DNA of 64,000 bases from NCBI RefSeq assembly GCF_036250675.1, contig NZ_CP109592.1, positions 1,302,001-1,366,000 on the forward strand, given 5' to 3'. The notes below the pieces were generated by a model. It made no database searches and had not been told where the DNA came from. It worked only from the letters and a program-made list of their open reading frames with translations. Position 1 is the stretch's first letter. Each line of letters begins with the position of its first letter. A program made the position numbers and the translations under genes. Positions 1 to 64,000 of this stretch are shown here, piece after piece. Source of the DNA: Streptomyces sp. NBC_01689 (GTDB lineage: Bacteria; Actinomycetota; Actinomycetes; Streptomycetales; Streptomycetaceae).

Positions 1-365
1 TGTGACGCGGCGAGTGTGACAGCCGTCGCCACCGTCGCGAGGACGAGCACGACGGGAGCCATGGCCCCGCCGCGCGCGGCACTGTCTCGGTAGTCGCCCC
101 ACTTCACGTGGTAGCCGATGGCGCCGAGGAACAGTACGGCCATTCCGACGGCAGCGGCGATACCCAGCGGTTGCCACCAGATGCCCGCCACGAGCCCCGC
201 TGCGGCGGCCACCTCGGCGAGTCCGATGAGACGGACCTGTGCGGAGCTGAGGCCCTTCGCGACGAGACCGTCCGGGACGTCGCCCTTGAGCTGCGCCTTG
301 GGTGCGCCGGCAGCGAGGGAGACGAGGGCAAGGAGAGCGCTGAGGATGACTGCAGCGATGTACAC
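1..365 (-). CDS. DoxX-like small membrane protein (partial, runs off the left edge)
   Basis: The minus strand is open from a GTG at 365 to the window edge, about 121 codons. The GTG has an AAGGAA ribosome site six bases upstream. The translation starts VYIAAVILSALLALVSL, followed by GLVAGIWWQPLGIAAA, a helix with FLGAIGYHVKWGD and another hydrophobic helix. This order of short membrane helices matches the DoxX-like family, small actinobacterial membrane proteins often found near oxidative-stress genes. The C-terminus is outside the window, so length cannot be judged. It reads the same way as the FMN reductase next to it, but about 450 bases separate them, so a shared operon is not shown. Confidence 0.65.
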   Translation of the reverse strand, partial: MYIAAVILSALLALVSLAAGAPKAQLKGDVPDGLVAKGLSSAQVRLIGLAEVAAAAGLVAGIWWQPLGIAAAVGMAVLFLGAIGYHVKWGDYRDSAARGGAMAPVVLVLATVATAVTLAAS

Positions 366-811
366 GAGGGTTCCTTGGATGGAGATGGATGGGTAGGGGA
401 GGGCTCACCTGTCTGCCCTGCGGGGACCGCGGGGCAGGAAGTGGTGCGGGCCCCCGCGAACGGGTGCGGCCCCCGTTCCCGCGGCGGCTTGGGGTTGCGC
501 CGTGCGGGATGTGGCTGCTCCGGCCACGGTTGTTGCTTTCACCCCCGGGGCGGCGGGCCGTGAACTGTCCTAACGTGCCTCCGCCGTAACCGCCTTGGAC
601 GTGCCGACACGTGCCGGTGTCCGGCGAGGATGGCGTCTGGGTGGGGGCGTCCCGCCGGGCCACCGCCGAGTCCTGTCGAGGATGACGGATCGGCCCGGCG
701 GACTCCTGGGGCGCTGTCCGCGCGGCAGTCGCGGCGCCTGGCCGCACTGACGCGGCGTGCGCCCGCCATGGGCTTCGCCACCGCCCGAAGGAGGCGCGTG
801 AGGTGCGTGCG
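366..811. other. Gap with no recognisable gene
   Basis: Between the DoxX-like gene and the end of the FMN reductase I see only GC-rich sequence. The open frames here are composition shadows rich in Arg, Pro and Gly with no family signature. It should contain the promoter of the DoxX-like gene, but no clear -35/-10 pair stands out. Confidence 0.5.
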
Positions 812-1372
812 TTACGCGGCGCGCAGCGGGGCGAGCGCCTTGCTCCAGGCCAGGACCTGGTCCAGGGTGGCGTTAAGGGCCTCGAGCTGGAAGTCGCCGG
901 GCTTGAACACGCTGAAGTTCTCGAAGTCATGGAACAGCGACAGCGAGACCTGGGAACGCACGTCCGCCATCTGCAGCTCACCCGCGATCAGGCGAAGGTG
1001 CTCGACCGCGCGGGCGCCGCCCAGGCCGCCGTAGCCGACGAAGGCGACCGCCTTGTTGTTCCACTCCGCGTAGAGGTAGTCGATGGCGTTCTTCAGGGCG
1101 CCGGACGTCGAGTGGTTGTACTCGGGCGTGACCATGATGAAGCCGTCGAACGAGGCGATCTTGCTCGCCCACTCCTGCGTGTGCGGCTGGGAGTACTGGC
1201 CCAGCGACGGCGGGAGTGCCTCGTCGAGGTGCGGGAGCTTGTAGTCGAGGAGGTCGACCAGCTCGAACTCCGCGTCGGTCCGCTTCGAGGCGATGTCGTG
1301 CACCCAGTGGGCGACAGCCTCGCCGTTACGTCCGGGCCGGGTGCTGCCGAGGATGATTCCGATCTTGGTCAC
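812..1372 (-). CDS. NAD(P)H-dependent FMN reductase (azoreductase/chromate-reductase type)
   Basis: A 186-residue flavodoxin-fold reductase. The start is placed at a GTG giving VTKIGIILGSTRPGRNGE, with an AAGGG ribosome site about nine bases upstream; the longer open frame to 1474 adds 34 residues unlike the family. The early GSTRPGRNGE is the FMN-phosphate loop, and PEYNHSTSGALKNAIDYL near residues 80-97 is the conserved PEYN flavin-contact segment of NADPH-dependent FMN reductases. Such enzymes reduce flavins, quinones, azo dyes or metals in the cytosol. It is divergent from a MarR gene, with operator-like repeats between, so repression by that MarR protein is likely. The substrate cannot be read from sequence. 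Confidence 0.88.
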   Translation of the reverse strand: MTKIGIILGSTRPGRNGEAVAHWVHDIASKRTDAEFELVDLLDYKLPHLDEALPPSLGQYSQPHTQEWASKIASFDGFIMVTPEYNHSTSGALKNAIDYLYAEWNNKAVAFVGYGGLGGARAVEHLRLIAGELQMADVRSQVSLSLFHDFENFSVFKPGDFQLEALNATLDQVLAWSKALAPLRAA

Positions 1373-1448
1373 GTCAAGAACCCTTCGTGAAGGTGGCCAT
1401 GTGCCCGTTTTGGGCAGCATGTGGACCTGACAGTCGGTCGAGAGATAC

Positions 1449-1499
1449 ACTTGCTGCATCAAGCAAGTTAGCAAGAGGTTGTTACGTCAAGCAAGTAAC
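1449..1499. promoter_or_regulatory. Operator-like repeats between the FMN reductase and MarR genes
   Basis: ACTTGCT at 1449-1455 and AGCAAGT at 1462-1468 form a perfect 7-bp inverted repeat with a 6-base centre. A second site has GTTAC (1481-1485) and GTAAC (1495-1499). The direct repeat TCAAGCAAGT occurs at 1459-1468 and 1487-1496. MarR proteins bind such short palindromes in divergent promoters; that the neighbouring MarR binds here is inference. Confidence 0.55.
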
Positions 1500-1580
1500 C
1501 GCACGTGACGGGTCCGCGTGTGACGTTTCACGCCCCCGCCGGCGGCACCCCCGGCCCTCACACAACGGCGAGGTTTTCCC

Positions 1581-2048
1581 ATGACACCGAAGCCCGCACC
1601 GCCCACCGAGGCGCCGCAGCCACTCACTCCCGACGAGGAAGCCGTCGTCCGGGCTCTCCCTCTGCTCCTCTACGCCCTGCCGCGTGCCATCGACGCCGAC
1701 ATGGAGCGGGAGCAGAGGATGTCGAACACGGAGTACCTGACGCTGATGCACCTGTCCGAGGCACCCGACCGACGTCTGCGCATGCACGAGCTCGCCCGCG
1801 CGATCGAGCTGTCCCTCAGCGGCACATCCCGCATCGTGCACCGACTGGAGAGTGAGGGGTACATCGAGCGAAGGCAGTGCGGCACGGACGGTCGTAGCTG
1901 GCACGCCTTCCTGACCGACGAGGGCCTTGTCCGCCTGGAGGGGGCCTGGCCCAGCAACTTGGCCGCGGTGCGCCGACACTTCCTGGACCACCTGAAGGAT
2001 GTGGACCTGAAGAAGCTCGCGGCCGCTCTGGGAAGCGTCGCCACCTGA
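1581..2048 (+). CDS. MarR-family transcriptional regulator
   Basis: 155 residues, the usual MarR length. The winged helix shows as MHELARAIELSLSGTSRIVHRLESEGYIERRQCGTDGRSWHAFLTDEG, quoted here in parts: the recognition helix is near SLSGTSRIVHRLE, and the wing is the Asp/Gly/Arg loop DGRSWHAFLT around residues 106-115. A preceding helix with NTEYLTLMHLSEAPDRRL is typical of the dimer and DNA-binding core. The ATG has a GCGAGG ribosome site. It is divergent from the FMN reductase and probably represses that gene and itself, possibly sensing a quinone, diamide or azo-type compound as related repressors do. No conserved thiol sensor is evident apart from a single Cys in RRQCGTDG. Confidence 0.85.
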   Translation: MTPKPAPPTEAPQPLTPDEEAVVRALPLLLYALPRAIDADMEREQRMSNTEYLTLMHLSEAPDRRLRMHELARAIELSLSGTSRIVHRLESEGYIERRQCGTDGRSWHAFLTDEGLVRLEGAWPSNLAAVRRHFLDHLKDVDLKKLAAALGSVAT

Positions 2049-2315
2049 GGAACGCCTCGGGATGTCGGCACCCTCCTGCATCCGCAAGCGAATCGCCTCC
2101 GCACGGGGGGACGCAGAGGTCCAAGTGCTGCAGGCCCGCACGAGAACTCGCCGCGCACAACGCGCAGCGGGTCCCCCCCCATCTGACGCTGCGGGTGACC
2201 CGCAGCCGGCGCGGCCGCCGACCGCCATCACCGCGTACCGGAGCGGGCCGTGACACGCTGGGCTGCTTGCCCGACGTCTGTGCCCTCCGTCCGGCTCCGT
2301 GGCCACGTGCGCCAG

Positions 2316-2978
2316 TCACTTCGCAGGTGGACGGAGCAATCCGTGGAGGACGAGGCCGGAGAGTGCATCAGCCAGGATGTCTCTGTCCTGTTTTGCCGCT
2401 GGTGCGGCAGCCGGATCCAGTCGGTCGGCGATCGGATCGTGCGCGAGGGCCAGCGCTGGACCGGTGATGGCCGTGTACAGGACGTGCGGCGGCACCCGCG
2501 GGATGCGACCGGCGGCCGTGAGGCTGTCGATGGCCGGCTCGATACTGTCCCAGAACGGCTTGATGAACCGTTCGTGCAGGTAGTCCAGGCGCTCGGAGTC
2601 GCGGGTCGACTCATCAGCCAGCAGACGGTTCATGGCTGAGGCGCTAGCCGATCGCCGGTAGAGCTGAACGATCACGCTGCTGAGGCGTTCGCCGTCATCG
2701 CGGGACTCCGCCAGCCGGTGATCGAACTCCTTCTGGTCATCCAGCAGCGCGAAGTCCACGACCGCACGCCAGAACTCACCTTTCGACCCGTAGCGGTCAT
2801 TGATGAAGTTGTGACTGACCTCTAGGCGCCGTGCGAGCTCGCGCACCGTGGTCGCGGCATATCCGAGCTCCGCGAAAGTCTCCAGGCCCCGCCGAAGGAT
2901 TTCACTCTCGTCCAGTTGCGTAGGGGCATATCTGCCCCGCGTGGGCAGCTTCGCCGCCTTCCGGTTCCTGTCGGTCAT
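2316..2978 (-). CDS. TetR/AcrR-family transcriptional regulator
   Basis: 220 residues. Residues about 24-70 hold the TetR helix-turn-helix: ILRRGLETFAELGYAATTV, then RELARRLEVSHNFINDRYGS and KGEFWRAVVDF. The recognition helix ends in NDRYGSK rather than the usual YYHFGSK. The rest is an all-helical ligand/dimer domain with no recognisable specificity. It is divergent from the secreted SnoaL-like gene at 3233, and palindromes at 3143-3182 lie between them, so autorepression and control of the SnoaL-like gene is the simplest reading. The region between 2049 and 2315 holds no recognisable gene. Confidence 0.85.
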   Translation of the reverse strand: MTDRNRKAAKLPTRGRYAPTQLDESEILRRGLETFAELGYAATTVRELARRLEVSHNFINDRYGSKGEFWRAVVDFALLDDQKEFDHRLAESRDDGERLSSVIVQLYRRSASASAMNRLLADESTRDSERLDYLHERFIKPFWDSIEPAIDSLTAAGRIPRVPPHVLYTAITGPALALAHDPIADRLDPAAAPAAKQDRDILADALSGLVLHGLLRPPAK

Positions 2979-3141
2979 TCCGCCATTCCTAGCCGCAGCC
3001 CGCTGTCCGGGTTGTTCTCGCTTCCTGTCGTCCTGGTTTCCGGCCCCGACACAAGGGTGTCGAGTCGGGCCGGCGATGGACTCGTGTCAGGCAGATCCTA
3101 CGTGCCCGTCGCGGGCCGCCGGGAAAGCGCGGACGACCCGC

Positions 3142-3182
3142 TTGACAGTTGTCAGATCGAGGAACATGCTTGACGCGTCAAG
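3142..3182 (+). promoter_or_regulatory. Promoter and palindromic operator before the SnoaL-like gene
   Basis: TTGACA at 3142-3147 is a good -35 box, with CATGCT 17 bases later as a weak -10. TGACA/TGTCA pair at 3143-3154 over the -35, and CTTGACGCGTCAAG at 3169-3182 is a perfect 14-bp palindrome over the likely start site. Binding by the divergent TetR protein is inferred. The core GCTTGACG also appears, reversed, in the MarR intergenic region (1486-1493). Confidence 0.55.
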
Positions 3183-3232
3183 TAAGTTTCGGTGGTGCTC
3201 ACAGCCGCCGACTCATCTCTCAGGGGAGCGCC

Positions 3233-3850
3233 ATGACCACCAAGAATGACCGAGCAGTCTCCGCCCTTTCCACCGCAGCAACCGGGCGGCGCAAGGTGAC
3301 GGGTCTGGTCACCGGTCTCGTCGTCGCGGCCGCCCTGACCGCCGCAGCCGTTCCGGCCGTGGCCCAGGGCCAGGACTCGGACAAGGCCTCTTCAGGACAC
3401 TCGGCGCAGCATCACTACCTGTCGCCACTGCAGGTCACTTCGGCCTACTACGCCAGCTACAACGGCGACCTGGCCGCCGGCTTCGACCGCTACATCTCCA
3501 AGGACCTGGTCCTGCACGGGTTCAACGGACCTGAGCAGCGCGAGGACTGGATCAAGGGCGATCTCAACATCAAGGCCGGACTCAAGGGCTTCAAGATGAC
3601 CGTCCTCGACCAGATCGTCGAAGGCGACAAGGTCGTCACCCGCTGGAGCTTCGAAGGTGTCCACACCGGCACTGTCTTCGGGATTCCCGCATCCGGGCGA
3701 TCTGTGACGCTCAGCGGCATTTCCATCGACCGCGTGATACACGGCCAGTCCGTCGAGCACTGGTCCGAAGGCAACTTCGGCCGGTTCCTCGACGCGCTCC
3801 GCGGCGTGTCCGACCCCGGCTCCGCCACCCCCAGTACCAGCACCAGGTAA
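3233..3850 (+). CDS. Secreted SnoaL-like (NTF2-fold) protein
   Basis: 205 residues starting at the ATG preceded by AGGGGAG; the frame upstream is open but unlike a protein. Residues about 20-46 form a signal peptide: a KVTGLVTGLVVAAALTAAAV core ending PAVAQG. The mature part carries a SnoaL/ester-cyclase-like NTF2 fold, with YYASYNGDLAAGFDRYI, a DLVLHGFNGP segment, VVTRWSFEGVHTGTVFGIP and VTLSGISIDRVIHGQSVEHW. Cytosolic SnoaL relatives act on polyketides or small hydrophobic substrates; an exported one is less usual and its substrate is unknown. It is divergent from the TetR gene, and a hairpin separates it from the SDR downstream. Confidence 0.82.
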   Translation: MTTKNDRAVSALSTAATGRRKVTGLVTGLVVAAALTAAAVPAVAQGQDSDKASSGHSAQHHYLSPLQVTSAYYASYNGDLAAGFDRYISKDLVLHGFNGPEQREDWIKGDLNIKAGLKGFKMTVLDQIVEGDKVVTRWSFEGVHTGTVFGIPASGRSVTLSGISIDRVIHGQSVEHWSEGNFGRFLDALRGVSDPGSATPSTSTR

Positions 3851-3864
3851 CGCTCCGCGGCGGC

Positions 3865-3895
3865 CCGTCCTCGGCGATGGCTCTGCCGAGGACGG
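3865..3895 (+). terminator. Hairpin after the SnoaL-like gene
   Basis: An 11-bp perfect stem (CCGTCCTCGGC at 3865-3875 with its complement at 3885-3895) and a 9-base loop start 15 bases after the stop codon. There is no T-run, as is common for terminators in this GC range. Confidence 0.65.
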
Positions 3896-3971
3896 ACCCG
3901 CCCGGCGCGTTCGCATCTTGATCCCACCCGCACAGACCTGACGGAACAGGTATCGAAAGCAGGAGAAGACC

Positions 3972-4736
3972 ATGGGAACTCTCGACGAGAAGGTAGTGCT
4001 CGTCACCGGCACCGGTGGAGGGATGGGGCGCGTCGCCGCGCTGATCTTCGCCCGGGAAGGCGCGAGGATCGTCGGCGTGGACATCCAGGCCCGCGGCAAC
4101 GCTGAAACGGCCGACCTCGTACGTCGCGCCGGGGGCGAGATGACAAGCATCGCACCAGTCGACCTCACCGACCCGGACCAGGTCCATCAGATGGCCGACG
4201 CGGCCGCCGACGCCTACGGCGGGCTCGACGTCGTCTACAACAACGCAGCCATGCAGCGCTTCGGGGCCATGCCCGACTTCTCCGTCGAAGACTGGCGCGC
4301 GACGGAAGCCGGCGAACTCGACATCCCCTTCTTCGTGTCGAAGTACACATGGCCGCACCTCGTCCGACGCGGTGGCGGAGTCATCATCAACGTCGCGTCG
4401 GAGGCCGGCCTGATAGCTGGCTCCACTCCCCCGATGGTCGCCCACACGGCGGCCAACGCAGGCGTCATCGGAATGACACGACAGCTCGCCCTCGAAGGCG
4501 CGCCTCACGGAATCCGCGCGGTCGCGATCAGCCCCGGTCCCGTTCTGACCCCGGCGAGCGACCGCGACCTCGGCGACAACCAGGCCATGAGGGATGCCAT
4601 CACCAGCAAGACGCTCCTCAAGCGCTTCGCGCAACCCGAGGAGATCGTCGAACTCGCTGCCTTCCTCGCCTCCGACCGGGCGTCCTTCATCACCGGCGCC
4701 AACTACCCTGTCGACGGCGGAGCCAGCGCCTGGTAA
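3972..4736 (+). CDS. Short-chain dehydrogenase/reductase family protein lacking the catalytic Tyr and Lys
   Basis: 254 residues, normal for a classical SDR, with an AGGAG ribosome site. The Rossmann motif TGTGGGMG lies at 12-19, D37 follows the second strand (GVDIQ), NNAA is at 90-93 and the catalytic Ser region is NVASEAG (S143). Where the family has YxxxK, this protein reads AHTAANAG: His at 158 and Asn at 162. The C-terminal cofactor-side PGPV and the GANYPVDGG ending are intact, so the fold and NAD(P) binding should be kept. This is either an altered enzyme or a non-catalytic SDR. It follows the SnoaL-like gene in the same direction, but two hairpins bracket it. Confidence 0.8.
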   Translation: MGTLDEKVVLVTGTGGGMGRVAALIFAREGARIVGVDIQARGNAETADLVRRAGGEMTSIAPVDLTDPDQVHQMADAAADAYGGLDVVYNNAAMQRFGAMPDFSVEDWRATEAGELDIPFFVSKYTWPHLVRRGGGVIINVASEAGLIAGSTPPMVAHTAANAGVIGMTRQLALEGAPHGIRAVAISPGPVLTPASDRDLGDNQAMRDAITSKTLLKRFAQPEEIVELAAFLASDRASFITGANYPVDGGASAW

Positions 4737-4822
4737 TCCCGCCCACGCCGCGACACCGAGCTCAGATTGCCTGGAACAACCGGGAGGACGATGGGCCGCC
4801 GCCTACAGCGCGCCACACGAGT

Positions 4823-4868
4823 GTCTGGAGGGGTGAGACCGAGTCGACTCGGTCTCACCCCTCCAGAC
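4823..4868. terminator. 46-bp perfect palindrome after the SDR gene
   Basis: Positions 4823-4868 are a perfect self-complementary palindrome centred on GTCGAC at 4843-4848, with no loop. It starts 87 bases after the SDR stop. As RNA it would make a 21-22 bp stem, so a terminator is the plain reading. Its perfection also fits a protein-binding or recombination site. Confidence 0.6.
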
Positions 4869-5235
4869 TGCCCACGACCCAAGTCGCGGCTGACAGCTCC
4901 GGCAGACCGGGGATTCGCCGTTGTTTTTGCTATCATGCACGGCTGATCCGCGAAAGCGTCGGCCGCCGTCAACGCCCTGGACTCACTGACCGACGAGCAG
5001 GCAACTGGGCGCGGCACTCGACCTACTGGCCGGAGTCGCCGTCCGCACCGGCGAAGACGCCCGCGATGATCCGCTCGCGACAGCCGGCAGCGGGGCTCGC
5101 AACGGTGCGGCGTCCCACGGATGAGGCGGCGCGTCGCGCCGGGCTGCTCGACGCCGCGGTGACGGTCCTCGACGTCGTGCACGACCACCTGCCCCATGAA
5201 GAGCCCGTCCTGTTCCTGGCTCTCCCGGCGATCCG
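4869..5235 (+). other. Gap with a possible hemerythrin-like relic
   Basis: No intact gene. One plus frame near 5140-5225 reads LLDAAVTVLDVVHDHLPHEE followed by PVLFLALPAI, which resembles the helix of hemerythrin HHE-domain proteins. It has no matching start, and the frame before it does not look coding. It may be a decayed fragment; the evidence is weak. Confidence 0.25.
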
Positions 5236-5787
5236 ATGCCGTGGCCGTACGACCGGACCGGACGTCAGGATGGGGACAGGCACGGCGCCACTCCCGTGAG
5301 GAGACAGCGGACGGGCCGTCTCGGTGACGACAACCGAATCACGCCGCTTTCCGCGGCCTTCACTACTGTCGGCCCTTCTCGGCTGATGCTGCTGTCTCCC
5401 ACGTTGCTCGGCCTGTACGTGACGTGGCGGCTGTTCCTGACCCCATACGTATCGTTCGGGCAGGAACGCTTCCGCGTGAACAACCTGTTCACGCGCTACC
5501 TCGTCCCCTACCACTCGATCACGGCACTGGAGGGACGGACTGCCCTCATCCTTGTCGTATCGGGATACGGCCGCCTGCCGGTGGCCGCACTCGATGCCGC
5601 TCCTCTCACGGGCAAGGCCAAGCGGGACGCCGTTGCAGAGGAGTTGCTGCGCCGCCGCGACGCCGCCGTCCCAAGGGCCGGACATGGCTTCGAAAAGCGC
5701 AGCGCGCTTGGACTCCCGGAGTGGTTGGGGCCCGTCGCTTCCCTCGCATGTTTCCTTCTGGGCGGCTTCGCGCCGGCCCTCGGATGA
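5236..5787 (+). CDS. PH-domain-like membrane protein
   Basis: Up to 183 residues. A hydrophobic segment LMLLSPTLLGLYVTWRLFL is followed by TPYVSFGQERFRVNNLFTRY and VPYHSITALEG, then ALILVVSGYGRLPVAALDAA. This is the strand order of the small bacterial PH domains found in actinobacterial membrane proteins. The C-terminus ends with a second membrane helix (WLGPVASLACFLLGGFAPAL). The start is uncertain: the ATG at 5236 and the GTG at 5296 both lack a good ribosome site, and the first 40 residues look less conserved. No enzyme function is implied. Two other PH-like genes lie at 24975 and 27494. Confidence 0.55.
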   Translation: MPWPYDRTGRQDGDRHGATPVRRQRTGRLGDDNRITPLSAAFTTVGPSRLMLLSPTLLGLYVTWRLFLTPYVSFGQERFRVNNLFTRYLVPYHSITALEGRTALILVVSGYGRLPVAALDAAPLTGKAKRDAVAEELLRRRDAAVPRAGHGFEKRSALGLPEWLGPVASLACFLLGGFAPALG

Positions 5788-5921
5788 AGCAGTCGGCGCC
5801 CTGCGCACTGCGTGAGCTCGTTGCCCCCTCGGGCCCGAAGACTGCACGATGGCCGGTATGACGCGGTCCGCCGCCGCGCCCGTAATGGACTTTGACCCAG
5901 CGCGGGCCGGTCATCGCTCAT

Positions 5922-5952
5922 GGAGCCCCGCCCGAAGACCGGGCGGGGCTCC
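5922..5952. terminator. Bidirectional hairpin between convergent genes
   Basis: A 13-bp perfect stem (GGAGCCCCGCCCG at 5922-5934 with its complement at 5940-5952) with a 5-base loop lies between the PH-like gene and the L,D-transpeptidase, which converge here. Confidence 0.75.
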
Positions 5953-6067
5953 ACCCGTCGCATGCAAGTGCCCTTCACAAGCGACGTCGTCAGGACCGAG
6001 GCAGGCGGTGATGTGTCGGCCGCCTCCTGATGGGAGGTTCAGGTTCGCGTGCGTGAGCGACGCGGCG

Positions 6068-7288
6068 TCAGTTCGACGCGCTGCCCGAGACCCACGTGCT
6101 CCACGGCATGTTCCAGTCGCTGAGGCCGTTGTCCGGGGCCAGGGTGGCCTTGTCCGCGGAGTTCTTGACGATCACGACGTCACCGGTCATCGAGTTGTCG
6201 AAGAACCATGCGGCAGGCTGCTTTCCTTCGCCTGTGTTCCTGACGTCCTTCAGGCCGACGCAGCCGTGGCTGGTGTTGACCTTGCCGAAGACGGCGTCGC
6301 CTCCCCAGTAGTTGCCGTGGATGAACGTGCCCGAGGCGGTCAGGCGCATGGCGTGTGGCACGGCTTCGATGTCGTATGAGGGCTTGCCGTTCTTCTCCGT
6401 GAGGCCGACAGTCGCACCGTTCATGTGGATCTGCCGGTACTTCTCGGAGATGACCATCTGGCCGTTGTACGTCGGGTGCTCGGCGCTGCCGGACGAGACA
6501 GGGATGGTCTTGATCGTCTTGCCGTCCCGCACGACGGACATATGCTTCGTTTTGGCGTCGACGGTGCTGATCTGGCTCCGGCCGATCTTGAACGCGGCCG
6601 TCTCCTGGACACCGTCGAGGTTCATCTTGACGGTGACGGTGGAGCCGGGCTTCCAGTAGTGCTCGGGACGGAAGTCCAGCCGGCTGTTGTTGAGCCAGTG
6701 ACCGACAATCTGCTCGCCGCTGCTGGAGCTGACCTGGATCATCGACTTGACGGCGGCCTTGTCGCCGATCGCCTTGTCGAAGTTGAAGGTCACGGGCATA
6801 CCCACACCGACGGTCGAGCCGTTCTCGGGTGAAAGGTGTCCGAGGAAGTCGTTGGCCGGGGAGTCTGTGGAGATCGCGGCGTTTTCGTTGGCAGAGCGGC
6901 CCTTTGCATCCTCGGCCTCCGCGGCGACCTGATACCGGGTGGCCTGTTTCAGTAGGCCGTTCGGCTTCCAGGACGTGCCGTCCGCGGACAGGGTGCCCGG
7001 AACCTCGGTGCCGGTCGCGACGGCGGTCATGGTCACCTTGGTGAGCACGCCGTCACTGACGGTGACATTCACGGGGTAGTTGATTCCGATGCCGTAGGCC
7101 CCACCAGGCGTGATCTTTATTCGGGCATCGGAAGCGTCCTGGGTGTCCGCCTGATCCGCCTGTGCCCGCGTTGCCGGGCGAGCCGCGGTGTCGCCGGTGG
7201 CGGCGTAGCTGGTACCGGCCAGGGCCGTGAGCGTCAGCGCCCCGGCCGAAGCCATCAGTACGATGCGTCGCTTGCGTGCGGTGATCAA
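6068..7288 (-). CDS. L,D-transpeptidase with Ig-like N-terminal domains (YkuD family)
   Basis: 406 residues. The start is a TTG with GGGAGA five bases upstream. A signal peptide (RRIVLMASAGALTLTALAGTSYA) is followed by two Ig-like modules (about 55-140 and 145-235) and a YkuD catalytic domain. That domain has FIHGNYWGGDAVF and NTSHGCVGLKDV, with the nucleophile at Cys343. These enzymes make 3-3 cross-links in peptidoglycan outside the membrane. Unlike many actinobacterial relatives it has no lipobox Cys, so it is probably secreted or held by its N-terminus. It has its own promoter space (7289-7613) and ends at a shared hairpin. Confidence 0.93.
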   Translation of the reverse strand: MITARKRRIVLMASAGALTLTALAGTSYAATGDTAARPATRAQADQADTQDASDARIKITPGGAYGIGINYPVNVTVSDGVLTKVTMTAVATGTEVPGTLSADGTSWKPNGLLKQATRYQVAAEAEDAKGRSANENAAISTDSPANDFLGHLSPENGSTVGVGMPVTFNFDKAIGDKAAVKSMIQVSSSSGEQIVGHWLNNSRLDFRPEHYWKPGSTVTVKMNLDGVQETAAFKIGRSQISTVDAKTKHMSVVRDGKTIKTIPVSSGSAEHPTYNGQMVISEKYRQIHMNGATVGLTEKNGKPSYDIEAVPHAMRLTASGTFIHGNYWGGDAVFGKVNTSHGCVGLKDVRNTGEGKQPAAWFFDNSMTGDVVIVKNSADKATLAPDNGLSDWNMPWSTWVSGSASN

Positions 7289-7613
7289 ACGCTTCTCCCA
7301 TGCCGTCGGTATTTGAAGCCCACAGCCGATTCACAGAGGGGGCAATCGTCTCCAACAGGCCACTTTTACCTATTCGACGGTTTTGATGGGTGGATAGTGG
7401 TGGGTTTCACACGTTACGTGCGCGTCGCTGGGACCTGCTCGACGGTCGGATGGCGTGTGATCGATTCGCCGTCCCCGACCGGCGCAGGGCCTACGGCGAC
7501 AGGTCTCGCGGTGACCTGACGAGAGCAGCCGCTGCCGCGCCCGTGTCCGCGTACCCGCTCGCACTGAATTTCCGTACACGTCGACGCCGTCGCCGGCAGA
7601 TGTGCTGGGAGCC
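7289..7613. other. Intergenic region upstream of the L,D-transpeptidase
   Basis: 325 bases with no convincing gene. It should hold the transpeptidase promoter, read leftward. It is less GC-rich than its surroundings near 7365-7420. No clear operator or hairpin was found. Confidence 0.4.
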
Positions 7614-7946
7614 TCAGGCACGACCGCCGAAGGGCGGCAGGAAGTCATCATCGGGCCACAGAGGCCCTTCTGCCTTGATGGAGCTGAGGATCCGGCGGAC
7701 TCCGGCGATGACCGCGGCGCGATCGCCCTGCCCGTAGGCGACGAAGTCTCCGACGACGGTGTCGAAGATCCGCACATCCTGGCCGGCAGCAGGTCCCATC
7801 CAAAGGAGGGCCCGGTCGGGCTCCGGCGGCGTCAGGCTCAGCCCGTCGCAGAGCTCGCGCCGCGCGAGGGCCGCCAGATCGCCGGCAACGCGCTTGAAGT
7901 CGCCGACCTCGGGCCAGTACGTCCCGCCGCTCAGCATGTCTTTCAA
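7614..7946 (-). CDS. Hypothetical protein coupled to the GNAT gene
   Basis: 110 residues with no family I recognise. It starts MKDMLSGGTYWPEVGDFKRV, is soluble and acidic, and ends with WPDDDFLPPFGGRA. Its ATG overlaps the stop of the acetyltransferase gene by four bases (ATGA at 7943-7946), so translation is coupled. The Trp-rich C-terminal stretch and even codon bias support a real gene. A role linked to the acetyltransferase is plausible only from the overlap. Confidence 0.65.
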   Translation of the reverse strand: MKDMLSGGTYWPEVGDFKRVAGDLAALARRELCDGLSLTPPEPDRALLWMGPAAGQDVRIFDTVVGDFVAYGQGDRAAVIAGVRRILSSIKAEGPLWPDDDFLPPFGGRA

Positions 7947-8473
7947 CCTCGGCTGGCTGTCGGGTGGTGTTCCCAGGCGAGTAGTTCGTAGGTCCGGCCC
8001 TTGTCGGTGACGGTCTCGGGTGCCGAGTTGGCGGGGTGGAAGCCGACGGACCGCGCGACCGCGATGCTGGGGTGGTTGTCGGGTTCGATCTCCAGGATCA
8101 CCCGCGGCAGGGCGGCGCTGGTGTGCGCGTACTCGGTCACCGCCTGGACAGCGCGCACTGCCAGCCGCTGTCCCCGGTGGGCGGCGCCCACGATGTAGCC
8201 GATGCTGCCGGTGACCTGGTTGAGGAGGACTTCCCCCAGGGCCTGTTGCCCGTCGGTGGTGATGGCCAGGTGGATCCGCTCGTTCCCACGTCGGGCTTGT
8301 TGCGCGCTGTGCAGGTATCGCATCGCGGCGGTCTGGTCGAACGGCGACTCCAAGGGCGTCCGATAAGCGACATCGGGGTCGTCGAACAGCTCTTGCATGA
8401 CATTGAGGTCGTCACTCGTCCATTGGCGAAGTACCAGGCCATGAGCGGTGAGTTGAAAGGTATCCGTATCCAT
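7943..8473 (-). CDS. GNAT-family N-acetyltransferase (RimJ/RimL-like)
   Basis: 176 residues from the ATG giving MDTDTFQLTAHGLVLRQW. The much longer open frame upstream crosses the large hairpin at 8568-8627 and is not credible. The family hallmarks are LVLRQWTSDD at the start, LGEVLLNQVTGSIGYIVGAA (quoted as a block of strands 2-4) and HRGQRLAVRAVQAVTEYA, the acetyl-CoA loop with R/Q-x-x-G/A features. These are followed by LEIEPDNHPSIAVARSVGF, the typical asparagine-containing helix. It transfers an acetyl group to an amine, perhaps a protein N-terminus or small molecule; the target is unknown. It is first in a two-gene unit. Confidence 0.85.
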   Translation of the reverse strand: MDTDTFQLTAHGLVLRQWTSDDLNVMQELFDDPDVAYRTPLESPFDQTAAMRYLHSAQQARRGNERIHLAITTDGQQALGEVLLNQVTGSIGYIVGAAHRGQRLAVRAVQAVTEYAHTSAALPRVILEIEPDNHPSIAVARSVGFHPANSAPETVTDKGRTYELLAWEHHPTASRG

Positions 8474-8567
8474 AGCGACCTCATTCTGCCCCGGGATCGC
8501 CGAGTACAGCTGGCCTCGAACTGTGTATCGAACATGATCGCCGTGCCGGGGGTTTCCGGGACGTGAG

Positions 8568-8627
8568 CCCGGCCTTCGTCTGATCATGTGCCCCGCCCAA
8601 GGGGCACCGATCAAGGCGAAGGCCGGG
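8568..8627. terminator. 60-base compound hairpin
   Basis: Outer arms CCCGGCCTTCG (8568-8578) and CGAAGGCCGGG (8617-8627) enclose GATC/GATC and GTGCCCC/GGGGCAC inner pairs. It lies between the IS relic and the start of the acetyltransferase gene, where no living gene ends. It may be the terminator of a gene lost when the IS arrived. Confidence 0.6.
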
Positions 8628-8674
8628 AGGGTGGGTCTACTGCTTCGAGCTCCCTTAGGAGTTCTCTTCAAATG

Positions 8675-9085
8675 TCACGCCCACATCAACAGCGATGCGA
8701 GGCTGACGGCTACTTGGTAGGACTCGGCGGTCTTGTCGTAGCGGGTCGCGATACCGCGCCCCTGTTCTAGGCGGTTGAAGCACCGTTCCACCACGTTGCG
8801 CCGCTTGCCGAGCTGCCTGTCGAAGAGCGGCGGGCGGGCGACCGCCCCGGCTGCCGCGTCGGTGCCGGTTGCGGACCTGGGGTCGGCCCGCTCGGGGATG
8901 GTGTGGCTGATACCCCGGCGTCGCTGCCAAGTACGGATGGCCCTCCGAGCTGTAGCCCTTGCCGCCCAGGACATGGGAGGGCCGCACGCGGGGCCGAGGC
9001 GGGGCACCCGTATCGCCTCCATCACGGCGGTGAACTGGGTGCAGTCGTCGGTGTTCCCGTGCGACCACTCCGAGGGCGGCCACCT
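8675..9085 (-). pseudogene. IS5-family transposase relic (C-terminal half, several frameshifts)
   Basis: Pieces of one transposase alternate between two minus-strand frames: NTDDCTQFTAVMEAIRVPRL, RVRPSHVLGGKGYSS, AIRTWQRRRGISHTIPERAD, VRNRHRRGSRGGRPP, and RRNVVERCFNRLEQGRGIAT ending ASLLMWA. The last block is the conserved C-terminus of streptomycete IS5-type transposases, with the catalytic-Glu region RRNVVERCFNRL. The N-terminal half is absent. It cannot be functional. Confidence 0.8.
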
Positions 9086-9183
9086 CGCACACCCACGTCG
9101 GGGCGTGAGCCGTCGCGCCCCCTCGAACCACGCATGTACATGCCCCCTACTACCCGCAGGGGAGAACTACCCAGGGGGCACCA

Positions 9184-9900
9184 GTGAGAGCTGGATCGAT
9201 GAGACGGTCGGCGGTGTGCGGCGTGCTCCTGCTCGCCCTCCCCGGATGCACCGACGGCGACGGACACCGACGACAGGACGCACGCCCGCCCGCCACCACG
9301 GCCCGTGCGTCGGCTGCCGCGAAGCCGGCGGCCGTCGCGGGCCCGGCTCGCCCGGTGGACGCGGCGGCGGGGCTCGGACCGGCGGATGAGGTCCTGGCCA
9401 GGGCTCTCAGCGCCGCGACCCTCCCCGCCGACGCCCTCCGACCACCCCAGGAGGCGGTGGTGGTGGTCCGGCGGAACAGCGAGGGCGCCAGGGCCTTCGG
9501 ATGGATCTCCGGCGACCGTTACTGCCTGGGGCACTCCCTCCAGAATGCGATGTCCCTCACCTGTGGCCCGGACACGGGCAGCGCCACCGTGCCCGTGTCC
9601 CGGGCGGGCTACGAGCCCGCGACGCAGATCGGCCGGATCCAGGGGTTCAACGATCTGCTGCGGTCGACGAACTCACGCCACCAGTACTACTACTCGCTCG
9701 CCGTCATCGTGGACGACGCCGGCCCCTTCCGTCTCACGGGGGCCGGCCACCACCGGGGCGTCATCCACCAGGCGGCGGCCCGACTCGTGCCGGACCGCAC
9801 GGTGACGTTCGTTGAGTGGGGCTACTACGGCCCGGAGATACCGAGCGAGGCCAGGGTCTGCAACACGTCGACCCATCGCTGCATCACCGACTTCGACTGA
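9184..9900 (+). CDS. Hypothetical lipoprotein
   Basis: 238 residues from a GTG that has AGGGGG six bases upstream; a later ATG at 9199 lacks one. After a short basic start, VLLLALPGC is a lipobox, so the protein should be lipid-anchored outside the membrane. An Ala/Pro-rich linker (residues about 30-60) leads to a folded domain with AVVVVRRNSEGARAFGWISG, paired Cys residues (YCLGHSL, LTCGPD, ARVCNTSTHRCITDFD) and YYYSLAVIVDDAGPF. The four Cys may form disulfides. I do not recognise the family. It stands alone between an IS relic and a convergent membrane-protein gene. Confidence 0.75.
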   Translation: MRAGSMRRSAVCGVLLLALPGCTDGDGHRRQDARPPATTARASAAAKPAAVAGPARPVDAAAGLGPADEVLARALSAATLPADALRPPQEAVVVVRRNSEGARAFGWISGDRYCLGHSLQNAMSLTCGPDTGSATVPVSRAGYEPATQIGRIQGFNDLLRSTNSRHQYYYSLAVIVDDAGPFRLTGAGHHRGVIHQAAARLVPDRTVTFVEWGYYGPEIPSEARVCNTSTHRCITDFD

Positions 9901-10085
9901 GGCCCGGGAAGCGCCCCACCGTGGTCACTGACCGGCCACCCCGTCCGCCGACGATCTGGACACGTCCTCGCCTTGGGTCGCTGACGATGCGGCGAGGCTG
10001 GGTCGTCTGACAGGCCTGGGTTTCGGCACGTGTCGGCGGCGAAGGGCCGCCCTGTTGTGCGGGTGCCTGTAGCGGCAGTACGTCG

Positions 10086-10628
10086 TCAGTTGGCATCCAC
10101 TGTCCGGGAGGTGTACCGCTGCCGCGCCCACAGCGGCAGCACCATCCAGCACGCGCCGTACCAGGCCACTACCCCGCCCACCAGCCACGGTACGAAGGCG
10201 TCATGCGTGGCCACCCGCAGGATCAGGAACAGAGCCGAGGTGAGCGTGGCAACCAGCAGTGTCAGGCCGAGGAAGGTGAGCCGCGCGGCCCACCGCACCG
10301 CTTGCGCCTTGATACTGCGGCCGGACACCCACCGGTGGAACGGGACCGGTGCGATGAGTGCGCCGGTCGCGGTCGAGCCGAGGACGACGGTGGTGATGTA
10401 GATGATCCGGTCCGTGTCGGACAGGTGCCCGAAAGCCGGAGTGAAGGCCACGCTCAACAGGAATCCGAAGAGGATCTGGACACCTGTCTGCGCTACACGA
10501 ATCTCCTGCATCAGTTCGTTCCACTGCCTGTCGGCGCGCTCAGCCTCGGACTCCTGCCGTCGCGCCTGCTCAACTCCTGCTGCGCGCCTTGCCCCTGGTA
10601 TCGCTTCCGCAACTCTGTCGTCTGCCAT
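10086..10628 (-). CDS. DUF6328-family membrane protein
   Basis: 180 residues from the ATG with GGGAGG just upstream (MADDRVAEAIPG). After a charged N-terminus comes QWNELMQEIRVAQTGVQILF and GFLLSVAFTPAFGHLSDTDR, then ALIAPVPFHRW and two more helices. That gives four membrane segments. The RVAQTGVQILFGFLL and RIIYITTVVLGSTATGALI stretches match DUF6328, a family of unknown function common in actinomycetes. No partner gene is adjacent. The 185 bases after the lipoprotein gene separate the two convergent stops and show no strong hairpin. Confidence 0.75.
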   Translation of the reverse strand: MADDRVAEAIPGARRAAGVEQARRQESEAERADRQWNELMQEIRVAQTGVQILFGFLLSVAFTPAFGHLSDTDRIIYITTVVLGSTATGALIAPVPFHRWVSGRSIKAQAVRWAARLTFLGLTLLVATLTSALFLILRVATHDAFVPWLVGGVVAWYGACWMVLPLWARQRYTSRTVDAN

Positions 10629-10999
10629 GGCCCCTCCCGATGTCGTCGTCCGTGTCGGCATGTACCCCCGATCTCTGCGTTCGTGCACCCCCTACTTGAC
10701 CTGGTATTGACCTTCTATTGGGGTCGCCATACGTGACGAGGTGCACGCGAGTACCCGTTGAAAGAGGCGCTGGCGCCCGGAAGCAGGCGTGGTCGGGCCA
10801 GCGGCGCCCATGCCCCACAGGGCGGCCGGGCTGCGCTCCTCAGCTGTTGGAGCTGCCTGTCAGAACACCAACATCAAACTCGGACATCGCGGCCGCGCAG
10901 TACGGCTGCGAACGCCACCGCGCGGGGCGGGGAACGGTCCCGTGCGCTGCCCGTCTGTCCGTGGCGGGGGCGGATGATCGGTCAGACCTCGTTTTATCG
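10629..10999. other. Intergenic region upstream of the DUF6328 gene
   Basis: About 370 bases that hold the DUF6328 promoter region (leftward) and the ragged 3' edge of a truncated dehydrogenase. No gene is supported. Confidence 0.4.
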
Positions 11000-11602
11000 G
11001 GATGGCCCCGATCTCCTCCGCCTTGCCCAGCCGGTCGGGCTGGTGGTCGGCCACCCAGACGCGGCCGGCGCCCTTGAGGAGGGCGGAGTAGGCCGCCATG
11101 AGCCCGACGGGACCGGCCCCGTAGACGATGGTCTGGTCGCCCGGTTTGACGTGGGCCATCTCGGTGGCGTGATAGCCGGTGGGGAAGATGTCGGCGAGCA
11201 TCACGTAGTCGGTCTGCCGCTCGGCGGCGTCCTCGCCCAGACGCAGCGCGTTGAAGTCGCCGTAGGGCACGCGCAGCAGTTCTGCCTGGCCGCCCTGGTA
11301 GGGGCCCATGTCGGCGAATCCGTAGGCGGCTCCGGCGAGGGCCGGTTCCGGCTGCATGGTCAGACAGTAATTGGTGAGACCCCGCTCGCACTGCTTGCAG
11401 AAGCCGCAGGCGATGTTGAAGGGCAGGACCACGTACTGGCCGACCTGGACCTTGCGGACGGCCGGGCCGACCTCCACGACCTGCCCCAGGTTCTCGTGTC
11501 CCAGGGTGCGACCAGTCTCGAACGAGGTGCGGCCCTCGTACATGTGCAGGTCCGAACCACAGATATTGGTAGTGGTGATCTTGACGATGATGTCGCAGGG
11601 GC
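11000..11602 (-). pseudogene. Formaldehyde/alcohol dehydrogenase fragment (both ends missing)
   Basis: The central half of a zinc-type alcohol dehydrogenase close to glutathione-independent formaldehyde dehydrogenases. It reads VKITTTNICGSDLHMYEG (catalytic Cys), TLGHENLGQVVEVG, then FNIACGFCKQCERGLTNYC with the four structural-zinc Cys. YGAGPVGLMAAYSALLKGA follows as the NAD loop. The usual N-terminal strands are absent, replaced by unrelated Arg-rich sequence. At the other end similarity stops after AEEIGAIPI, roughly halfway along a normal protein of about 390 residues. It is a truncated remnant although the reading frame stays open on both sides. Confidence 0.8.
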
Positions 11603-12580
11603 GCAGGGTGGAGAGCGGGAACGCCGTGCGCGGCCGCACGAGGGGTTGACGGCCGCGCACGGCGCGTGAAGGGCGCCCCTGGTGACTGTCCAGTGCGTGG
11701 CAGGGCTCCCGCCAGCATCGTGGCACCGGTCCGCGGATCGTGCCGCGGTGAACACGGCGACCGGATGACGGCTTGGTCGGCCGTGGCTCAAAGCCTGATT
11801 GCCGGGTTGTCCACGGCAGCTCCGGACCACCGCCCGCCGTGCGGCGGGCGAGCCGGGCCACGGGACCCTGCCCCGGGCCCGGCTCACAAGGCTTTGCCCG
11901 GGTGCCGCGCGCAGCTCCAGAGCGGACGACGACGGGCTGCATACGGGCGGGCGCCCCGGGTTGGACAGGACGCCACGCCGAGTAGTGGCATGCGGTGGTC
12001 GGCCGTGGGCACCTCACCTCCTGGCGAGTACCCGTCGGCAGATGAGGGAGGCTCACCACCGCTCCGGGCCCAGGCAGTGGGGCCAGTCGGGAGTCCAGGG
12101 AGGGATGTCGGGCTCGCCAGGCCAGCCCGACCATGGCAGTGCCCTGCAGCGACGCAATGCAAAGTGCTGGAGGGCGCGGACCGTTACGGGCGGGGTTGTC
12201 GACGCGGTGGTCGGCCCCGTCCGGAGCGGGGATACCCCTCCTGCCGTCAGGGGAAGGAGGGGCGCGGCGTGTCTGGCGCCTGCGGCGGTCGTTGATCGGA
12301 TAACGCACGCAGGTACCACCACTGCCGCTGGGCGGGACTGAGGGCCCGGGCTCCGCCCTGACTCCGGGCCCTCACCCCACGCCCGGTATCGGCGAGGGCC
12401 CGGTGAGCGCTCCTTCTCTTTCTCATCACTCCGCGGCACACCGTTGTCCGGGTCGCCGCCCTTGCTCCGACGTGGTGATCTAGGTCTCTGAACGCTGCCC
12501 GACAGGGGTGCTTCCCGCCCCCTGAGGGCAGCACAAATCATGGAACAGGTGTACGCCCAGGGACCAGATGTGGAGGCACG
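11603..12580. other. Long gap without a supported gene, ending in a hairpin
   Basis: Nearly 1 kb of GC-rich sequence. Open frames on both strands are Arg/Pro/Gly-rich and unlike proteins. A hairpin of 11-bp arms (TGAGGGCCCGG at 12339-12349 and its complement at 12364-12374) is the only clear structure. The ANTAR gene promoter must lie near its right end. Confidence 0.45.
12339..12374. terminator. Hairpin in the gap before the ANTAR gene
   Basis: 11-bp perfect arms with a 14-base loop. No intact gene ends nearby on either strand, so its present role is unclear. Confidence 0.45.
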
Positions 12581-12931
12581 GTGAGGGTCCAGGCCGACCA
12601 TGCGCAACCAGCACGACGCGACGCACTGACGTCACACACCAAGCGTCATACGGAAGAACTCCAGAACGAAAACGCGCAGCTCGAAGAAGACATGCGCTCC
12701 CACGCCGTCGTCGACCAGGCCATCGGAGTCATCGTTGCCACGGGTCGTCTGACCCCGCAGCAGGGCCGGGATGTGCTCCACGGCGTCTCGACGGCGACCG
12801 GTATCAAGCTGCGGCACGTGTCGGAACTGATCGTCGACTGGGCCCGCACCGGACAGCTCTGCTCCGACATCCGCACCGCCCTGGAGAACCAGCTCACCCA
12901 GCACGCACCACCCGCACCCGCGGACGAATGA
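12581..12931 (+). CDS. ANTAR-domain protein with a short coiled coil
   Basis: 116 residues from a GTG with GGAGG five bases upstream. Residues about 20-42 (KRHTEELQNENAQLEEDM) are a heptad-like coiled coil leading into an ANTAR domain: SHAVVDQAIGVIVATGRLTP, QQGRDVLHGVSTATGIKLRH and VSELIVDW. The AIGVI, the Ala/Gly and the KLRHVSE positions match ANTAR proteins. These bind paired RNA hairpins to prevent transcription termination, usually with a sensor domain attached. Here no sensor is fused, as in several short actinobacterial versions. No obvious double-hexaloop RNA target was found beside it. Confidence 0.85.
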   Translation: MRVQADHAQPARRDALTSHTKRHTEELQNENAQLEEDMRSHAVVDQAIGVIVATGRLTPQQGRDVLHGVSTATGIKLRHVSELIVDWARTGQLCSDIRTALENQLTQHAPPAPADE

Positions 12932-13494
12932 ATAGCCGGTTGCCCTGCCGGGCGCCGTGCGTGGCCTACTAGAGCGAGTTGAAGCGGCCGCGCACGGCTG
13001 AGCACCCCGTGCACAGAGCACCCCGAAGGATGCTGACACGAGGAACGCGCCCGTGCCGGCACCACAAGTGCGAGCCGGTCTGCTACGCCCGCGTCGGGGT
13101 TCACGTGCGTCATCGTCGGCCTGCCTCCGCACCTGATGCGGCGCCGCCGCGTCGGGACAGGGCAGCAGCCGCCCCCGACCGGTTTGGCGACCACGAAGAG
13201 CCGACCACGGTCACGTTCCGACAACTCCGTCCCGGACCGGTGTCACCACTGGTCGCCAACCCCGCTTTCAGGGTCCCCGCCCTCCCCCACCCTGTTCCGC
13301 GTTGTCGCAGGTCGCCGTGGTGGTCGGGGCCCTGGTGCAGGGCGGTGTAGGGACCGGTGTGGGGTGGAGCTGTCGCGGTGCAAGCCGCCTGCGGCTGCGG
13401 CGTTCAGGGTCCGGGCGGGCGATGAGCCCGCGCACGAGGGCCGGTCCCCCGGGCCGGGGCTCTCCCACAGGTGCCAGGCCACTCGGGGCGCGGC
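12932..13494. other. Gap without a supported gene
   Basis: About 560 bases. Frames on both strands are open but compositional. Nothing recognisable before the relic at 13495. Confidence 0.4.
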
Positions 13495-13797
13495 GGTGGC
13501 GTTTCGGGCGTACCAGATGGCGACGACCGAGCAGGTGCACGCGGCGACCTCTTCCGCCCGCTGGACCGGATACCCGAAGTCCACCACTCCCTCGGCAGCG
13601 GAGAAGCCGTCATCCCCGATGCGCTCATGTAATCGGCCAGGAACCCCCGCCCGAGGAGTGGCACAAGCGCTACCCCGTCTTCCCCCACTGCTGTTCGCCC
13701 TCGCCGACACCGGCCCCGCCGGCATCGAAACCCGCATCGACGCCCTCCAGGCCGCCAGCAGCCTGGACGGCGGAGGTCGGGTCCGCGGAAGTGTGTA
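13495..13797 (+). pseudogene. Replication-relaxation family protein fragment (frameshifted)
   Basis: FRAYQMATTEQVHAAT resembles the winged-helix start of replication-relaxation proteins. Further on, PPPEEWHKRYPVFP in one frame continues as LPPLLFALADTGPAGIETRI in another, a hallmark of the same family. The gene is missing its middle and its end. Such proteins are usually carried by integrative or conjugative elements, so this may mark an eroded mobile element. The call rests on motif memory and needs a profile search. Confidence 0.5.
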
Positions 13798-13889
13798 ACA
13801 GCCCCCGTCGTCCGAACGGGTGAAGGAACCAAACGGCTGCCAGGGCCGCCGGGGCGGCCGTCACCTGCCGCGCGACCGTCACCGGTTCG

Positions 13890-15809
13890 TCACTGGATCC
13901 GGCCCTCTCGGGCCGAACGCAGGGCCAGCGGTGTCGCCGCCGCCCATGCCTGCGGTGAGCAGGAGTGCGGGTACGGGACGGGGCGCCCGGTGTCCGTCCG
14001 GGCGTAGCCGGCCATGACCTCGGGCAGCCGGTCGCCGTGGTGGGCCGCCGCCGTGATCAGGCCCTCGGTGACGGTTTCCGCCTGCTCGGTCAGGCCGTGG
14101 CGGGCGAGACCGAGGACGATGAGCGCGTTGTCGTGCGGCCAGGCACTGCCGCGGTGGTACGAGAGCGGGTGGTACGGCTTCTGGCCCGCGGCCAGGGTGC
14201 GGACGGCCCAGCCGGAGAAGAAGTCCGGCCGCAGCAGGCGCTTCCCGACCCGGTGTGCGTGCTCGGTGTCGAGGATGCCGGACCAGAGCAGGTGTCCGGC
14301 GTCGGAGGCGAGGGCGTCGGCCTGACGGCCGCTGCCGTCCAGGGCGAGCGCCGGGAAGCCGGCTTCCTCCATCCAGAAGTCGGTCAGGAAGCGCGAGCGC
14401 AACGCGTCGGCGTGCTTGCGCAGTTGCTGGGCGTACGCCCGGTCCTGCCAGACGAGTTCGGCGAGCTCGGCGGTGCGCACGAGGGCGTCGTAGGCGTATC
14501 CCTGGGCCTCGCAGACGGCGATGGGGCCTTCGGCCTGGGTGCCGTCCGCGAAGCAGACGGCTCCGGCGGAGTCCTTCCAGTTCTGGTTGACCAGGCCGCC
14601 GGGGTCGGGCCGGTACACGAGGTAGCCGTGTTCGCCGATGCCGCCGTCGGTGAGCATCCAGTCGACCGCGCGCCGGGCATGGTGTTCGAGGCGGAGAGCG
14701 GACGACGGGTCGCCGGTCGCTTGGTGGTGGGCATGGAGCAGGACGAGGAAGAGGGGGGTGGCGTCCACGGAGCCGTAGTAGCGGCCGTAGGGGATCTGGC
14801 GGAAGTGGGCCAGTTCGCCGTGGCGTGTCTCGTGGACGATGCGGCCCGGCTGTTCCCCGCTGAATGCGTCGTGGTGCTGTCCCTGCACCGCGGCGAGCGC
14901 GCTGAGGGTGGCGGCGGCTGCCTCTGGCCGGTAGGGCAGCAGGAAGTAGGAGGTGAGCAGGGAATCCCGGCCGAACAGGGTGAGGAACCAGGGGATGCCG
15001 GCCGCGGGGACGTACACGTCATCGCCGTCGACGCCGGGGGCTGCGACGGTCAGCAGGTCGATGTCGGCGAGGCCCCGGGCGCAGGCCCGGTCGAGGTCGT
15101 CGCCGACTCGGCTGTCGGCGGTTCCGGGGGCGGGGCGGGCGGTCTCCGTGAGAGGCCGGCCGTTGGGGCGGGCGTGCGCGGTCAGGTGGAGTTCGGCCTC
15201 GCCGTGGCCGTCCAGACGCAGGCTCCAGCCGAGGACGCGCCCGGTCGGGTCGTCCTGTGTGCCGACGGGAATCTCCGAAGTGTCGGGTGCGGGCCGGCAG
15301 GTGAGGTCGGTGGTGGAGTGCCAGTCGGCACGCCGGTATGTGAAGCGGACGCCGGCGGGGGTGCTGTGGGTGGTGTGGCGGGCGTCGCCCTTGTCGTAGT
15401 GGCGGCCGTCGGAGCGGAGTTCGAAGAGGTCGGCGAAGTCGCAGTCGACGGTCAGCGTCACGTGGGCGGTGACCGGTCCTGGGCGGTTGTTGACCAGCCG
15501 GAGGTGTTCGGTGAAGGCGCCGGCGCTGACGCTCTGGCGTCGGAAGACGGTGTAGGCGGGGGGTTCGTCCCGGGTGCCCTGGGGGGTGAGGACGCAGGTC
15601 AGGGTGGCGTCGGACTCCTGCACGGCGGGACTGAGGACGACTGGTGCGTCGCCGTCGACGGCCAGCTGCCAGCGGCTGAGATGCCGGGCGTCGCGGGCGA
15701 ACATCCCGTCGGGTGTGGTGCCGCGGGTTCCGCTGATGCTGCCCTGCGGCCCGAGGTGGGCGAAGGTGGCGTCGCGGACGAGCTGGATCAGGGTGCCTGT
15801 GGTGGTCAT
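13890..15809 (-). CDS. Amylo-alpha-1,6-glucosidase-like glycoside hydrolase (debranching-enzyme type)
   Basis: 639 residues. The ATG at 15809 overlaps the stop of the upstream glycosidase (ATGA). The N-terminal half (about 15-200) is a beta-rich domain like that of bacterial debranching-type enzymes: FAHLGPQGSISGTRGTTPDG and MFARDARHLSRWQL. The C-terminal half (about 245-630) is an (alpha/alpha)6 barrel with GIPWFLTLFGRDSLLTSYFL, NQNWKDSAGAVCFADG and YPHSCSPQAWAAATPLALRS. The Asp in FGRDS and in NWKDS are likely active-site acids. It is cytosolic, with no signal peptide, and probably removes a sugar from an imported oligosaccharide. The frame is open upstream as well, but that region is the neighbouring gene out of phase. 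Confidence 0.85.
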   Translation of the reverse strand: MTTTGTLIQLVRDATFAHLGPQGSISGTRGTTPDGMFARDARHLSRWQLAVDGDAPVVLSPAVQESDATLTCVLTPQGTRDEPPAYTVFRRQSVSAGAFTEHLRLVNNRPGPVTAHVTLTVDCDFADLFELRSDGRHYDKGDARHTTHSTPAGVRFTYRRADWHSTTDLTCRPAPDTSEIPVGTQDDPTGRVLGWSLRLDGHGEAELHLTAHARPNGRPLTETARPAPGTADSRVGDDLDRACARGLADIDLLTVAAPGVDGDDVYVPAAGIPWFLTLFGRDSLLTSYFLLPYRPEAAAATLSALAAVQGQHHDAFSGEQPGRIVHETRHGELAHFRQIPYGRYYGSVDATPLFLVLLHAHHQATGDPSSALRLEHHARRAVDWMLTDGGIGEHGYLVYRPDPGGLVNQNWKDSAGAVCFADGTQAEGPIAVCEAQGYAYDALVRTAELAELVWQDRAYAQQLRKHADALRSRFLTDFWMEEAGFPALALDGSGRQADALASDAGHLLWSGILDTEHAHRVGKRLLRPDFFSGWAVRTLAAGQKPYHPLSYHRGSAWPHDNALIVLGLARHGLTEQAETVTEGLITAAAHHGDRLPEVMAGYARTDTGRPVPYPHSCSPQAWAAATPLALRSAREGRIQ

Positions 15810-17233
15810 GCCGGGGACTCCTTGACGACGGTCCGCAGAGCGGGCAGCACGGCCGCTTCCCGCAGCGCGGCGGATTCTTCCAGCCCGGCCCCGGCCCCGG
15901 TGGAGCTGAGCAGGTCCAGGGCCAGGGCGGCGGTCCAGGAGAAGTTCCGTGCGCCGCGCGCGTCGCCGGTGACGGGATCGATGTATTCGGCGAATCCCGA
16001 GCGCGCCGCCTCGGTGAGGATGCCTTCGCGCAGGCGGGCGGCGGTGGAGTGCAGGCCGTGGGTGCGCAGGCCGTGGTGGACGAGCCAGGCGGTGTTGAAC
16101 CAGGCCGGTCCGCGCCAGTACCGCTGCGGGTCGAAGGCGTGGCCGGTCAGGTCGTAGCTGGGGACGAGACAGGTGCCGGGGGCGGCGAAGTGCGGTCCGC
16201 GCAGCGCCTGTTCCAGGTGCCGTACGGCGTTCTGCGGGAGGTGCGGCACGATCAGCGGGACCAGGCCGCTGATCGTGCGCTCGTCGACGAGTTCGCCGCT
16301 GGTGAGGTCGCGGGCCTTGAACAGGCCGGCGTTCTCGTCCCAGAGCCGCGTGAGCAGCTGTTCGGTGAGGGTGGCGGCGCGGTGCAGGTGGTGGCCGCCG
16401 TCGCCGCCGAGTTCCGCGGTCAGTTCGGCGAGTGCGTACTCGCTGGCGATGAGGAGGGCGTTGAAGCAGGGGTCCTCGACGGCGAAGGCGAACCGCGTGG
16501 CGCGGTCGTCGTAGCCGGCCGTGCGGTAGTCGGTGGCGAGTCGGACGTAGCGGCCGTAGTCGAGATCGGTGGGACGGTCGGTGGGTTGCCCGTGGTTCAG
16601 GTCCGCGCGCCGGAAGGTGTCCGGGGCGATGGGTTCGACACGGGTCAGCGCGGTGTCCCAGGAGGGACTGTTGTCGGTACCCGCTTCCCAGGGGTGGACG
16701 ACGGCGGCCAGGCCCGCGCCGCCGAGGTCGCGGTGGACGAGGAGGTAGTCGTGCCACGCGGTCAGGTGCGGGTGGACGCGGGCGAGGAAGCCGCGGCGGC
16801 GGGACTCGTCGGGGTCGGCGCGGTGGACGAGCAGCGCGGCCAGGGCGTGCACCGGTGGCTGCACGATGCCGGAGGTCTCGGTGGCGGCCGGTGCCCCGGC
16901 GGTGCGGCCGGCCGTGGAGGAGCGCCAGAATGCGGGGCTCGGGAAGTAGGCGTCGTGCGGCAGTGCGGGGTTGAAGACGATGTGCGGGATGCGGCCGTCC
17001 GCCCACTGCGCCGCGAAGAGCGACTCCAGTTCCTGCTGGGCCCGGCGCACGGAGAGGTGGCGCAGCCCGATGGAGATGAAGGCGGAGTCCCAGCTCCACT
17101 GGTGGGGGTAGAGGGTGCGGGAGGGGACGGTGGAGGTGCCGGTCCAGTTGTCCAGCAGGACCCGCGCCGCACCGCGCCGGAGTGTCAGGTCGGCGGCAGC
17201 GGTGGGCGCGGGCCGGTCCAGAAGGGTCTTCAC
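15806..17233 (-). CDS. MGH1-like glycoside hydrolase (GH63-type (alpha/alpha)6 barrel)
   Basis: 475 residues from a GTG at 17233 that overlaps the previous stop (GTGA). The barrel shows LYPHQWSWDSAFISIGLRHL near residue 40, then RIPHIVFNP, AVVHPWEAGTDNSPSWDTAL in the middle and YWRGPAWFNTAWLVHHGLR near residue 365. RNFSWTAALALDLL is near the end. HPWE.G.DNSP is characteristic of mannosylglycerate-hydrolase-like (MGH1) and GH63 enzymes, where the Asp is the general acid. No signal peptide. Its substrate could be a glucosyl- or mannosyl-glycerate-type compound or another short glycoside; the genes around it do not decide this. Confidence 0.85.
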   Translation of the reverse strand: MKTLLDRPAPTAAADLTLRRGAARVLLDNWTGTSTVPSRTLYPHQWSWDSAFISIGLRHLSVRRAQQELESLFAAQWADGRIPHIVFNPALPHDAYFPSPAFWRSSTAGRTAGAPAATETSGIVQPPVHALAALLVHRADPDESRRRGFLARVHPHLTAWHDYLLVHRDLGGAGLAAVVHPWEAGTDNSPSWDTALTRVEPIAPDTFRRADLNHGQPTDRPTDLDYGRYVRLATDYRTAGYDDRATRFAFAVEDPCFNALLIASEYALAELTAELGGDGGHHLHRAATLTEQLLTRLWDENAGLFKARDLTSGELVDERTISGLVPLIVPHLPQNAVRHLEQALRGPHFAAPGTCLVPSYDLTGHAFDPQRYWRGPAWFNTAWLVHHGLRTHGLHSTAARLREGILTEAARSGFAEYIDPVTGDARGARNFSWTAALALDLLSSTGAGAGLEESAALREAAVLPALRTVVKESPA

Positions 17234-18033
17234 GCGCCGGACCTCTTGAGGAACGCGGGGACCGAGCGGACGGCGGCGACGGGGTCGCCGGTGAGGCGGC
17301 ATTCGGCGGCGAGGTAGCCGTCGTAGCCGATGGTGTGCAGGGCGCCGAGCCAGGCGGCCCAGTCGAGGTGTCCGGCGCCGGGCTGGAAGCGGTTGGAGTC
17401 CGAGACCTGGGCGTGCCCGATGACGTCGGCGTGGGCGACGACGGCGGCGGCGGGGTCGCTCTCCTCGATGTTCATGTGGTAGCTGTCGATGCCGATCCTG
17501 ACCGAGTCGAGGCCGACTTCGCGGATCAGGTCAGCGGCCTGTTCCAGCCGGTTGACCATGTGGTCCTCGTAGCGGTTGAGCGGTTCGAGGAAAAGGGTGA
17601 CGCCCTCCTTGCGGGCGTGCTCGCCGAGTTCGGTGAGCCCCGCCAGGAGCACCTGGCGGTCCTCCTCCTCGGTGCGTGGCGGCTCGAAGGGAGGCAGGCG
17701 GCGCGAGAACATGCCGTAGGACGCGGGCGTCTGCGCGCCGAGCCCGCCCAACTCGCCGATCACGGTGAGCTGGGACTTCATCTGGGCGATGGCGTCGCGG
17801 CGCAGGTCGTCGTCGAAGGCGCCGAAGAAGTGCAGCATCTCGACGCACACGGTCGGCATGACGACGCCGTCCTTCTGCGCCTGCTTCAGCTCGTCAAGGC
17901 GGGAGGCGAAGTGGAAGTCCCCCTTGGCGCGCAGCTCGATCGCGTCGTAGCCGGCGTCCTGTGCGAACTCCCATTTGGCCTGCAGGGTCTCTCCGGGCAG
18001 GAGTTGCTCCTGGGCGGCGGTCTTGAGCATCAT
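17230..18033 (-). CDS. Sugar phosphate isomerase/epimerase family protein (xylose-isomerase-like TIM barrel)
   Basis: 267 residues. The start is the ATG at 18033, placed after GAAAGG. The TIM barrel has the four metal ligands expected of this family: Glu150 (LFLEPLNRYEDHM), Asp183 (GIDSYHMN), His207 (IGHAQVSDSNR) and Glu244 (LAAECRL). GAGHLDWAAWLGAL near residue 219 is the usual substrate-side loop. These enzymes epimerise or isomerise keto- and aldo-sugars, or act on 3-keto-glycosides. It lies second in the leftward operon, 10 bases after the dehydrogenase and overlapping the glycosidase, so it probably handles a product made by one of them. Confidence 0.88.
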   Translation of the reverse strand: MMLKTAAQEQLLPGETLQAKWEFAQDAGYDAIELRAKGDFHFASRLDELKQAQKDGVVMPTVCVEMLHFFGAFDDDLRRDAIAQMKSQLTVIGELGGLGAQTPASYGMFSRRLPPFEPPRTEEEDRQVLLAGLTELGEHARKEGVTLFLEPLNRYEDHMVNRLEQAADLIREVGLDSVRIGIDSYHMNIEESDPAAAVVAHADVIGHAQVSDSNRFQPGAGHLDWAAWLGALHTIGYDGYLAAECRLTGDPVAAVRSVPAFLKRSGA

Positions 18034-18043
18034 CGGGAGCCTT

Positions 18044-19090
18044 TCAGAATTCCAGGACAACCTGGAGCGCGTCGGCGGGGCGCTCGTCCAGCAGTGTGTA
18101 GGCGTCGGCGGCGTCGGCCACGGGGACGACGTGGCTCACGAGGGAGGCGACGTCGACCTGACCCTCGGCGACCAGCCGCAGGAAGGTCTGCTGGAGGCGC
18201 TCGACGGTCCAGCGGTTCGACAGCTGCGGGGGGACGCCGCCGATCTGGGAGACGATGAGCTGCACCCGGTTGTGGTGGAACTCGTCGCCGAGGCGGAGTC
18301 CGATGCCGTCGCCCTGGTAGAAGCCGGAGGCGACAACGCGGCCGCCGACAGCGACCGAGCGGACCGCCTCGTGCAGGGCCGGGTAGGCGCCGCTGATCTC
18401 GATGGCGAGGTCGGCACCGAGACCATGGGTGGCCTCGCGGACACGTTCGGCGACGGAGTCCGTGCGGGCGTTGAGGGTGTGAGAAGCGCCATACTGCCTG
18501 GCGGTCTTCAGGCGGCCGTCGAGTGCGTCGACCGCGGTGACGCGGGCGCCGTTGAGCTGGGCGAGGCGCGTGGTGATCAGGCCGATGACGCCCTGGCCGA
18601 AGACGGTGACGTCCTCGCCGACGTGGATGTCTCCCGCGAGCACGGCGTTGTAGGCGATGGCGCCGACGCGGGCGAAGGCTCCGGCCAGCGGCTCCAGTCC
18701 GGCAGGGAGGGTGTGGCCGATCATCCGCTCGACGGGGACGATGCCCTCGCTGCGGTGGCCCCAGATGCCCCACACCAGGTCGCCGACGGCCGGTACGCCC
18801 GGGGTCGCGGCCAGTTCGGGAGAGACCTCGGAGACTTCTCCGACCTCCGAGTAGCCCCAGCCGGCGACCGGGTACTCCATGCCGGGAGCGCCGTCGCGGA
18901 AAAGGCGCGCCTCGGGGTCCCAGGTGCGGGTGAGGTACGGGTTGGTGCCGCGGTAGGCGGTGAGCTCGGTGCCGGCGGAGATGCCCGAGTAGCGGGTGCG
19001 GACCCTCAGGTGACCCGCGGGCAGTTCGGCCCTGACGTGCTCGGCGACCTCTACTTGGCGGGGGCCGGTGAATTGGACGACGCGTTCCAC
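18044..19090 (-). CDS. MDR-superfamily (zinc-type) dehydrogenase
   Basis: 348 residues. The NAD(P) loop VTVFGQGVIGL (GxGxxG at 165-170) and the following acidic residue in AVDALDG show an MDR Rossmann fold. The substrate domain reads YSGISAGTELTAYRGT at 34-49, where classical zinc alcohol dehydrogenases have the catalytic Cys; no structural-zinc Cys cluster is present. So this belongs to the sorbitol-dehydrogenase-like branch that lacks the usual Cys ligands. It should oxidise or reduce a polyol or sugar hydroxyl. First gene of the leftward operon, transcribed from the shared divergent promoter. Confidence 0.85.
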   Translation of the reverse strand: MERVVQFTGPRQVEVAEHVRAELPAGHLRVRTRYSGISAGTELTAYRGTNPYLTRTWDPEARLFRDGAPGMEYPVAGWGYSEVGEVSEVSPELAATPGVPAVGDLVWGIWGHRSEGIVPVERMIGHTLPAGLEPLAGAFARVGAIAYNAVLAGDIHVGEDVTVFGQGVIGLITTRLAQLNGARVTAVDALDGRLKTARQYGASHTLNARTDSVAERVREATHGLGADLAIEISGAYPALHEAVRSVAVGGRVVASGFYQGDGIGLRLGDEFHHNRVQLIVSQIGGVPPQLSNRWTVERLQQTFLRLVAEGQVDVASLVSHVVPVADAADAYTLLDERPADALQVVLEF

Positions 19091-19131
19091 GGATGACTCC
19101 GGATGGGGGATGTTCGATCGGGTTGTGACGA

Positions 19132-19162
19132 CGATATCCGCAACTTATGTCTTGTCAACAAG
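19132..19162. promoter_or_regulatory. Divergent promoter with a ROK-type palindrome
   Basis: CTTGTCAACAAG at 19151-19162 is an interrupted palindrome (CTTGT/ACAAG). On the minus strand it contains TTGACA (19159-19154), which with TATCGT 16 bases further makes a good promoter for the dehydrogenase operon. A repressor here would block both directions. Short palindromes like this are typical ROK operators; binding by the ROK gene at 22585 is inferred. Confidence 0.6.
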
Positions 19163-19218
19163 CAAAAGTGATGCTGAGATGCGTGACCAGTAGACGTAAG
19201 CCGACACGAGGACACAGC

Positions 19219-20622
19219 ATGCACACCAGGAGCCGGCGGTCGACGATGACCGCGGTGGGCGTCTCGGCCGCTTTGGGGCTCGGGCTGCTCACGGGCTGCG
19301 CGAGCAGTACCGGGCCCGGGAAGCCGGACCGCGAGATCACCGTCTGGTCGCAGGAGAACCTGCCCGACCGCATGGCCGTGACGCAGAAGGTCGTGAACGG
19401 GTTCGAGAAGAAGACGGGGATCAAGGTCCACCTCGTAGGCGTGGACGAAGGCCAGATGCCACAGCTCATCATGTCCGCGGCGGCCTCGGGCACGCTGCCG
19501 GACGTGATAGGCGCGGCCCCGATGGGCCAGGTCTGGCAGATGTACTCCAACGGGATGCTCAACACGAGCATCCCCCGGCAGATCGTCTCCGAGCTGGGCC
19601 CGGGGACGTTCAACGCCAACGCGCTGCGCCTGACCGCGGACGGGAAGACCACGCTAGGGGTGCCCTCCGACGCCTGGCTCCAGCTGCTTCTGTACCGCAA
19701 GGACGAGTTCGACGCGAAGCACCTGCCCGTCCCGGACACCTACGCGAACGCCGTGAACGCCGCCAAGGCGCTCACCGGCCGGGGCAATTACGGCATGGCC
19801 GCCGCGACCGACCCCAACGACGCCTTCACCTCGCAGAGCTTCGAGAGCACGGCACTGGCCAACGACTGCCAGCTCGTGAACGACAAGCACCGGGTCGCCC
19901 TCGACTCACCGCAGTGCGCGCAGACGTTCAGGGCCTACGACGCCCTCGCCCACCTCTACGGCGCACCCGGCACCCAGACCGTCGACTCGACCCGCGCCAC
20001 CTATTTCGCGGGGCAGTCCTCGCAGATCATCTGGTCGACGTTCCTCCTGGACGAGCTGGCCGGACTGCGGTCGGACGCGCTGCCCAGCTGCCCGCAGTGC
20101 CACAAGGACCGCGCCTGGCTGGCGGCCCACACCGGCATCGTCACCGCGATGAAGGGCCCCGACGCGGCACAGCCCGCCCAGTTCGGCGAGGTCACCTCCT
20201 GGGTGACCACCAAGACGGCCGAGACCGCGGCCTCCCGCGAGTTCATCGAGTACATGATGGGTCCCGGCTACAAGGCGTGGATCGGCATGGCCCCCGAAGG
20301 CAAGATCCCCGTCCGGGACGGCACCGCGGCCTCGCCTCAGGAGTACATCGACGCCTGGCGCCACGCCGACATCGGCGTGGACACCCGCAAGCCCTTCGAC
20401 CAGGTGTACCCCGAAAGCCTCCTCGACCAGCTCGTCGCCGGCGTCAGCAACATGCGCCGCTGGGGCATCACCCAGGGCGAGGGCGCCCTCGTCGGCGCCA
20501 CCAACGGTGAACTGCCGGTGCCGAAGGCGATCAGCGCCATGACCAGCGGCCAGATCTCCCCCGCCGACGCGGCAAGCGAAGCCCAGGACGACGTCGCCGC
20601 CCTGAAGAAGTCCCTGCAGTAG
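19219..20622 (+). CDS. Sugar ABC transporter substrate-binding lipoprotein
   Basis: 467 residues from the ATG after GAGGACA. A twin-Arg-containing basic start and LGLGLLTGC form a lipobox (Cys about 31), so it is anchored outside the membrane. The body follows the family-1 solute-binding fold: REITVWSQENLPDRMAVTQK, MSAAASGTLPDVIGAAPMGQ, FAGQSSQIIWSTFLLDEL, KTAETAASREFIEYMMGPGY and GMAPEGKIPVRDG. It captures an oligosaccharide for the two permeases that follow. The three Cys in LPSCPQCHK and the TALANDCQLV/SPQCAQ pair are unusual for the family and may form disulfides. Confidence 0.92.
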   Translation: MHTRSRRSTMTAVGVSAALGLGLLTGCASSTGPGKPDREITVWSQENLPDRMAVTQKVVNGFEKKTGIKVHLVGVDEGQMPQLIMSAAASGTLPDVIGAAPMGQVWQMYSNGMLNTSIPRQIVSELGPGTFNANALRLTADGKTTLGVPSDAWLQLLLYRKDEFDAKHLPVPDTYANAVNAAKALTGRGNYGMAAATDPNDAFTSQSFESTALANDCQLVNDKHRVALDSPQCAQTFRAYDALAHLYGAPGTQTVDSTRATYFAGQSSQIIWSTFLLDELAGLRSDALPSCPQCHKDRAWLAAHTGIVTAMKGPDAAQPAQFGEVTSWVTTKTAETAASREFIEYMMGPGYKAWIGMAPEGKIPVRDGTAASPQEYIDAWRHADIGVDTRKPFDQVYPESLLDQLVAGVSNMRRWGITQGEGALVGATNGELPVPKAISAMTSGQISPADAASEAQDDVAALKKSLQ

Positions 20623-20651
20623 CCGCCCGCCGCACGTACCGAAGGTCCCTC

Positions 20652-21671
20652 ATGACTACAGCTCCAACCCGCGCGCCCGAGCGCCCGCGGACCGGCGACC
20701 GGGACGCTCACCGCTCCCCCGCACGGACCCGCCGCCCGATGACCGCGAGCCGGCGCGCCAACCGCGCGGGCCTCGCCTTCGTCACGCCCACCTTCATCGT
20801 CGTCCTCGTCGTGGTGATCCTGCCCATCCTGTGGACGGTGCTGCTGGCCTTCCAGAAGGCCAGGCTCGTCGACATTCAGGGCATGGGCCTGTTCGGCAAC
20901 TGGTCCTTGCGCAACTTCGACCAGGTCTTCGGCTCCGCCGGATTCTGGTCCAGCCTCGGCACCACCCTCCTCTACACCGCGGGCGGGACCCTGGGCTCCG
21001 TCGCCCTCGGCCTCGTCGCCGCGCTCGCCCTGCGCAGGCCGTTCCGCGGCCGGGGCCTGCTGCGCGCCGCGATGCTGCTCCCCTACGTCGCGCCGGTGGT
21101 CGCCGTCTCGTTCGTCTGGGAGGTCGCGCTCAGCCCGCAGTACGGCATCGTCAACAACTGGGGCCACAAGCTGTTCGGCTGGGACGACCCGATCGCCTTC
21201 CTCTCCACCCGCGCGTACGAAGTCCACCTCCTCGGCATGCACTTCGACATACCGCTCGCCCTGCTGACCGTCATCGCCTTCGAATGCTGGCGGTACTTCC
21301 CCTTCGCGTTCCTGTTCATCCTGGCCCGCCTCCAGGCGGTCCCGGACGGGCTGGAGGAGGCCGCGCTGGTCGACGGCGCCACCCTCACCCAGCGCTTCCG
21401 GCACATCCTGCTGCCGCAGCTCATGCCGGTCATCGCGCTGCTGTGCGTGCTCCGCTTCATCCTGACGTTCAACAAGTTCGACGACGTCTACCTGCTCACC
21501 GGTGGAGGAGCGGGCACGGATGTCGCCGCCGTCCGCGTCTACGACTTCCTCACCGCCCGCTACGACGTGGGAGCAGCCGCGGCCCAGGCCATGGTGCTGG
21601 CCGTCGCGCTCATGATCCTCCTCGGCCTCTACTTCAAGTTCTTCGGCAACAAGGTGCAGGAGGAATCGTGA
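20652..21671 (+). CDS. Sugar ABC transporter permease (MalF/LacF type)
   Basis: 339 residues with a charged N-terminal tail of about 40 residues and six membrane helices, the first being GLAFVTPTFIVVLVVVILPI. The EAA loop near residue 235 (LEEAALVDGATLTQRFRHI followed by LLPQLMP) is the ATPase contact site. It pairs with the next gene, which overlaps its stop by four bases. No ATPase gene is present in the locus. Streptomycetes commonly share the MsiK ATPase between sugar importers, so that is the likely energiser. Confidence 0.92.
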   Translation: MTTAPTRAPERPRTGDRDAHRSPARTRRPMTASRRANRAGLAFVTPTFIVVLVVVILPILWTVLLAFQKARLVDIQGMGLFGNWSLRNFDQVFGSAGFWSSLGTTLLYTAGGTLGSVALGLVAALALRRPFRGRGLLRAAMLLPYVAPVVAVSFVWEVALSPQYGIVNNWGHKLFGWDDPIAFLSTRAYEVHLLGMHFDIPLALLTVIAFECWRYFPFAFLFILARLQAVPDGLEEAALVDGATLTQRFRHILLPQLMPVIALLCVLRFILTFNKFDDVYLLTGGGAGTDVAAVRVYDFLTARYDVGAAAAQAMVLAVALMILLGLYFKFFGNKVQEES

Positions 21672-22567
21672 CCACCAAGCCCGCGGCCGCAAGGCCCGCC
21701 CTGACCCGGGCCCGCTTCGAGGACAAGTTCTTCGGGGTCCTGCGCTGGGTCGTCATCGCGTTCCTCGCGGTGATCACCATCCTGCCCTTCTACTACATGG
21801 TGCTGCTGTCCCTGAAGCCCATCGACTCGCTGCTCCTCGACCCGGGCTCGCTGTGGGTCTCGACGAAGGACTTCACACTCACCACCTACCGGGACGTGCT
21901 GCGCCCCACCTCCGACGGCGGCCAGGGCTTCCTGAAGTTCCTGATCAACTCCGCGCTCGTGTCGTTCGGCACGGTCGTGCTGACACTGCTGGCCGCGGTG
22001 CCCGGCGCCTACGCCGTCAGCCGGCTGAAGTTCTTCGGCCACCGCCAGATCAGCGCGCTCTTCCTCGCCGTCTACCTCTTCCCCTCGACCCTGCTCGCCG
22101 TCCCGCTCTTCGTGATCTTCGCCAAGATCGGCCTGTCCTCCAGCCTCATAGGCCTGGCCGTCGTCTACATCGCGCAGACCGTACCGGTGTCGATCTACAT
22201 GCTGCGCAACTACCTGGTGACCATCCCCGCCTCCATCGAGGAGGCGGCCGCCATCGACGGAGCCAGCAGACTCCAGACCGTCCGCAAGGTCATCCTGCCG
22301 CTCGCCCTGCCGTCCCTGATGGCGACCGGACTGTACGTCTTCATGATCGCCTGGAACGAGTTCCTGTTCGCTCTGCTGTTCCTGGCAGCCAACCCCGACC
22401 GGTGGACCGTGTCCCTCGGACTGTCCCAGCTGTCCAACGGCGTCGAGGTACCCAAGACCATTCTCATGGCCGGATCGGTGGTCCTCACCATCCCCGTGGT
22501 AGTCCTGTTCTTCGCCGCCGAACGCATGCTCACCGAGGGCCTGACCAGCGGCGCGGACAAAAGCTGA
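21668..22567 (+). CDS. Sugar ABC transporter permease (MalG/LacG type)
   Basis: 299 residues. The GTG at 21668 overlaps the previous stop (GTGA). Six membrane helices with WVVIAFLAVITILPFYYMVL first, and the EAA motif SIEEAAAIDGASRLQTVRKV followed by ILPLALP near residue 205. The C-terminal TEGLTSGADKS is the usual MalG-like ending. Together with the preceding permease it forms the channel of the importer. Confidence 0.93.
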   Translation: MTTKPAAARPALTRARFEDKFFGVLRWVVIAFLAVITILPFYYMVLLSLKPIDSLLLDPGSLWVSTKDFTLTTYRDVLRPTSDGGQGFLKFLINSALVSFGTVVLTLLAAVPGAYAVSRLKFFGHRQISALFLAVYLFPSTLLAVPLFVIFAKIGLSSSLIGLAVVYIAQTVPVSIYMLRNYLVTIPASIEEAAAIDGASRLQTVRKVILPLALPSLMATGLYVFMIAWNEFLFALLFLAANPDRWTVSLGLSQLSNGVEVPKTILMAGSVVLTIPVVVLFFAAERMLTEGLTSGADKS

Positions 22568-22584
22568 GTTCAGGGGGAGACACC

Positions 22585-23790
22585 ATGATCACGCCGAGCC
22601 AGGTCAGCGCGGGCGGACTGCTCCAGATCATCCGCAGCGGCCGGGCCAACACCCGTGCGGACCTGCAACGGGTCACCGGGCTGTCCCGCTCGACCATCGG
22701 AGCGCGGCTCGACCTGCTGGGCGGCGTCGGCTGGCTGCGGCATGTCTCCGGAACCTCCACCGGAGGCAGGCCTTCCAGCCGGATCGAGTTCGACCCGGGG
22801 CACGCCTCGGTCATCGCCGTCGACCTCGACACCCGGCACGCCCGCGTCGCCGTGCTCGACCTGGCCGGCACCGTCCTGGCCGAGACCACCGCACCACTGG
22901 ACATCACCGACGGCCCCGAGCCGGTCCTGGACCGGCTCGCCACCTGGCTCCCCGATCTGATCACCCGGGCCGGAACCACCCCGGCCCGGGTGGCCGGCAT
23001 CGGCCTGTCCGTGCCGGGGCCGGTCGACTGGGAGTCGGGCCGCGTGATCGAACCCCCCATCATGCCGGGCTGGGACCGCTACCCCGTACGGGAACGGCTC
23101 CAGCACGCCTACGCCGAACACGTGCACGCCGAACGCGCCGACGGCGGGCCTGTGCCCGTCTTCGTCGACAACGACGCCAACCTGATGGCACTCTCCGAGC
23201 AGCAGGCCGGCCACCGCGACTGCTCGGCCTTCGTCCTGGTCAAGGTGTCCACCGGCATCGGCGCAGGCGTCGTCATCGGCGGCGAGGTGTTCCGCGGCGT
23301 CGACGGCGGTGCCGGCGACATCGGGCACATCCGGCTGCACGACCGCCCGGACGCCCTGTGCATGTGCGGCGGCTACGGCTGCCTCGCCGCCGTGGCCAGC
23401 GGCCGGGCCATCGCCCATGAACTGTCCGTGCTCGGCCTGGACACCACCTCCGGCCAGGACGTCAGGCAACTCCTCGGCGAGGGCCACCCCGACGCCATCC
23501 GCCTCACCAGGGAGGCCGGACGCCGGGTCGGCGAGGTACTCGTCACCGTCGTCACGCTGCTCAACCCCGGCGTACTCATGCTCGCCGGCGACCTGTCCAG
23601 CGTCCCCTTCATGACCGGGGTGCGCGAACTGCTCTACCAGCGCGCCATGCCCCGCGCCACAGCCAACCTCCAGGTCCTCACCTCCCACCTCGGCGACCAC
23701 GCCGGCCTGCTCGGGGCCGGAGCGATGGTCGTCGAATGCCTCTACTCCCCGGCGAGCGCGGACGCCCGGCTGGCCCACCTGACACGGTGA
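22585..23790 (+). CDS. ROK-family transcriptional regulator
   Basis: 401 residues from the ATG after GGGGGAGA. The N-terminal winged helix (about 5-65: LLQIIRSGRANTRADLQRVT, GLSRSTIGARLDLLGGVGWL) is followed by a sugar-kinase fold with IAVDLDTRHARVAVLDLAG, GIGLSVPGPVD and FVDNDANLMALSE. KVSTGIGAGVVIGGEVFRG follows. The zinc site DIGHIRLHD with CMCGGYGCLAAVASG (one His, three Cys) is intact. The canonical Glu after GCL is Ala (GCLAA instead of GCLEA). Known ROK repressors such as XylR and NagC respond to a sugar. It sits in the importer operon and probably controls both directions through the palindrome at 19151. Confidence 0.92.
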   Translation: MITPSQVSAGGLLQIIRSGRANTRADLQRVTGLSRSTIGARLDLLGGVGWLRHVSGTSTGGRPSSRIEFDPGHASVIAVDLDTRHARVAVLDLAGTVLAETTAPLDITDGPEPVLDRLATWLPDLITRAGTTPARVAGIGLSVPGPVDWESGRVIEPPIMPGWDRYPVRERLQHAYAEHVHAERADGGPVPVFVDNDANLMALSEQQAGHRDCSAFVLVKVSTGIGAGVVIGGEVFRGVDGGAGDIGHIRLHDRPDALCMCGGYGCLAAVASGRAIAHELSVLGLDTTSGQDVRQLLGEGHPDAIRLTREAGRRVGEVLVTVVTLLNPGVLMLAGDLSSVPFMTGVRELLYQRAMPRATANLQVLTSHLGDHAGLLGAGAMVVECLYSPASADARLAHLTR

Positions 23791-23914
23791 CGTCCCCGCC
23801 GAGACCGAACCGCCACCCCGGCGGGTCCTCCCCGACCGGACCTGCCGACCGGCCCTCGCCGACCGGTCCTCGCCGGCGCCCGCCGAACTCCGCACAGACA
23901 GGAAGCCGCCCATC

Positions 23915-24808
23915 ATGACCGCCACAGCAACCAGTTGGAGCGATGAACCCGTCGCCGTCGGGCTCGTCGGCGCCGGCCCCTGGGCCCGCGCCATGCACGC
24001 CCGCGTCCTGGCCGCCGGACCCGAGACCCGCCTGACCGCCGTATGGGCCCGCCGCCACGAGGCGGCCCGCGAGACCGCCGCCCCCTACGGCGCGTACGCT
24101 GCCGCCGAGTTCGAGGAACTGCTCGACCACTGCGAGGCGGTGGCCTTCGCCGTCCCGCCGGCGGTCCAGGCCGAACTCGCCCCGCTGGCCGCGAAGCGAG
24201 GCAAGGCCCTGCTTCTGGAGAAACCGCTCGGCCCCGCCATCACCGCGGCCCGGCGTGTGGCCGACGCGATCGCCGAGGCAGGTGTCGTCTCACAGCTCGT
24301 CCTCACCAAACGCTACCACCCCACCACCCGGGCCTTCCTGGACGCGGCCCGCGGGCTCGACATCTCCGGTGCCCGCTCTCACTACCTCCACGGTGCTTTC
24401 CTGGGTGGGGAGTTCGCCACCGGCTGGCGCCTGGAACACGGCGCGCTGCTCGACCTCGGCCCGCATCTGCTGGACCTCCTGGACGCCGCCGTCGGCCCCA
24501 TTACCTCGATCCGCGGCACCGGCGATCCCCGCCGCTGGATCGAACTGACCTGCGAGCACGCCAACGGCGCGGTCAGCCAGGCGTCCCTGTCCGGCGCGGT
24601 CCAGGTCCCCAAGGCCCTCACCCGGGTCGAACTCTTCGGCGCGCAACAGCCGTTGTCCTACGACACGACCGGCATCGACCACGAGGAGTGCTGGCCGATC
24701 CTGCGCCGCGAGTTCGCCACCGCGGTCCGCACCGGCGTCCCCGCGGAACTCGACGCCCACCGCGGCCTGTACCTCCAGACCCTCCTGGACCAGGCGGTTC
24801 CTGCTTGA
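23915..24808 (+). CDS. Gfo/Idh/MocA-family oxidoreductase
   Basis: 297 residues, shorter than the usual 330-380. The ATG follows AGGAAG. VAVGLVGAGPWARAMHARVL is the NAD-binding start, and LLLEKPLGPAITAARRVADA contains the conserved EKP. HGALLDLGPHLLDLLDAAVG carries the D/H pair of the substrate pocket (GPH.LD). GARSHYLHGAFLGGEFATGW stands where longer relatives have more sheet. Enzymes of this family oxidise a sugar hydroxyl, often at C3. Together with the TIM-barrel gene across the promoter this suggests oxidation followed by isomerisation or elimination of a glycoside. It lies 124 bases after the ROK gene. Confidence 0.88.
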   Translation: MTATATSWSDEPVAVGLVGAGPWARAMHARVLAAGPETRLTAVWARRHEAARETAAPYGAYAAAEFEELLDHCEAVAFAVPPAVQAELAPLAAKRGKALLLEKPLGPAITAARRVADAIAEAGVVSQLVLTKRYHPTTRAFLDAARGLDISGARSHYLHGAFLGGEFATGWRLEHGALLDLGPHLLDLLDAAVGPITSIRGTGDPRRWIELTCEHANGAVSQASLSGAVQVPKALTRVELFGAQQPLSYDTTGIDHEECWPILRREFATAVRTGVPAELDAHRGLYLQTLLDQAVPA

Positions 24809-24825
24809 ACGACTGAGCATCCGAC

Positions 24826-24873
24826 CACCTGAGCACCTGAGCACCTGAGCACCTGAGCACCTGAGCACCTGAT
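24826..24873 (+). repeat. Octamer tandem repeat (CACCTGAG x5, then CACCTGAT)
   Basis: Five perfect copies of CACCTGAG run head to tail from 24826 to 24865, followed by CACCTGAT. The array starts 18 bases after the oxidoreductase stop. It is not within a gene and has no spacers, so it is a simple-sequence tract, probably variable in copy number. Confidence 0.9.
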
Positions 24874-24974
24874 GGACGCTGCCAGCGCTGTAGTAGGCAG
24901 CGTCCAGAGGATCCATCGTTCACCTGCGGGCCCACCTGTTCCGCCGCTGGGCGGCGATGTGAAGCGGGGCGGGC

Positions 24975-25211
24975 GTGGATCTCGCTAGTGCTTTCGTCAG
25001 CAGGCGAGTGGTTCCCTGGAGCGAGGTCGCGCGCATCGAGGAGCGGCAGCGGGTGTCACGGAGCAGAACCAGGTCGGACCTTCATGTCATCAGGACCCAT
25101 GGGCGCTCGCTCACGATTCCGGGGACCCTCACCAATCGCGTGATGGATGCGGAACTTGAGCGGAAGCAGGCCGTCATCCAAGAGCGCTGGTCCCTCGCGA
25201 CCGGTGGCTGA
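24975..25211 (+). CDS. Short PH-domain-like protein or fragment
   Basis: 78 residues from a GTG. VVPWSEVARIEERQRVSRSR and LHVIRTHGRSLTIPGTLTNR match the central strands of small actinobacterial PH domains, and the rest is a helix with DAELERKQAVIQERW. The usual N-terminal membrane part is missing, so this could be a truncated relic, even though the frame is intact. No convincing ribosome site precedes the GTG. Confidence 0.45.
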   Translation: MDLASAFVSRRVVPWSEVARIEERQRVSRSRTRSDLHVIRTHGRSLTIPGTLTNRVMDAELERKQAVIQERWSLATGG

Positions 25212-25324
25212 GGTATCTCATGCTGCGAGAGCCTCGGTTGCGAGGGGGAAGGGAACGGCCTCCCCGAAAAGTGTCCGTGCTGAAGGCAGTGGTAGAGCTG
25301 GCCGAGCATGCGGTTGAAGGGGTT
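25210..25324 (-). pseudogene. Possible IS110-family transposase C-terminal stub
   Basis: A minus frame reads NPFNRMLGQLYHCLQHGHFS, then GRPFPSPSQPRLSQHEIPQP. This resembles the conserved C-terminal helix of IS110-type transposases, which have a similar N-x-x-x-G-x-L-x-x-C-L pattern. Nothing upstream continues it. The assignment is weak. Confidence 0.35.
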
Positions 25325-25555
25325 CCTCTGTGCGGCAGCGTGCCAGTCTCCGTGGGGCCGTGAGTAATGCTCACGACCTGTGGACCGGTCTCGGGCTGGA
25401 CGCGAAGGGCGTACCGTCCAGATGATCGACTTCTGGTCATCGAGTAGGCCGACGTTGCACCGTCGGTCGGGAAGGCACGCCCCGTGCTGAGCCTAGTCAA
25501 TGCCGATGCAGCGACCGAGACCGGCTCGCTGATCGACGGCATCGTCCGCGAGGGT

Positions 25556-25753
25556 GCGAGGCGAATGTTGGCCTGCCCTGGAGGCTGAGGTCAGCTCGGC
25601 CGGCAGTACCCCGTGCAGTTGTTGCCGGACGCCGGCCTCGTTCCGGTCCCGCGGCCGTCTCCAACACGTCATGCCCGAGCCGAATCCGAGCTCCTGGGGC
25701 GGCGCGATCCGCTCCCACAAGTCGTCCGGCACGATCCCCGGCGAAGCCCCCAT
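25556..25753 (-). pseudogene. IS5-family transposase relic with an internal deletion
   Basis: Starting at an ATG at 25753, MGASPGIVPDDLWERIAP is the usual N-terminus of a streptomycete IS5-type transposase. The next residues, PQELGFGSGMTCWRR, belong about 35-40 residues further on in an intact protein, so a block has been removed in frame. NEAGVRQQLHGVLPAELT follows and similarity then fades. A relic of the same kind lies at 55990. Confidence 0.7.
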
Positions 25754-25826
25754 GACCCGGACAACGCCCAACGCGTCGACCGGACACGGCCGGCAGCGCC
25801 GATCCACGTCATTGTGTCAGCCGCTG

Positions 25827-26159
25827 TTAGCCCGCCAACAGCGCCTTCGCGGCCGCGATCACCGGCACGCCCACCTCGCCGACCAGCGCCGCGATTCCGG
25901 AAATGCGCTGTACCAAGCCACGCCGGCGCTCAGCAGACGTTTCCTCGGCGATCGAGTCGGCCGCCCCATCCATCTCTGCCTGGTCCTTCTCGTCCAGGTG
26001 CGGGCGCAGCTTCTCGATCTCCCGCAGGAGGGCCTCCACCGCAGGCCCCCCTTCAGTCAGGCCGACGGTCTTGCCACCGGCCACGATGTCACCGGAACCG
26101 GTGTGCTCGGCCTTGCCGATGCTGCCCGAGCCGTACTGATGAAACTGGTCGCTGCTCAT
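25827..26159 (-). CDS. Small protein sharing a Gly/Ser-rich motif with its DUF6232 neighbour
   Basis: 110 residues. Its ATG overlaps the stop of the DUF6232 gene by four bases. Residues 5-22 read QFHQYGSGSIGKAEHTGS and continue GDIVAGGK, nearly the same as the C-terminal tail of the upstream protein (HQYGQGSIGKAQHSGSG). The rest is helical and charged (GGPAVEALLREIEKLRPHLD, EKDQAEMDGAADSIAEETS) and ends in a hydrophobic, Gly/Ala-rich helix (IAALVGEVGVPVIAAAKALL). I do not recognise the family. The shared motif resembles the short Gly/Ser/Asn-rich signalling motifs that let bacterial proteins co-assemble; that is inference. Confidence 0.75.
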   Translation of the reverse strand: MSSDQFHQYGSGSIGKAEHTGSGDIVAGGKTVGLTEGGPAVEALLREIEKLRPHLDEKDQAEMDGAADSIAEETSAERRRGLVQRISGIAALVGEVGVPVIAAAKALLAG

Positions 26160-26656
26160 GATCCCCCGATGTTCCCGCTGCCGCTGTGCTGGGCCTTGCC
26201 GATGCTGCCCTGGCCGTATTGGTGGATGACGTCACCCTGAACCGCGTGGGCGACGTTGATAACCGTCTGTGCGATGTCCGGGTTGCCGATCGCCCTGGTG
26301 ATCTCGTAGACCAGCTGCTGGATCTCCTCCTGCCGCGTGGACCAGATGGCCTCACGCTGGGTGCCGGAGGTGTTGAGGATCAGGCCGTACACCGGGGGCT
26401 TCTGCAGGGCCGAGACCAGTCTCCAGACAAGAAGTGCCTCGACGGCGAGGAAGAGGATCGTTCCCACGGTGCCGACGGCAGAGGCAAATATGCCGCCCAG
26501 GATGAACCAGCCCAGGCTCTGGAGGATGAACTTCTTCCATGCGGCACCCTTGTCGACCGTCAGTTTCCTCTGACCGACATGGGAGATGTTGCGCAGCGGA
26601 TAGGCCTCGCCACCTACCCACAACACACTCTCATTGATTGTTACTTGGGCCGCCAA
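26156..26656 (-). CDS. DUF6232-family membrane protein with a Gly/Ser-rich tail
   Basis: 166 residues from a TTG with GGAGGG four bases upstream. The N-terminus VTINESVLWVGGEAYPLRNI followed by SHVGQRKLTVDKGAAWKKF matches DUF6232, a family of small actinobacterial membrane proteins of unknown function. Two membrane helices (LGWFILGGIFASAVGTVGTI, LFLAVEALLVWRLVSAL) are followed by a cytosolic domain (RQEEIQQLVYEITRAIGNPD) and a tail HQYGQGSIGKAQHSGSGNIG. That tail is repeated at the start of the next protein. Codon use is visibly less GC-rich than in most genes around it. It is the first gene of a two-gene unit. Confidence 0.82.
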   Translation of the reverse strand: MAAQVTINESVLWVGGEAYPLRNISHVGQRKLTVDKGAAWKKFILQSLGWFILGGIFASAVGTVGTILFLAVEALLVWRLVSALQKPPVYGLILNTSGTQREAIWSTRQEEIQQLVYEITRAIGNPDIAQTVINVAHAVQGDVIHQYGQGSIGKAQHSGSGNIGGS

Positions 26657-26904
26657 CGGACCCTCCCGTCCACTCCTGGGCGATGAGATGTGGAGCGTAG
26701 CGAAGCCAATGCGGACATGAGGCGGAAATCTTACTTTCCGCCCATTACTCTCGAAGAGGCTGTAGTGACAACAAGCCGGACTTGAGAGAGATTGTTAAAA
26801 AAAGAGGAAGATCGACCGTTACTGAGCTCTTCGACGTGATGCCGTTGGGGGCTGATGATGTGTGATCGTCGCGGTGAGCCAGTTGTGCGAGATGTCCGCA
26901 GGGT
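26657..26904. other. AT-richer intergenic region upstream of the DUF6232 gene
   Basis: About 250 bases, including a run of seven A's near 26797-26803, clearly lower in GC than the rest of the window. It probably holds the promoter of the DUF6232 pair; no exact -35/-10 pair is convincing. Confidence 0.4.
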
Positions 26905-27270
26905 GGTGGACTGACCCCTGAACGGCAGGCGTTACGCGAGCGGATCCGGCCGGAGGCCGCGGAGCGATTTGCTGCGGGTGCCGCCAACGTCGAGGTCGCC
27001 AAGGACGTACGGGTGAGCGTGCGCCCGGGCGGCGCTGGCGCCGAGCCTGGCAGGACGCCGGCACCCAGGGGCTGCGGTCTGCCGGGCCCGTCTCACGGCC
27101 CAAGCTGAGTGAGGCCCCGTTCACGGTGCTCGAGCAGGCTCGCCAAGGGGCCGGTCGCGCACGGCTGGCCGGACCCGACGTGGACACTGGCGCGCATCAA
27201 GACGCTGATGGGTCGCAGGTTTCACAAGAGCATGACGCTGTCGGTGATCGCGCAGATGATGCGGAAGGCC
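26905..27270 (+). pseudogene. IS630-family transposase relic
   Basis: GGLTPERQALRERIRPEAAE followed by RFAAGAANVEVAKDVRVSVR is the helix-turn-helix start of an IS630-type transposase. Later pieces sit in other frames: GLRSAGPVSRPKLSEAPFTV-like sequence, then KGPVAHGWPDPTWTLARIKT and LMGRRFHKSMTLSVIAQMMR. The DDE domain is missing. At least two frameshifts and a 3' truncation make it dead. Confidence 0.75.
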
Positions 27271-27493
27271 GGACGGTCGATCATCATGGTCCTGTTCCCG
27301 ATTGCGGGCGCCATCGCCTGGCGCAATCCGGGCAAGCGTTCCACCTCGGCGGGGAACCGAGTACCTGCCGAGTGAGCTCGCAATCACCACAGCGACGAAG
27401 TACAGCGACTCCCGCGACCGTGATCGGCTTCTCCTGGCCCCGGACCCACGACGACTGGCCCCGCCGGCCTCGGCAACTCTTCGTACGAGCCTT

Positions 27494-28162
27494 TCATTCC
27501 GGACGGGACGGTCGCCGGGACTCCCTCACCACGAACAGTGACAGGCAAGCGAGCAGGACCACGAGCGGCCCCCATACGAGGCACAGGGCCGGATGGCTGT
27601 CCTCTCCATGGGAGACACGCCACAAGACGACGAAGAGCGCAGGCAAGTATGAGTACAGCATGCAGATGAAGGCCCTGTTCCAAATGATCCACCGCATCGC
27701 TCGGCGGCGGATCCTCTCCTCCACCTCCGGCAGGCGGGTCCAGGGCATGCCGCGCCACGCGGCACCACCGGTGCGGATGGCTTCCACCTCCGCGGGGAGG
27801 TCGTCACACTGCCGGCTGTCCAGGAAGAAGAGCGGCAAGCGGCGCCCGTCCATGCAGTAGGCCGATGTCAAGTGAGCGGGACTGCGCAGCCCGGCCGGGT
27901 TCGGCTCGATCCTGATGTCGTAGAGGTCGGGCCAGGCCCGGTGGCGGCTGATCACGGCTCCCCGAGTGGTCACCCCGGCCGGCCCGACGAGGGTGCGCCC
28001 GACCCGCAGACGTACCAGCAGCCAGATGAAGAGCACGAGCAGGGCGAAAACCATGCCTGCCTCGAACCACGCCGGCCAAGGGTGGTCGCTGTCGAGTCCG
28101 ATCAGTTTGACTGCCGTCAACAGCATCCAACAGACCAAGATCACCTTGGTTGCCCGTGGCAT
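27494..28162 (-). CDS. PH-domain-like membrane protein
   Basis: 222 residues from the ATG at 28162, where similarity to a protein begins; the frame runs on upstream into a transposase relic. Two N-terminal helices (VILVCWMLLTAVKLIGL, GMVFALLVLFIWLLVRL) precede a PH-like section (RTLVGPAGVTTRGAVISRHR, WPDLYDIRIEPN) and DGRRLPLFFLDSRQCDDLPA. Two C-terminal helices follow (IWNRAFICMLYSYLPALFVV, LCLVWGPLVVLLACLSLFVV). The AGGAG ribosome site is only one or two bases from the ATG, which leaves the start somewhat open. The role is unknown. Insertion of the IS upstream may have replaced its original promoter. Confidence 0.65.
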   Translation of the reverse strand: MPRATKVILVCWMLLTAVKLIGLDSDHPWPAWFEAGMVFALLVLFIWLLVRLRVGRTLVGPAGVTTRGAVISRHRAWPDLYDIRIEPNPAGLRSPAHLTSAYCMDGRRLPLFFLDSRQCDDLPAEVEAIRTGGAAWRGMPWTRLPEVEERIRRRAMRWIIWNRAFICMLYSYLPALFVVLWRVSHGEDSHPALCLVWGPLVVLLACLSLFVVRESRRPSRPE

Positions 28163-28369
28163 GCTCCTGCGTTTCCGGTATTCCCGTTGCCCTCTGTCCA
28201 CAATGCCGTACCACCCCTCGCGTCGCCGATTGTCGCGACACATTAGCCGGACTGTTTCCGCAGGAAGCGCGGCGGGTGACTTCACGTCACTTGCCCAGTG
28301 GCAGGCGGGCGGGAGCGTGGCCCCGGAGGATGTCCCGTATGGGGTGTGAGTTACGGGGTGAGGGCCAGG

Positions 28370-28974
28370 GTTGTCGAGTCGGGCGATGCTGAGCATGGCC
28401 TGGTGAACGTCATCGCCCTTGAGTCGGCGGTCACGCAGTATTCTCCAGTTCTTCAACCGCGACAGGGCGTGTTCCACCCGGACTCGCGCCCGGCGGTGGA
28501 CGGCGTTCGCCGCTTCGCGGTCTGGGCTGAGACGCGTCTGACCTGGTCGTTTGCGGTGCGGGACAAGCAGGCCGGTGCCTTGGTGTCCGCCGTCGGCGAT
28601 GGTGGAGACGCCGCGGCAGACCCGGTCCACTCCGGACTCCGTGAACGCCCGGCAGTCGTTGCGGCCGCAGGGCAGCGGCAGGCCGATCGCCACCACCAGG
28701 CGGCTGTTGGCGTCGATCACGACCTGCAAGTTCGTCGAGTACCGACAGTTCTTGCCGGAGGCGGTTCACGCCGCGATCACGCGTCGGCACGAGAGCGCCG
28801 TCGACGATGTCGACGGTGTCCTTACGCGGCCGACGGGCCGGCGAGAGGGCCAACAAGGGCGCCCAGGTGATCGAGGATGCGGTCCGCCGCACGCTTCGAG
28901 ACTCCGAACAACGGCGCCACCTGCCGCAACGTCAAGTACGTGCGCCAGTACGTCGCCACCAGTAATGGGGGAAC
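28370..28974 (-). pseudogene. Transposase relic (IS5-like, DDE_Tnp_4 type)
   Basis: In one minus frame VPPLLVATYWRTYLTLRQVA followed by PLFGVSKRAADRILDHLGAL is the N-terminal helix-turn-helix. In a second, DTVDIVDGALVPTRDRGVN is the first catalytic-Asp block. In a third, LQVVIDANSRLVVAIGLPLP, TIADGGHQGTGLLVPHRKRP and RARVRVEHALSRLKNWRILR are the middle and catalytic-Glu parts. Two frameshifts separate them. The relic is otherwise nearly full length. Its last frame runs on without a stop into the PH-like gene, producing a misleading long open frame. Confidence 0.8.
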
Positions 28975-29004
28975 CGCCCGGCTTGGATCCGGTGCACGGC
29001 CACG

Positions 29005-29400
29005 GTGTACGTGGTCGGGTTCCTCGAAAAAACGGGAGCGCACGGATACTTTCTGCTGACGGACGGGCTGAACGCCTACAACTACGCGCCGATACTCGTC
29101 CGACTGCTCTTCCACGTGCTCTTGCTGCTGGATCCTCTGGCCGCACTAATGATCATCCGTGCCCGCCCCGGTGGGCCGCTGTTGGCTGCCACGGTCGTGC
29201 TCGCGGACGTGATCGGCACCGGGAGCGTTACCTGGAGCGCGGTCATGGCGCGTCCCACCGCGTTTCTCCGTCCGACAGACCTGGTTTCGATCACGCTCTT
29301 CGGCATCTTGGTCCTGCTCACGGCACTTCCGTTTCGCCGAGCACTGACGTCCGGTGGTGACGTCGATGCCCGCGTTTCATCTCCGGCCGGAGCAGGATGA
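29005..29400 (+). CDS. Small membrane protein, possibly N-terminally truncated
   Basis: 131 residues from a GTG. Helices: PILVRLLFHVLLLLDPLAAL, LLAATVVLADVIGTGS, LVSITLFGILVLLTALPF. RLLFHVLLLLDPLAALMI and LRPTDLVSITLFGILVLLTA resemble a conserved family of four-helix actinobacterial membrane proteins of unknown function. In those the first helix precedes this segment; here that part is replaced by MYVVGFLEKTGAHGYFLLTD. The transposase relic ends about 30 bases upstream, so the original 5' end may have been cut. Confidence 0.5.
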   Translation: MYVVGFLEKTGAHGYFLLTDGLNAYNYAPILVRLLFHVLLLLDPLAALMIIRARPGGPLLAATVVLADVIGTGSVTWSAVMARPTAFLRPTDLVSITLFGILVLLTALPFRRALTSGGDVDARVSSPAGAG

Positions 29401-29544
29401 CGCCCAGTGCGTCGGCCCGGCTGGGCATCCTCCCGTGGCTCAGACAATATGAGACATGGTCAGTGCCTGTTCCTGATGCCTTCATGACAAGCGCTTTGAA
29501 AAACTCGGTGGACATCGCATGGGCCGGCGGCAAGCGTTGGCGGA

Positions 29545-30288
29545 ATGCAGCAGCAGGAAATCTGGGACGCCGATACCGCCCAGCGCTATGACACGCCCGG
29601 TTCCGGAATGTTCGCGCCCGAGGTCCTGGAACCGGCCGTGGACCGTCTCGCCCAGCTCGCAGGTGGCGGAGAAGCGCTTGAGTTCGCCATCGGGACAGGC
29701 CGGGTGGCCGTCCCGCTCGCCGGGCGAGGAGTCTCTGTCACCGGCATCGAGCTGTCGCTCCCGATGGTGGAGCAACTGCGAACCAAGGCCGATGAAGCAA
29801 CGATCCCTGTGATCATCGGTGACATGGCGAGGACCGTCGCTCCTGGGAAGTACGCCCTCGTCTACCTCGTGTACAACACGATCTCCAACCTGCTCACCCA
29901 GGATGAGCAGGTGCAGTGCTTCCGCAACGCGGCCAGCCACCTCGCACCGGGCGGCCGGTTCGTCATCGAGCTCTGGGTACCCGAATTGCGCCAGCTCCCG
30001 CCGGGCCGGACGGCCACCGTCTGGCAGTCCGAACCCGGCTACATCGGGCTGGACACCTACGACGTCCTCCACCAGCACGTCGTATCGCACCACTTCCGTT
30101 TCGACGAGACCCAGCAGGCGCGGTTGTTCCGCAGCCCTCATCGCTACGTCTGGCCGGCCGAGCTCGACCTCATGGCCCGGCTGGCCGGATTCGAACTGGA
30201 AACCAGGCATGCGGACTGGGCCGGTGCCCGATTCACCGCCGACTCGCGTTCTCACGTCTCCGTCTACCGGATCCCACCCGAGGGATAG
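29545..30288 (+). CDS. Class I SAM-dependent methyltransferase
   Basis: 247 residues. Motif I is ALEFAIGTGRVAVPLAGRGV (about 44-63), with the acidic VTGIELSLPMVEQL following. Motif II is ALVYLVYNTISNLLTQDEQV and post-motif III LAPGGRFVIELWVPE. The start MQQQEIWDADTAQRYD is the usual substrate-side helix of small-molecule methyltransferases of this type. The substrate is unknown. It stands alone; the ribosome site (GGCGGA) is modest. The 250 bases downstream hold no recognisable gene. Confidence 0.85.
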   Translation: MQQQEIWDADTAQRYDTPGSGMFAPEVLEPAVDRLAQLAGGGEALEFAIGTGRVAVPLAGRGVSVTGIELSLPMVEQLRTKADEATIPVIIGDMARTVAPGKYALVYLVYNTISNLLTQDEQVQCFRNAASHLAPGGRFVIELWVPELRQLPPGRTATVWQSEPGYIGLDTYDVLHQHVVSHHFRFDETQQARLFRSPHRYVWPAELDLMARLAGFELETRHADWAGARFTADSRSHVSVYRIPPEG

Positions 30289-30541
30289 CTCCGCATGGTC
30301 GGAATCGGCCGCGGCTCACGCCCACCGGCTGCTGAATCGCCCGTGGGATCGCAGGAGTTCGGGGGACGGTGGGCTCCTGGCGGGTTCCCGGAGCCCGGTC
30401 CGGGTGTCCGGCGAGAGCGAGGAGGAAGAGCACGCGAGCGGGCACGGGAGCGCAAGCAACCGCCGTGCCAGTGGGCCGGGCTCGGCGGTCGAGGCGTCCG
30501 TCCACCGCCGGGGGTGCCCCCTCCGGCCCCCGCGGCGCCGC

Positions 30542-31876
30542 TCACGGAGGAATGGCGTCCAACACGTCCCGCAGGCGCCGCAGCGCGCCCGCGAGTGCGT
30601 CCCGGGGAGGGGTGGCGAGGGCCAGGCGGAGCGCGCGGGGGCGGTACGGACCCGTGGCGAAGGCGTCGCCGGTGGACACGAGGATGCCCGCCGCTGCGAG
30701 TCGCGCCGCCACCTCGTCCGGACGCTGGTGCGGCTCCAGACCGAGCCACACCATGTAGGAGACGGGATGCGCCGTGAGGGACATCCCCGCCAGCGCGGAG
30801 CGGGCCACGTGCTGCCGGGCGGCGGCGTCGGCCCGCCGGTCCTCCTCCCACCGGGCGACCGTGCCGTCGGCCAGCCAGCCCGTGGCGAGCGCGGTGATCA
30901 GACCCGGTGCGCCCCAGGCCGCCACCCGAAGGCCCCTGGCTACCGATTCCACCCGACCGCCCGGCACGACGGCGAAACCGAACCGCAGTCCGGGAGCCGC
31001 GTTCTTGGACAGACCGGCGACGTAGCAGGTCCGCTCGGGGGCCAGGGACTGGAGGGGCGGGGGCGCCGACGGATCGAGGAAGGCGTAGGTGCCGTCCTCG
31101 ACGATCAGGACGTCATGGGCGCGGGCGACGGCGACCAACCGGTCACGCCGTTCCCGGTCGAGGACCCATCCGAGCGGGTTGTGCAGGGTGGGCATCGCGT
31201 AGACCGCCCGGACGGGGCGCGTGCGGCACAGCCGGTCGAGCGCGGCAAGGTCGGGCCCGGTCGCCGTGACCGGGACCGGGGCCAGTTCGAGACCATGGGC
31301 CGAGGCGAGCACCCTGATGCCTGGGTAGCTGACCGCGTCGACCGCGATGACGTCACCGGGCCGGGTGAGGGAACGCAGCACGCAGTCGAGCGCCTGCTGG
31401 GTGCCACTGGTGAGCAGGACGTTCGCCGGCGGCGTGTCGATTCCCCGGTCCAGCAGATAGGTGGCCACGACGGCCCGGTCGTGCGGGCGACCGCCCGGCG
31501 GGTCCTGCCGGAGCAGCGCCTCGGCCTCGCCCGCGACGGAGAGCGCCCGCAGAGCCCGCCGCAGAAGACCCGCCTGGCCCTCGGACAGCGGCTGGTTGAA
31601 CGACAGGTCGGCGACCCTCGGCACGGGCAGGGCACGGGAGGGCTCCAGGCCGTCGTAGTCCGCCCGCACCCGCACGAACGTCCCGCGTCCGGGTTCCCCC
31701 ACCACCAGCCCCATGGCCGCGAGTTCGGCATAGACCCGGGTGGCCGTGGCCAGCGCTATCCGGCGCTCGCGCGCGAGCGCGCGGTGCGTCGGGAGGCGGG
31801 TGCCCGCGGGGAGCCTTCCGGACCGGATGGACGCGGCGAACTCGTCGACGACGGCTTTGTAGGAGGGTGGCCGCAC
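30542..31876 (-). CDS. MocR-type regulator (GntR winged helix fused to an aminotransferase domain)
   Basis: 444 residues from the GTG giving VRPPSYKAVVDEFAASIRSG. The long open frame upstream of it is the antisense of the enoyl-CoA hydratase. Residues 1-70 are a GntR helix-turn-helix (RLPAGTRLPTHRALARERRI, ATATRVYAELAAMGLV). Residues about 100-440 are a fold-type I aminotransferase with LLTSGTQQALDCVLRSLTRP, AMPTLHNPLGWVLDRERR and the PLP lysine in VAGLSKNAAPGLRFGF. MocR proteins are PLP-dependent regulators and normally control a divergent gene, here the enoyl-CoA hydratase. The start has no clear ribosome site, and transcription could begin at the GTG. Confidence 0.88.
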   Translation of the reverse strand: MRPPSYKAVVDEFAASIRSGRLPAGTRLPTHRALARERRIALATATRVYAELAAMGLVVGEPGRGTFVRVRADYDGLEPSRALPVPRVADLSFNQPLSEGQAGLLRRALRALSVAGEAEALLRQDPPGGRPHDRAVVATYLLDRGIDTPPANVLLTSGTQQALDCVLRSLTRPGDVIAVDAVSYPGIRVLASAHGLELAPVPVTATGPDLAALDRLCRTRPVRAVYAMPTLHNPLGWVLDRERRDRLVAVARAHDVLIVEDGTYAFLDPSAPPPLQSLAPERTCYVAGLSKNAAPGLRFGFAVVPGGRVESVARGLRVAAWGAPGLITALATGWLADGTVARWEEDRRADAAARQHVARSALAGMSLTAHPVSYMVWLGLEPHQRPDEVAARLAAAGILVSTGDAFATGPYRPRALRLALATPPRDALAGALRRLRDVLDAIPP

Positions 31877-31903
31877 CGGTGACCCGCACCAAACTGTATC
31901 TAG

Positions 31904-31921
31904 GACGATGAGTGGATCGTC
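31904..31921. promoter_or_regulatory. Inverted repeat between the MocR and enoyl-CoA hydratase genes
   Basis: GACGAT (31904-31909) and ATCGTC (31916-31921) form a 6-bp inverted repeat with a 6-base centre, between the divergent starts. It is a reasonable candidate for MocR binding, though MocR proteins often use direct repeats. Confidence 0.4.
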
Positions 31922-31978
31922 ACAGGTTACGACTCCTAGCCTCGACCCGTCCGGGCACAGACGGAACGGAGCGGGACG

Positions 31979-32794
31979 ATGACCCTGCGGATCGACCGGG
32001 ACGAGAGTGTCGTCACGATCACCCTCGACCGGGAACACAAGCTCAACGCGCTCGACTACCCCACGATCGACGCGCTGCTCGCGACCCTCGACCGCGTCGA
32101 GGCCGACGACTCCGTGCGCGCGGTCGTCCTGACCGGCGCCGGACACCGGGCGTTCAGCGCGGGCGCGGACATCCCGGCCCTGGCGGACAGCATCGCGGGC
32201 GGCCCCGAACGCGCGCTGCGCGAGATCGTACGACGGGGTCAGGGTCTGACCCGACGCATCGAGGAATTCCCCAAGCCGGTGATCGTCGCCGTCAACGGGC
32301 TTGCCTACGGCGGGGGTTGCGAGATCACGGAGGCGGCCCCGCTGGCGATCGCCGCGGAGCACGCCACCTTCGCCAAACCCGAGGTCTCCCTCGGGTTCCC
32401 GCCGCCCTTCGGTGGCTCGCAGCGGCTGCCGAGGCACGTCGGCCGCAAGCGCGCCCTCGAGATGATCCTGACGGGCGACGCCGTCTCCGCCCGGTGTGCC
32501 GAGCGCACCGGCCTCGTCAACGCCGTCGTCCCCGCAGACGAACTCTTGCCCACCGCAGTGGAGTTGGCGAGGCGCATCACCCGGCACGCGCCGACTGCCG
32601 TGGAGGCCTGCCTGCGCGCGGTCACCCGCGGTGTCAACCTGTCCATCGACGAGGGACTCGCGGTCGAGGCGGCGTGGTTCGCGGCCACCGTGCCCACCGA
32701 CGGGGTACAGAGGGGCCTGCGCCGGTTCCTCGACCGCCCGGCCGGGCCGCGCGGAGAAGTCTTTGACGGGCCGCCGGTCGATCGCCGAGGGTGA
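31979..32794 (+). CDS. Enoyl-CoA hydratase/isomerase family protein
   Basis: 271 residues. The crotonase oxyanion-hole segments are AFSAGADIPALAD (about 58-70) and NGLAYGGGCEITEAAPLAIA (about 105-125). Of the two catalytic glutamates of hydratases, the first position is Glu in CEITEAAP and the second region reads KPEVSLGFPPPFGGSQRLPR, with the second Glu retained in PEVSLG. The enzyme acts on a CoA thioester in the cytosol; hydration in beta-oxidation is likely but isomerase or related roles are possible. It is divergent from the MocR gene, whose usual targets are adjacent. Confidence 0.87.
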   Translation: MTLRIDRDESVVTITLDREHKLNALDYPTIDALLATLDRVEADDSVRAVVLTGAGHRAFSAGADIPALADSIAGGPERALREIVRRGQGLTRRIEEFPKPVIVAVNGLAYGGGCEITEAAPLAIAAEHATFAKPEVSLGFPPPFGGSQRLPRHVGRKRALEMILTGDAVSARCAERTGLVNAVVPADELLPTAVELARRITRHAPTAVEACLRAVTRGVNLSIDEGLAVEAAWFAATVPTDGVQRGLRRFLDRPAGPRGEVFDGPPVDRRG

Positions 32795-33114
32795 GCCGAC
32801 GGCGTTCCCGGAGATCGTGGCGGGAGCCGCGCAGCTGTCCGACGGCACCGCGGTCGACGGCGAGAGAGTCGTGTGGGAGGACGGCCGGCCTTCCAGCGCG
32901 CCAGCGCCGTGTGCAGCGACGCGGCACCAGCACCCGGCAGGCGGCAGAGGACGCGTGGCGGGCGCGCTTCGTCGCCTTCGGTCTCCCGCGCCCGAACGGT
33001 ACCGGCACCACCGGCTGGCCGTACCATCGGCGCAGAGGCGCGCTCGAGGCCGTCATCACCGCCCGGCGCCTGAACGCTCCATGGGCACTGTGCCCCGCAG
33101 CGCCGGCAGCCACG
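32795..33114. other. Gap with no supported gene
   Basis: 320 bases after the hydratase. Several frames are open but compositional; one (AEDAWRARFVAFGLPRPNGT) could be a gene relic but I cannot name it. Confidence 0.35.
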
Positions 33115-33275
33115 TCAGCGAGCTCCTCACCTTCGCGCGGCCCGGGCGCCCGTGGACAGGCGATTCGTTCTCCACGAGATGAGGTGGCCGGGAAACCGTC
33201 GACGTCACCCTTGTCGAACCCGACCTCGTGGTAGAAGTCAGCGCCGACGTCGCCCGCGACACCGGTCGGCAGTGC
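33115..33275 (+). pseudogene. ATP-dependent DNA ligase C-terminal fragment
   Basis: LLTFARPGRPWTGDSFSTR in one frame and RETVDVTLVEPDLVVEVSAD with VARDTG in the next frame match the end of streptomycete ATP-dependent DNA ligases (LigD/LigC type), where a TVDVTLVEPDLVVEV-like strand precedes the last helix. A frameshift near 33183 separates them, and the catalytic domain is absent. Confidence 0.5.
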
Positions 33276-33408
33276 GTTCATCACGTTCCGGATTTTGTGA
33301 ACCCAGCACTTCTGATGGCGGGCGGCAGCACTTCCCAGCGGCTGTGACCAGCACAGCCAGCCACAGCGCCAGTTCCACGAGCTCGACCCGCAACCGGTCG
33401 GAGAAGCT

Positions 33409-33597
33409 CTATCCCCTGCTGCGCCGGTGGAGAGAGATCATGTTCACCGTGCACAGCGCCACCACGATCAGCATCACGATGGCGCCGGCACGGTTGATGA
33501 CACTGTGGCTGAACAGGGCTATCCGCCCTATGACCACGGTGGCCATACCGGCGATGACATAGAACCTGACGGCCCTGGTCTTGTCCACTTCGCTCAT
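33409..33597 (-). CDS. Small two-helix membrane protein
   Basis: 62 residues from an ATG with GGAAGG four bases upstream. YVIAGMATVVIGRIALFSHS and AGAIVMLIVVALCTVNMISL are two membrane helices, with a basic tail HRRSRG. No family is recognised. The good ribosome site and helix pattern support a real gene; nothing shows its role. Confidence 0.6.
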   Translation of the reverse strand: MSEVDKTRAVRFYVIAGMATVVIGRIALFSHSVINRAGAIVMLIVVALCTVNMISLHRRSRG

Positions 33598-34149
33598 CGA
33601 ACCTTCCCCCAGGCGAAACTCGGCGTGCGGCCTGGCCTTCCATCAGGCCGTTGTCATCTTCCCGGTTCGGGTTCACGGCGGCCAGAGCCGCGCGTGCATC
33701 AGCGATCGGCATCGTGGCGGGAGGAGGCCCCTCGCTGCTCTCCCGCGCGGGGACATCCCCGTCGCCGGCGATGAACGCGGCGGCCTACTCGTCGGCGGCC
33801 TGGCGGACGGCCTCGACGCCTGCTCGTACTCTTCCGGAGTGGCCTCTCGCCAGCCGGCGGGGATGCCCTGCGCGGCAAGAGGACCGTCACTGACCTGCAG
33901 CCGTCCTCGAACCCCCGGAGCCGGTCCCTGACCTGGTTGCGCGAGCATGAACAGGGTGATGTGGCGGTGCATCTCCCCTCGTTCGGCGGCGGGATACCGC
34001 GCACGACCGGGTGAAAGAATTTGGCCGTTGCCTCCCCTGGGCCGGGCGGGGCTTGGTGGCGAACTCCACCTGCTCGGGAACCTCCGAGCCCGACACCGGG
34101 AGATGGCGTCGGGCGGCCGGAAGGCCACGCGCGGGGATACAGGCCCCGG
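33598..34149 (-). other. Gap with a possible decayed gene
   Basis: Minus-strand pieces in different frames (MHRHITLFMLAQPGQGPAPG, DGPLAAQGIPAGWREATPEE, then DARAALAAVNPNREDDNGLM) look coding and in the order of one short protein, but they are out of frame with each other. A frameshifted gene of unknown family is possible. Otherwise nothing is supported. Confidence 0.3.
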
Positions 34150-34590
34150 CTATTTAGGCCAGACCTTGTGAGTGCCCCCGGCCATCTCGGTGCACACACC
34201 ATTGTTGCCCAGACCCTCGCGAACCCAGATGTTGCGCACGCTGGAGGCATAGTTGAAGGACCTGTCCAGCGTGTTGCCGGCCCCCGCGACGTACACCCAC
34301 TCGTCCCTGGTGCCGCCATCGGCGTACGTGGCGTGGAGCTGCGCGCAGGCCCCCTTGCCGTCGGCCCTGGTGTCCTCGATGGTGACATCGATCTGGACCC
34401 TGCCGCTGTCCAGGGTGCATCCCTCCCCGTGTGTGTAGGCCCCTACGATGTCCGCGGCCGTGTCGGTGGTACCCCAGCTCCTGCAGTTCGCGGCGGACGC
34501 GCTCTGCGCGGGGCCGATGATGAGCGTCCCGCACGCCAGGGCGAGAGTGCCGATCGCCGCCCATGCGGCCCTGTGCTTGAGTGTCGTCAT
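34150..34590 (-). CDS. Small secreted protein
   Basis: 146 residues from the ATG preceded by GAGAAGAGGAC; the longer frame upstream is not protein-like. The signal peptide (HRAAWAAIGTLALACGTLII, ending QSASAA) gives a mature domain of about 112 residues. It holds NCRSWGTTDTAADIVGAYTH, EGCTLDSGRVQIDVTIEDTR, ACAQLHATYADGGTRDEWVY and NNGVCTEMAGGTHKVW. Four Cys are spaced as if for two disulfides. The function is unknown. It is divergent from the paired XRE/membrane genes, with 343 bases between the starts, so it may be one of their targets. Confidence 0.75.
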   Translation of the reverse strand: MTTLKHRAAWAAIGTLALACGTLIIGPAQSASAANCRSWGTTDTAADIVGAYTHGEGCTLDSGRVQIDVTIEDTRADGKGACAQLHATYADGGTRDEWVYVAGAGNTLDRSFNYASSVRNIWVREGLGNNGVCTEMAGGTHKVWPK

Positions 34591-34933
34591 GTCCTCTTCT
34601 CCTGCCGAGGTTTGCTGTCCTGTGGTGGGAGCGGCGCGGGGTGGACCGCGCCGCCCGGCTTGCACCACCGACGTTGCCGGACATTCCCGGGCCCTCACAG
34701 CATCTGCCGCCGGTTGATGAACTTGTGGACCGTCCCACTCCCTGACCTGTGCAAATGCCGTGGTGAATGACGAAGCCGTGGGACGCGGCGTCGCACGTCG
34801 GGCGGCGGTGAGCTGGCCGAAACGCGCTCTGCGGGGCGCGCCGATCACCTGCCGCGGCGCGAACAGTCGTATAACAACTGGCCAGGAGGCGAAAGGCACG
34901 CCTCCGCGGGGCGCAACGGGTGTGGGGTGGAAC
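34591..34933. other. Divergent promoter region between the secreted protein and the XRE/membrane pair
   Basis: 343 bases between two starts. It must hold both promoters. I see no strong palindrome; TTGATGAACTTG near 34714-34725 is one candidate for a -35 area but is unconvincing. Confidence 0.35.
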
Positions 34934-35686
34934 ATGCCGCGCTGGAAGGAATTACCGAGTTCGCTCGACGAACGGGTGCGGAACCTGGTCGTCCAGATGC
35001 GCCGGCTGAAGGACCGCAGCGGGCTGAGCCTGGCGTCGCTCCAGACCAAAACCGGTTACAGCAGCTCGTCCTGGGAGCGCTACCTCAGTGGGCGGGCCCT
35101 GCCGCCGCGCGAGGCGGTGGAGGGACTGGCGCGGGTGAGCGGCCTGGACCCTGAACGGCTCCTGGTGCTCCACGAACTCGCCGAGGAGGCGTGGAGCCAG
35201 GAAACCGCAGCGGCGCCGGTCTCAGACACACCGGAACCGCCGAACGCGCGGCGGCGAGTGGTACTGATCGGTGTCTGCGCGGTCGTCGCTGTCGGCGCGA
35301 TCCTCGTCGGCGCGCTGCTCGCGGCGCCGTGGAAAGACGGCGGACACGGCAAGAACGGCTCCACTGCGGCCCGGTACAACTCGGCACCGGCGTCCCGTGG
35401 CGCTTTCGCGTACAAGGCGGGGAAGACCTATCCCTGCACGGTGCGCCGGGAGGACGGCCGGCTGTCCGCCGGCTACAACGACACCCGCACTGCATTGCTG
35501 TCCGGTCCGGACTGGGACGTCGTGGAAGCACAGTGCCTGCTGGGCTATCACGGTTTCGACCCGGGCGACGTCGACGGCGTCGTCGGCCCCAAAACCACAC
35601 GGGCCGTCAAGCGCCTGCAGCAGAAGGCCGACCTGCCGCCCGACGGAGTCGTGGGCCCACAGACCTGGCAGGTACTGCGGAAATGA
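34934..35686 (+). CDS. Membrane protein: XRE-type helix-turn-helix plus external peptidoglycan-binding domain
   Basis: 250 residues from the ATG after GGTGG (MPRWKELPSSLDERVRNLVV). Domains in order: an XRE-like helix-turn-helix (about 15-75) with RSGLSLASLQTKTGYSSSSW and ERYLSGRALPPREAVEGLAR; a membrane helix (RRVVLIGVCAVVAVGAILVG, about 101-120); and a C-terminal PG_binding_1 domain (about 175-250) with VVEAQCLLGYHGFDPGDVDG and VVGPKTTRAVKRLQQK. The topology puts the DNA-binding part inside and the wall-binding part outside, like a one-protein sensor. The next gene overlaps its stop and encodes a paralogue. Confidence 0.87.
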   Translation: MPRWKELPSSLDERVRNLVVQMRRLKDRSGLSLASLQTKTGYSSSSWERYLSGRALPPREAVEGLARVSGLDPERLLVLHELAEEAWSQETAAAPVSDTPEPPNARRRVVLIGVCAVVAVGAILVGALLAAPWKDGGHGKNGSTAARYNSAPASRGAFAYKAGKTYPCTVRREDGRLSAGYNDTRTALLSGPDWDVVEAQCLLGYHGFDPGDVDGVVGPKTTRAVKRLQQKADLPPDGVVGPQTWQVLRK

Positions 35687-36543
35687 CGGGCACGGCACCC
35701 CCGGCCGCCAGACCCGCGTGCACGCGGCTGGCGCAGGCGCTTCAAGACCTCAGGTCCCGGACCGGACTGAGCCTGGCCGCTCTGGCCGAGCACACCACGT
35801 ACAGCAAGTCCTCCTGGGCGCGATACCTCAACGGCAGGCAACTCCCGCCCCGCGAGGCGGTAGAGGCGCTGTGCACCATGGCAGGGCAGCCACCGGGACG
35901 TCTGGAGGCGCTGTGGGAACTGGCCGAGCTGGAGTGGAGCGGCCGCAACCAAACGTCGGCCGCGCCGCCACCGCCCCCCGGCCGGCCTGCGGGTGGCGCA
36001 GCGCCCGCCGACGGCCCCGCAGTGCGCTGGAACACTCGGCGGCGACGATGGGCGCTCGCCGCGGCGGCATCCGCGATCACGGTGGTGGCTGCCATCTGGA
36101 TGACGACTTCCCCCGGCACGCACGCCGAGGACGCCGGACAGCGAACCGCACCCTCCCGTGCGCCCGCACCGGCGTGCCGCGCCCAGACGTGCACGGGCGC
36201 GGACCCGCAGACAATGGGCTGCGCGGCACCGGGGCAGACCCGGCGCCTGGGCCCGCCGTACCGGTCCAGCACCGGGGCCCACCTGGTGGTTGTCTTCAGC
36301 TCACGGTGCCACGCCGCGTGGGCGCTGGGATGGAACACCCGCGCCGGTGACGCGTTCGAGCTGTCGGTCCCCGGGGGTGCAGTGGAACAGGTCAGGGTGG
36401 CCGACACCCTTGACGCGGAGGATGCCCTCTTCACGCCCATGACCGACGCCGGCGACCTGACCGGCCTGCGAGCCTGTTTCACACCCCCGACAGGCAGGCA
36501 GGAATGCGTCCACGCCGACAGCCCGCAGAACTCGCAACCGTGA
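35683..36543 (+). CDS. Membrane protein: XRE-type helix-turn-helix plus external DUF2690 domain
   Basis: 286 residues; the ATG overlaps the previous stop (ATGA). The N-terminal helix-turn-helix (RSRTGLSLAALAEHTTYSKS, SWARYLNGRQLPPREAVEAL) is very like that of the first protein. A Pro-rich linker and a membrane helix (RWALAAAASAITVVAAIWMT) follow. Outside is DUF2690: CRAQTCTGADPQTMGCAA, HLVVVFSSRCHAAWALGWNT and ELSVPGG. The two proteins differ only in their outer domain, so they may sense different wall or surface features. A gene pair of this sort suggests joint regulation, possibly of the secreted protein across the promoter. Confidence 0.88.
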   Translation: MTGTAPPAARPACTRLAQALQDLRSRTGLSLAALAEHTTYSKSSWARYLNGRQLPPREAVEALCTMAGQPPGRLEALWELAELEWSGRNQTSAAPPPPPGRPAGGAAPADGPAVRWNTRRRRWALAAAASAITVVAAIWMTTSPGTHAEDAGQRTAPSRAPAPACRAQTCTGADPQTMGCAAPGQTRRLGPPYRSSTGAHLVVVFSSRCHAAWALGWNTRAGDAFELSVPGGAVEQVRVADTLDAEDALFTPMTDAGDLTGLRACFTPPTGRQECVHADSPQNSQP

Positions 36544-36720
36544 TCCAACTTCTGCAGCACTCGGCCAATGTTCGTGCCTGGTCAACTGGCAGCGTACTGA
36601 GGTCAGCTGCGGATTTCCCCAGGTTCGACCGCGTGAGCCGAACACGCAGCGCTTCGCCGCTGGCAGCGCAGAACCTGCTCCAGCTCGTCCCGTCCTGGGC
36701 ATGGCCCTTGAACCGTTCCG

Positions 36721-36740
36721 GGTTCGGTAGGGTTCGGTAG
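36721..36740 (+). repeat. Two tandem copies of GGTTCGGTAG
   Basis: Perfect 10-bp tandem repeat just before the IS3 relic, about 28 bases ahead of its start codon. It may be part of the IS end or a promoter left by it. Confidence 0.6.
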
Positions 36741-36768
36741 AGACTCGATTCCATCAAAGGTTCGAGTC

Positions 36769-37260
36769 ATGACACGTCCCTCTTCCTACCCTGCTGAGCT
36801 GCGTAAACGAGCGGTCCGTATGGTCGCCGAGGTCCGCGATGACTATCCGAACCAGTCGGCAGCGTTGAAGGCGGTCGCTCAGAAGCTCGGCATCGGTTCC
36901 GCCGGGACGCTGCGGAGCTGGGTCAGGCGGGACGACATCGACTCCGGGCAGCGTCCGGGGACGACCCACCTACTACGCCCACCAAAGGCGCCTGCCCGCC
37001 CGGGGCCCGCACCCTGCGCGACGCCGGGCTGAAGACCCTGATCACCCAGGCATTCGAAGCCAACCACCGCGGCTACGGCGCCCGGAAGATCTGCCGGCAT
37101 CTGAACCGTCAGGGCGTCACGGTGGCCCGCTGCACCGTCGAGCGCCTCATGCGCGACCTCGGGATCAACGGTGCGGTCCGCGGCCGGAAATGGATCACCA
37201 CCGTGGCCGACGCGAGCGCGGAACGTGCCCCGGACCTGGTGGACGCGACTTCGCCGCCCC
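36769..37260 (+). pseudogene. IS3-family transposase relic with OrfA joined to OrfB by deletion
   Basis: MTRPSSYPAELRKRAVRMVA begins OrfA, with the helix-turn-helix QSAALKAVAQKLGIGSAGTL and RSWVRRDDIDSGQRPG. In another frame the start of OrfB's second helical block follows: FEANHRGYGARKICRHLNRQ and GVTVARCTVERLMRDLGING, then AERAPDLVD. The end of OrfA, the start of OrfB and the DDE core are missing. It inserted next to or into a PadR-type gene. Confidence 0.8.
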
Positions 37261-37283
37261 GGTCCCCAACCGTTGCCAACCCG

Positions 37284-37613
37284 GCCACCAGCAGAGCCGG
37301 GCAGCAGCTCTCCGGACTCCACCAGCCGCTTGTACTCGGCGAGACGAGTTTCGTGGGCTTCAAACTGTTCCGCGGCAAGCCGGACGATCGTGCTGTTCGC
37401 ATCATCGCCGGTGCCGCTCACGTCCCCGGGGCCGACGGGCTGGACGTACAGACGCAGCAGGCCCTCGTCGTGGATCCCAGTGATCGCCCGCGTCGGGGCG
37501 GTGAGCCACTGGCGCAACTCTTGGCGCCCTTCCTCCGTGAGAGACAGCGCTCGGCGGCGGCGTCCGCCCTCCTCTTGCTCTTCGACGACCAGGCCGCGCT
37601 GTACGAGCCGGGC
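37284..37613 (-). pseudogene. PadR-family regulator fragment
   Basis: RLVQRGLVVEEQEEGGRRRR followed by ALSLTEEGRQELRQWL and TRAITGIHDEGLLRLYV is the wing and the start of the C-terminal helices of a PadR-type repressor. EAHETRLAEYKRLVESGE is the dimer helix. The N-terminal DNA-binding half is absent and the sequence degrades at both ends. The adjacent IS3 relic lies where the rest of the gene should be. Confidence 0.7.
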
Positions 37614-37903
37614 GGCTGAGTCGTCGTGATCCCGGCAAATGCTCCTGCGCCGAAGAGGGGGTGCATCAACCGAAGGACCGCGAGATACTGAGAGACGGGG
37701 CACGTCGGGCGCGGCGGAGTTGGCCAGGGAGGTGTCCGTCGGCCCAAAGGTCGCATCGACATTCTCGGTGTACGGCTCCTAGACGCGTCCTCGGGCTGCC
37801 TAAAAATATGCCCACCATGAGGGCGGCCTTCATCCATGCGTATGACCGCACCTGATACCGCGCGCTCATGCTGGTCGGCGTGTCCTGTGGAAGCGAGGTT
37901 CTG
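37614..37903. other. Intergenic region before the MBL-fold gene
   Basis: 290 bases with no gene. It is lower in GC near 37795-37870. It should carry the promoter of the MBL-fold gene. Confidence 0.4.
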
Positions 37904-38746
37904 ATGAACGCAACGCTCACGCTCCCGCGAGGGGAGGAGCCGGACTTCCACTCGGGTGAGGTCTACTTCATTGGGAACGCGACAACGTTGATCCGTTTTG
38001 CAGGGTTCGCCATTCTGACGGATCCTGCGTTCCTGCATAAGGGGGACCATGTCCATCTCGGGCACGGTATCTATGCTCGGCGCGAGATGGAGCCAGATTG
38101 CCAGGTAGCCGACTTGCCCGCACTGGATCTGATCGTCTTGTCCCACTACCATGCCGATCACTTCGATCACGTCGCGGCTCGGGACCTGAACAGAGAGATA
38201 CCGGTAGTCAGCACGAAGCACGCAATCGAGGAGCTGCGATCGCTTGGCTTCAGCAACGGTAGCGCGCTGGACACGTGGGAGAGCCAGACCGTCCGAAAGG
38301 GCGATGCCCGACTCGTAGTGACGGCCATGCCGGCCGAACACACCAGCGACTTCGAGATGGCGGACCTGCTGATGCCCGTCAACGGCAGTCTGCTGGACTT
38401 CTACAACGGCGAACAACGGCTTTTCCGGCTCTACATCAGCGGTGACACCATGCTGCACAACCGCCTGCATGACATCCCCCGGAACTATCCCGACATCAGT
38501 CTGGGGCTCTTCCACGCAGGTGGGACGACGCTCTTCTTGACTACGGTAACTATGACCGGGGCACAGGCTGTCCGCTGTGCGGAGATCGTCAGGCCGCACA
38601 CCGCGATCCCGATCCACTACAACGACTTCTCGGTGTTCCGCTCCGGGCTCGACGACTTCAAGACCGCCGCCGCCAAGTCCTCAACACCCGTCAGATTCCA
38701 CTATCTGACGCACGGCGGCCGTTACAATTTCTCGCCGGACCAGTAG
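37904..38746 (+). CDS. MBL-fold metallo-hydrolase
   Basis: 280 residues from the ATG preceded by GCGAGG; an earlier in-frame ATG at 37868 lacks a ribosome site. The metal motif [12 protein letters not shown] (about 79-90) is complete (HxHxDH), with further ligands likely in MPAEHTSD, the Asp in [11 protein letters not shown] and the His in AIPIHYNDF. The start [20 protein letters not shown] is typical of UlaG-like and related MBL hydrolases. The substrate is unknown. Third codon positions are clearly less GC-rich than in neighbouring genes. With relics on both sides, recent transfer is plausible. Confidence 0.87.
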
Positions 38747-39245
38747 CTCCTGAACGGGGACATGCGGGCATCCGGTCGCCCGATGTCTTTCGCCCGTGAT
38801 CTCTCCGGCGCTTGGCGAGGGCTCGCCTCGCTCTCCCGCTGGCAGTTCAATCCGTGCAGGACCGCGACGGCGGCCATTGTGGGGGCAGGTATCCGTCGGT
38901 TTCGTGGGGGCACATCGCACCCTCGGGCAGCGGAATCCCGCCCCACCCAGTCGGAACCGCTTATGGATCAGAGCCTTGAGTGTGGTGTCGTACACCTGAG
39001 TCATCTCCTGGAAGCGGTAGGCGGTCGGGGCGGTGGTGATGCCTCCGGGGCCATTCGCCAACAGTTTCCCGAACCGGGCCGGAGGCCCAGGATTTCCTCC
39101 CATGACATGTGGAGGCGTCTGCCCGCAAAAACGCCCAGTGCGGAACGCTTGCACATGCCGTGCCTCACACATTTCCCGCGAAAGGCAATTCTTCCAGCAG
39201 TTCGTCCTTCCCGATTTCTTCGCAACGAAAGAGAGAGGCGCGATT
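38747..39245. other. Gap between the MBL-fold and disulfide-oxidoreductase genes
   Basis: 500 bases holding only the cyanase stub (38935-39055, minus). The promoter of the next gene is probably near 39150-39230; no clear boxes were identified. Confidence 0.4.
38935..39055 (-). pseudogene. cynS: Cyanase (cyanate hydratase) C-terminal fragment
   Basis: A minus frame reads [20 protein letters not shown] followed by LKALIHKRF. Cyanases end with a [23 protein letters not shown] segment whose Arg and Glu (YRF.E) are active-site residues; both are kept here. The rest of the gene, including the catalytic Ser region, is gone. Only about 40 residues remain. Confidence 0.6.
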
Positions 39246-40742
39246 ATGGCTGGACGCGTGGATCCTGATCGCTCCGAGTGGGACGTCATCGTGCTGGGTG
39301 GCGCCGCAGCGGGCGAGAACGCGGCTCAATACGCCACACAGTTCTCGGGTTTGGACGCGGTGCTCGTGGAAGCCGAACTGCTGGGTGGCGAGTGCTCGTA
39401 CTGGGCCTGCATGCCCAGCAAGGTCCTGCTGCGCCCCGCTGACGTACTGGGCAACGCGCGGCATGTGCCCGGTGTGGCGTCGCTGTTGACTGGTCACGTG
39501 CTGGACGTGCCGGCGGCGCTGGCTCGCCGGGACACTGTCGTGAACGGCCTCGACGACTCCTCACAGATCGGATGGGCGCTCGGTGCCGGCATCGATGTGG
39601 TCCGGGGATACGGGCGTCTCGACGGGGAGCGCTCAGTGGCGGTGGACATGGCAGCGGGCGGCACCCGTGTGCTCACCGCGAGGCACGCGGTGGTGATCGA
39701 CACAGGGTCCTGCACCACCGTGCCGCCGATCGAGGGCATGGCAAAGGCCCGCCCGTGGACCTCCCGCGATGTCACCAACCTGCACGAGGTACCGCGCCGG
39801 GTCGTCGTCCTGGGCGGCGGGGTGGTCGCGTGCGAGGCGGCGACCTGGCTGAGGGCGCTGGGCGTGGCCGAATTGAGCGTCGTGTACCGGCGGACCGAGT
39901 TGCTGCCGCGAGAGGAACCGTTTGCCGGGCGTATGGTCGGCGACCGGCTCAGGGAGGCAGGGGTACGTCTGCTTCCCGGGCGGTCGATCACCAAGGTGGG
40001 ACGCGACGACCCGCGGGAGATGGGGGTCGGGCTGCCCCATGGCGGAGAGGTAACCGTCTGGCTGGACGACGGCAGCACACTCGTCTGCGACGAACTGGTG
40101 CTCGCCACCGGTCGTACGCCCAACACTCAGGACATCGGCCTGTCGTCCGTCGGATGCCCCGACGACGGCTTCCTCGAGGTGGACGACGAGCAAGTCGTAC
40201 GGGCGGTGAGGGGGCATTGGCTGTACGCGGTCGGTGATGTCTGCGGGCGCGCGTTGCTGACTCACATGGGCAAGTATCAGGCGCGGGTCGCCGGCGAGGT
40301 CATCGCTGCTCGTGCCACGGGCCACTCCGTGGCCGGGGCTCAGAGCGGTGTGCGGGGCGCTGCCGACGGCCATCGCGGCAACCCGCAGGTGACGTTCACC
40401 GACCCGGAGGTCGGATCAGCCGGTATGACCGAGCGGCGGGCCCGCGAAGCGGGACTCGACGTGGCAACGGCCGAGTACGACATGGCTGCCCTCGCTGGCA
40501 CGTATGTCATGCGTGATGACTACCTCGGGCGCGCCAAACTCGTCATTGATCGAGCAACCGACACGGTTGTGGGCGCGACGTTCGTCGGTTCGGGCGTCGC
40601 GGATCTCGTCCACTCCGCCACGACGGCCATTGTCGCAAGGGTCCCGCTTCCCGTGCTGTGGCACGTGGTGCCCAGCTACCCCACCGCCAGCGAGGTCTGG
40701 CTGCGCCTGCTCGAGACGTACCGACTTCAGAGTCATGCCTGA
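39246..40742 (+). CDS. FAD/NAD(P) disulfide-type oxidoreductase (dihydrolipoamide dehydrogenase/mercuric reductase-like)
   Basis: 498 residues from the ATG after AGAGAGG; the 71 residues upstream in frame are not family-like. [20 protein letters not shown] (about 13-32) is the FAD loop. [13 protein letters not shown] carries the redox Cys pair (CxxxxC). [18 protein letters not shown] (about 180) is the NAD(P) loop, and [20 protein letters not shown] is the second FAD segment. The dimerisation domain follows, with [20 protein letters not shown]; near the C-terminus the usual His-Pro-Glu pair seen in lipoamide dehydrogenase is replaced by [13 protein letters not shown]. It resembles the group active on quinones or mercury-like acceptors rather than a true dihydrolipoamide dehydrogenase. 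It stands alone. Confidence 0.88.
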
Positions 40743-41096
40743 TGCACCATGGGCAGATCGGGATCTTACTCGTTGCGCAGGTCACTTCCCTGACCCCTGG
40801 GTCGCTGGTAGCGCCTGCCAACGTCGCTACCGGGTGCAGTCGCGCCGAGGGTGCCGCTATCAGGCATCCAGCAAGACAGTTTATAATTTAACGACACACT
40901 GTGGCGGTGCCACCACGGTCGACAGCAACGGGACTGTCGTTTCATCGACGAGAGCGCCCGGACCTCGTCGCGGGAAGGTTGACCCCGCGAGGGGCCCCTG
41001 ATCGGGAAGAACCAGTGGCTGCCGAGTCCTGCTGCGCCCGATCCGGCTGTGATCCACCTCACGGGAACTGCCCCCGTGTATTCGACAGGTACCTGC
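40743..41096. other. Intergenic region before the sigma factor gene
   Basis: 354 bases, with an AT-rich stretch near 40870-40905 that is unusual here. Likely site of the sigma operon promoter. No gene is supported. Confidence 0.4.
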
Positions 41097-41735
41097 GTGA
41101 AGCAATCCTTGCGAGCTCGTCTGCGAGCCGGCGATCCAGAAGCCTTCCGCGAGCTGTACCAGGAACTGGGCCAGGCGATCTACGCGCACGCCTACCGCGC
41201 CACGGGCGACTGGTCGTCCGCCGAGGACACCGTGTCACTGACCTTCCTGGAAGTGTGGCGCCTGCGCGCACGGCTGGAGGACAGCGACGAGAGCGTCCGC
41301 CCCTGGGTCTACGGCATCGCCACCAACGTCCTGCGCAACCGCGGCCGCGCAGCGCGCAAACACCAGCAGACCCTCACCCGCTTCCCCGCACCCGAGACGG
41401 TCCCGGACTTCGCCGACGAGGTCGCCGAGCGCATCGACGACACCGAAAGGCTCGCGGCCGCCAGAGCCGCGGTGGGCAGACTGCGCCGCGCGGACCGCGA
41501 CGTGTTCATGCTGTGCGTCTGGTCCGACCTCAGCTACCCCGCGGCCGCCCAGGCCCTGGGCATCCCGGTCGGTACCGTCCGCTCCCGCCTGTCTCGCGCA
41601 CGAGGACGTCTGCTCAAACTCACCGAGCAGGAACTGAAGCGCGCGAAAAAAAGAGTGGAACCCCCTGCGCCCGTCCGACAGATACAGGGCGACCGCACAC
41701 CCGCGGTCCGGTCGATACAGGAGAAAGCCCGATGA
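41097..41735 (+). CDS. ECF-type RNA polymerase sigma factor
   Basis: 212 residues from a GTG (VKQSLRARLRAGDPEAFREL), chosen over the GTG at 41049 because similarity begins there and an AGG lies at the right distance. Region 2 shows YAHAYRATGDWSSAEDTVSL and TFLEVWRLRARL, and region 4 DVFMLCVWSDLSYPAAAQAL, GIPVGTVRSRLSRARGRL. The C-terminal extension after region 4 is short and basic. ECF factors direct RNA polymerase to a small regulon. The next gene overlaps its stop, so the pair is co-translated, which fits a sigma factor with a linked membrane anti-sigma. Confidence 0.9.
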   Translation: MKQSLRARLRAGDPEAFRELYQELGQAIYAHAYRATGDWSSAEDTVSLTFLEVWRLRARLEDSDESVRPWVYGIATNVLRNRGRAARKHQQTLTRFPAPETVPDFADEVAERIDDTERLAAARAAVGRLRRADRDVFMLCVWSDLSYPAAAQALGIPVGTVRSRLSRARGRLLKLTEQELKRAKKRVEPPAPVRQIQGDRTPAVRSIQEKAR

Positions 41736-42802
41736 ACGCTCCGAAACACGGTGACGAGGTCGAGCGCCAGGAGCTGTCCCACCTGCTGCCGCGCCCCGGC
41801 ACACCAGGTCTCTCTCCCGCCCGGTCTCAACGTCTTGAGGAATATCTGATGCAGGAAGTCACCCAGGCCGGCACCCAGGCACAGGCGGCCCCCGCCGCCG
41901 CTGTGAAGCGTGGTATGCCGCGCTGGAGCCTGATCGCCGCACCGGCCGCAGCCCTGGCCGTCGCCGCGGCGGTCGCGGTCAGCGTCACCGGCTCCGGCGA
42001 CGGCATGAGCCCCGACGACAGTGTGGCCATGGCGTCGGTCATCACGGTGCAGCCCGCCTCGGCCCACGGCGCCACGGCTTTCCTGAGCCAGGTCGCGGAC
42101 GCGGCGAGCAAGCAGAAGACACCCGCCGTGGGCGCCCACCAGTTCATCTACATCAAGAGCAAGGTCGGCTTCACCCACCAGGTCAAACAGCGCACCATCG
42201 GCGGCCCGGCCAAGCTCGACGCCGTCCACCAGCGCGAAGTATGGCTCGCAGCAGACCCCTCCAAGAACGGCCTCATCCACGAGGGCGGCCAGAACATCAC
42301 CATCCACAACAGCGGCCCGGGCGTGGTCAACCCCGACGAAGCGTCCCAGCCCCCCAGGCCCGGCACCGTCCCCCAGATCGCGTCACTGTCCACCGACCCC
42401 GACACACTGCTGAAGCAGATCTACACCGCCACCCGCGGCCAGGCCCCCGGCAAGGACGCCGCCGCGTTCAACTGGGTCGGCGAGACCGTGTCCGAATCGA
42501 TCGTCCCCGGTGACGTCGCCTCCTCCATCTGGCGGGCCGCCGCGAAGATCCCCGGCGTCGTCCTCGTCAAGGACGCCACCGACGCGGCCGGCCGCCACGG
42601 CGAAGCCATCGCCCACGTCGCAGGCGGCGAACGCACCGAATACATCTTCGACCGCAACACCCACCTGTTCCTCGGCGAGCGCAGCTACCTCATCAAGGAC
42701 ACCCCCGAAGGCAAGGCCGGCATGCTCACCGGCACCAGCGCAGTCCTCTCCCGCGCCGTCGTGAACAAGATCGGTGACCACCCCACGGGCACCCGCGCCT
42801 GA
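41732..42802 (+). CDS. CU044_5270-family protein, probable sigma partner
   Basis: 356 residues; the ATG overlaps the sigma stop (ATGA). A cytosolic N-terminus of about 60 residues (HGDEVERQELSHLLPRPGTP, ARSQRLEEYLMQEV) precedes one membrane helix (RWSLIAAPAAALAVAAAVAV) and a large outer domain. That domain has TAFLSQVADAASKQKTPAVG, AHQFIYIKSKVGFTHQVKQ, AAKIPGVVLVKDATDAAGRH and EYIFDRNTHLFLGERSYLIK. This order defines the CU044_5270 family, which follows ECF sigma genes in actinomycetes. The inner part may hold the sigma factor. No zinc anti-sigma HxxxCxxC motif is present. Confidence 0.88.
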   Translation: MNAPKHGDEVERQELSHLLPRPGTPGLSPARSQRLEEYLMQEVTQAGTQAQAAPAAAVKRGMPRWSLIAAPAAALAVAAAVAVSVTGSGDGMSPDDSVAMASVITVQPASAHGATAFLSQVADAASKQKTPAVGAHQFIYIKSKVGFTHQVKQRTIGGPAKLDAVHQREVWLAADPSKNGLIHEGGQNITIHNSGPGVVNPDEASQPPRPGTVPQIASLSTDPDTLLKQIYTATRGQAPGKDAAAFNWVGETVSESIVPGDVASSIWRAAAKIPGVVLVKDATDAAGRHGEAIAHVAGGERTEYIFDRNTHLFLGERSYLIKDTPEGKAGMLTGTSAVLSRAVVNKIGDHPTGTRA

Positions 42803-43053
42803 CCCCCACACCACCCCACCGCCCGGCCGCCGACCATTCACTCAGCAGCCGGGCGGACCCATCTCCCCACGGCCTGGCATGAGCGGAGAAACGTCGCCTG
42901 ACAAGAGCTCGTACGGCGACAGACACTCGGCCTTGCCTTCAGCCGGATCAACGGCCTTTCCACCGCGGGTGGTTCGCCGTCGCGGTTCGAGCCACGAGGA
43001 ACGGTGGGTGAGCCCGGCCCTGCGGTCATGCCCCCGATGCGGTCTGTCAGTGT

Positions 43054-43128
43054 GCCTTCGGAGTTGGGTGACACCCCTCCCGGGCCATGCACTCGACAAG
43101 GGGAGGTAGTCGGGCCAACTCCGAAGGC
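43054..43128. terminator. 14-bp inverted repeat between convergent genes
   Basis: GCCTTCGGAGTTGG at 43054-43067 and its perfect complement at 43115-43128 enclose 47 bases. It lies between the sigma operon and the repeat-peptide gene, which converge. It may act as a shared terminator; the wide loop is unusual. Confidence 0.5.
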
Positions 43129-43181
43129 CGGTTACCGCGTTGCGCGGCCAGGACAACGGTATTGCGGCGGTCCGGGCCGTT

Positions 43182-43535
43182 TCAGCTGTGGTTCAGGGAC
43201 CACTCGACCTGGTCCTGGTACCAGCGGACGGGAGTGATGACGCTGTCCGACGAGGTCGCTTCGTCGACCTGGTCCTGGTACCAGCGGGCGGGAGTGATGA
43301 CGCTGTCCGACGAGGTCGCTTCGTCGACCTGGTCCTGGTACCAGCGGGCGGCGGTGACGCCGTGGAACGAGGTCGCTTCGCCCTGGTGGTCCGCGGCCTG
43401 CACGGACACGTGCTGCATGTGCTGTGCGGGCACCATAGCGGTGGTGGCCGACGCCGAGCCGGCCCCGAGAAGCGCTCCGCCGGCCAGCGCCGTGGTGGCG
43501 AGTGCGATCGAGAGGCGCTTCGTCATGCTGCTCAT
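43182..43535 (-). CDS. Secreted protein with near-identical 20-residue repeats
   Basis: 117 residues from the ATG at 43535, seven bases after GGGA; another ATG at 43541 is possible. A signal peptide (MTKRLSIALATTALAGGALL, ending GSASA) is followed by a short leader (TTAMVPAQHMQHVSVQAADH). Then come three copies of RWYQDQV, each preceded by a Glu-Ala-Thr-Ser block. Two complete units are RWYQDQVDEATSSDSVITP; the last copy is RWYQDQVEWSLNHS at the C-terminus. The repeats are almost exact at DNA level. I do not recognise a family. It could be a surface or wall protein, or a precursor cut into several copies of one peptide. The promoter region is shared with a TetR gene. Confidence 0.72.
   Translation of the reverse strand: MSSMTKRLSIALATTALAGGALLGAGSASATTAMVPAQHMQHVSVQAADHQGEATSFHGVTAARWYQDQVDEATSSDSVITPARWYQDQVDEATSSDSVITPVRWYQDQVEWSLNHS
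43204..43378. repeat. 60-bp tandem repeats inside the secreted-protein gene
   Basis: The phrase GACCTGGTCCTGGTACCAGC recurs at 43206, 43266 and 43326, exactly 60 bases apart. The first two units (43204-43263 and 43264-43323) differ by very few bases. The third diverges after about 30 bases. Because the period is a multiple of three, gain or loss of a unit keeps the gene in frame. Confidence 0.92.
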
Positions 43536-43645
43536 GGTCATTTCCCTTACAAACTGCCGCGGCTCCGCCGATCCGGCGGGCGCCGCTTGCATGTGAACCG
43601 AGATCCGGAAATCCCGGGTCGGTCGGCTGGCTTCAAGGTCATCCG

Positions 43646-43780
43646 GAGGGGTACCTCACGTTTGACTCCGCCACCGTACCCGAGGGATGCCTCATGTTTG
43701 CGGTGAGCATCGTCACAGCACGTCAACGGCGTGAGATTGCGATCGGAAACACGAAATTGCTCCAATTGGAGGGGTGCCTC
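43646..43780. promoter_or_regulatory. Three operator-like repeats between the repeat-protein and TetR genes
   Basis: GAGGGGTACCTC (43646-43657), GAGGGATGCCTC (43682-43693) and GAGGGGTGCCTC (43769-43780) each pair GAGG with CCTC and are each followed by AYGTT (ACGTT, ATGTT, ATGTT). The first two lie in the promoter space between the divergent genes, and the third is just before the TetR start. They are likely binding sites for the TetR protein; the pairing is inferred. Confidence 0.6.
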
Positions 43781-43797
43781 ATGTTACTGTCGAGCAC

Positions 43798-44496
43798 ATG
43801 AGCCACCACCACGCCCCGTCCCTGAGCGAGCCTCCGGCGAAACCCCTGCGCCGTGACGCACAGCGCAACAGGGAGGCGATCGTGGCCGCCGCCCGCACAG
43901 CCTTCGCCGAGCAGGGCCTCGGGGCGTCCCTGGAGGGCGTCGCGCGCGAGGCCGGGGTCGCGATCGGCACCCTCTACCGCCACTTCCCCACCCGGCTCGA
44001 CCTGGTCGAGACGCTCTTCAACGCGAAGTACACGGAACTGCTCGCCACTGCGGAAGAGGCCGCGGTCCTGGACGACGCCTGGGAGGGGTTCTGCCGCTAC
44101 ATGGAGAAACTCTGCCAGCTGCAGGCCTGCGACCGCGCCTTCAACGACCTGGTCTCGGCGCGGCTGCCCCTGCACGCGGCCGGCCGCGAGATGCACGAAC
44201 GCGCCAAGGAGATCTGCACCCAGGTCATGCGCAGCGCCCAGGAACAGGGCGTCCTGCGCGACGACGTCACTCCGCAGGACATCGCCTTCGTGATCTGGTC
44301 CCAGGCCGGGATCATCCAGGCCACCCGCACCGTCGCCCCCCGGGCCTGGCGCCGTCACCTCTACCTGATGCTCGACGGCTTCCGAGCCCAAGGCGCCCAC
44401 CCCCTTCCCGAACCTCCTCTGACCAGCGAGCAGGCTGACGAGACCCTCATCGCGCTCAAGTGCAACGAAGAGGACTGCCGCGAACAACGGCCCTGA
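43798..44496 (+). CDS. TetR/AcrR-family transcriptional regulator
   Basis: 232 residues from the ATG at 43798 (MSHHHAPSLSEPPAKPLRRD). A GTG at 43774 in the same frame is also possible but would place the start inside the third operator-like repeat. The DNA-binding domain covers residues about 18-65: NREAIVAAARTAFAEQGLGA, SLEGVAREAGVAIGTLYRHF and PTRLDLVETLF. The ligand domain is of the type with a C-terminal TetR_C-like helix bundle (YMEKLCQLQACDRAFNDLVS, DVTPQDIAFVIWSQAGIIQA). It is divergent from the repeat-protein gene, and three similar palindromic repeats lie between them. Confidence 0.87.
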   Translation: MSHHHAPSLSEPPAKPLRRDAQRNREAIVAAARTAFAEQGLGASLEGVAREAGVAIGTLYRHFPTRLDLVETLFNAKYTELLATAEEAAVLDDAWEGFCRYMEKLCQLQACDRAFNDLVSARLPLHAAGREMHERAKEICTQVMRSAQEQGVLRDDVTPQDIAFVIWSQAGIIQATRTVAPRAWRRHLYLMLDGFRAQGAHPLPEPPLTSEQADETLIALKCNEEDCREQRP

Positions 44497-45190
44497 CCCG
44501 CGCCGTCACACACCCCCCACACGGCACAGTGTGAGGGCGTCTTCCGCAACGTCGGCCTCCCCCGGCGGACCCGGCACGTTCACTGCGGGCTTCTGGTCCG
44601 AAAGGGCGATGCCGGGTAAGCGTCCCACCGCCGCCTGCACCGAGCCACAGCGGCCGCCCCGTCGACACCGGGTGTCCTGGCTCGAACTCGGGCGGCGGTA
44701 CACCGTGTTGCGGCCCAGCACCGCCCGCCGGAAGCGGTTGCCAACGCCCTCAGCCGGCTCAAGCGGGAATTCAGGTAGCACGTGGTCCTCTTCTTTGGTG
44801 ACGGCGGCGGATTCAAGCAAGCCCTCCTGCGACCCGGCCTCGGAGCCGAGAAGGTGGCCCGCCTACTGACCGCCGCAGGCGGCAGGACCACCGCGGCCTC
44901 ACTGCGGCCCGCGCAGGTCAACGCCTGCCCGGTGCTGATCCTCCGGCTCGACGACGCGATCGACACGGTCTTGGCGGTAGGCATCGAGGCGCCCTCATCA
45001 CCGGGCTCTACGTCGTCCGCAATCCCGAGCAGCTGTCGCACATGCAGCGAGAGACGGTCCTTAGCCGCTGAGAGGCGGCGTCCGACGCACGAGCGACAGA
45101 GGAGCGGGAATCGGTCACTGGCCGACACACAGGCTTGCTACGTTCTTGATCGGCTTTCGAATGCGGTCGTCGGTGAGTTGGAGGGTTTCG
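44497..45190. other. Gap with possible gene fragments
   Basis: 690 bases. A plus frame near 44775-44990 (VVLFFGDGGGFKQALLRPGL, LRPAQVNACPVLILRLDDAI) looks coding but has no proper start and ends in low-quality sequence. A minus frame (44506-44820) is also open. I cannot assign a family to either; a decayed gene is possible. Confidence 0.3.
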
Positions 45191-46189
45191 ATGGAGGATG
45201 CTGCGCCGTTGGAGCTGGTCGGGGTGGACGCCGAGGCGGAGAGGGCCTATCGCCATCTGCTGGCGCGCGGTGGCGGGACCGTCGACGACGTGATGGCGGC
45301 GCTCGACGTGACGTACCAGGAAGGGCTGGCGCTGGTCGAACGGCTGCACCGCTTCGGCCTGGTCACCCGGCGTACCTCGGGAGAGTTCCTCACCGTGGAT
45401 CCGCGGCACGCGCTGCGGGCGCTGGTGGAGTCACGCGAACGCCAACTCGCCTCCGTGCGTGATGCGGCGGGCTCTCTCGGGGCGATCTTCGACACCGCCA
45501 AACGGGCCAGGAACGGTGGCCACGGAACCATCGTGATCAGCGGGCCGGAGGTGGTCGGCGACCGCTACTACCGGTTGAAGCAGGCCGCGCGCGCCGAGAT
45601 CTGTTCCCTCGACCGTCCCCCGTTCCTGCTGGCCCCGAACGCGCCGCTCGACGAGGCGGTGGTGGGCCGTGGTGTCCGGGTCCGCGCCGTCTACGCGGCC
45701 TCCAGCTTCGTCGCCGACGGCGGATGGCCGGAACTGGGCAGTCTGGTGTCGAGGGGGGAAGAGGCCAGGATCACGCCGACGCTGCCGGTCAAGCTCTCCA
45801 TGGCCGACCGCTCGGCCGCGATGGTGTCCCTGAGTCTTTCCGCCGGGAACACCGAGTGCCTCTACACCGAGGCGCCGCCGCTGCTGGAGGCTCTCGCGGA
45901 ACTCTTCGAACGCTATTGGGCGGTCGCGTCCCCGCTGGCACGCGACCCCGGTCCCGATGCCCGGGTGCCGCCGCCGGCCGTTCTCCCGGAGGAAGACCGC
46001 AAGCCCACGGACGAGGAACGCAATCTCCTGGCCCTGTTCGCGGCCGGTGTCAAGGATGAGGCGATCGCCCGCCAGTTCGGGATTTCGTCACGGACCCTGC
46101 GTAGGCGCATCCAGGACCTCTACGCGGAACTGGGGACGACCAGTCGGTTCGGCGCCGGCGTCGCGGCGGCGCGCCGCGGCTGGGTCTGA
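45191..46189 (+). CDS. LuxR-type regulator with an N-terminal TrmB-like winged helix
   Basis: 332 residues from the ATG after GGAGGG; a 15-residue longer start is poorer. Residues about 10-70 (AERAYRHLLARGGGTVDDVM, DVTYQEGLALVERLHRFGLV) are a TrmB-like winged helix. The middle (IVISGPEVVGDRYYRLKQAA, SLDRPPFLL, GVRVRAVYAASSFV) resembles the phospholipase-D-like sensor found in this class. The C-terminus (NLLALFAAGVKDEAIARQFG, ISSRTLRRRIQDLYAELGTT) is a LuxR helix-turn-helix. Such two-ended regulators are common in streptomycetes and often lie next to the gene they control, here the subtilisin downstream. Confidence 0.85.
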   Translation: MEDAAPLELVGVDAEAERAYRHLLARGGGTVDDVMAALDVTYQEGLALVERLHRFGLVTRRTSGEFLTVDPRHALRALVESRERQLASVRDAAGSLGAIFDTAKRARNGGHGTIVISGPEVVGDRYYRLKQAARAEICSLDRPPFLLAPNAPLDEAVVGRGVRVRAVYAASSFVADGGWPELGSLVSRGEEARITPTLPVKLSMADRSAAMVSLSLSAGNTECLYTEAPPLLEALAELFERYWAVASPLARDPGPDARVPPPAVLPEEDRKPTDEERNLLALFAAGVKDEAIARQFGISSRTLRRRIQDLYAELGTTSRFGAGVAAARRGWV

Positions 46190-46374
46190 GCACGCGTCCG
46201 GCTTCGCACCGAACGCAGGTGCGACACTCCGCGTGATAACTCAACCGACGCATAATCAAAGGGAACTGACGTCACATCAATTCGGGCGAAAGAGAGGTAC
46301 TCCCGCCCACGTGGGAGCGGGTGGCGCGACGTGTCCACCCAGGGAATTCCTGTGATCCCACCGCCACTTGTCCA

Positions 46375-46396
46375 CTTGAGGACAATGGCACTCAAG
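46375..46396. promoter_or_regulatory. Inverted repeat upstream of the subtilisin gene
   Basis: CTTGAG (46375-46380) and CTCAAG (46391-46396) form a perfect 6-bp inverted repeat with a 10-base centre, about 80 bases before the peptidase start. The spacing suits a LuxR-type dimer; the adjacent regulator is the obvious candidate. Confidence 0.4.
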
Positions 46397-46477
46397 GGAC
46401 ATGACGAGTTCTTTACAGCGAAGCAAAAGACTGACTGACTACGGACATCTTTCGCACGCCTAGCTCTTGAGGTTCCC

Positions 46478-49400
46478 TTGCGCATACCTCCGTCGCCCAG
46501 ACGCGGGCTGACTGTCGCGGTCGCCGTGCTCGTGGCACTGACGACCACCGGACCGGCCGTTTCGGCCGGAACTCCCCTCTCCTCCACCACATCCGCCGCC
46601 GGACGTCCGCAGGCCACGGGTACCGTCACGCTGATCACCGGTGACAAGGTCGCGGTGACCGTCAGCAACGGCCGTACCAGCGCCAGCGTCACGGATCCGC
46701 ACGGCAGGCCCGGCGGCGCCCATGTCATGACGGTCGGCCCCGACACCTACGTGTACCCGGACGCGGCACTGCCCTACATCGCGTCAGGAGCACTCGACGA
46801 GCGGCTGTTCAACGTCAACGAACTGCTCGATGACGGCTACGACGACAGCCACAGCGACCGACTGCCGCTGATCGTCACCTACACCGATGCCGCCGCCCGT
46901 TCCCGTAGCGCGAAGACCCCGGACGGTGCGCGCAGGACCCTGACACTCAGCAGCATCCAGGGCGCCGCGATATCCACCGAACACGCGCGGACGACGGACT
47001 TCTGGACCTCCCTCACCGGCAGCGCGGGGGCCGGGGCGGGAGCGCGCTCGACCGCGAACGCGCACCCGTCCGGGCGGCTGACGGGCGGGATCGCCAAGGT
47101 GTGGCTGGACGGCAAGGCCAAGGCGACGCTGTCCGACACCACCGCGCAGATCGGCGCACCTGAGGTCTGGGCGGGCGGGGACACCGGCCAAGGCGTGGAC
47201 GTCGCCGTGCTGGACACGGGAATCGACGCGGCGCACCCGGACTTCGCGGGGCGGATCGCCGCGTCGGAGAGCTTCGTGCCGGGACAGGACGTCACCGACC
47301 GGCACGGCCACGGCACGCATGTCGCCTCGACCGTCGCCGGCACGGGCGCAGCGTCCGACGGCAAGGAGAAGGGGGTGGCTCCGGGCGCTTCGCTGCACAT
47401 CGGCAAGGTCCTGAACAACGATGGCAGCGGCCAGGACTCCTGGATCCTGGCCGGCATGGAGTGGGCCGCCCGCGACCAGCACGCGAAGATCGTCAGCATG
47501 AGCCTGGGCGGTGACCCCACCGACGGCACCGACCCACTGAGCCAGGCCGTCAACCGGCTCAGCGAGGAGACCGGGGCGCTGTTCGTCATCGCCGCGGGCA
47601 ACTCCGGCCCGGAGGCGTACAGCATCGGCGCGCCGGGTGCGGCGGACGCCGCGCTGACGGTCGGCGCGGTGAACGGTCCGGGCAAGGGCGTGGACCAGCT
47701 GGCGGAGTTCTCCAGCCGCGGGCCGCGCGTCGGCGACAACGCCGTCAAGCCCGACCTGACCGCTCCCGGCGTCGACATTCTCGCTGCCCGGTCGCAGTAC
47801 GCGCCCGAGGGCGAGGGCGCGTACCAGACCATGAGCGGCACGTCGATGGCGACGCCCCATGTCGCGGGCGCCGCAGCCCTCTTGGCGCAGAAGCATCCGG
47901 ACTGGAACGGACGGCAGCTCAAGGACGCGCTGGTCGGCACCACCGCCAGTACGCGGCAGTCCAGCCCGTACCAGGGCGGTAGCGGGCGGCTCGACATCGC
48001 CGCGGCCGTGAAGGCCACCGTGGTCGCCTCCGGTTCCGCGTTCGCCCAGGTCCACTACCCGTATCCACCCGGACAGACGGTTCGCAAGGACGTCACCTAC
48101 AGCAACTTCGCGGCCGAGCCGGTCACCCTGGACCTGGGTCTCGTCGCGGACAACATCCCCGACGGGCTGTTCACCCTCACCGACCCCCGTCCGACCGTCC
48201 CCGCCCACGGCACCGCGACCGTCGGTGTGATCACCCACCTCGACCGGGCCGCGGACAACGCCGCCTACACCAGTCAGCTCACCGCCACCGGCCCCGACGG
48301 CACGATTCGCGCCCGTACCCCGGTCGGTGTGAACAAGGAGGGCCGGCGCGTCAAGCTGTCGGTCACCGCGAAGGACCGCAAGGGCGGGGGGCTGCCGGGC
48401 TCCCTCGTGCTCAAGGACATCGACCGGAACACCGTTCCCAAGGTGTACACCGTCGACTCCTCCGGCACCCTCGACCTCAGCCTGGTGCCGAGCACCTACG
48501 CGGCCTGGATGTACGCCGACGTCCCCGGCATCGACGGCACGCACACCCTGGGCCTGGGCCTGTTCTCCGCACCGGAGGTCGACCTCGCCGACGACCGGGC
48601 GCTCCACTTCGACGCAGCCGACCTCCACCAGGCCGCGGCACTCACGCCGCAGCCGACCGCCAACAGCTTCATGCGGGTGGACCAGTACCGGTCGAACGGC
48701 GGCATGCTCCCGTTCCTGGACAGCTACATGCCCGAGTACTGGCGCTACGACAGCCTCTGGGCGGCCGCGACACCCAAGGTGACACGGGGCTCGTACACCT
48801 TCGCGACGCGCTGGCGGCAGATCGAGCGGCCACTGACCTTCTCACTGGGCTCCCAGACGTACGAGAGCGCCGTCGTGCAGAGCCTGTCCCCCATGCTGCC
48901 CGAGGGCAGCAACCGGTACCGGGCCGTCTGGGCCGGGGACGGTTCGGCCGCGGACTTCGGCAGGCTCAAGATCCGTGGCCAGGTGGCGGTCGTCCGCCGC
49001 AGCGACTCCGTGTCCGCCCCTGACCAGGCCACGGCCGCGGCGAAGGCCGGCGCCAAGCTGCTCCTGATCCTCAACGACGGCTACGGAAAGCTGGATCCCT
49101 GGGCCGACCTGCCAGACGCCGCACCACTGCCGGTGGCCTCGCTCGGCACCGACGACAGCGTCCGTCTGCGCAGCGGCCTTCACTGGCCCGGAGCAGGACT
49201 GCTGAAGGTGGTCTCGCACCCCCAGCCGCATTATCTGTACGACCTGGTGCGGCACTACGACGGCGCGGTTCCCCGGAGCCTGACGTACCGGCCCGGTCCG
49301 GGCGATCTCGCCAGGATCGACGAGTCGTTCCGCGACACCAAGCAGGGCAAGGCCGTACAGATACGGTACGACCTCACCGTCGACTCCGGTCGGCCGCTGA

Positions 49401-50233
49401 ACAGCAACGCCACCCCCGTCCCGGCCCAGGGCACCCTCACCTCGTGGGTGACAGCCGATCCCGGCGTCTCATGGGTGACCCAGGCCGCCGTCAGCGACCT
49501 CAGCCAGCAGGGCTCTCCACACTCGTACAAGGGGCGCGGCACTTCCGGCGAGGTCTGGTTCTCTCCCGTCCAGCATCCGCGGCTCCTCGACGACAGCGCC
49601 CACCGCGCCCCCTTCAGGATCGGCGACATCATCAGCACGTCATCGATCTCCGCGTGGGGGGACTCCGACAGCCACGCGGGTGTCGCCTACGCCGACGGCG
49701 ACACCTCGACGATCTCCCTCTACCAGGGTGACCAGCTGCTCGGCGAAGAAGTCAACGAACGGATCGTCACCGTCGAAGGCCTACCGACGGATCCGCTGCC
49801 GTACCGGATCGTGGTGGAGGGTAAGCGTGATCTGCCGGGCCGGCCGTACTCGACCCGGACCCGTACCGAATGGGGATTCACCTCCGGCACCACGGACTAC
49901 AGGGTCCTCAGCCCTCTGCCGCTCATCCAGCTGGACTACGCGGTGGACACCGACCTCTCCGGCCGGGCGAGCCGGCACGGCGCGCTGACCGTCACTCCCT
50001 CGCACTTCAAGGGCGCGACGGGTGCCGCCTCGGTCCGCACCGTGGGCCTTGAGGTTTCCTACGACGACGGCGCCACCTGGCACCGGACGACCCTGCGCCA
50101 CTCGGGGACGGACTGGAAGACGTCGCTCGACGCCCCCTCCAAGGCGAGGTTCGCGAGCCTGCGGACGACCGCACGGGACACCCATGGCAACAGCGTCAGC
50201 CAGACCGTGATCCGCGCCTTCGGTCTCAAGTAG
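46478..50233 (+). CDS. Secreted S8 (subtilisin-family) serine peptidase, multidomain
   Basis: 1251 residues from a TTG with GAGG about seven bases upstream. A signal peptide (RRGLTVAVAVLVALTTTGPA, ending VSAG) leads to a propeptide-like region up to about 215. The catalytic domain has the Asp near 245 (VAVLDTGIDAAHPDF), the His near 278 (DRHGHGTHVASTVAG) and the Ser near 455 (MSGTSMATPHVAGAAAL). A PA-like insert lies about 830-870 (VAVVRRSDSVSAPDQATAAA, KAGAKLLLILNDGY). Long beta-rich C-terminal domains follow. It degrades protein outside the cell. No sorting signal or membrane anchor is seen at the C-terminus, so it should be released. A hairpin ends the unit. Confidence 0.93.
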   Translation: MRIPPSPRRGLTVAVAVLVALTTTGPAVSAGTPLSSTTSAAGRPQATGTVTLITGDKVAVTVSNGRTSASVTDPHGRPGGAHVMTVGPDTYVYPDAALPYIASGALDERLFNVNELLDDGYDDSHSDRLPLIVTYTDAAARSRSAKTPDGARRTLTLSSIQGAAISTEHARTTDFWTSLTGSAGAGAGARSTANAHPSGRLTGGIAKVWLDGKAKATLSDTTAQIGAPEVWAGGDTGQGVDVAVLDTGIDAAHPDFAGRIAASESFVPGQDVTDRHGHGTHVASTVAGTGAASDGKEKGVAPGASLHIGKVLNNDGSGQDSWILAGMEWAARDQHAKIVSMSLGGDPTDGTDPLSQAVNRLSEETGALFVIAAGNSGPEAYSIGAPGAADAALTVGAVNGPGKGVDQLAEFSSRGPRVGDNAVKPDLTAPGVDILAARSQYAPEGEGAYQTMSGTSMATPHVAGAAALLAQKHPDWNGRQLKDALVGTTASTRQSSPYQGGSGRLDIAAAVKATVVASGSAFAQVHYPYPPGQTVRKDVTYSNFAAEPVTLDLGLVADNIPDGLFTLTDPRPTVPAHGTATVGVITHLDRAADNAAYTSQLTATGPDGTIRARTPVGVNKEGRRVKLSVTAKDRKGGGLPGSLVLKDIDRNTVPKVYTVDSSGTLDLSLVPSTYAAWMYADVPGIDGTHTLGLGLFSAPEVDLADDRALHFDAADLHQAAALTPQPTANSFMRVDQYRSNGGMLPFLDSYMPEYWRYDSLWAAATPKVTRGSYTFATRWRQIERPLTFSLGSQTYESAVVQSLSPMLPEGSNRYRAVWAGDGSAADFGRLKIRGQVAVVRRSDSVSAPDQATAAAKAGAKLLLILNDGYGKLDPWADLPDAAPLPVASLGTDDSVRLRSGLHWPGAGLLKVVSHPQPHYLYDLVRHYDGAVPRSLTYRPGPGDLARIDESFRDTKQGKAVQIRYDLTVDSGRPLNSNATPVPAQGTLTSWVTADPGVSWVTQAAVSDLSQQGSPHSYKGRGTSGEVWFSPVQHPRLLDDSAHRAPFRIGDIISTSSISAWGDSDSHAGVAYADGDTSTISLYQGDQLLGEEVNERIVTVEGLPTDPLPYRIVVEGKRDLPGRPYSTRTRTEWGFTSGTTDYRVLSPLPLIQLDYAVDTDLSGRASRHGALTVTPSHFKGATGAASVRTVGLEVSYDDGATWHRTTLRHSGTDWKTSLDAPSKARFASLRTTARDTHGNSVSQTVIRAFGLK

Positions 50234-50259
50234 GCGAGTCGGGCCTCGGCTCGACCTGT

Positions 50260-50293
50260 GAGCCCCTGTTCGCACCCTCGCGAACAGGGGCTC
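50260..50293 (+). terminator. Terminator after the subtilisin gene
   Basis: A 14-bp perfect stem (GAGCCCCTGTTCGC with its complement) and a 6-base loop, 27 bases after the stop. Confidence 0.8.
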
Positions 50294-50371
50294 CTTGGTG
50301 TGCGGTGTCGGCGGAGCGCTACGGGTGCGACGATCGACCGCGTGATCGACGGGGTTGACGCCCACACCCCG

Positions 50372-50567
50372 ATCCAGCTCAAGGGCCACCCCTGCTCCGG
50401 TCATCCGGCGACCGAGCGACGGAAGGTGGGCCGGCGCATCCGAAACGCCGTCCGGGCACGGTGCGCCCATCCAGCTCAAGGGCCACCCCTGCTCCGGTCA
50501 TCCGGCGACCGAGCGACGGAAGGTGGGCCGGCGCATCCGAAACGCCGTCCGGGCACGGTGCGCCCAT
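50372..50567 (+). repeat. 97-bp perfect tandem duplication
   Basis: The block 50372-50468 is repeated at 50469-50565 without change that I can see, and the first two bases recur again. It sits between the subtilisin terminator and the LLM oxidoreductase gene. Duplicating it also lengthens a spurious open frame through the region. Confidence 0.92.
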
Positions 50568-50625
50568 ACGAACGAACCGCCGGCCGGCCGGGAACATCAG
50601 GGACGGAATCGCGGTTGATCGGTCC

Positions 50626-51516
50626 ATGGCTTCTGAGACACGCGAGGAATTCGGGCGGATCGGCATCTGGAGCGGTGCGCTGCACCGATCGCGGGTCGAC
50701 GACGCGGGCAGGGAAGCGATCGAGGAAGCGGTCGCCGAGCTCGAAGATCTGGGATACGGCACGCTCTGGCTCGGGGGCAGCCCCTCACCCGACGACGCCG
50801 CGGCGGTCGTCGACGCCACCCGTACCGTCACCGTGGCCACCGGCATCCTGAGCATCTGGGAGCACACGGCTGAGGAGGTGACGGCGCGGCTCGCGGGGCT
50901 CGACGCGAGCGCGCATGGACGATTCGTCCTCGGCCTGGGTGTCAGCCACGGTCAGTTGGCGCCGCGGTACGCGAAGCCGTACAGCGCGATGGTGGCCTAC
51001 CTCGACGCCCTCGACGCCGTCGCCCCGTCCGCGGATCGGGGTCGTCGGGTCCTGGCGGCGCTCGGCCCGAAGATGCTGAGGCTCGCGACGGACCGGGCGC
51101 TCGGCGCACACCCCTACCTCGTCACCACCGAGCACACGGCGGAGGCACGCGAGGCACTCGGTCCGGACGCACTGCTCGCCCCCGAGCTGTCCGTCGTACT
51201 CGACACCGATCTCGACCGGGGCCGTACCACCGCGCGGAACATGCTGAGCCGGTACCTCCAACTGCCCAACTACACCAACAATCTGCTGCGCCTGGGCTTC
51301 ACGGAGAGCGACTTCGAGGACGGCGGCAGCGCACGTCTCCTGGACGCCCTCTTCGCCCTGGGCGACACCGAGCGGGTGCGCGCCCGGACCCGGGAGTACT
51401 TCGACGCAGGCGCCGACCACATCGCTCTCCAGGTGCTGACCGCCGACGAGAGCGGAGCCGGTCTGCCGCGGGCCGAATGGCGTGAGCTTGCCGCGGCGTT
51501 CGCCGACGAGCTGTAG
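50626..51516 (+). CDS. F420-dependent LLM-class oxidoreductase (TIGR03620-like)
   Basis: 296 residues from the ATG giving MASETREEFGRIGIWSGALH. The (beta/alpha)8 luciferase-like fold shows as EAVAELEDLGYGTLWLGGSP, TVTVATGILSIWEHTAEEV and HGRFVLGLGVSHGQLAPRYA. RARTREYFDAGADHIALQVL stands near the C-terminus. The GIWSG start and GLGVSH motif match the TIGR03620 branch, which uses coenzyme F420 as hydride carrier. The substrate is unknown. The ribosome site is weak. It lies just after the tandem duplication, which may have altered its promoter. Confidence 0.85.
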   Translation: MASETREEFGRIGIWSGALHRSRVDDAGREAIEEAVAELEDLGYGTLWLGGSPSPDDAAAVVDATRTVTVATGILSIWEHTAEEVTARLAGLDASAHGRFVLGLGVSHGQLAPRYAKPYSAMVAYLDALDAVAPSADRGRRVLAALGPKMLRLATDRALGAHPYLVTTEHTAEAREALGPDALLAPELSVVLDTDLDRGRTTARNMLSRYLQLPNYTNNLLRLGFTESDFEDGGSARLLDALFALGDTERVRARTREYFDAGADHIALQVLTADESGAGLPRAEWRELAAAFADEL

Positions 51517-51752
51517 AAAGCCGTTCGTGCGGGGCGCGTGGGCGGCGGCCCGCACAGCCAGCGCTTCGGCCTGCCCCTGCGCCGGTGCCATTCCTCGTTC
51601 GTCAGATCACCACGACCCATGACCAACTACACGGCAGGGCAGGCCGAACTCTCGTGATCCACCGGACAGGCTTTAGTGCTGGATTCCTCTTTGGCTGGGT
51701 ATATGTCCTGGTGGCGGGGTAGTTGCGGGTGCTCGGGGGCGGGTGCTGGGCG

Positions 51753-52847
51753 ATGGTTTTGTGGGCACGGCCGGAACGTGACGGGGATGAGCGGGCTGTC
51801 GTCCGCCGGCTGGCGCGGGCACGGAAGGCGCCGCGGGATGTGGTGATGCGGGCCCGGATGATCGGGTTGAGCTGGTCGGGGCAGCGGGTGCCGGCGATCG
51901 CTGCGGAGCTGGGCTGTAGCCAGAAAACAGTTCGCTGTGGGCTACACCGCTTCAACGGCGCCGGCCTGCTGGGGCTGGAGGATCTGGGCGGGCAGGGCTG
52001 CAAGAGGCGGATCACCGAGCAGGAGCGGTCCCGGATCATTTCCCTGGTCAAGACCGTGCCGCCGGGGCGGCTGCGGTGGGAGCCCGTCGGGGAACTGTGG
52101 GCCTTTGACGAGTCCGGGCCGGCCGAGTGGACGCTGGACTCTCTGGCCGCGGCAGCACAGGATGAAGGGATTGAGGTGGGTCGCTCGCAGGTGCGCCGCA
52201 TCTTGCCTGCCGAGGGGGTGAGATGGCGTCGCACCAGGTCGTGGATGCGGTCGAAGGACCCGGACTTCGTCCCAAAAGGACAAGGATCATCGGCCTCTGC
52301 ACCCAGCCGCCCGACGACGTGACGGTGATCTGCGCCGACGAGCTGGGGCCTGTGATCCCACGAACGTTCTCGCCTACACCCGCCTGGTCACCCGAGGGGC
52401 ACCGGATCAAAGCGGAGCTCGACTACAGCCGCGGACCGGAGAAGACCTGGGTCTAAGGCGGCCTGCGACCGGCCGACGGCCAGGCCCTCACCATGACCGC
52501 GTCCTCCCGCAACAGCGACTTCCACCAGCGGTCTCTGCAGCAGGTCGAGGATGCCAACCCGACCGGCCAGATCTGGATCGTCACCGACAACCTGTCCAGC
52601 CACAACAGCCTGTCCACCCGGACCGCTCGAGGACCACCCCCGCATCCACCACGCATCCATCCCCGTCGGAGCGTGCTGGCTCAACCTGCAGGAAGGCTGG
52701 TGGCGCATCTTCCGCAAGGCCGCCCTCGCCGGCCGATCCTTCGCCAACCCCGACGACATCGCATACGCCACCACCCTCGCGACCAGCCAACTCAACTCCC
52801 GCGCGAAGCCATGGATCTGGGGCAGACCGACACCCCCGACCCGATGA
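51753..52847 (+). pseudogene. IS630-family transposase relic (nearly full length)
   Basis: The N-terminal block runs VVRRLARARKAPRDVVMRAR, GQRVPAIAAELGCSQKTVRC and VGRSQVRRILPAEGVRWRRT. After a frameshift near 52270 the DDE domain continues: RTRIIGLCTQPPDDVTVICA (first Asp), GHRIKAELDYSRGPEKTWV. An in-frame stop then interrupts it at 52454, where relatives have Tyr-Gly. TGQIWIVTDNLSSHNSLSTR (second Asp) and, in a third frame, ACWLNLQEGWWRIFRKAALA (catalytic Glu) complete it. One stop and two frameshifts make it inactive. Confidence 0.85.
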
Positions 52848-53855
52848 CTACGACGCCGATATGGTTACAGAATTTGCGGAATCCACCACTAGGCGATCCC
52901 CTGCCCGTGGCCAGCGTCCCAGCACGCTGGCCGAGGTGTTGCGGATCCGCTCATCCGCCCGGCTGGGGCGCCTCTGATGACCTGCAGAACTCCGTCAACT
53001 CCGGCGGGAACGCCGCGGCCTCGTAGAGGGCGACCGCGTGGAGGACGATGGGCGCGGCCGCCTCCCCCTCGGGGTCGTCCTGCGTGAGGCTGCGCGGGGT
53101 CTCCGAGTCCGCAGGCTGCACAGCAGGACCGTCGCCTTCACGATCACCAGGAACAGGCCCACGCCCAGGTCAGCCCGGCGCCCAGGCCCCACCCTGCATC
53201 CAGTAAGAAGCCTGCGCCGGCATCCATCACCGTCACGCACAGACCCGACAGACCCACTGCCGTGTAGAGGAGCAAGCCGGGTGAGAGGGGGACTCCATGT
53301 CCAGGATTACCCTCGCCCGGCCGTGACGCGGTGATCCGTCACCGCGTTGGGGACGGCAGCGCCATTTTCGTCCTTTCGAGGCGCACGACCCCGGGCCCCG
53401 GCTCCTGGGCCGGCCCCGGGGCCCGGCTCACCACCGGTCGGAAATCGCACGTCCCCAGGGTCGATCTGCTCCACAGCGATCCTGCGGCACCCGTCTGGCT
53501 GTCTCGGCATCCTTGCACGGAATGTCACCTGGACGGCGCCCGACCCCGGTTTCTGCAGCCGTTGGCGGCAGGGCGCGCCGTGAGAGTCGAAGCGCGTCCG
53601 ATCGCCTGACTGGCCCGATGGGCCTGCGCGTGCACCCGTTCGCTGAAGATGCCCTGATGAGAACCTGTCCCCAGGTGCTGGCCACTCCCCTCGAGCGGGA
53701 ACTTCCACGAGCCGATCACAGGGTCTCGGCGCACACGTCCAGCGGCAAACGAGGCGTGCCCGGCCCGTCCGTCGGCCCACCCGATGCGGCGCAGACTGCA
53801 GGACGGGTTCGCAATCACGGTGGAGAGGGTGAGCCTGTCGGGCGACCATGACGGG
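52848..53855. other. Long gap without a supported gene
   Basis: About 1 kb between the IS630 relic and the COG4315 stub. Open frames on both strands are compositional. A low-GC patch near 52855-52890 may be the end of the IS element. Confidence 0.45.
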
Positions 53856-54077
53856 ATGAACCTGAACACGGTCGGCAGGCACCACGACGGCAGGAGTCTG
53901 TACACCGGCGAGGCCGTCCTCCAACGGGCGTCGTTCCCTGCCGGACCACACCCCGGCGAGCTGATGAAGAAGTGGATCCACATCACGCGGGACGACGGCA
54001 CCATGCAGTGGGCCTACGACGGCAAGCCGCTGTACACCTTCGTCAAAGACAGGAAATCCACTTCCACGTCCGCGTGA
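53856..54077 (+). pseudogene. Fragment of a COG4315-type repeat lipoprotein
   Basis: DGRSLYTGEAVLQRASFPAG, LMKKWIHITRDDGTMQWAYD and GKPLYTFVKDRK correspond to the repeated Leu-Tyr-x-Phe/Thr-x-x-Asp segments of secreted lipoproteins in COG4315. The signal peptide, lipobox and several repeats are missing, and the sequence ends abruptly after FVKDRK. A remnant rather than a gene. Confidence 0.55.
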
Positions 54078-54303
54078 CGGCGACGGCATGCCAGAGAGCC
54101 TCCACGTCGCTTGTGGGCGGGTATGAACGTGGAGGATGCGCTCAACGTCAGCCGCCGCCTGAACGAGTTTCGCGCCCGCTCCGTCCTTCCGTGCGCCCAC
54201 TCAGATGGCCCTTCACTGCGCTGTCGCGAAACGAAAACGTGCCACCGGCGCCTGCCCTCGACTCGCTGTTGCCTGTCTTCGACGCGGATGGACTCGCTCT
54301 CCA

Positions 54304-54855
54304 CTACCGGGTCGTCCTGCTCCTGCAGGTCTCGGCGTGCGTCTTTGCGGGCCTCAGGTCTACGGTCTGCGTGACGGGCACCGCGTTCGGCAGGTCGTCC
54401 CGGGCAAGGTCGACGTCCGCCACCGTGGTTATTCGGGCAGGCAACTGCACGTGGCAGTACGGGCACTCGATCATCATGACGTTCAGGCGCACGGGAACTC
54501 CTTTCTTCGCCGCCTGGTGAGCGGCATGCTCGCGCGACCGCTCGGCCACCGCGTCAGGGCTCAGCCGTGGGGCATAGCGGTATACGGCGGTTGTCCCGTG
54601 CACGCCGTCGTACTCGTAGGTGACGCGCTTTCGTGCGCGCGGAACGCCAGCAATTGAGGTGCTTCCGAGGGCGAGGCGGACCAGGGCGGGTGGTGGATGC
54701 CACTCAGCGGCGGCGGGACCGCCTCCTTCGGCGTCGTCTCTTCGCCGATGCGGATCACGGGCGGAGCAGCAGTGTTTTGACCCTGACGTCTTCCTTGGCC
54801 TGGAATTCTGCGTAGGCGTACAGATCGTCCAGATGATCGTCAGCGAATTCGTCAT
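54304..54855 (-). CDS. Hypothetical protein with a zinc-ribbon-like C-terminal half
   Basis: Up to 183 residues. The last 110 look coding: KRVTYEYDGVHGTTAVYRYA, LSPDAVAERSREHAAHQAAK, then MMIECPYCHVQLPARITTVA and AKTHAETCRSRT. CPYC and HAETC, about 45 residues apart, could bind one zinc. The first 70 residues are Arg/Pro-rich and probably not translated; no good start codon was found within the better part. It may therefore be the remains of a gene whose 5' end is lost. No family recognised. Confidence 0.35.
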   Translation of the reverse strand: MTNSLTIIWTICTPTQNSRPRKTSGSKHCCSARDPHRRRDDAEGGGPAAAEWHPPPALVRLALGSTSIAGVPRARKRVTYEYDGVHGTTAVYRYAPRLSPDAVAERSREHAAHQAAKKGVPVRLNVMMIECPYCHVQLPARITTVADVDLARDDLPNAVPVTQTVDLRPAKTHAETCRSRTTR

Positions 54856-55335
54856 CGACGCACGAAAGCAACCCCGCAGCGCCGACCGCCAGAGCCCCGG
54901 ATCCCGCTCACCTCGGCGAGCACGGCCCGGAGATCGAGCGGATCACCGGAGCCCACGCACACGCCGAGTACGGGCGCACCCGGGGAAAGATCGTGATCTG
55001 CATGTGAAGAGGCCGATCCGGACCCGGACAGGCCACGGGTAGGCAACTCGCAACGACCTGCGCGGCAGGCGTGCCCTCGATCGGTACCGGCGAGCAGGGG
55101 TCCGAAGCGGGCGAATCTCCATGGCACCTCGTCCTTTTCCGGACGCGTTTGGCCACTTCACCTGCGGTTCGGCCGCCTGGAGGCCGACGCGACCATTATC
55201 GAAGCCTTCACATCGTCGCTGACCGAGCAGACCACCCAAGAGCGACGTCTCGAGGACTGCTCCTGTCCTCCGCCTCGATCCACCTCTGAACGGTCATCGG
55301 GAGAACGGAGCGGGCGCCATATCCCGCGTAACACC
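54856..55335. other. Gap without a supported gene
   Basis: 480 bases. A short plus-strand piece near 54945-55005 (HAEYGRTRGKIVICM then stop) resembles the C-terminus of quinone-oxidoreductase-type MDR proteins, but nothing upstream supports it. Confidence 0.35.
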
Positions 55336-55503
55336 TCACCGGGGCAGGCGCTTTCGGCCGCGGCCGAGGCGCAGCCCGAGGATGACCAAGTCAGCGACCA
55401 GGACCACCACGCCGAGAACCAACAGGTAGAACAGGCCCTTCGCGACCACTCCAATGATGCCGAGCACGATGGCCACAATGACCATCAGGAGAAAGAGCGC
55501 CAT
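55336..55503 (-). CDS. 55-residue hydrophobic membrane protein
   Basis: From the ATG at 55503, with GAGGTG about eight bases upstream: MALFLLMVIVAIVLGIIGVV, then AKGLFYLLVLGVVVLVADLV and a basic end (LGRGRKRLPR). Two adjacent membrane helices and a positive tail. This resembles the short hydrophobic proteins annotated in many streptomycete stress regions. It lies 36 bases downstream of the PRC-barrel gene in the same direction, so the two are probably one operon. The role is unknown. Confidence 0.75.
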   Translation of the reverse strand: MALFLLMVIVAIVLGIIGVVAKGLFYLLVLGVVVLVADLVILGLRLGRGRKRLPR

Positions 55504-55539
55504 CCGTGTCACCTCGTGGCGGGAAAAGTTGACGGAGCA

Positions 55540-55896
55540 TCAGCGGCGGGCGAGCCGACGTTCGCCGCCCGCACCCATCTGGTAGGCGAGCCCGTAGTGC
55601 GCGAAGACCGCCTTTTCGTCCTCTGCGAGCAGTTCGCCGTCCGTGCCGATCGAGGGGGCTTCTTTGACCTGCTTTTTGCCGTAGGCAATCTTCAGATACC
55701 CGGGACCGACCGCCGCGGCGCGCAGTGGGACGAACACCAGCCGGTGCCGGGTCGGCAGGCCGACCGTGACAGTCGCGAAAACAGGCTGGTCCGTAGCCGT
55801 GTCGACGTAGAGCGCTTCCAGAACGCCGATCTTGTGCCGGTCGTGGTCGATCACGTCGTGGCCTCGCCATTCCCTGATGTCTTCGGCCTCGAACAC
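55540..55896 (-). CDS. PRC-barrel domain protein
   Basis: 118 residues from the GTG at 55896, with GAGGGGG three to four bases upstream; the frame before it lacks similarity. The PRC barrel (about 1-80) is EDIREWRGHDVIDHDRHKIG, VLEALYVDTATDQPVFATV and TVGLPTRHRLVFVPLRAAAV. A short C-terminal part (KKQVKEAPSIGTDGELLAED, EKAVFAHYGLAYQMG) matches the PRC proteins common in streptomycete stress genes, where a helix DE...FAHYGL ends the domain. Probably a small scaffold or RNA/ribosome-related protein; its partner is not known. Confidence 0.85.
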   Translation of the reverse strand: MFEAEDIREWRGHDVIDHDRHKIGVLEALYVDTATDQPVFATVTVGLPTRHRLVFVPLRAAAVGPGYLKIAYGKKQVKEAPSIGTDGELLAEDEKAVFAHYGLAYQMGAGGERRLARR

Positions 55897-55989
55897 GGGA
55901 CCCCCTCTGTTGTCGCAGGTCAGCTGAAGGCACTGTCCCGTCTTTGCTCCTCCCTCTCTCCTTACCTGCCGATGCCGCCTCACACCTCG

Positions 55990-56515
55990 AATGGGAGAAC
56001 TTGCGTCAGGAGCTGGGCTTCGGGTCGGGCATGACGTGCCGGCGGAGCCCGGCCGCCTGGAACGAGGCCGGCGTCCGGGACCAACTGCACGTGCTGCTGC
56101 TGGAGAAGCTGCGGTCGAAGGACCAGTTGGACTGGTCCCGGGCGGTGATCGGTCCCTCCCGTGTCAGGGCCGCCGGCCGGGGCCCGAAGCAGGCCGAGCC
56201 CGGTCGACCGAGCGCGGCCGGGCAGCGAGCACCACCTCATCGTCGACGGGCAGGGCATCCCGCTCGCGGTGTCACTGACCGACGGGAACCGCAACGACCT
56301 CACCCAGCACCTGCTACTGCTACTGCTACTGCAAGATCCCGCCCGTCGCGGGCCGCGTCGGCAGGCCGCGCAGGCCCCCCCGACGCGTTGCCCGCTGACC
56401 GGCTACGACCACGACCGGTACCAGCGCCTGCTCTGGACGCGAGGGGCTGGCCGAGTTCGAGGCCGGGTGGACGGAACTCACCGCATCCATGGACCGCGAG
56501 ATACGCGCAGTCTCC
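55990..56515 (+). pseudogene. IS5-family transposase relic
   Basis: RQELGFGSGMTCRRSPAAWN, EAGVRDQLHVLLLEKLRSKD and QLDWSRAVIGPSRVRA continue, after a frameshift and a gap, as GSEHHLIVDGQGIPLAVSLT and DGNRNDLTQHLLLLLLLQDP, then TGYDHDRYQRLL. These are the central blocks of the same transposase family as the relic at 25556, both with a QELGFGSGMTC stretch. Near 56450-56515 a further frame (GLAEFEAGWTELTASMDREI, then a stop) is not transposase and may be the end of an unrelated gene. Both ends are missing. Confidence 0.75.
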
Positions 56516-56692
56516 GCCGCAGACGCATGGTGAGCGCTCAGCGTTCCTTGATCCTCCGGCCGCGCCGCGTGCCGTCTCGGTCGCCGTTCACGAGCGTGCG
56601 GGACCGGCGGTGACGGTGGGGTGGTGTTCGCGTGGCGAACAGCGCTGAGATCTCGGCTGCAGGGGTCATGGCCGGTGCTTGGGATTCAGGCC

Positions 56693-57250
56693 TCACTGGA
56701 CGGACTGTCGGGCGGCTTCGGTCTCGGTGGTGGCACCGGCCGTGGTGAGATTGCCACTCGCGGTTTCCAGGTGGGCACGAACGAACCACTGGAACTGCTC
56801 CAGGTCACGGAGTTGTTCAATCAACAAGTCCTCAGTGACCGGGTCGATCTCCGCCACGGTCTTGATCAGTGCGCGCAGATCCTCGAGCACGCCGGTGTAC
56901 ACGAGATTGAGCGCGCCGAGGTGTGCGATGGCATCGGCGCGGCCCACGCTGTAGTCCTTCCACGTTCGCTGTTCGACCAGTACACCCGGCGTGCCATAGG
57001 CAACGCCTCCGAGTGCAGCCATCCGTTCGGCGACGTCGTCGGCCATGTCACGGACGCGGTCGACCTGCGGGTCAAGCATCTCGTGCACGGCGATGAAGTG
57101 CGGGCCCACTACATTCCAGTGGACGTGCTTCAGCGTGAGGTGGAGATCGTTGAGCGCGTGCAGGCGCTGCTGCAACAGCTCGATCACCGAGCCGGCGTCC
57201 TGCGCCGCGAGGCCCGGGACGGTGTAGTGGGGGGTGCCTTCGATACCCAT
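56693..57250 (-). CDS. dps: Dps-family ferritin-like protein
   Basis: 185 residues from the ATG with AGGAG eight bases upstream (MGIEGTPHYTVPGLAAQDAG). The ferritin-like bundle has LQQRLHALNDLHLTLKHVHW, NVVGPHFIAVHEMLDPQVDR and DMADDVAERMAALGG. The ferroxidase residues of Dps (the His in KHVHWNV, the later His in FIAVHEM, and the Asp in DRVRDMADDVAER) are kept. It ends with a tail of Thr/Glu/Ala. Dps proteins form 12-mers that bind DNA and store iron, protecting against peroxide. Upstream are the PRC and hydrophobic-protein genes, other stress-type functions, but they are separated by the IS relic. Confidence 0.92.
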   Translation of the reverse strand: MGIEGTPHYTVPGLAAQDAGSVIELLQQRLHALNDLHLTLKHVHWNVVGPHFIAVHEMLDPQVDRVRDMADDVAERMAALGGVAYGTPGVLVEQRTWKDYSVGRADAIAHLGALNLVYTGVLEDLRALIKTVAEIDPVTEDLLIEQLRDLEQFQWFVRAHLETASGNLTTAGATTETEAARQSVQ

Positions 57251-58081
57251 GGCAATTTCTCCTGTCTTATGCATTTTGCCCCCTTCGACTACCCGTGATG
57301 GAAGTGGTCAACCAGACGAAAGCCATCGCCTGCACTGTCGCGGCGAAACCGGCCGAGCGGTGGTCCCGTGTACACGGGCAAGGATGGGCCGGCATCTGGC
57401 CCGCAGCGGCTCGCGTCCGTGTGCAGACGGTCGCACCACCCACCCGCCGGCCTGCTCGGGCCCCCCGGCTACGGCAGCCGTGCTCGGCGTAGCGGCAGGA
57501 TGAGCGGTACCGTGGCCCCTGTCCGCACCGCTGGACGGCTTCGGCGCAGCCGCGCACACCTGCGGAGGATGCGCGACGCCGTTGCGGCCACGGCACAACC
57601 GAGCTCACGACGGCAGGGATCGCCAGTTCCGGCTGGGACAAGTGGACGCTGACCGAGGGAATCGTCACGATCAACGCACTTCATGGTGAGCAGCAGCGAC
57701 CGTCACGACAGGCCAAGGGCATTCTGAGGCGGGCGGCGCACGGAACCCTCCGCACGTTGTTCCCCCCTTCGGAAGTCGGACGTCGAAAGCACCAAGACCT
57801 CGATTCAGCTCTGGCGACCGGCTATCCGCCGGCCTGCGGTCACGCAAATCCGTCGGCCGCGGTGCCCCGCACAAGTCGGAACCGAGGGCTGCTCCCGAGA
57901 AAGCCGGGTGCTGCCCGGGTGCGTCAACTTGAGGCAGCTGCTGTCGTGTTGCCCGGGTCAGGCGTCGGGTGTGAGAGGACCTCCTCGCCGAGCTCCGTAG
58001 TGTGAACGCCCTGGGCTTCTCCCGGATCCGCAGCCGGACGCTGCACGCAAGTCGTGCCCTCCCCTCGAAGCCGGTGCCAGT
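57251..58081. other. Long gap before the carotenoid genes
   Basis: 830 bases, with the Dps promoter at the left. Frames are open but compositional. One (GIASSGWDKWTLTEGIVTIN) looks slightly protein-like and cannot be named. No hairpin of note after crtU. Confidence 0.4.
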
Positions 58082-59695
58082 TCACGGCGGAAGGACAACA
58101 CCGTCTTGTGGTGAAGATCGACGCGCACGGGTCCGTCGGTGCTGCCCCCATCGAGCCAGCCCTCGCAGAGCCGCGTTGCTTCCTCGATCGGGGACGGTCC
58201 ACAGAGTCTGGCCCCTCACCCCCCAGCGTTCCAACAGGGCGTTGGCAGCCATGAAGCCGCTCGTCGCCGCGCGCTCCATCAGCGCCACCGGCAATTCCGT
58301 GCGGACCAAGTCACCGGCAACCATCAGGCCTGGGTCGGAAGTTCGGACGGCCGGACGGTCGGTGTACGCCGCGACCGAAAACAGCGGGCAGTCGGCCCGC
58401 CACTCGTGCCGCTCGTCGACGACCGTTGCCGCACTGGTCTCCGGATACACGGTGTGCAACTGCGCCAGCAGGCGCTTCTGCTCCACATCCCGGGCCGCGC
58501 CCCTGGACTGCGCATAGGCGTGCAGCTCCACCACTGATCCTCCGGTGCGGGCGGCCCAGCGGGACGCCTCGCCCTCCCATCTCTCCATGACGCTGACGTT
58601 GTCCAGTGTCCCGTAGCCGCTCGTGCCCAGGAAGCCGGGCCGGTCACGGGCCACGGGCCGGTCGAGCCAGAGCCGAGAGACCAGGAACGGCGGCGCGTTG
58701 CGCAGTCGGGCCACTCGGTCGCGCCACGGGGCATCGGCAAGGCGCGGGGAGCGACTGACGACGGATCGCAGGCCGGCCGTGTCCACGGCCAACACGACTG
58801 TGTCGTGACGTTGCTCTTCGTCGCCGGTGATGACGTCGAAGCAGCCGTCTGGTGTGGGCTCGATGGTGTCAACGGCTGTGGAGGTGCGTACGTCTACGCC
58901 ATGGCTCCGCAGATAGTCGCCAAGCGGTCCCCAGAGGGCTTCGGGGAAGGGCTCGTCGGGCACGTCGAAGAGGAGTCCCTCGGCGGAACCGAGGAAGTAG
59001 ATGTGGAACATCAGCACCATCTCCGCCGCCGACAGCTCCCGGGGATCGGCGAAGAAGCTGCGGGAGAACACCTCGAATGCCAAATGGTGCGCAGCTTCCG
59101 GGAAACGGACTGATTCCAGGAACTCCTGGGCGCTGAGGGCGTCGAGGCGCTCGTACACGTCGGGGACGCGGACGTCGAGCAGGGGAAGTGCCGCGACCGG
59201 GTTCATGCGGGCGAGATCGCGGATACCGAAAGTGGGACTGAGGGCAACGAATCCGAGCGCGCTCCAGGGCGGGGTCCTCGGCACGCGGCGAAAGCTCTCC
59301 TCCAGTCCTCCCCTGTGGCGCAGCGGATAGTCGGTGAGGCGGGTCAGGCGCTCCAGGCCGGGATCGGTGCGCCGCAACAATGCGCGCAGGTTGTAGTACT
59401 GGCGGAAGAAGGCATGAAAGCCGCGGCTCATCGTCGCCGTGCTGCCGTCGCGGAGGCGGACCGGCCAGCCGGCGAGGCGCCCCCCGAGGACCGGTTCACG
59501 CTCGTAGAGCGTGACGCCCACACCGCGTTCGGCCAGGACGGTCGCGGCTGCCAGGCCGGCGATCCCGCCGCCCACGACAGCGGTTGTCGGCCGTCGTTCA
59601 CCGTCGACCCGCGGCGCCCCGGGCCGGGGAGCCAGCATCCGGGCCCGTCGGTCCTTGCCAGGACGCTCCGCGTCCTGGGGCTGCGGGGTCCTCAC
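58082..59695 (-). CDS. crtU: Carotenoid desaturase/methyltransferase CrtU
   Basis: 537 residues. The GTG at 59695 overlaps the crtT stop (GTGA); an inner ATG at 59638 is possible. TTAVVGGGIAGLAAATVLAE (about 35-55) is the FAD-binding start, followed by ERGVGVTLYEREPVLGGRLA. RGFHAFFRQYYNLRALLRRT and MVAGDLVRTELPVALMERAA near the C-terminus are typical of CrtU-type proteins. CrtU converts beta-type ends of carotene to aromatic rings, giving isorenieratene in actinomycetes. It lies third in the leftward crtY-T-U unit. Confidence 0.9.
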   Translation of the reverse strand: MRTPQPQDAERPGKDRRARMLAPRPGAPRVDGERRPTTAVVGGGIAGLAAATVLAERGVGVTLYEREPVLGGRLAGWPVRLRDGSTATMSRGFHAFFRQYYNLRALLRRTDPGLERLTRLTDYPLRHRGGLEESFRRVPRTPPWSALGFVALSPTFGIRDLARMNPVAALPLLDVRVPDVYERLDALSAQEFLESVRFPEAAHHLAFEVFSRSFFADPRELSAAEMVLMFHIYFLGSAEGLLFDVPDEPFPEALWGPLGDYLRSHGVDVRTSTAVDTIEPTPDGCFDVITGDEEQRHDTVVLAVDTAGLRSVVSRSPRLADAPWRDRVARLRNAPPFLVSRLWLDRPVARDRPGFLGTSGYGTLDNVSVMERWEGEASRWAARTGGSVVELHAYAQSRGAARDVEQKRLLAQLHTVYPETSAATVVDERHEWRADCPLFSVAAYTDRPAVRTSDPGLMVAGDLVRTELPVALMERAATSGFMAANALLERWGVRGQTLWTVPDRGSNAALRGLARWGQHRRTRARRSSPQDGVVLPP

Positions 59696-60423
59696 CGGTC
59701 ACCGGCCGTGCCGTCGACCGCACGCCTGGCCACGATGGTGTGCGTGATGCCGGTCTGCCAGCCCGGCAGGGGCAGGACACGGACGTGGTCGAAGCCGGCC
59801 GAACTGACGCGGGCAGCGAACTGGCCGGACGTGTCGAAGTCGACCACGCTGCGCCAGAGATGGCGGTACAGCTGTCCGTCTCCGAGGGCGGTGGCCACAG
59901 GCAGCACGATGCCGCCGCACACCAGGGTCCACGCCCACAGGTGGGGAGCCCGGCCACTGAGCATGTATTCGTGCACCGCCAGTCGCCCGTGTGGTGCCAG
60001 TACGTCGTGCACGGTAGCGAGGACACCGTCCGGGTTGGCCGCGTTACGGACGAGGTAAGCGGCGAACACTGCGTCGAACGGTCCCTCGACCCCTGCCTCC
60101 GCCAGCCGTTCCGCCGGCGTGTGCACGAAGGTGACACCGCCGGTCCACGGCTTCGTGACTGCCCGCTTCAGCATGCCGGCGGAAGCGTCGACCGCCGTGA
60201 TCTGCGCGGCGGGAAACACGGTTGCGAGGGCCGCAGTCGAGGCGCCGGTACCGCAGCCGAGATCCAGCACGCGCATACCCCGGCCACAGTCCGGCAGAGC
60301 GAGCCGGCGCGCGGAGCGGCGCAGGTCACGGTGGTATCCCGGGTTGAAGGCCACCAGCATGTCGTATCTGCGAGAGGCGTGGTTGAACGCGGAGGCCAAA
60401 TCCTCGTCGCGCAGCAAGGTCAT
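59692..60423 (-). CDS. crtT: Methyltransferase CrtT of the carotenoid cluster
   Basis: 243 residues. RGMRVLDLGCGTGASTAALA is motif I of class I SAM-dependent methyltransferases, with AAQITAVDASAGMLKRA after it and GPFDAVFAAYLVRNAANPDG and VLAPHGRLAVHEYMLSG as motifs II and III. The sequence FAAYLVRNAANPDGVL is like UbiE-type enzymes (LRN at this position). In streptomycete carotenoid loci crtT lies between crtY and crtU; its exact reaction in the pathway is less well established. It is 43 bases after crtY and overlaps crtU. Confidence 0.87.
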   Translation of the reverse strand: MTLLRDEDLASAFNHASRRYDMLVAFNPGYHRDLRRSARRLALPDCGRGMRVLDLGCGTGASTAALATVFPAAQITAVDASAGMLKRAVTKPWTGGVTFVHTPAERLAEAGVEGPFDAVFAAYLVRNAANPDGVLATVHDVLAPHGRLAVHEYMLSGRAPHLWAWTLVCGGIVLPVATALGDGQLYRHLWRSVVDFDTSGQFAARVSSAGFDHVRVLPLPGWQTGITHTIVARRAVDGTAGDR

Positions 60424-60466
60424 GCGGTCTCCCTGAACGGGTGCACGGGCGGGCCGGTCGGCGCGC

Positions 60467-61660
60467 TCACGGCTCGGGAAAGGGGCGGCGGGGCAGGTAG
60501 AGGAGTTCTGCGGCAGAGCGGAGCATGGGCAGCAGGGGAGTGCGCATCCCCACAAGAAGGTCCTCGTGGAGGCGGGTGCGACCGTCGAGGAAGCGCAGTA
60601 GCCGCTCCATCGGCACCTGCGAGAACAAGCGCGCGAAGAAGGCGGCGCCCTCGACCCGGCCGCTCGCCAGGGCACGCAGCATGACAGCGTCCATGGCGCG
60701 GGAGCGCGCGGAATGGGCGGGCGGCGGCAGCGGATGCCGTCCTGCCAGCAGAGCACCGGCGACAGCCTGGGTCTGACGTTGCACGGCCGTGAAGGTGTAG
60801 CCGGTCGACGGCCGGGTCGCGCCTCCAGCGGTGCCGATACGAAAGACGGTCGGCGCGGTCTGCCGGGCGAACGGCGCGTCGGTCATGGGGATGACGCCCG
60901 TCTCGGCCGAGACGACCTCGAGCCCGGTCAGACCGAGAACCACCTCGGTGTAGTGCCGCAGCGCGCTCTGGTAAGCAGGCTGCGAAAGAACGGCGGAAGA
61001 GAACTCCGTGTATTCCACAAGGGCCTCGCGGCGGCAGGTGGGCAGGACGTAGCCGAACGACAGGCCTCGCGGGGGCTGCGGCGTCCGGAAGTCCATGAGC
61101 TCCACGGTGCCGACGTCGAAGATCGGCCTGTCGGAGCGGACAAAGCAGCCATGGAAGTGCTGCAGCAGTGTCGTACGGGCCGCCGGGAGGCTACCGAGTG
61201 GGCGGGAGTCGAAGACCCAGCTGGCGCGCACGGTGAGTGGACGTCCGTCAGCGGTACGGGCGTGGACGTGCGCGCCGCCGGCGATACCCTCCACAGCCTC
61301 CACGGACGCCTCGATGCGCTGGACATCGCCGCTCTCCGCGAGGTCACGAGCGATCAGGCCCTCGAAGTCGTCCGAGCGGATCATCTTGTACCGCAAGGGC
61401 GCGATGCCGCCCACGATCGCCTGACCACTCGGTGTGCGCACCCGCAGCTGCTGCCACGAGGCGGTCACGGCCGCGTCGTACAGTCCACGGTCCGGCTCCC
61501 AGAAGCACCACGTACGGCTGGGCGGACGCAGTGGCCCCGGCGGAGCGTTGACCAGGACCACCGACAGCCGACGTGATCCAGGCGCGGGACACGACAGCCG
61601 GTGCGCCAGGGACAGACCCGCGGCTCCTGCGCCCACGATGGCGATGTCCGCCTCGAGCAC
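60467..61660 (-). CDS. crtY: Lycopene cyclase CrtY
   Basis: 397 residues from the GTG at 61660, preceded by GGAGG. EADIAIVGAGAAGLSLAHRL is the dinucleotide-binding start. SRTWCFWEPDRGLYDAAVTA is the conserved cyclase segment, and LMDFRTPQPPRGLSFGYVLP, EYTEFSSAVLS and IPMTDAPFARQTAPTVFRIG with GTAGGATRPSTGYTFTAVQR are the later blocks. It closes both ends of lycopene to give beta-carotene. First gene of the leftward unit; divergent from crtE with a hairpin-like inverted repeat in between. Confidence 0.92.
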   Translation of the reverse strand: MLEADIAIVGAGAAGLSLAHRLSCPAPGSRRLSVVLVNAPPGPLRPPSRTWCFWEPDRGLYDAAVTASWQQLRVRTPSGQAIVGGIAPLRYKMIRSDDFEGLIARDLAESGDVQRIEASVEAVEGIAGGAHVHARTADGRPLTVRASWVFDSRPLGSLPAARTTLLQHFHGCFVRSDRPIFDVGTVELMDFRTPQPPRGLSFGYVLPTCRREALVEYTEFSSAVLSQPAYQSALRHYTEVVLGLTGLEVVSAETGVIPMTDAPFARQTAPTVFRIGTAGGATRPSTGYTFTAVQRQTQAVAGALLAGRHPLPPPAHSARSRAMDAVMLRALASGRVEGAAFFARLFSQVPMERLLRFLDGRTRLHEDLLVGMRTPLLPMLRSAAELLYLPRRPFPEP

Positions 61661-61794
61661 GAGTGCTCCCTCCTCCGGCGCGTCCCCACAGGCGCTGTCG
61701 CAAGCTTCCCTCCTCACGTCACCCTCCGGATGCAGGCCACGCCGGCGAGTAGACCGAGCGGAGGAGTCCCGCGCCCGGCCACGGCAATCACCAG

Positions 61795-61851
61795 GACCGA
61801 GGTCGTGGGACCCCGTGGTGCCCGTTCCCGGAGTCCCACGACCTCGGTCCC
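61795..61851. promoter_or_regulatory. 18-bp inverted repeat between crtY and crtE
   Basis: GGACCGAGGTCGTGGGAC at 61795-61812 and its perfect complement at 61834-61851 enclose 21 bases. A further CCG/CGG pair follows after one mismatch. It lies between two divergent starts, so it is not where a terminator of either gene would be. A regulator site or mRNA leader structure is possible. The 306-base region holds no gene. Confidence 0.6.
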
Positions 61852-61966
61852 CCTGCGCCCGGCATCGAGTCGCCCCACTTTCCCCCGTATGGCGCATCAG
61901 AGTCCGCCGCCGACGCGGAATGCGTTCAGACAGAAGGCAGATCCGATCACGTCGAGAGGCACCGGG

Positions 61967-63292
61967 ATGCGCTCCAACAGGGCGGAGAAGCAGCATGCGG
62001 CTGAGCCGGCGCGCCACCCTTCCTCCGCGTCCCCCACCGCGGGACACACGTACCTCGCAAGTACCGCGGAAACTCCGGCCCGCCGACACGACGACGTGCG
62101 CGCTCCCACGGACGTGCACGATGTTTCCATCATCGACGATGATGTCCCTGGGGCTGTAGGACGCCTTCTCGGCCACCTCCTGGCCCAGCGCACCGCACAG
62201 GCCACCCTTCTCGACCCGGTCTTCGCCCATGACCTGGCCGCACGGGTCGCACGCTTCACCCTGAACGGCGGCAAGCGCATCCGGTCCCAGTTCGCGTGGT
62301 GGGCGTTGCGCGCAGGTGGCGGGGAGGCCCGCGACACGGAGGCCGCACTGCGGATCGGCGCGGCCCTGGAACTGATCCAGACGTGTGCACTGGTCCACGA
62401 CGATGTGATGGACGGCTCCCGGCTGCGCCGCGGGCGGCTCGCTCTGCACGCGGACGTTGAAGCCCAGTACGCAGACGCGACCCCTCCCCCACATGGCACG
62501 CGCTTCGGCGAGGCGTCAGCGATCCTCGCCGGGGACCTGGCGTTGGCCTGGGCGGACGACGTGCTCGCCGACACGGAGTTCACGGCGGACACCGGGCGGC
62601 GGGTGCGGGGCCTGTGGAGTTCCATGCGCATGGAGATGGTCGCCGGGCAGTACATGGACATCCATGGACAGACCACCTCGTCGCGCTCCTCGGCGCGGGC
62701 CATCCGCGCCGCCTGCCTCAAGAGCGCCCTGTACTCGGTCGAGCGACCGCTGGCGCTCGGGGCCGCCCTCGCGGGCGCGGACACGGCCACGACCGCGAGC
62801 CTGTGCGCGGCCGGCCGGTGTGTGGGGATCGCCTTCCAGCTGCGCGATGACCTCCACGACGTATTCGGCGCTCCGCAGCGGACCGGCAAACACTCGGGCA
62901 GCGATATTCGCCTCGGCAAACCCACCTACCTCGTCGCCGTCGCGCAAGCACGGGCCGAGGCCGAAGACGACCACCGTGCGCTCGCGGTCCTGCGGCACTC
63001 GCTCGGCTGCACCGACCTGTCCGAGTCCGGCCTCTCCACAGTGCGGGACGTCCTGGTGTCGACCGGTGCGCGCGACAGGGTAGAGACGAAAATCGACCGG
63101 CTGGCCGCCCAGGCCATACGCCACCTCGACACGGCGGGACTGCACCCTGACGGCCTCCGACGCCTGCGCGACCTCATGCATTCCGTCGTCACGTCGGCCA
63201 CCCCACCGCACCCGTCCGGATCACCCGGCAGCGAGGTCGGCATGCCTGTGTCACACCTGCTCACCGCCGTAGCCGAGAGGGCCCCCCGATGA
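61967..63292 (+). CDS. crtE: Geranylgeranyl diphosphate synthase CrtE
   Basis: 441 residues from the ATG after GAGAGG; longer than the usual 350-400 because of an N-terminal stretch of about 60 disordered residues. GGKRIRSQFAWWALRAGG carries the diphosphate-binding Lys-Arg. LVHDDVMDGSRLRRG (about 143-157) is the first Asp-rich motif and IAFQLRDDLHDVFG (about 287-300) the second, here DDLHD. The enzyme makes the C20 precursor of carotenoids. crtI overlaps its stop, so crtE is first in a rightward unit that in relatives continues crtI-crtB-crtV. Confidence 0.93.
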   Translation: MRSNRAEKQHAAEPARHPSSASPTAGHTYLASTAETPARRHDDVRAPTDVHDVSIIDDDVPGAVGRLLGHLLAQRTAQATLLDPVFAHDLAARVARFTLNGGKRIRSQFAWWALRAGGGEARDTEAALRIGAALELIQTCALVHDDVMDGSRLRRGRLALHADVEAQYADATPPPHGTRFGEASAILAGDLALAWADDVLADTEFTADTGRRVRGLWSSMRMEMVAGQYMDIHGQTTSSRSSARAIRAACLKSALYSVERPLALGAALAGADTATTASLCAAGRCVGIAFQLRDDLHDVFGAPQRTGKHSGSDIRLGKPTYLVAVAQARAEAEDDHRALAVLRHSLGCTDLSESGLSTVRDVLVSTGARDRVETKIDRLAAQAIRHLDTAGLHPDGLRRLRDLMHSVVTSATPPHPSGSPGSEVGMPVSHLLTAVAERAPR

Positions 63293-64000
63293 CCAGGACG
63301 ATCCGAGGACGCACGGACCACATCGTGGTCATCGGCGCCGGCCTCTCCGGGCTTTCGGCCGCCCTCCACCTGCTCGGCGCCGGACGCCGCGTGACCGTGG
63401 TCGAGCGCGACCCGCTGCCCGGCGGGCGCGCCGGGCGCCTGGTGCGCGGTGGGTATCACATCGACACCGGTCCCACGGTGCTGACCATGCCCGACCTCGC
63501 CGAGGAAGCGTTCGCCGCGGTCGGCGAGAGCCTGCGTGACCGTGTCGACCTCATCCCCCTCCACCCGGCCTACCGGGCGCGCTTCGCCGACGGAAGCAGC
63601 CTCGACGTACACACCGGTCCCGACGCCATGGAAGAGGAGATCGAGCGCTTCGCCGGCGCAGCTGAGGCAGCCGGCTATCGTCGCCTGCGCGACTGGCTCG
63701 AGCAGATGTACCGGATGCAAATGCGCCAGTTCATCGACGTCAACTTCGACTCCCCGCTCCGGCTGCTGACCCCCGACCTGACCCGGCTCGCGGCTCTCGG
63801 CGGGTTCGGCCGGCTGGACGCCCACGTCGCCCGCTACCTCCACGACGAGCGTCTGCGGCGCGTCTTCACCTTCCAGGCCCTGTACGCGGGCGTATCACCG
63901 GCGCGAGCCCTTGCCGCCTACGCCGTCATCGCGTACATGGACACCGTCGCCGGCGTGTACTTCCCCCGGGGCGGCATGCACGCCGTACCGCGGGCCATGG
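63289..64000 (+). CDS. crtI: Phytoene desaturase CrtI (partial, runs off the right edge)
   Basis: The ATG overlaps the crtE stop (ATGA). The visible 237 residues start with HIVVIGAGLSGLSAALHLLG (FAD loop), then VVERDPLPGGRAGRLVRGGY, HIDTGPTVLTMPDLAEEAF and ALYAGVSPARALAAYAVIAY. FPRGGMHAVPRAM ends at the window edge. These are the N-terminal blocks of bacterial CrtI, which desaturates phytoene to lycopene. About half the gene is present. Confidence 0.92.
   Translation, partial: MTRTIRGRTDHIVVIGAGLSGLSAALHLLGAGRRVTVVERDPLPGGRAGRLVRGGYHIDTGPTVLTMPDLAEEAFAAVGESLRDRVDLIPLHPAYRARFADGSSLDVHTGPDAMEEEIERFAGAAEAAGYRRLRDWLEQMYRMQMRQFIDVNFDSPLRLLTPDLTRLAALGGFGRLDAHVARYLHDERLRRVFTFQALYAGVSPARALAAYAVIAYMDTVAGVYFPRGGMHAVPRAM

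Follow-up and report, generated by a model that had tools for sequence, protein, structure and literature searches.

The window, by which we mean the whole stretch of 64,000 nucleotides of Streptomyces sp. NBC_01689 that was analysed, carries on its minus strand (43182–43535) an open reading frame of 117 amino acids, recognised by reading of the frame and by homologue search, with an ATG start codon at 43535 and AGGGAA ahead of it. By reading, the N-terminus follows the pattern of a Sec signal peptide, with lysine/arginine residues and a hydrophobic stretch (approximately residues 1–30, 43446–43535, minus strand), cleavage being likely between ASA and TT; this N-terminus is conserved in the homologues. 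Homologue comparison placed three RWYQDQV cores, all on the minus strand, at residues 64–70 (core 1, 43326–43346), 84–90 (core 2, 43266–43286) and 104–110 (core 3, 43206–43226), at a spacing of 20 residues with linkers of 13 residues between them, the last core being followed by seven C-terminal residues, EWSLNHS. The ORF reading and the homologue alignment thus bear out the sequence-only reading that this is an exported chain in which RWYQDQV recurs three times at 20-residue intervals. The mature chain is rich in tryptophan and tyrosine and strongly acidic (8 Asp and 4 Glu against 3 Arg, one inside each core, and no Lys), and has no Cys.

At the DNA level, Tandem Repeats Finder reported an array of 3.0 copies of 60 bp (43204–43380, minus strand) with a score of 291, the second highest among the 8 arrays in the window; another of these (24813–24872) consists of 7.5 copies of CTGAGCAC. 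The claim that the 60-bp repeats are almost identical holds for two copies, 43204–43263 and 43264–43323, with a single difference in 60 bases. It fails for the third (43324–43383, encoding the first repeat of the protein), which is 70% identical, so one duplication is recent and the other older. A palindrome within the DNA repeats, CTGGTACCAG, was discarded as a candidate feature, since it coincides with the WYQ codons and, judging from the protein rows, homologues with WYE would lose it. Beyond the stop codon lies a perfect 14-nt inverted repeat with arms at 43054–43067 and 43115–43128, possibly a terminator, possibly a chance occurrence.

A search of approximately 5.8 billion proteins (E ≤ 0.001) found 51 homologues, and every row with a source name was from Streptomyces, some rows being labelled merely ‘hypothetical protein’. 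Forty-four of the homologues (P0001–P0044) are multi-core proteins with two (26), three (16) or four (2) complete cores, some counts being minima, given that P0009, P0020 and P0025 are incomplete sequences. The remaining seven are single-core proteins, and using one of them (P0049) as the query of a second search enlarged this more distant set to 40 proteins, 39 of which contain one core; the exception, P0084, has two, which look like an independent duplication. Copy number has also varied close to the window protein, with P0008 having two cores and matching 78% of the query at 81% identity, and the source genome carries two more copies of the module (L002 and L003) with four cores each. The two-core form of P0008 fits a recent change in copy number, as had been proposed.

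Alignment and the homologue searches defined a conserved N-terminus, [KR]R.SIA followed by TALAGG.LLG..GSASA, which is present in the window protein, and a C-terminal module, E-A-x-[ST]-x-x-G-V-x-x-x-R-W-Y-x-D-Q-[VL], which occurs three times in the window protein, once in its single-core relatives and is lacking from looser SALP-linked relatives (SALP, SsgA-like protein). A profile search located members or loose relatives in 40 of 392 sampled Streptomyces genomes, a count in which not every match was inspected. Separately, three exported proteins with a similar signal peptide (L011:1498–2022, L034:1207–1707 and L012:1219–1689) end in runs of DRDWDRNDRDSNR-type repeats, which is a second, different repeat expansion.

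Comparison of cores with linkers had been suggested as a check on whether the chain is a precursor cut into several peptides, a reading that linkers as conserved as the cores would have contradicted. The cores proved the more conserved, with mean identities of 0.83 against 0.60 for linkers between proteins (1932 pairs) and 0.85 against 0.67 within proteins (21 pairs), related sequences not being down-weighted in either figure. Across 63 core-preceded units the Asp and Gln of the core are invariant, the Arg, Trp, Tyr and Val nearly so and the fourth position is free; Arg, Trp, Asp and Gln are nearly invariant in the multi-core and single-core sets alike. However, the idea of cores plus a disposable spacer is not supported. 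The length of the linker is nearly fixed (12 residues in 54 of 64 and 13 in 8 of 64), its A, S, V and A positions are about as conserved as those of the core, and the multi-core linkers can be aligned with the 12 residues that precede the core in the single-core proteins of the wider family. Single-core tails scored against multi-core linkers gave a mean BLOSUM62 score of 10.3 (on a subset), which was reached by none of 500 column-permuted controls (mean −6.7, maximum 5.7). With the linker homologous to the single-core flank, the duplicated unit is the whole C-terminal module of approximately 20 residues.

Multi-copy exported peptide precursors have a layout like that of yeast alpha-factor, and the window protein is similar in that short conserved cores recur behind its signal peptide. 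Under such a reading the chain would be cut, most simply by a trypsin-like enzyme after the core Arg, into near-identical 20-mers and a C-terminal 13-mer with signalling or bioactive function. The higher conservation of the cores is what a precursor predicts and is thereby also a point against an envelope protein. Moreover, the only Arg or Lys residues of the mature window chain are the three core Arg, Arg is found at this core position in 59 of 63 units of the multi-core proteins and in 37 of 40 rows of the single-core set, the chain ends seven residues after its last core in 39 of 44 and 32 of 40 proteins of these two classes, respectively (counted from alignment rows), and the neighbouring TetR regulator could sense the product. 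Against this, a single core is kept in 39 of the 40 wider-family proteins, and the near-constant linkers are homologous to the C-terminal domain of the wider family, with its single-copy members, which sets the family apart from alpha-factor-like precursors. Likewise, the window linkers offer no dibasic site, as the chain has no Lys and every Arg sits in a core; among the 44 homologues, P0037 has an RR ahead of its first core, and several others have a single additional Arg in their linkers. As the core Arg could still be a cut site, the precursor reading survives at a lower weight, and we regard it as unlikely; it is not preferred, given that whole modules are repeated and that the distant relatives are nearly all single-core.

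Searches for known domains in the window protein gave nothing above cut-off in Pfam, the best hit being Amelogenin (13.5 against 27 bits), with neither an enzyme domain nor a chaplin match (at E up to 1). In NCBIfam, MelC1 (NF047833) scored 19.3 bits, below the cut-off of 120 (E 0.00097), in a match over residues 1–69 that comprises the signal peptide, the leader and part of the first core. A profile search for relatives of solved structure returned no credible one (best E 0.11). AlphaFold2 modelled one helix per repeat in the window protein (residues 62–75, 82–94 and 102–116; 38 sequences, mean pLDDT 50, pTM 0.21) and a helix at 127–140 over the equivalent module of single-core P0049 (pLDDT 44), both models being of low confidence. 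The helical moment of the two internal repeat segments was reached by 2–4% of shuffled sequences; for the last repeat, for the core part of this repeat and for the tail of the single-core protein the share was 18–48%. An amphipathic helix was set aside. The acidic mature chain likewise disfavours a cationic, membrane-active peptide. A role as a transglutaminase substrate, suggested by the invariant Gln after aromatic residues, was weakened rather than excluded by the lack of a PF09017 match in the genome, as 14 control genomes were also silent.

The export, the amplified repeats, the Trp/Tyr-rich acidic chain and the lack of an enzyme domain in Pfam would all suit a structural protein of the surface or aerial hypha, acting independently of SsgA-like proteins (SALPs, considered below), in which the repeats lengthen the chain or make it stickier through self-assembly. 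The chaplins, the rodlins and the SapB precursor are small, surface-active, exported Streptomyces proteins, and the window protein resembles them in being small and exported; it differs from chaplins in the missing Pfam match and in having no Cys in its mature chain. The repeat-type surface protein, offered by the sequence-only reading as its second choice, fits the data better than the precursor, although no wall-anchoring motif was seen on reading the protein. Weighing against a purely structural role are the single copy kept by 39 of 40 wider-family members, the ceiling of two to four copies seen, the chaplin result and the linkage of single-core loci to SALP genes, and we consider this explanation somewhat unlikely.

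Divergent from the repeat gene lies a TetR-family regulator (43798–44496, plus strand), with a TetR_N domain (44.5 against a cut-off of 24 bits) and an SbtR-like C-terminal domain, TetR_C_43 (34.8 against 27 bits), in Pfam. A genome motif search and upstream alignment identified three putative operators on the minus strand between the two genes: AACGTGAGGTACCCCTC at 43646–43662, AACATGAGGCATCCCTC at 43682–43698 and AACATGAGGCACCCCTC at 43769–43785, directly before the TetR start, all conforming to the consensus AACRTGAGGNNNCCCTC. Genome-wide this consensus has 7 exact matches, all within the three modules of the genome, and 5 further sites at one mismatch against 2 for the backwards control. 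The one-mismatch sites include G000:C1:6425716, 6641775 and 429506 (L105, L106 and L102), which may represent a wider regulon or chance.

The operators recur in the relatives. Among the upstream regions of 11 distinct multi-core modules, 9 contain three operators, whereas L002 and L003 contain two each; one of the three has T for C in L036, L039, L040 and L041. Among seven single-core upstream regions, two operators are found in L042, L015 and L068, one in L014 and L016, one exact copy and one with a changed first base in L051, and near-matches only, one in the opposite orientation, in L049. A hexamer, TACG[GC]T, is shared by most of the upstream regions in the alignment, with the form TATGGT in L038, but was not seen in L014 and L016; in the window it corresponds to a candidate −10 box, TACGGT (43673–43678, minus strand), between operators 1 and 2. 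Its position between paired operators would be the expected place of a repressed promoter. We infer that the TetR protein most likely represses both its own gene and the repeat gene through AACRTGAGGNNNCCCTC, and the control of the repeat gene by TetR that had been suggested thus appears likely from the shared operators.

A family gene lies near 11 of the 12 TetR places of at least 64% identity. L050 encodes a 66% identical TetR in which one stop is reported, has no recognised repeat protein or SALP beside it and is possibly the relic of a decayed module. TetRs of the same regulator family at 54–58% identity to the window TetR (14 rows, 11 with a locus) differ in their setting: an SDR-like gene, judged by eye, adjoins 10 of the 11, a repeat protein none, and they form a separate group in the tree.

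DNA comparison among Streptomyces copies showed that the repeat gene and TetR gene form a module of approximately 1.35 kb, whose homology usually extends over 43163–44500. The homology of the window with eight other multi-core loci begins at 43163–43205 and ends at 44498–44500; that with L002 and L003 runs from 43204 to 44547 and 44483, respectively, with extra repeat pieces from 43178. Beyond the repeat-gene end of the module, some relatives have up to approximately 330 bp in common with one another, and a piece of 113 bp in L035 matches window positions 42756–42868 (76%). Four window neighbours (a sigma factor, a CU044_5270 family gene, a LuxR-type gene and a subtilase gene) are unmatched in nine other multi-core loci, in flanks of up to approximately 6 kb (shorter in L036 and L041). 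This result removes the subtilase (46478–50233) as a candidate maturation enzyme; that no maturation enzyme common to the loci was found is a further difference from alpha-factor-like precursors and counts against the precursor reading. Directly after the subtilase gene lies a perfect 97-bp tandem duplication (50372–50567).

The two other copies in the source genome, L002 and L003, share 99.0% identity over 1445 bp and have unrelated flanks; the match breaks off approximately 70 bp beyond the repeat gene on one side and at the stop codon of the TetR gene on the other. The L003 site is unoccupied in five of nine relatives (L091, L093, L094, L095 and L097), where the matched segments of the flanking ArsR-like and permease-like genes (named by eye) lie approximately 35–110 bp apart; in the source genome approximately 1.9 kb, including the module, lies between the same genes. 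In the other four relatives the match to the left neighbour is absent. By eye, neither terminal inverted repeats nor target-site duplications were found at the ends of L002 and L003, nor was a transposase seen. For the window copy, a search of 41 genomes yielded no unoccupied site, as the left flank was matched in other genomes at 69% over approximately 300 bases at best. At L003, approximately eight GTGTTCACG repeats (about 1075–1155) lie in the additional DNA that adjoins the inserted copy. The two genes of the module travel together, both within a genome and from one genome to another.

A mobile two-gene module, present in three copies in the source genome and evolving fast, could also be a cassette with its own repressor encoding a small exported effector or inhibitor directed against other strains. 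This we judge very unlikely, as the module has no third gene that could confer immunity, searches of the repeat protein in Pfam and NCBIfam found no toxin-like domain, and the chain is strongly acidic.

We examined the surroundings of the more distant relatives, which point to a connection with SALPs. The initial family search matched 20 of 392 genomes and gave 22 non-multi-core places, 21 of them with a locus. A SALP gene, matching the SsgA-like protein of L042, lies within 1.5 kb in 14 of these 21 loci, in 13 of the 14 downstream and co-directional at a distance of approximately 150–490 bp. In the set of 27 non-multi-core loci from the profile search, which overlaps with the 21, a SALP was matched in 23, a TetR in 5 and an operator (by a looser pattern) in 7. 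Restricting attention to single-core loci that bear the core leaves 8 distinct loci, of which 6 have a SALP directly downstream on the same strand, a feature shared with SALP loci of Streptomyces, among the closest known systems; L016, one of the two without, is close to masked sequence. Most of the SALP-linked distant proteins share the N-terminus only and lack the core, so they are looser relatives, which lowers confidence in the envelope reading favoured below. The two SALPs tested in Pfam both contain the SsgA domain (103 and 104 bits against a cut-off of 25), and that of L042 is SsgD-like in NCBIfam, at 98.9 bits below the SsgD cut-off of 185.

The window module differs from these loci in lacking a SALP. 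No SALP match was found beside any of the 11 distinct multi-core modules within the retrieved flanks, nor in the 64-kb window or in the DNA surrounding the two further modules of the genome (12 kb and 10 kb), so that the window protein is linked to the wall by ancestry only. In S. olivochromogenes, a second TetR and a SALP (L039:10865–12111) lie approximately 5 kb from the multi-core module, and this second TetR groups with the TetRs of the single-core loci.

According to passages of PMC4457907, SALPs are likely chaperone-like and act in peptidoglycan synthesis and remodelling, they steer septation and spore-wall building in Streptomyces, and ssgD mutants have defects of the lateral wall. No description of a small exported protein encoded next to an ssg gene was seen in the literature covered, which included passages of PMC4457907 and PMC4282423, nor is the repeat-protein family described in titles or the openings of abstracts, most subscription journals being beyond reach.

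The TetR tree (23 rows, drawn with midpoint rooting) places the 11 multi-core rows in one clade (support 97/98) and four single-core/SALP rows in another (99/96), one of the latter, L039b, having a visible SALP with the small gene beyond the retrieved DNA. Support for the node uniting these clades is 93/91, and a pair of SALP-linked rows at greater distance stands outside at 92/86, both values lying below the star threshold of the tool. Farther out come L050, without a recognised partner, and then the TetRs beside SDR-like genes. That the multi-core TetR branch is sister to loci with a single core and a SALP suggests loss of the SALP and amplification of the module. In the simplest order of events, a single core with a SALP and operators would have come first, followed by SALP loss, back-to-back pairing with TetR and amplification of the core.

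The repeat gene evolves fast and under weak constraint, with the frame kept. Its dN/dS ratios range from 0.46 to 0.79 in eight comparisons with the window and from 0.43 to 0.92 in all 11, those of TetR from 0.21 to 0.54. Such values across the 11 comparisons might also be expected of a decaying remnant that has lost its SALP partner, is little constrained and owes its repeats to slippage. We find this highly improbable, since the open frame, the cores and the operators are retained in all 11 distinct multi-core modules and the module has spread.

Taken together, the single-copy relatives, the conserved linker, the SALP linkage and the lack of dibasic sites speak for an exported protein of the envelope or surface, repressed by TetR, with a multiplied C-terminal binding module and a SALP-linked ancestry; we put this forward as a tentative reading, somewhat short of probable. 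Counting against it are the missing anchor motif, the lack of a Pfam family above cut-off and of a credible solved relative, the poor models, the weak constraint on the gene and the helical moments of the last repeat and the single-core tail, which do not exceed those of shuffles. The frequent placing of single-core relatives beside a SALP gene makes a wall or surface protein more likely than a chain of signalling peptides. The repeat protein would be a small, Sec-exported, acidic component of the Streptomyces cell envelope or surface, whose working part, the C-terminal module of approximately 20 residues EA.S.HGVSAARWYxDQV(xWSLNHS), is probably a short helix with which it would bind a partner. 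Relatives in the wider family end in a single such module; they are exported, D/R/H-rich proteins whose gene is usually followed directly by that of a SALP. The branch of the window has no SALP gene, and the repeat gene lies back to back with that of TetR, while unequal crossing-over would have raised the module to two to four copies and so given multivalent binding. Repression of both genes through the three copies of AACRTGAGGNNNCCCTC would be released by a signal, and the pair is mobile as one unit. A role of the protein in wall remodelling is suggested by this ancestry.

A further reading is a portable cassette for extracellular communication. The nearly invariant core Arg would be the cut site, the peptide WYxDQVxWxLxxx from the C-terminus, in most homologues a 13-mer, would be active in single- and multi-core forms alike, amplification would raise the dose, and TetR and, at the older loci, the SALP would couple the peptide to remodelling of septum and wall. 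We consider this quite unlikely.

To our knowledge, little is known of how SALPs act on the wall outside the cell. At most of the loci that we examined, a SALP gene directly follows the gene for an exported protein of the family described here, which makes this protein a candidate outside partner of SALPs. The window may be viewed as a natural experiment in which the module has been multiplied, separated from the SALP, given its own repressor and relocated between chromosomal sites, so that its role would be testable apart from the SALP.
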